Below, in pieces: positions 1-12,155 of a stretch of DNA of 12,155 bases (position 1 is its first letter; every line of letters starts with the position of its first letter). Under the pieces are notes generated by a model. It was not told the DNA's origin and did not search any database. It saw nothing but the letters and a program-made list of their open reading frames with translations. A program made the position numbers and the translations under genes. Origin of the DNA: Lysobacteraceae bacterium (GTDB taxonomy: Bacteria > Patescibacteriota > Patescibacteriia > JAACEG01); NCBI GenBank assembly GCA_011682665.1, contig JAACEG010000021.1:1-12155 (forward strand), given 5' to 3'.

Positions 1-846
1 GATAACCAAGCAATTTATTTAGGGACAGAAAGAAGTGGGATATATTTTACTTATGATGGCGGTATTAGATGGAATAAAATAAAATCATTTCCTGACGGGA
101 AAGTTTATTCTATTAAAGTTGATCCTAAAAATAAGTGCGTAATTTATGCGACCTTTAAAAATTCAATAAAGAAGACAATTGACTGTGGGAGAACATGGAA
201 AACTGTTTTTGTTGATAATAATACTAAACTTTCAATTACGACTTTATCTATTGATCCAAATAATACAAATATAATTTATGCGGGAACATCAAAAGGAGTA
301 ATCCATAAGAGTTTTGACAGAGGGAATACTTGGAGTACTCCTTTTTATAAGATAGGTGATTTTATTATGAAGTTTTTAATTGATAAACATAACTCTAATA
401 TAATTTATTTAGCAACTAAAAAAAAGGGAATATTCAAAACAGATAACGCTGGCGTTGATTGGAGCGATATTAATAGTAGTTTGAAGAAATTTAAAGGTTA
501 TAATGATTATAGGGATATGTTTTTTAATGTTTCAAAAAAAGACAGCTTGATTTTGGTTTGCAAATATGGTTTGCTTAAAACAGAAGATGGAGGAATTAGC
601 TGGACGTCTCTTCCGCTTTTAACAAGCCCGGGAAAGGCGGATATTAAAGTGGCATTATTTGATTCAAAAAATGATTCCATCGTTTATTATGCTACTAAAA
701 CAACATTTTATAAAACAATTAATAATGGGAGCGACTGGACAACTATGAAAATGTTTTCTTCAAAAACTCCGACTTGTATGATAAGCGATCCGGAAAATTC
801 ATCTATTATATATATAGGCTTTAATTGCCCAACATCAAAAAAATAA
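1..846 (+). CDS. Asp-box (BNR-repeat) beta-propeller protein, 3' part
   Basis: The reading frame is open from the first base of the window to the TAA at 844-846, giving 281 visible residues; the true start lies outside. Six Asp-box motifs (S/T-x-D/N-x-G-x-x-W) are visible at residues 17-24 (TYDGGIRW), 59-66 (TIDCGRTW), 104-111 (SFDRGNTW), 147-154 (TDNAGVDW), 194-201 (TEDGGISW) and 239-246 (TINNGSDW). They recur every 42-47 residues, as expected for one motif per propeller blade. Each is preceded by an IIYxGT/IYYAT-like strand. This is the pattern of the sortilin/Ycf48/BNR sialidase-like superfamily. In bacteria such proteins are often secreted or lipid-anchored, but the N-terminus that would show this is missing. 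No catalytic residues of a sialidase can be identified, so the function is unknown; a binding or scaffold role is a guess. Confidence 0.85.
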   Translation, partial: DNQAIYLGTERSGIYFTYDGGIRWNKIKSFPDGKVYSIKVDPKNKCVIYATFKNSIKKTIDCGRTWKTVFVDNNTKLSITTLSIDPNNTNIIYAGTSKGVIHKSFDRGNTWSTPFYKIGDFIMKFLIDKHNSNIIYLATKKKGIFKTDNAGVDWSDINSSLKKFKGYNDYRDMFFNVSKKDSLILVCKYGLLKTEDGGISWTSLPLLTSPGKADIKVALFDSKNDSIVYYATKTTFYKTINNGSDWTTMKMFSSKTPTCMISDPENSSIIYIGFNCPTSKK

Positions 847-885
847 TTTTATTACCTTGAATTAGGAAATATCAATTTTTGCTCT

Positions 886-920
886 GTCATTTCACTTTGC
901 TTTATTCCTCGTAATGACGG
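886..920. repeat. Short copy of the GTCATT...AATGAC palindromic repeat
   Basis: GTCATT at 886-891 is answered by AATGAC at 913-918. Read on the - strand, the unit begins CGTCATTACGAGGAATAAAG and resembles the longer element at 9835-9936 (CGTCATTGCGAGAAGGAACG). It lies between the Asp-box gene and frr. It is probably a shortened or decayed member of the same dispersed family. Confidence 0.55.
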
Positions 921-947
921 ATTTATTTATTTCGTAATTTAAAGTTA

Positions 948-965
948 TTATATTTTAAAATATAA
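948..965. repeat. Perfect 18-bp A/T palindrome just before frr
   Basis: The stretch is a perfect palindrome made only of A and T (arms TTATATTTT and AAAATATAA), ending 4 nt before the frr start codon. It could be promoter DNA, a small leader hairpin or chance in AT-rich sequence. A similar 24-bp palindrome lies upstream of glmS. Confidence 0.4.
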
Positions 966-969
966 ATTT

Positions 970-1515
970 ATGTTAGAAGATTATAAAGAAAAATTTGAAA
1001 AAGAATTAACTTATTTAAAGGAAGAATTATCCAGAATAAGAACAGGCCGAGCAACAGTTTCTCTTTTGGATAATATTATAGTTGAGGCTTATGAAGAAAA
1101 AACGCCTTTACCGCAATTAGCGACGATTACAATTCCTGAACCGCGAAGCATAATCATTCAGCCATGGGATAAAACTATCATAAAGGAAGTTGAAAAAGCA
1201 TTAGCGAATTCTGATTTAGGGTTAAGCGTTAAAAATGAAGGAAATTTTTTAAGAGCGGTTTTACCACTATTAACTGAAGAAAACAGAGAAAAATTAGTTA
1301 AGGTTTTAAAAGAGAAAGTTGAAAAATCAAGAATCGCTATGCGTTTAATTAGAGATAATGCGAAAGAAAGAATAATTGATATGGAAAATAATAAGGAAAT
1401 TACTGAGGATGAGAAATATAAAAATATAGAAAATTTAGATATTCAAATTAAGGAATATAATAGAAAGATAGAAGAAATAGCAGAGGCGAAAGAAAAAAAA
1501 ATAATGACAATATAA
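970..1515 (+). CDS. frr: Ribosome recycling factor
   Basis: This 181-residue protein (the usual length is about 185) splits post-termination 70S ribosomes together with EF-G and acts in the cytoplasm. Family signatures are clear: RTGRATVSLLDNI near residue 24, TPLPQLATITIPEPRSIIIQ in the beta-rich domain II, PWDKTIIKEVEKAL, SDLGLSVKNEG, and LTEENREKLVK leading into the long C-terminal helix. Domain I is a helical bundle formed by about residues 1-28 and 103-181; domain II is in between. There is no Shine-Dalgarno motif before the ATG, only A/T-rich DNA. rseP follows after a repeat-filled gap. An frr-rseP neighbourhood is common in bacteria, although uppS, cdsA and dxr, often found between them, are absent here. 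Confidence 0.97.
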   Translation: MLEDYKEKFEKELTYLKEELSRIRTGRATVSLLDNIIVEAYEEKTPLPQLATITIPEPRSIIIQPWDKTIIKEVEKALANSDLGLSVKNEGNFLRAVLPLLTEENREKLVKVLKEKVEKSRIAMRLIRDNAKERIIDMENNKEITEDEKYKNIENLDIQIKEYNRKIEEIAEAKEKKIMTI

Positions 1516-1527
1516 TTTCATTTGAAG

Positions 1528-1651
1528 TACCCCCTCTAACTCCCCCTACAAGGGGGAGAATTATAAAATAAAATTCCTCCCCTATATAGGGGAAGTTAGA
1601 AGAGTAAGGATAACGTTTTCCTCCCCTATTTAGGGGAGGTTAGGTGGGGTA
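1528..1651. repeat. GC-rich palindromic repeat, TACCCC/GGGGTA family, copy 1
   Basis: The unit is 124 bp and begins TACCCCCTCTAACTCCCCC and ends GGGGAGGTTAGGTGGGGTA, so its ends are imperfect inverted repeats. Next to each end sits a hairpin (CTCCCCCTACAAGGGGGAG; CCTCCCCTATTTAGGGGAGG), with a third similar hairpin in the middle (near 1577-1597). It fills most of the frr-rseP gap. Related copies lie at 3878-3952, 6785-6897 and 6911-7012. No coding capacity is seen, and it stands out from its A/T-rich surroundings. It looks like a non-autonomous dispersed repeat; its hairpins could also attenuate or end transcription. Confidence 0.8.
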
Positions 1652-1683
1652 AAATTATTTATTAATTTTTTTAAGATTAAATT

Positions 1684-2853
1684 ATGTTTTTAACAACTAT
1701 AGTATTTATAGCAATTTTAGGAGTGCTTGTACTTGCTCATGAATTTGGGCATTTTATCATAGCGCGAAAAATGGGAGTCAAAGTTGATGAATTTGCCATA
1801 GGTTTTCCGCCAAGGATTTTTGGAATTTATAAAAATCGCGCAGGAAAATGGATAAAAGTCTTTGGCAATAAAAAGGTTGAAGATGTCCCGACAACACTTT
1901 ACGCCTTACATTTAATTCCTTTAGGGGGGTTTTGTAAAATTAAAGGTGAAGATGGAGAAAAATCAGTTGATGAGGATAGTTTTGTTAATAAAAAAATTTG
2001 GCAGAAATCTTCAATATTAGTAGCTGGAGTAACAATGAATTTTTTATTATGCGCCATTTTATTTTCTATTGGTTTTATGATCGGTCTTCCGCAAGCCGTT
2101 GATAGCTCAGCGCATAAAGTTTTATCAGTAAAGAATACAGAAGTCCAAATAATTTCAATTGCTGAAAATTCTCCAGCGCAAAAAAATGATATCAAGTTTG
2201 GTGATGTTATTCTTTCTGTCAATGGGAACAAAGTGAATAGCGCTAAACAAGCCAGTGAATTTATTTCTAAAAATGGGAGCAAAGAAATAATTTTGAAAAT
2301 AAAGAGAAATAATCAGGAAATGGAAAAAAAGATAATTCCCAAGAAAATCAACGATAGCGAAAAAGCAAAAATTGGGGTGGCCATGGTTGATGAGGGGATA
2401 GTCTCTTATCCGTTTTTAAAATCTATTTATATGGGCTTTGCGACAACCATTAAATTAACAAAAACAATTACAGTAACATTTTATAATATAATTATTGATT
2501 GGGCGACTGGCAAGAAAATAGATACTGATGTGGCCGGGCCTGTTGGAATTGCTGTCTTAACAGGGCAGATGGTTAATATGGGATTTATTTATGTCTTGGA
2601 ATTTGCCGCTCTTCTTTCTCTTAATTTAGCAATAATAAATATTTTGCCAATTCCAGCGCTTGATGGAGGACGTTTGTTATTTTTAGCTTTTGAAAAAATT
2701 CGCGGGCGCGCGATGAGTATTAAATTAGAAAATACTTTAAATAATACTGGTTTTACTTTTTTAATACTTTTGGTAATTTTAGTAACTGTTCGCGATTTTG
2801 CGCGATTGGATTTTTTTGCTGGTTTGTGGGGAAAAATTTCAGGATTATTTTAA
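1684..2853 (+). CDS. rseP: RseP-type site-2 intramembrane zinc metalloprotease
   Basis: This 389-residue M50 family membrane protease has a usual length for its family. The zinc motif HEFGH is at residues 19-23 (H19, E20, H23) within the first membrane helix. The second zinc-site motif, LDG, is at residues 326-328 (D327) in NILPIPALDGGRL. A PLGGF loop follows the first helix. A single PDZ domain lies at about residues 153-220 (SIAENSPAQKNDIKFGD). Other membrane helices are near 107-130, in 295-345 and near 355-375. Family members cut transmembrane segments of anti-sigma factors or remnant signal peptides; the substrate here cannot be told. No Shine-Dalgarno motif precedes the ATG. The CNNM-like gene starts 11 nt after the stop, suggesting co-transcription. 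Confidence 0.95.
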   Translation: MFLTTIVFIAILGVLVLAHEFGHFIIARKMGVKVDEFAIGFPPRIFGIYKNRAGKWIKVFGNKKVEDVPTTLYALHLIPLGGFCKIKGEDGEKSVDEDSFVNKKIWQKSSILVAGVTMNFLLCAILFSIGFMIGLPQAVDSSAHKVLSVKNTEVQIISIAENSPAQKNDIKFGDVILSVNGNKVNSAKQASEFISKNGSKEIILKIKRNNQEMEKKIIPKKINDSEKAKIGVAMVDEGIVSYPFLKSIYMGFATTIKLTKTITVTFYNIIIDWATGKKIDTDVAGPVGIAVLTGQMVNMGFIYVLEFAALLSLNLAIINILPIPALDGGRLLFLAFEKIRGRAMSIKLENTLNNTGFTFLILLVILVTVRDFARLDFFAGLWGKISGLF

Positions 2854-2864
2854 TTAATTAATTT

Positions 2865-3869
2865 ATGTCAATAACAATAATCATCATCCTTGTTCTTTTT
2901 GGTTCAGCTCTTTTTTCCGGAATTGAAGTCGCTTTATTTTCTATTCCAATAGGAAAAGTAATGGCATTAGCAAAGCAAAAAAAAGCGGGAGCTAAATCGC
3001 TTTTGGAAATAAAGAAAAAAATTAGCCGTCCTATAACAGTAATTGTAATTTTTAATAATATAGTCAATATAGTCGGCAGTATTTTAGTAGGGGTAGCAGT
3101 CAGTAAAAGCTTAGGGGACGCTTGGCTTGGGATAATATCCGCCTTATTTATTTTTTTAGTAATTATTTTTGGCGAGATTATTCCTAAAAGCATTGGCGAA
3201 AATCACGCAGAAAAAATTGGTTTGATAACAGCTAAACCAATACTTATCGCGACAAAAATTTTTACTCCAATTGTTTGGTTGTTTGAAAAAATAACCAAAA
3301 AATTTAGCTCAAAAAAGACAACTATTTCTGAAGATGAAATTAAAATTTTAAGTCATATTGGACGAGCAGAAGGAACTATTGAAAAAGACGAACAAGAAAT
3401 TATTCAAAATGTTTTTTCTATGAACGATCTTTGCGCGAGAGATATAATGACTCCAAGATCAGTAATGATAGCTTTTGACTCTACTAAAGCATTAAGTGAA
3501 TTAAAGGATAAGATTTATAATTCCCCTCATTCACGAGTTCCTATTTTTAAAAAAGATAATAATAATATTATTGGGGTTTGTTTTATTAAAGAACTTCTGG
3601 TTGCCTTAGCAAAAGATGAAATAAATAAAAAAGTTTTTGAATTCAAACATCAAGCGATTATGGTCTCTGATAAAGTTAAGGTAGATTATTTATTAATGCT
3701 TTTTCAAAAAAAGAAATCTCATCTAGCAATTGTTAAGGATAAATTTGGGACTGTTTTAGGTGTAATTACTTTAGAAGATGTCTTGGAGCAATTAGTTGGC
3801 GAGATTGTTGATGAAACCGATGAAGCAACTGATTTACGTGAAGAAGCTAAAAAGAAACTAGTAACATAA
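2865..3869 (+). CDS. CNNM/CorC-like membrane protein (DUF21 + two CBS domains)
   Basis: The 334-residue protein has the DUF21 (CNNM) transmembrane domain at about residues 1-140, opening with a hydrophobic helix followed by GSALFSGIEVALFS. Then come two CBS domains, about 193-250 (starting ARDIMTPRSVM) and 257-312 (FGTVLGVITLEDVLEQLVGEI). This is the 'hemolysin C/CorC' family; characterised members are linked to Mg2+ (or Co2+) export, with CBS domains sensing Mg-ATP. The C-terminal CorC_HlyC domain of many 420-450-residue homologues is missing; the protein ends shortly after the second CBS domain. Because the stop is followed directly by a repeat (from 3878), the tail may have been lost, but short forms are also known. 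It follows rseP by 11 nt, probably in one operon. Confidence 0.9.
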   Translation: MSITIIIILVLFGSALFSGIEVALFSIPIGKVMALAKQKKAGAKSLLEIKKKISRPITVIVIFNNIVNIVGSILVGVAVSKSLGDAWLGIISALFIFLVIIFGEIIPKSIGENHAEKIGLITAKPILIATKIFTPIVWLFEKITKKFSSKKTTISEDEIKILSHIGRAEGTIEKDEQEIIQNVFSMNDLCARDIMTPRSVMIAFDSTKALSELKDKIYNSPHSRVPIFKKDNNNIIGVCFIKELLVALAKDEINKKVFEFKHQAIMVSDKVKVDYLLMLFQKKKSHLAIVKDKFGTVLGVITLEDVLEQLVGEIVDETDEATDLREEAKKKLVT

Positions 3870-3877
3870 TTTCAATT

Positions 3878-3952
3878 CTCCCCCTTTTAGGGGGAGTTGG
3901 AAGGGGTATTATATATATTTTACCCCACCAACCTCCCCTATAATAGGGGAGG
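3878..3952. repeat. TACCCC/GGGGTA family repeat with halves facing inward, copy 2
   Basis: This 75-bp unit has a first half with hairpin CTCCCCCTTTTAGGGGGAG then TTGGAAGGGGTA (3878-3908), and a second half TACCCCACCAACCTCCCC with a hairpin ending GGGGAGG (3921-3952). The same half-units occur in copy 1, but here GGGGTA ends face each other, whereas in copies 1, 3 and 4 they face outward. It fills the gap between the CNNM-like gene and the first permease. The two GC-rich hairpins could act as a bidirectional terminator. Confidence 0.75.
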
Positions 3953-3968
3953 AATTTAAATTAGAAGT

Positions 3969-5237
3969 ATGTCTTTTTTAAATTTTTTATTAAAATTTAA
4001 GCAATTTTTATCAATATCTGCTTTTGGGCTTCTTAGTAATAAACTAAGAAGTTTTTTAACAATGTTGGGAATCATTATTGGAGTGGCTGCGGTAATTATT
4101 ATTATGTCTGTCGGAGCTGGCGCGCAAAGTTTGATTTTTGCGCAAGTTAAAAGTTTGGGGACAAACATTATTGGAATTTTACCTGGAAAATCTGAAAAAA
4201 ATTCTCCGCCTTCATCAGCAATGGGAATTGTGATAACAACTCTTACTTACAAAGACGCTATGGCCTTGAAAAATAAAAAGAATATTCCTAATTTAGTTAA
4301 TGTAGTCGCATATTCAAAAGGAGTAGCTCCAATTTCGTGGAAGAATCAAAGTGTCAATACTAATGTATCAGGAGTTTCAGACGGATTTATGGATGTTGAA
4401 GGAGGAGAATTAAAAGAAGGCAGATTTTTAAATAAAGCGGAAGAAAAAGGATTGGGGCGTGTAGTTATTTTAGGATCAGATATTAAAAAAGAATTATTCG
4501 GAGATTCTGAGGCTTTGGGTAAAAAAATTAAAATTAAAAGATTGAGTTTTGAAGTTATTGGCGTTATGAAAGAAAGAGGAACAGTTGCTTTTCAAGATTA
4601 TGATAATCAAGTTTTTATTCCTGTTTCTACAATGCAAAAATTAATTTTAGGTGTAAAACATATTGGATTAATTCGCGCTAAAGTTGATAAACAAGAAAAT
4701 ATTGATATAGCTATTTCTGATATTCAACGAGTTTTAAGAGAACGTCATAATATAACAGATAAAAGCGGAGATCAAGACGATTTTACAGTTAGAAGTAGTG
4801 CTCAAGCTTTAGAGATTATAACTGTTATCACAGATAGTTTGAATTTTTTTTTGGCCGCTATGGCGATGTTATCTTTAATTGTCGGCGGAATAGGAATAAT
4901 GAATACTATGTTGATTTCTGTTAATGAACGAACAAGAGAAATAGGTTTGCGCAAAGCAATAGGCGCTAATAATTTTAATATTTTGAATCAATTTTTGATA
5001 GAATCAGTTTTTTTAACTTTAGTTGGAGGGATTATTGGAATAATAGTTGGTATTATTGTATCTTATTTAATATCATTTGGAGCAAATTTATTAGGATATA
5101 ATTGGGATTTTATTATTTCTTTTTATTCTATCATCGCTGGAATTTTAATTGCTGTTTTAGTTGGTCTTATTTTTGGTATTTATCCAGCAAAAAAAGCCGC
5201 TGGCTTATCGCCGATAGAAGCGCTAAGGTATGAATAA
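3969..5237 (+). CDS. ABC transporter permease, MacB/FtsX type (first of a tandem pair)
   Basis: The 422-residue protein has the MacB permease layout: a cytoplasmic N-terminus with NKLRSFLTMLGIIIGV leading into membrane helix 1 (about 33-52), a large extracytoplasmic MacB_PCD-like domain (about 55-280), then three C-terminal helices (about 287-315, 340-368, 380-403). The signatures NERTREIGLRKAIGA after helix 2 and YPAKKAAGLSPIEALRYE at the C-terminus are typical. Such permeases work as dimers with a separate or fused ATPase to drive mechanotransmission or export (macrolides, peptides, lipoproteins). No ATPase or membrane-fusion partner is encoded in this window, so the substrate is unknown. 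The neighbour at 5385 is a paralogue. A GGGGAGG stretch lies about 16 nt before the ATG but belongs to the repeat and is too far to be a normal ribosome site. Confidence 0.92.
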   Translation: MSFLNFLLKFKQFLSISAFGLLSNKLRSFLTMLGIIIGVAAVIIIMSVGAGAQSLIFAQVKSLGTNIIGILPGKSEKNSPPSSAMGIVITTLTYKDAMALKNKKNIPNLVNVVAYSKGVAPISWKNQSVNTNVSGVSDGFMDVEGGELKEGRFLNKAEEKGLGRVVILGSDIKKELFGDSEALGKKIKIKRLSFEVIGVMKERGTVAFQDYDNQVFIPVSTMQKLILGVKHIGLIRAKVDKQENIDIAISDIQRVLRERHNITDKSGDQDDFTVRSSAQALEIITVITDSLNFFLAAMAMLSLIVGGIGIMNTMLISVNERTREIGLRKAIGANNFNILNQFLIESVFLTLVGGIIGIIVGIIVSYLISFGANLLGYNWDFIISFYSIIAGILIAVLVGLIFGIYPAKKAAGLSPIEALRYE

Positions 5238-5238
5238 T

Positions 5239-5384
5239 AAAATGAAAAAGTAAAATTGAAAAATGAAAAAGGACAAGGAAAAATTTAAAATTAAATAAAA
5301 AATAAATTTAAATAAATACAAATCAGATTTTTTATTTTTTAGTTGCAGTTTTTATTTTTTCATTTTTAGTTTTTAATTTGAATT
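5239..5384. repeat. A/T-rich imperfect inverted repeat between the two permease genes
   Basis: The 147-nt gap has almost only A and a few G/C on its left side (AAAATGAAAAAGTAAAATTG near 5239-5258) and mostly T on its right side (TTTTTTCATTTTTAGTTTTT near 5355-5375). The right side read in reverse complement gives AAAAACTAAAAATGAAAAAA, matching the left arm loosely. It may be a low-complexity fold-back repeat or a terminator-like hairpin between the genes. No open frame or promoter stands out. Confidence 0.4.
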
Positions 5385-6647
5385 ATGTTTTCTATTTTTA
5401 AAATAGCTATTACAGGCCTAAAAGCTAATAAAACAAGAACAATATTAACAACATTGGGAATTGTAATTGGCATTTCCGCTATTATTATAGTTATGAGCGC
5501 GGGTGATGGCATAAGAGGGTTAATTTTAGGGCAAATAGAAAGTTTTGGCACGGATATAATTGAAACAGAAGTTAAAGTTCCTTCTACTAAAAAAGGAGAA
5601 AGCGAAATGTCCGCTGATATTCAAAGCGGCGCCTCAATGGCAACCGGGGTGACAATAAACACCTTAAAACTTAAAGATATGAAAGATATAGATGAATTAG
5701 AAAATGTTGAAATGTCTTATGCAGGAATTTTAGGGCAAGAGCAGGTGAACTATGGTAGTGAACTTCGTAAGGCTTTTCTTCTCGGAGTTAGTTCTACTTA
5801 TATTGATATTGATAAAAGCGAAGTTGATTATGGCCGATTTTATACTGATAACGAAGAAAAGTCACTTGCGCAAGTAGCTGTTTTAGGTTCAGAAATTAAA
5901 GAGAAATTATTTGGAGAACACAATCCTCTTGGGAAAAATATAAAAATTAGGGGAAAAAATTTTAAAGTAATTGGAGTGATTAAAAAACGCGGAGCAGTGA
6001 GTGTGATGAATTTTGACGATTATATTTATATTCCGGTCAGAACAGCTCAGAAGAAATTACTTGGTGTTGATTATGTTTTATATATGATACATAAAATAAA
6101 AGATATTTCCCTTTCAAATGAAACAGCTGAAGATATAAAATATATTTTAAGAAATAATCATAATATAATTAATCCAGACAAAGATGATTTTAGAGTAACA
6201 ACTATGGAAGAAATGATGGAGATGATGAATGTTGTTACAAACGCTATTACCCTACTTTTATTAGCGATTGTTTCTATATCTTTGATTGTTGGTGGAGTAG
6301 GAATAATGAATACAATGTTAGTAACAGTCAGCGAACGTACTCAAGAAGTAGGCTTAAGAAAAGCAGTTGGCGCTAGTAATTCGGATATTTTAAAGCAATT
6401 TTTAATAGAGTCTGTAATCATAACTTTAATAGGCGCAACAATAGGTATTATTTTAGGAATAGTTGTTTCTTATTTAATTGCTTTAATCGCTAAAACATAT
6501 TTTAATATTGATTGGCATTTTATAATTAGTTGGCTTTCTATTATTATTGCTTTAATTTTTGCTTTTATTTTAGGATTGGGCTTTGGAATTTATCCAGCGA
6601 AAAAAGCGGCAAAACTGCATCCGATTGAGGCAATGCGAGAAGAATAA
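5385..6647 (+). CDS. ABC transporter permease, MacB/FtsX type (second of a tandem pair)
   Basis: This 420-residue paralogue of the protein at 3969-5237 aligns with it along its length: NKTRTILTTLGIVIGISAII (helix 1, about 16-40), a MacB_PCD-like extracytoplasmic domain with LGSEIKEKLFGEHNPLGKNI, helix 2 with SLIVGGVGIMNTMLV, the SERTQEVGLRKAVGASNSDI loop, two more helices, and the C-terminal YPAKKAAKLHPIEAMREE. The pair probably forms a heterodimeric permease or two related transporters that arose by tandem duplication; the divergence suggests an old event. There is no ATP-binding subunit in the window. The gene starts after a 147-nt A/T-rich inverted repeat and has no Shine-Dalgarno motif. 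Confidence 0.92.
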   Translation: MFSIFKIAITGLKANKTRTILTTLGIVIGISAIIIVMSAGDGIRGLILGQIESFGTDIIETEVKVPSTKKGESEMSADIQSGASMATGVTINTLKLKDMKDIDELENVEMSYAGILGQEQVNYGSELRKAFLLGVSSTYIDIDKSEVDYGRFYTDNEEKSLAQVAVLGSEIKEKLFGEHNPLGKNIKIRGKNFKVIGVIKKRGAVSVMNFDDYIYIPVRTAQKKLLGVDYVLYMIHKIKDISLSNETAEDIKYILRNNHNIINPDKDDFRVTTMEEMMEMMNVVTNAITLLLLAIVSISLIVGGVGIMNTMLVTVSERTQEVGLRKAVGASNSDILKQFLIESVIITLIGATIGIILGIVVSYLIALIAKTYFNIDWHFIISWLSIIIALIFAFILGLGFGIYPAKKAAKLHPIEAMREE

Positions 6648-6649
6648 AA

Positions 6650-6690
6650 AATAAAAATTTTTATTCCCTACAATATGGGATCTATTTTTT
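6650..6690 (+). terminator. Possible weak terminator after the permease pair
   Basis: A perfect A/T palindrome AATAAAAATTTTTATT (6650-6665) is followed by a short TCCC/GGGA stem (6665-6680) and then a T-rich run starting at 6681. The stem is weak, but the position, 3 nt after the permease stop and before a candidate promoter, fits the end of a transcript. Confidence 0.35.
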
Positions 6691-6717
6691 TAAAAATTTT
6701 TATTATTTTTTTATTTA

Positions 6718-6726
6718 TGTTATAAT
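6718..6726 (+). promoter_or_regulatory. Candidate extended -10 promoter for the por genes
   Basis: TGTTATAAT at 6718-6726 is an exact extended -10 element (TGnTATAAT). The region 17 bp upstream is T-rich and holds no good -35. If used, it would give a leader of about 300 nt that contains the hairpin at 6747-6778 and two GC-rich repeats before porG. In such A/T-rich DNA chance TATAAT matches are frequent. Confidence 0.4.
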
Positions 6727-6746
6727 ATAAATAATTTAAAATTATA

Positions 6747-6778
6747 AATTATCAATTACGAATTAAGGATTGATAATT
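6747..6778. repeat. Hairpin with AATTATCAAT / ATTGATAATT arms
   Basis: Perfect 10-bp arms (6747-6756 and 6769-6778) enclose a 12-nt loop. The 12-mer AATTACGAATTA at 6754-6765 occurs again inside porA (9388-9399). It lies just upstream of the paired GC-rich repeats in the 389-bp gap between the permease and porG. Confidence 0.55.
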
Positions 6779-6784
6779 GTTTTA

Positions 6785-6897
6785 TACCCCCTTTAACTCC
6801 CCCTAAATAGGGGGAGAATGAAAAAACAGATTTTTCCTACAAGGGGGAGAACGAAGATAACGAATTCCTCCCCTTTTAGGGGAGGTTAGGTGGGGTA
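6785..6897. repeat. GC-rich palindromic repeat, TACCCC/GGGGTA family, copy 3
   Basis: This 113-bp unit starts TACCCCCTTTAACTCCCCC and ends GGGGAGGTTAGGTGGGGTA, with hairpins CTCCCCCTAAATAGGGGGAG and CCTCCCCTTTTAGGGGAGG next to its ends and a leftover half-hairpin (CCTACAAGGGGGAG) in the middle. Its right end is almost identical to copy 1. It is the first of two units standing head to tail before porG. Confidence 0.8.
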
Positions 6898-6910
6898 AAA
6901 TTATAAAGAA

Positions 6911-7012
6911 TACCCCTTTAACTCCCCCCTCTTAAATGGGGGGGATATAAAATAAAATTTTTTCCCTATCTAGGTCTGTCCCGTTGAACAACGGGAGGAG
7001 GATAGGCGGGGC
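6911..7012. repeat. TACCCC/GGGGTA family repeat, copy 4, with a nested hairpin
   Basis: The unit starts TACCCCTTTAACTCCCCCC, 13 bp after copy 3 ends, and finishes GGATAGGCGGGGCA, a diverged form of the usual end. Its right-hand hairpin, CCCTATCTAGG..., is interrupted by another perfect hairpin, CCCGTTGAACAACGGG (6980-6995). It ends 24 nt before the porG start. Confidence 0.7.
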
Positions 7013-7036
7013 AAAAATATTATTATAACAAAAATT

Positions 7037-7588
7037 ATGATAGAAATTAGAATTCATGGCAGGGGCGGGCAAGGAGTTGTGACCGCAGCGGAGCTGATTG
7101 CCATAGCGGCTTTTTACGAAGGAAAGGAATCGCAGGCTTTTCCTAATTTTGGAGTGGAACGAAGAGGAGCGCCGATTGAGTCTTATGCTCGTATTAGTGA
7201 TCAGCCTATTAAATTAAGGTCTCAAATTTATGAGCCTGATTTTATAATTGTTCAAGATGACACCTTGTTCAGTATTATTGATTTATTTAAAGGAATTAAA
7301 AAAGATACAAAAATTATTATCAATACAAACAAAAAATTATCTTTAAAATTAGATGCTAAAAAAGAAAATATTTTATTTATCCCTGCGACAAAAATTGCTT
7401 TGGAAGTTTTAGGAAAACCAATTATAAATACTGTGATGCTTGGCGCGTTCGCCAAATTTTCTGAATTGATTAAACTTACCTCTATAGAAAAGGCTTTAAA
7501 AAGTAAATTTAGTGGAGAAATTTTAGAAAAAAATATCAAAGCCGCAAAACAAGGTTCAATCTTCGGACATCCGAAGGTCGAATCTTAA
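7037..7588 (+). CDS. porG: 2-oxoacid:ferredoxin oxidoreductase, gamma subunit
   Basis: The 183-residue protein has the usual length and pattern of the gamma subunit (POR domain III) of pyruvate or 2-oxoacid:ferredoxin oxidoreductase. The N-terminal HGRGGQGVVTAAE is at residues 7-19 and NFGVERRGAPIESYARI at about 37-53; the latter matches the strongly conserved FGxERRGAPV block. The complex turns a 2-oxoacid plus CoA into acyl-CoA, CO2 and reduced ferredoxin in the cytoplasm. The gene leads a cluster with porD 7 nt downstream and porA further on. A long repeat-rich leader precedes it, and no Shine-Dalgarno motif is seen. The C-terminus (GSIFGHPKVES) includes a small CTTCGG/CCGAAG hairpin at 7560-7575. 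The exact 2-oxoacid cannot be told from sequence alone. Confidence 0.93.
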   Translation: MIEIRIHGRGGQGVVTAAELIAIAAFYEGKESQAFPNFGVERRGAPIESYARISDQPIKLRSQIYEPDFIIVQDDTLFSIIDLFKGIKKDTKIIINTNKKLSLKLDAKKENILFIPATKIALEVLGKPIINTVMLGAFAKFSELIKLTSIEKALKSKFSGEILEKNIKAAKQGSIFGHPKVES

Positions 7589-7595
7589 AATTACT

Positions 7596-7871
7596 ATGAA
7601 ATATAATTTGGCTGTAAAGCCGGGAACAACTAAAAAAAATAAAACAGGCGGATGGCGGACATTCACGCCAACTTTTGACAAGGAAAAATGTATTGGTTGT
7701 GGAACTTGCGCGCGGATTTGCCCAGAAGGAATTTGTCGTCCTAATAAAAAAGGCAAAAAAAATAAGAAAGGCATAATTTATTATGAGCCAGATTTAGATT
7801 ATTGCAAAGGATGTGGGTTATGCGCTGAAAATTGCCCAGCGAAGGCAATAACAATGAAACTAGATAAATAA
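7596..7871 (+). CDS. porD: 2-oxoacid:ferredoxin oxidoreductase, delta (ferredoxin-like) subunit
   Basis: The 91-residue protein carries two [4Fe-4S] motifs: C32-x2-C35-x2-C38-x3-C42-P and C70-x2-C73-x2-C76-x3-C80-P. In this fold each cluster takes three cysteines from one motif and the fourth from the other. The TGGWRTFTPTFD segment before the first motif is typical of PorD. It passes electrons from the catalytic subunits to ferredoxin. A lysine-rich linker (residues 51-58, KKGKKNKK) separates the two motifs and is more basic than usual. The gene starts 7 nt after porG. Its stop lies 1 nt before the left end of the inverted-repeat-flanked GxxExxY cassette that parts it from porA. Confidence 0.94.
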   Translation: MKYNLAVKPGTTKKNKTGGWRTFTPTFDKEKCIGCGTCARICPEGICRPNKKGKKNKKGIIYYEPDLDYCKGCGLCAENCPAKAITMKLDK

Positions 7872-7872
7872 T

Positions 7873-7910
7873 GATGCTAATGACACGAATTATATGCGAA
7901 TGAGGCCAAT
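7873..7910 (-). repeat. Left inverted repeat of the GxxExxY cassette
   Basis: GCTAATGACACGAATTATAT and the following GCGAATGAGGCCAAT form the left flank, 1 nt after the porD stop. In reverse complement it matches the right flank at 8558-8592. Confidence 0.5.
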
Positions 7911-7915
7911 AAAAT

Positions 7916-8510
7916 ATGAGTGATAATTTAATATATAAAGATTTATTTTATAAAATTGTTGGAATATTTTTTGAAATACATAATGAGCTAGGCAGATATA
8001 AAAATGAAAAACAATATGCTGACAGATTTGAGCAAAAGTTAAAAGAAAATTCAATTAATTATTTAGGGGCTGGTGACGAGAGCGCTTTCGTCACGACCCC
8101 AGTTAGCCATCCGGCAACGGGGTAAAAATTTTTAGATTTTGAGGCAAATTTTTCAAATAATTTTTTTAGCCTACCCTAAGGTAAGGTAAAAAAATTTGAG
8201 GAAAATTTGGCCAAAATATGGAAATTGCAAAATTGCAGTAGAAATGGCTCTCGTCACCAGCCCCTGTTTAAGAGAACATCACATTTTACCATCGTTTGAT
8301 GGAGAAAAAAAGAATAGAAATATACCTGATTTTATAATAGAAAATAAAATTGTAATAGATTTTAAGGCAAAGATGATGATTACAAAAGATGATTATCCTC
8401 AAATGTAAAGATATTTAACTACTATTTAAAATAAATTAGGAATTATTGTTAATTTCAGGCAGAAATATTTAAAACCAAAACGAATAATAAATTCTGAAAT
8501 AAAGGAATAA
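7916..8510 (+). pseudogene. GxxExxY-family protein, broken by an insertion and two stops
   Basis: Codons 1-50 (7916-8065) read MSDNLIYKDLFYKIVGIFFE then IHNELGRYKNEKQYADRFEQ, the N-terminus of the GxxExxY family. A 199-bp element then intervenes. Translation resumes in the restored frame at 8271 with REHHILPSFDGEKKNRNIPD and FIIENKIVIDFKAK, the family's PD-(D/E)xK-like core (D, then D/E-x-K). At 8406-8408 a TAA replaces the expected Gln of QMQRYL; a second TAA (8436-8438) again sits where Gln is likely, and the frame continues GIIVNFRQKYLKPKRIINSE to the TAA at 8508-8510. The repaired protein would be 129 residues, close to the family norm of about 125. The family is of unproven function, with a nuclease-like fold predicted. 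Two separate kinds of damage make it very probably dead. Confidence 0.85.
8066..8264. mobile_element. 199-bp MITE-like fold-back element with perfect 18-bp terminal inverted repeats
   Basis: The left end GGGGCTGGTGACGAGAGC (8066-8083) is the exact reverse complement of the right end (8247-8264). Probable target duplications are TATTTA (8060-8065) and TGTTTA (8265-8270), 5 of 6 identical; the shorter TTTA is exact. Removing 8066-8270 rejoins the GxxExxY frame. The interior is also an inverted repeat: about 48 bp from 8127 onward pairs imperfectly with about 8180-8227 around TACCCTAAGGTA. The left arm adds two hairpins: a 22-bp palindrome at 8073-8094, and a bulged stem at 8096-8123 (ACCCC-GTT-GCC with GGC-AAC-GGGGT, loop ATCC). 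No transposase is encoded, so it would need one supplied in trans. No IS family could be assigned from the ends. Confidence 0.85.
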
Positions 8511-8532
8511 TACAAGTCCAATATGAATGATG

Positions 8533-8538
8533 TATAAT
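8533..8538 (+). promoter_or_regulatory. Weak candidate -10 element upstream of porA
   Basis: TATAAT lies 63 nt before the porA start and inside the GxxExxY cassette. No convincing -35 is found about 17 bp upstream. It may let porA be transcribed despite the insertion, but A/T-rich DNA yields such matches by chance. Confidence 0.25.
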
Positions 8539-8557
8539 GATAAATTGTAAATTGTTT

Positions 8558-8592
8558 ATTAGCGTCATTTGCATACATTTGCGTATTGGTGT
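8558..8592 (+). repeat. Right inverted repeat of the GxxExxY cassette
   Basis: ATTAGCGTCATTTGCATACA followed by TTTGCGTATTGGTG ends about 10 nt before the porA start. It is the counterpart of 7873-7910 in inverted orientation. Confidence 0.5.
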
Positions 8593-8601
8593 TATATTAA
8601 A

Positions 8602-9825
8602 ATGAGACAAATATTAGAAGGCTCAAGGGCAGTAGCCAAGACAATAAAATTAATTAAGCCGGCTGTTGTGAGCGCTTATCCAATTACGCCACAGACGCAT
8701 ATTGTTGAGGATTTGGCAAAATTTAAAGCAGACGGTGAAGCGAATTATGAATATGTGCGGGCTGAAAGTGAATTTGCCGCCGCCTCAATTGTTTTAGGAG
8801 CGTCAGCGACAGGAGTGAGAGTATATACGGCGACAAGTTCGCAAGGGTTGCTTTTAATGGAAGAGGTTATTTTTAATATTGCCGGAATGCGTTTACCTGT
8901 TGTTTTGACTTGCGCCAATCGTGGAGTGTCAGCCCCAATCACAATATGGAATGATCATCAAGATGTGATGGCTGTTCGTGATGCTGGTTGGATAACATTG
9001 TTTGCCGAGAATTCACAAGAAGCAGTTGATTTGCATTTATTAGCTTATAAAATAGCTGAAAAAATATTTGTACCTGTAATGGTTAATATTGACGGTTTTG
9101 TGTTGACTCATACTTATGAACCGGTTAAAATTCCAAGCCAAGCGCAAGTTAATAAATTTTTACCAAATTATCATCCAAAAAAAGGGACATATCTTGATGT
9201 GAAAAATCCGCGTACTTTTGGCGCTTTTGCGTCGCCTGCTTATTATATGGAAATTAGGCAGGAGCTTCATGAAGCAATTAGCAATAGCAAAGAACTAATC
9301 AAAAAAGAGATAAATAATTTGGAAAAAATAACTAAGCGAAATTACAAATTACAGATTATAAATTCTTTCCCTCGCCGGCAGAAAGGCAAATTACGAATTA
9401 TTGATAGTGGACTTGTGGAATACTATGGCCTAAGAAATCCAGAAATTATTTTTGTGGCAATGGGTTCAATGGTTGGAACCATAAAAGATTTTATTGATAG
9501 AAATGTTTTCTTTTTTGAAAAAAAAGGATCAAAGGGGATTTCTGCAGGCGTCTTAAAAGTTAGGAGTTTTAATCCTTTTCCATCAGATGATGTAAATAAA
9601 ATTCTAAACAAGGTAAAATTTGTAGCTGTTTTAGATAAAGATATTTCTTTAGGCAAAGAAGGAATTTTAGCGCAAGAAATTAAGGCTGTTGCTTTTAATA
9701 AAATAAAAGCGAAAATTCAAAGTTTTATTGTTGGCTTGGGCGGACGAGACATCACTGGCAAAACTTTAAATAATATAGTAGAATTAATTAAGAAAAAAGA
9801 TAATGAAGTTAAATTTGTGAGTTAA
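8602..9825 (+). CDS. porA: 2-oxoacid:ferredoxin oxidoreductase, alpha subunit
   Basis: The 407-residue protein starts at ATG 8602 (MRQILEGSRAVAKTIKLIKP), which matches the family N-terminus; an in-frame ATG at 8569 would add 11 residues encoded partly by the cassette's right repeat and is rejected. Domain I shows AYPITPQTHIVE, ESEFAAASIVLGASATGVRV, YTATSSQGLLLMEE and NRGVSAPITIWNDHQD, all typical of PorA. Domain II begins with PEIIFVAMGSMVGTIKDFID, and the C-terminus has GLGGRDIT. It forms the catalytic core with the TPP-binding beta subunit, which usually follows directly as porB; none is found here before the next gene. Residues about 247-268 look like an in-frame repeat-derived insert between the domains. 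porA is separated from porD by the 730-bp cassette. Confidence 0.93.
   Translation: MRQILEGSRAVAKTIKLIKPAVVSAYPITPQTHIVEDLAKFKADGEANYEYVRAESEFAAASIVLGASATGVRVYTATSSQGLLLMEEVIFNIAGMRLPVVLTCANRGVSAPITIWNDHQDVMAVRDAGWITLFAENSQEAVDLHLLAYKIAEKIFVPVMVNIDGFVLTHTYEPVKIPSQAQVNKFLPNYHPKKGTYLDVKNPRTFGAFASPAYYMEIRQELHEAISNSKELIKKEINNLEKITKRNYKLQIINSFPRRQKGKLRIIDSGLVEYYGLRNPEIIFVAMGSMVGTIKDFIDRNVFFFEKKGSKGISAGVLKVRSFNPFPSDDVNKILNKVKFVAVLDKDISLGKEGILAQEIKAVAFNKIKAKIQSFIVGLGGRDITGKTLNNIVELIKKKDNEVKFVS
9340..9405. repeat. Repeat-like in-frame insert within porA
   Basis: Codons 247-268 (NYKLQIINSFPRRQKGKLRI then ID) replace what is normally a short linker before the GLVEEY-like block. The DNA reads ATTACAAATTACAGATTATA, then a GC-rich core with GCCGGCAG, then AAATTACGAATTATTGAT. 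The 12-mer AATTACGAATTA is shared with the intergenic hairpin at 6747-6778. Both the base pattern and the position fit a palindromic element tolerated in a loop. Homologue alignment would be decisive. Confidence 0.4.
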
Positions 9826-9834
9826 AATCTAATC

Positions 9835-9936
9835 GTCATTGCGAGAAGGAACGACAAAGCCTGCTTGCCGTCCGGCAGGCAATCCCGAGGATTGGCGATA
9901 ATATTCATGGAATTACTTCGCTTCGCTCGCAAAGAC
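9835..9936. repeat. 102-bp inverted-repeat element with GTCATTGCGAG ends
   Basis: GTCATTGCGAG (9835-9845) is answered by CTCGCAAAGAC (9926-9936), 10 of 11 positions complementary. Inside are GAAGGAACGAC on the left, ACTTCGCTTCGCTCGC on the right, and a nested GCCTGC/GCAGGC hairpin (about 9859-9880) with GCCGTCCGGC at its tip. It fills the gap between porA and the pilin gene, in the place where porB would be expected. A shorter relative lies at 886-920. This is a REP/MITE-like dispersed repeat. Confidence 0.7.
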
Positions 9937-9958
9937 AGCCTAAAATTTAATTTATTTT

Positions 9959-10951
9959 ATGAATTATAAAAAAATAATTACAATTTTTTTATTTGCTCTA
10001 ATTTTTCAAAGTTTTTTATTTAGCGTGGTTTTAGCGTCAGATGTTATGTTTAAGCCCTCTGTTCCAATTCCTGGTGTTTCTAATATAAATGCTCCTGTTA
10101 ATCCAGATTTTTCAACTTTAACAAATTACATTGCTAATTTTTATAAATTCGCGATCGGTTTAACAGGAATTTTGGCTGTTATTATGGTGACACTTGGCGG
10201 AATGACCTGGCTTACAGCCGGTGGTAGCGCCACGCAAATTGGGAAAGCAAAGCAGATGATTATGGGTTCTATTGCCGGTTTGCTTCTGGCTTTGTTTTCT
10301 TACACTCTTTTATATAGTATTAATCCTGATATTGTTAATATGAAAATGGCTAAAGTTATTTCAGTATCAGGTCAAAGTATGAAAGGATGTGGTTGGCAAG
10401 TGAAAGAATGTAATCCTATTTCGCAAAAAGAAGCAAGCTATGAAAATTATTGTGGAAGTAAGCCTCAAATAGCAGGAGGCAAAGTTGATCCAGATATGAA
10501 ATATTGTTGTTGCAAAAAAGAAGGGTATAATCCAGGATGTTGTATTGTTTATAGAAATTCCAAGAGAGAAGAAGTAAAAGATTGTTTTGCTACAACTAGC
10601 GAATTTGCGTGTAAAGGAGAAAAAGATACAGAAGATACTACTAAAAATTATGATGCAAGAGTTTTTAAACCAGGATTTAATTGTAGTGATGTCTCTGGAG
10701 ATATATGTAAGGATTTTGGAAATGGTATTTGTATGCCTGCTGATGACAATCAAGAACCTTTAAAATCTTGCGGAAATGGCAACCATGTTTGTTGGGGAGG
10801 AAGATGCATTGATAATTGTTATCTTAAAGGAGAAGGTTCGGGGGTTTGTAGCGCAAATTCTAAAAGTCCTGGGATTCCATGTTGTGCGGGACCTAGTGCT
10901 TGTAAGCCTGATTGTCTTTATCATGATTGCGACAAGATATGCATAAAATAA
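9959..10951 (+). CDS. VirB2/TrbC-like pilin with a cysteine-rich C-terminal region
   Basis: The 330-residue protein has a signal peptide (about 1-26; KK then a hydrophobic core, probable cut after VLA at residue 26). Two membrane helices follow, near 62-84 and 96-119, joined by GGMTWLTAGGSATQIGKAKQ and ending LLYSINPDIV. This is the pattern of the VirB2/TrbC-type pilin proteins that are abundant in Parcubacteria. The remaining 187 residues (144-330) hold 24 cysteines, including CCC and two CC pairs, with no recognised domain and no lipobox. An even number of cysteines in an exported region suggests disulfides. It may be a surface or secretion-channel subunit with a rigid extracellular head; no other T4SS gene is in the window. 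A strong terminator follows 13 nt after the stop, so it ends a transcript. Confidence 0.8.
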   Translation: MNYKKIITIFLFALIFQSFLFSVVLASDVMFKPSVPIPGVSNINAPVNPDFSTLTNYIANFYKFAIGLTGILAVIMVTLGGMTWLTAGGSATQIGKAKQMIMGSIAGLLLALFSYTLLYSINPDIVNMKMAKVISVSGQSMKGCGWQVKECNPISQKEASYENYCGSKPQIAGGKVDPDMKYCCCKKEGYNPGCCIVYRNSKREEVKDCFATTSEFACKGEKDTEDTTKNYDARVFKPGFNCSDVSGDICKDFGNGICMPADDNQEPLKSCGNGNHVCWGGRCIDNCYLKGEGSGVCSANSKSPGIPCCAGPSACKPDCLYHDCDKICIK

Positions 10952-10964
10952 ATTAAAGATTTTT

Positions 10965-10992
10965 AAAACGCTTTATTTTAAAAGCGTTTTTT
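10965..10992 (+). terminator. Intrinsic terminator after the pilin gene
   Basis: A perfect 10-bp stem, AAAACGCTTT (10965-10974) and AAAGCGTTTT (10981-10990), with a 6-nt loop, runs into a T tract (TTTTTT with the stem end). It lies 13 nt after the pilin stop. Confidence 0.88.
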
Positions 10993-11034
10993 ATTTGCGG
11001 TTGATTTTAAAATAGTTTTAAGATAGTATAAAAA

Positions 11035-11040
11035 TATAAT
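11035..11040 (+). promoter_or_regulatory. Candidate -10 element for glmS
   Basis: TATAAT is found 43 nt after the terminator and 42 nt before the glmS start. A TTGATT at 11001-11006 is too far for a -35 of this box but would suit TAGTAT at 11024-11029 with 17-bp spacing. Either could be the promoter of a new transcript beginning with glmS. Confidence 0.4.
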
Positions 11041-11043
11041 TTG

Positions 11044-11067
11044 ATATTAAAAAATATTTTTTAATAT
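11044..11067. repeat. Perfect 24-bp A/T palindrome in the glmS leader
   Basis: The arms ATATTAAAAAAT and ATTTTTTAATAT are perfectly complementary and abut each other. It is placed right after the candidate -10 and 15 nt before the start codon. It could be an operator, a leader hairpin, or low-complexity chance. It is not a glmS ribozyme. Confidence 0.5.
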
Positions 11068-11082
11068 TTAATCTTTAAAGCT

Positions 11083-12155
11083 ATGTGTGGAATTATTGGT
11101 TATATTGGAAAAAATAAAGCGCAACCGATTTTGTTAGACGGATTAAAAAGAATGGAATACCGCGGATATGATAGCGCGGGGATTTCAGTTATGCATAAAG
11201 ACAAAATAGTCACTCTTAAATCAGTTGGCAAAATTTTAAATTTAGAAAATAAAATTAATAATAGCCGGTTAAATTCTCATCAAAAATTAAATTTTCAACA
11301 AGGAAAAATTGGCTTAGCGCATACCCGTTGGGCGACGCATGGAGAGCCAAGCGAAAAAAACGCCCATCCTCAAAAAGATTGCTCTGGCAATATTTTTATC
11401 GTCCACAATGGCATTATTGAAAATTATCAAGAATTAAAAAAACAACTTATTAAAAAGGGGCATCTCTTTCGATCTGATACTGATACAGAAGTAATCGCGC
11501 ATTTGATTGAAGAATTTAATAAAAAAGAGAATTTTAAAACAGCTGTTTTAAAAACGCTTAACTCTATAAAAGGAACTTATGGATTAGCCATTATCAATAA
11601 AAAAGAGCCTGATAAAATAATTGCTGCTCGTTTAGGAAGCCCTTTGCTTCTAGGACTTGGAGATAAAGAATATATTATTGCTTCTGATCCAGCAGCTATT
11701 ATTCGGCAGACTAATAAAGTAATTTATTTAAAAGATGGAGAGATAGCAATTATAAAAAATAACGATTATGAAATTATTAGTTTAAAAAATAAATTCACCC
11801 AACATAAAATTCATCAGATTGATTGGACAGAAGATAAAATTGAAAAGCAAGGATATGATCATTTTATGTTAAAGGAAATTTTTGAACAGCCCAAGACTAT
11901 CAAAGACGCCATTCGCGGACGATTAATTGTTAAAGATGGTAACGCGAAATTAGGCGGATTGGAAAATGTGGCTCATCAGCTTAAAACTATTGAAAAAATA
12001 ATAATAATTTCTTGTGGCACATCTTATTATGCTGGGTTAGTAGGAGAATATATGCTTGAAGAATATGCAGACATCCCAGTAGAAGTTGAGTATGCTAGCG
12101 AATTTCGTTATCGCAAGCCGATTTTAGATTCAAGAACTATTGTCTTAGCTATTTC
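11083..12155 (+). CDS. glmS: Glucosamine-6-phosphate synthase (isomerising), 5' part
   Basis: The ATG at 11083 opens a frame that runs off the window, with 357 whole codons of an expected 600 or so. The start MCGIIGYIG places the nucleophile Cys2 of class II glutamine amidotransferases right after Met. Further marks are MEYRGYDSAGISV, HTRWATHGEPSEKNAHPQ, VHNGIIENYQELKK and SDTDTEVIAHLI in the glutaminase domain (about 1-215). The first SIS domain has begun, with ISCGTSYYAG at about 309-318. The enzyme makes glucosamine-6-phosphate from fructose-6-phosphate and glutamine, the first step to UDP-GlcNAc for peptidoglycan and surface glycans. It follows a terminator and has its own candidate promoter. 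No Shine-Dalgarno motif is seen. Confidence 0.97.
   Translation, partial: MCGIIGYIGKNKAQPILLDGLKRMEYRGYDSAGISVMHKDKIVTLKSVGKILNLENKINNSRLNSHQKLNFQQGKIGLAHTRWATHGEPSEKNAHPQKDCSGNIFIVHNGIIENYQELKKQLIKKGHLFRSDTDTEVIAHLIEEFNKKENFKTAVLKTLNSIKGTYGLAIINKKEPDKIIAARLGSPLLLGLGDKEYIIASDPAAIIRQTNKVIYLKDGEIAIIKNNDYEIISLKNKFTQHKIHQIDWTEDKIEKQGYDHFMLKEIFEQPKTIKDAIRGRLIVKDGNAKLGGLENVAHQLKTIEKIIIISCGTSYYAGLVGEYMLEEYADIPVEVEYASEFRYRKPILDSRTIVLAI

Follow-up and report, generated by a model that had tools for sequence, protein, structure and literature searches.

MITEs are usually seen as decayed insertion sequences (IS), reduced to their ends and reliant on a single transposase. In type II prokaryotic MITEs, as the passages on them in PMC10969869 put it, the sequence shared with an IS lies strictly in the ends; QMITE2 of Coxiella burnetii is drawn there with a core of 113-145 bp between its ends and with duplications of 7-9 bp. 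The element described here reverses the usual pattern, as its core is kept while its ends vary, making the interior the better preserved part. It lies in a window of 12,155 nucleotides, the whole stretch of DNA that was analysed, which is contig C86 of a 679-kb draft genome (G000, 76% complete). The host would be an uncultured Parcubacteria-type bacterium. The reading that we favor, and hold with good confidence, is that of a non-autonomous DNA transposon whose class-wide core took different ends, serving different IS5-superfamily transposases.

By its anatomy, the stretch 8066..8264 (+ strand, 199 bp) is a MITE. Its left terminal inverted repeat, GGGGCTGGTGACGAGAGC (8066..8083, + strand), defines what we call the type A end and is matched perfectly by the right one (8247..8264, - strand). 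The 18-bp end pattern, allowing up to 3 mismatches, is found twice in the window and never in 200 shuffles. The element is flanked by TATTTA (8060..8065) and TGTTTA (8265..8270), a 6-bp target duplication with one mismatch. The arms reach 25 nt at 92%, the inner 45-nt pair is 71% complementary, and the fold of 8060-8270 has a z of -9.7 as RNA and -10.8 as DNA, with 0 of 200 shuffles as good. The first-pass annotation, made from the window's letters, had reported perfect 18-bp ends, these flanks, an interior folding mostly on itself and two further left-arm hairpins, and all of this is borne out. It also set the element's border correctly: the 6 bases 3′ of 8264 are target duplication and lie outside. 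That the element encodes no protein is true of the window copy, which at 199 bp (below 500 bp) overlaps no listed ORF of at least 80 aa. The conserved core lies at 8118..8236 and is matched on the minus strand by our covariance model R1 at 105.6 bits. Two variants in the same genome, L151 and L158, keep the outer 13 bp of the end, GGGGCTGGTGACG (with one mismatch at one end of L158), and have other inner bases.

The element breaks a GxxExxY / PDDEXK_3 gene, of which the 5′ part occupies 7916..8065 and the 3′ part, to the first further stop, 8271..8405 (both + strand). When 7916-8065 is fused to 8271 onward, with one duplicate removed, the frame runs from SINYL straight into REHHI. This rejoined frame scores 46.8 bits against the GxxExxY model TIGR04256 (cut-off 35), compared with 19.7 for the left piece alone, and has 76 matching proteins, two of which are short, 100% identical over about half of the query and source-less like the window's own proteins. 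P0002 spans the join with 94 aligned residues, 73% identity and 0 gaps, and P0067 spans it with a single 2-residue gap a few residues beyond. Excision restores the frame, as had been claimed, and intact homologues match across the join. There are two more in-frame stops downstream in the rejoined gene, so the insertion is not its sole lesion and the gene has decayed in other ways too. The decayed gene sits inside a 2-oxoacid:ferredoxin oxidoreductase cluster (window 7037-9825), between the ferredoxin-like and alpha subunit genes.

The element is repeated throughout its own genome. At least 41 separate places match it (40 of 92 candidates scored); these include one of type B, and a second query adds five. 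Several copies sit at the end of a contig, a usual position for repeats in draft assemblies; the copies also mark points at which draft genomes break. With up to 3 mismatches allowed, the end sequence has 76 sites in G000, 3 in G001, 1 in G004 and none in G002, G003 and G005; the reversed control has 0. One of the three G001 sites, L162, is inside a coding frame and is probably a chance match. The 24 aligned copies are 159-233 bp long, and many have 6-bp direct repeats such as TATTTA, TAAATA, TACATA, TATATA and TAATTA. An exact 6-bp duplication flanks 16 of 33 end pairs, compared with 4.2 when flanks are re-paired (maximum 11); once four mis-paired or other-type rows are dropped, 16 of 29 are exact and 24 of 29 agree at 5 or more of the 6 bases. 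One element of 36 bp consists of the two ends alone within a perfect 6-bp duplication, which suggests movement without a core, unless the core was lost after insertion. By crude ORF calls, 18 of 29 type A rows and 25 of 35 type B rows lie between co-directional frames (8 rows unclassed). Other copies exist, and the 199 bp are not conserved outside an insertion context; the first-pass annotation had named a failure on either point as fatal to its reading. Its view of a MITE-like element inserted in a gene is strengthened by the copies, the duplications and the empty site, while the mobilisation in trans that it proposed is something that we, too, infer.

Small palindromes at set positions are present in some copies and absent from others. 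One of them, the left arm's bulged-A hairpin, is ACCCCAGTTAGCC..GGCAACGGGGTAAA (about 8096..8126, + strand, its bulged-A part about 8096-8123), which is found, or has a near variant, in 16 of 24 aligned copies and is missing from the other 8. Some copies carry CTGCCTCGCCGGCAGGCAAG, CCCCAGTAG..CTACGGGG or TCCCGCAATACTGCGGGA, and a near match to CTGCCTCGCCGGCAG is found outside the element also. B-type elements on several G002 and G005 contigs contain a nested GTAG-flanked, REP-like palindrome similar to GACGGGTTTGAAACCCGTC, a variant of which stands free once, at L144 (GTAG-flanked palindromes at L144:1755, L023:1476, L034:1574, L097:17, L101:4164, L102:1961 and L164:39). At L046, about 1138-1175, another short insert (CAGACTTTAACTAGGGTCG...) splits the right end of a copy, so that the nesting there is three layers deep.

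The same core is found under other ends across the class. With the window's element as query, 7 of 57 genomes match, its own included; the relatives match mostly over the central part, and many of their copies end in TAGACCTRYTGCRTAAT-like sequence. The core occurs with ends TAGACCTGTTGCGTAAT, GGGTCTGTCGCCGAAT, TGAGGTCATCTCAAAA and more, and both ends of any one copy match each other. R1, which models the core of about 120 bp with ends excluded (cut-off E 1e-4), matches 37 of 380 genomes of the class; its source sequences came from 7 of these 37 (G000, G001, G002, G004, G005, G016 and G037) and from records JAGLOZ and JAUVKU. Among 24 of the 37 genomes, each sampled at a single place, the ends are type B in 7, GGGWCTGTYGCCGAAT-like (type C) in about 13, and of other kinds in the rest. 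Another 40 R1 matches in 14 genomes have ends agreeing at 14 or more of 18 bases in 38 cases, compared with 1 of 460 control placements. Type C copies (GGG type) have an exact 5-bp duplication in 18 of 49 pairs versus 0.9 when shuffled (maximum 5), after 9 of 58 pairs with no GG at either end were left out. Type B (TAGACC type) perhaps duplicates 3 bp; the signal is weak at 13 of 32 rows versus 7.4 when shuffled (maximum 14), with 3 of 35 rows left out that had no TA at both ends.

The ends of 125 rows fall into 7, 12 or 28 clusters at 72, 79 or 86% similarity; this set excludes 2 of the 58 further copies, whose two ends agreed at fewer than 14 of 18 bases. At 79%, types A and C share one cluster, and one of the 12 clusters resembles a decayed type B. 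We dropped the view of A and B as two unrelated ends, as the wider set has many end types and A is close to C. Two genomes are counted under two names each, rows L101 and L107 (named JAGLTA and JAGLJD) being G005 and G002; this affects the core-tree test, the 34-pair mispairs, the end clusters and core identities, and the end mispairs reported here. The titles and abstracts among the literature matches listed do not describe this core family.

In several genomes, copies with much the same core carry different ends. The window copy and the TAGACC-ended L050, from the same genome, agree at 116 of 125 core positions (93%) and at only 7-8 of 18 end positions, where random AT-rich 18-mers agree at 7.0. 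Similarity is thus not confined to the ends, as it would be in a type II MITE. Like cores with unlike ends also occur beyond the window's genome, in G001, G016 and G156; within single genomes, L021 and L027 agree at 111 of 125 core and 6-7 of 18 end positions, L280 and L281 at 100 of 123 and 6 of 18, and L036 and L026 at 100 of 123 and 7-8 of 18. Contig C40 holds both L050 (type B) and a type A copy, so the two types are not a product of mixed binning. Median core identity is 0.82 for copies with different ends in the same genome (87 pairs, G000 dominant) and 0.64 for copies with the same ends in different genomes. Of the ten genomes with several end clusters, six (G061, G116, G118, G101, G156 and G180) have different-end cores with medians of 0.56-0.66, compared with a between-genome background of 0.61. 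For these six and also for G001, a copy's closest core of the same end type in another genome is, by median, nearer than its closest core with other ends in its own genome. The clear cases of recent exchange are consequently limited to G000, G016, one G156 pair and G325, whose ends are less different (10 of 18 alike); in G001 such exchange is likely. Judged by these comparisons, some end types are old lineages and some exchanges are recent. The core alignment had 61 rows, three elements below 140 bp being left out, and the tree 59 after two more were dropped. In that tree, type A rows lie among B rows of the same genus, and the window copy, on a branch of zero length, joins close to the base of the main A group. 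Two end-type changes suffice, and the tree's few columns (117) do not reject a single origin of type A (p-AU 0.27).

Two end types, B and C, have insertion sequences whose ends match theirs. For type C, L177 (G032) is a 1248-bp IS bounded by GGGTCTGTCGCGGAAAG ends and flanked by the 5-bp duplication TTGAA; its 351-aa transposase is IS5/IS1182-like, the best models being IS1182 and IS5, both under cut-off. Of 3619 candidates, 2025 are homologues of that transposase at E 1e-20 or better; among the matches listed, many come with a longest contig of about 1.2-1.3 kb, as a collapsed multi-copy IS would, and such collapse may explain the missing parent in this bin. L174 (G052) is 1256 bp long, with ends GGCCCTGTCGCCCAACAT matching at 13 of 16 bases and a low-complexity duplication TTTTT, and is a weaker case than L177. 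For type B, L184 (G049) is an IS5-like element of about 1.02 kb with ends AGACCTGTTGCGTATT and a 3-bp duplication ATT. L184 and L189 (also G049) have ends TAGACCTGTTGCGTATT and TAGACCTGTCCCTTAAT and DDE_Tnp_4 transposases; L189 has no duplication of 3 bp or more. The core model has no match in L177, L174, L184 or L189 at E up to 1.

Type A ends were not found with a transposase gene by end searches or in a parent search that covered five transposase families (IS630, Y1, PF01609, rve and IS1595), the element's own genome being 76% complete. An exact match to the 15-base type A end GGGKCTGSTGACGAG is limited to G000 and G001 among the 380 genomes of the class, and type A duplicates 6 bp versus 5 bp for the nearest IS type. 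PF01609, the source of the IS in G049, G032 and G052, matches in 10 of 57 genomes, G000 not among them; rve (PF00665) matches in 4 of 6 genomes and IS630 (PF13358) in 0 of 6. Several candidate parents were set aside for having no A-like ends: the IS481-like rve gene L191 in G000, the IS1634 element L173 of G001 and the IS1595 elements, which are present in 9 of 57 genomes. Two IS1595 elements (L208:1433-2267 and L211:1148-1985) have ends GGTAATTAGTG.. and 8-bp duplications; their end GGTAATTAGTG.GTTTCGTAACC resembles the inner part of type B ends, and the L211 end GGTAATTAGTGTGTTTCGTAACC is like the inner part of the type B MITE ends GTAATTAGTTTCGTAACGA. On viral contigs, the three pattern matches are all unpaired and were put down to chance, and the L177 transposase has no relative there.

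These observations fit a model in which the ends (about 13-18 bp) are recognised and paired by a DDE transposase that acts in trans from a gene elsewhere, and the element would insert at AT-rich TAWWTA-like sites with duplication of 6 bp. We infer that the imperfect fold-back core of about 120 bp was conserved while the ends were replaced more than once, by recombination or conversion between copies. Recombination between copies with the same core and different ends could swap the ends, and copying along the fold-back could transfer changes between the two ends; either route would pass the core from one transposase to another. With its ends replaced repeatedly, different lineages of the element, and even two copies on one contig, would be set for different IS5-superfamily transposases. 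The window's own transposase would be one of these.

Two other histories could give similar copies. In one, no ends are exchanged: gene conversion homogenises the cores within a genome while the ends are independently old. This is possible, though we consider it improbable. Concerted core evolution would also make different-end cores alike in one genome and same-end cores unlike across genomes, which is what the medians (0.82 and 0.64) show, G000 dominating the former. However, the seven genomes G001, G061, G101, G116, G118, G156 and G180, with their closer same-end cores elsewhere, indicate that homogenisation is not general, and conversion tracts would have to terminate close to one and the same core/end boundary on each side. 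In the other history, which we find equally doubtful, the ends evolve in place: a change in one end is copied to the other via the fold-back (template switching), and pairs of ends drift until they meet new transposases. Pairing has indeed been kept through changes on both sides in 31 of 40 consensus pairs, parsimony counts 52 direct changes from one Watson-Crick pair to another versus 104 one-sided changes to G-U or A-C, and type A resembles a variant of type C, with GGGTCTGCTGACGAGAGC of G001 as an intermediate. But A and B ends agree at chance (7-8 of 18) in one genome where the cores are 7% apart, a difference too abrupt for drift at one rate. Exchange of ends upon a shared core remains the reading that we prefer.

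The fold-back itself could be read in quite different ways. Were it a functional RNA (a riboswitch, antisense or small RNA), the palindrome would be kept for RNA folding; the RNA fold of 8060-8270 is strong, and yet we regard this as very unlikely. Rfam gave no family at gathering score, the ten matches at E up to 10 all being far below cut-offs, and G-U-tolerant covariation was not seen either. Over 34 consensus pairs in 59 rows, G-U (81) and A-C (82) mispairs are equal, which speaks for a palindrome kept at the DNA level. The ends alone do show 68 A-C versus 29 G-U mispairs on the core-model strand; on the + strand of the window G-U is accordingly the commoner mispair, which RNA folding of that strand would favor. 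The imbalance recurs across genomes: among the 125 rows, where 27 genome labels have at least one end mispair, A-C exceeds G-U in 21 of the 24 labels with a difference. Unequal left and right ends or single-strand damage could be the cause. REP/RAYT and IS200/IS605 elements are generally defined by a Y1 transposase and the lack of a target duplication. Mobilisation of the hairpin by such a rolling-circle or HUH/Y1 enzyme would suit its anatomy, the GTAG-flanked palindromes nested in relatives and the Y1 domain (PF01797) matched in 3 of 6 family genomes. It is nonetheless extremely improbable, as the family makes 5- and 6-bp target duplications with inverted ends, and no Y1 match was found in the element's own genome (76% complete). 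The element lacks the features that define REP/RAYT or IS200/IS605 elements, and the relaxase or rolling-circle enzyme that the first-pass annotation offered as an option is accordingly disfavored.

That a single non-coding core occurs under different ends throughout a class of bacteria with small genomes would account for the persistence of such elements when individual transposases are lost. End exchange also becomes open to testing in naturally occurring copies, including the two that share a contig. It is tempting, if quite tentative, to go further and speculate that the core is the unit of selection, a fold-back chassis repeatedly taking the ends of different IS5-superfamily transposases and surviving the loss of any one, and that its conserved, unequal internal loop near the ends (TACTGC vs CGTTAC) has its own function in end capture or host-factor binding.

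Among described systems, QMITE2 resembles this element in its ends-plus-core layout, and the passages on it in PMC10969869 mention no end exchange on one core. The REP and GTAG-tagged palindromes (PMC3733652) are similar to the small GTAG-flanked palindromes nested in sister elements; the MITE itself differs from them in its long inverted ends and target duplications. The IS5 family and IS1182-like elements have ends that match those of the MITEs (GGGTCTGTCGC.. of L177 for type C, TAGACCTGTTGC.. of L184 for type B) but are about 1.0-1.25 kb long and encode transposases of 299-351 aa (L177, L184 and L189 read). The nearest likeness in build is to the type II MITEs, as outlined in the relevant passages of PMC10969869: like them, the present element is below 500 bp and AT-rich, has inverted ends within 4-30 bp and flanking duplications, folds stably and is presumed to be mobilised in trans by an IS. 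In contrast to that description, here it is the interior that genomes have in common and the ends that vary.
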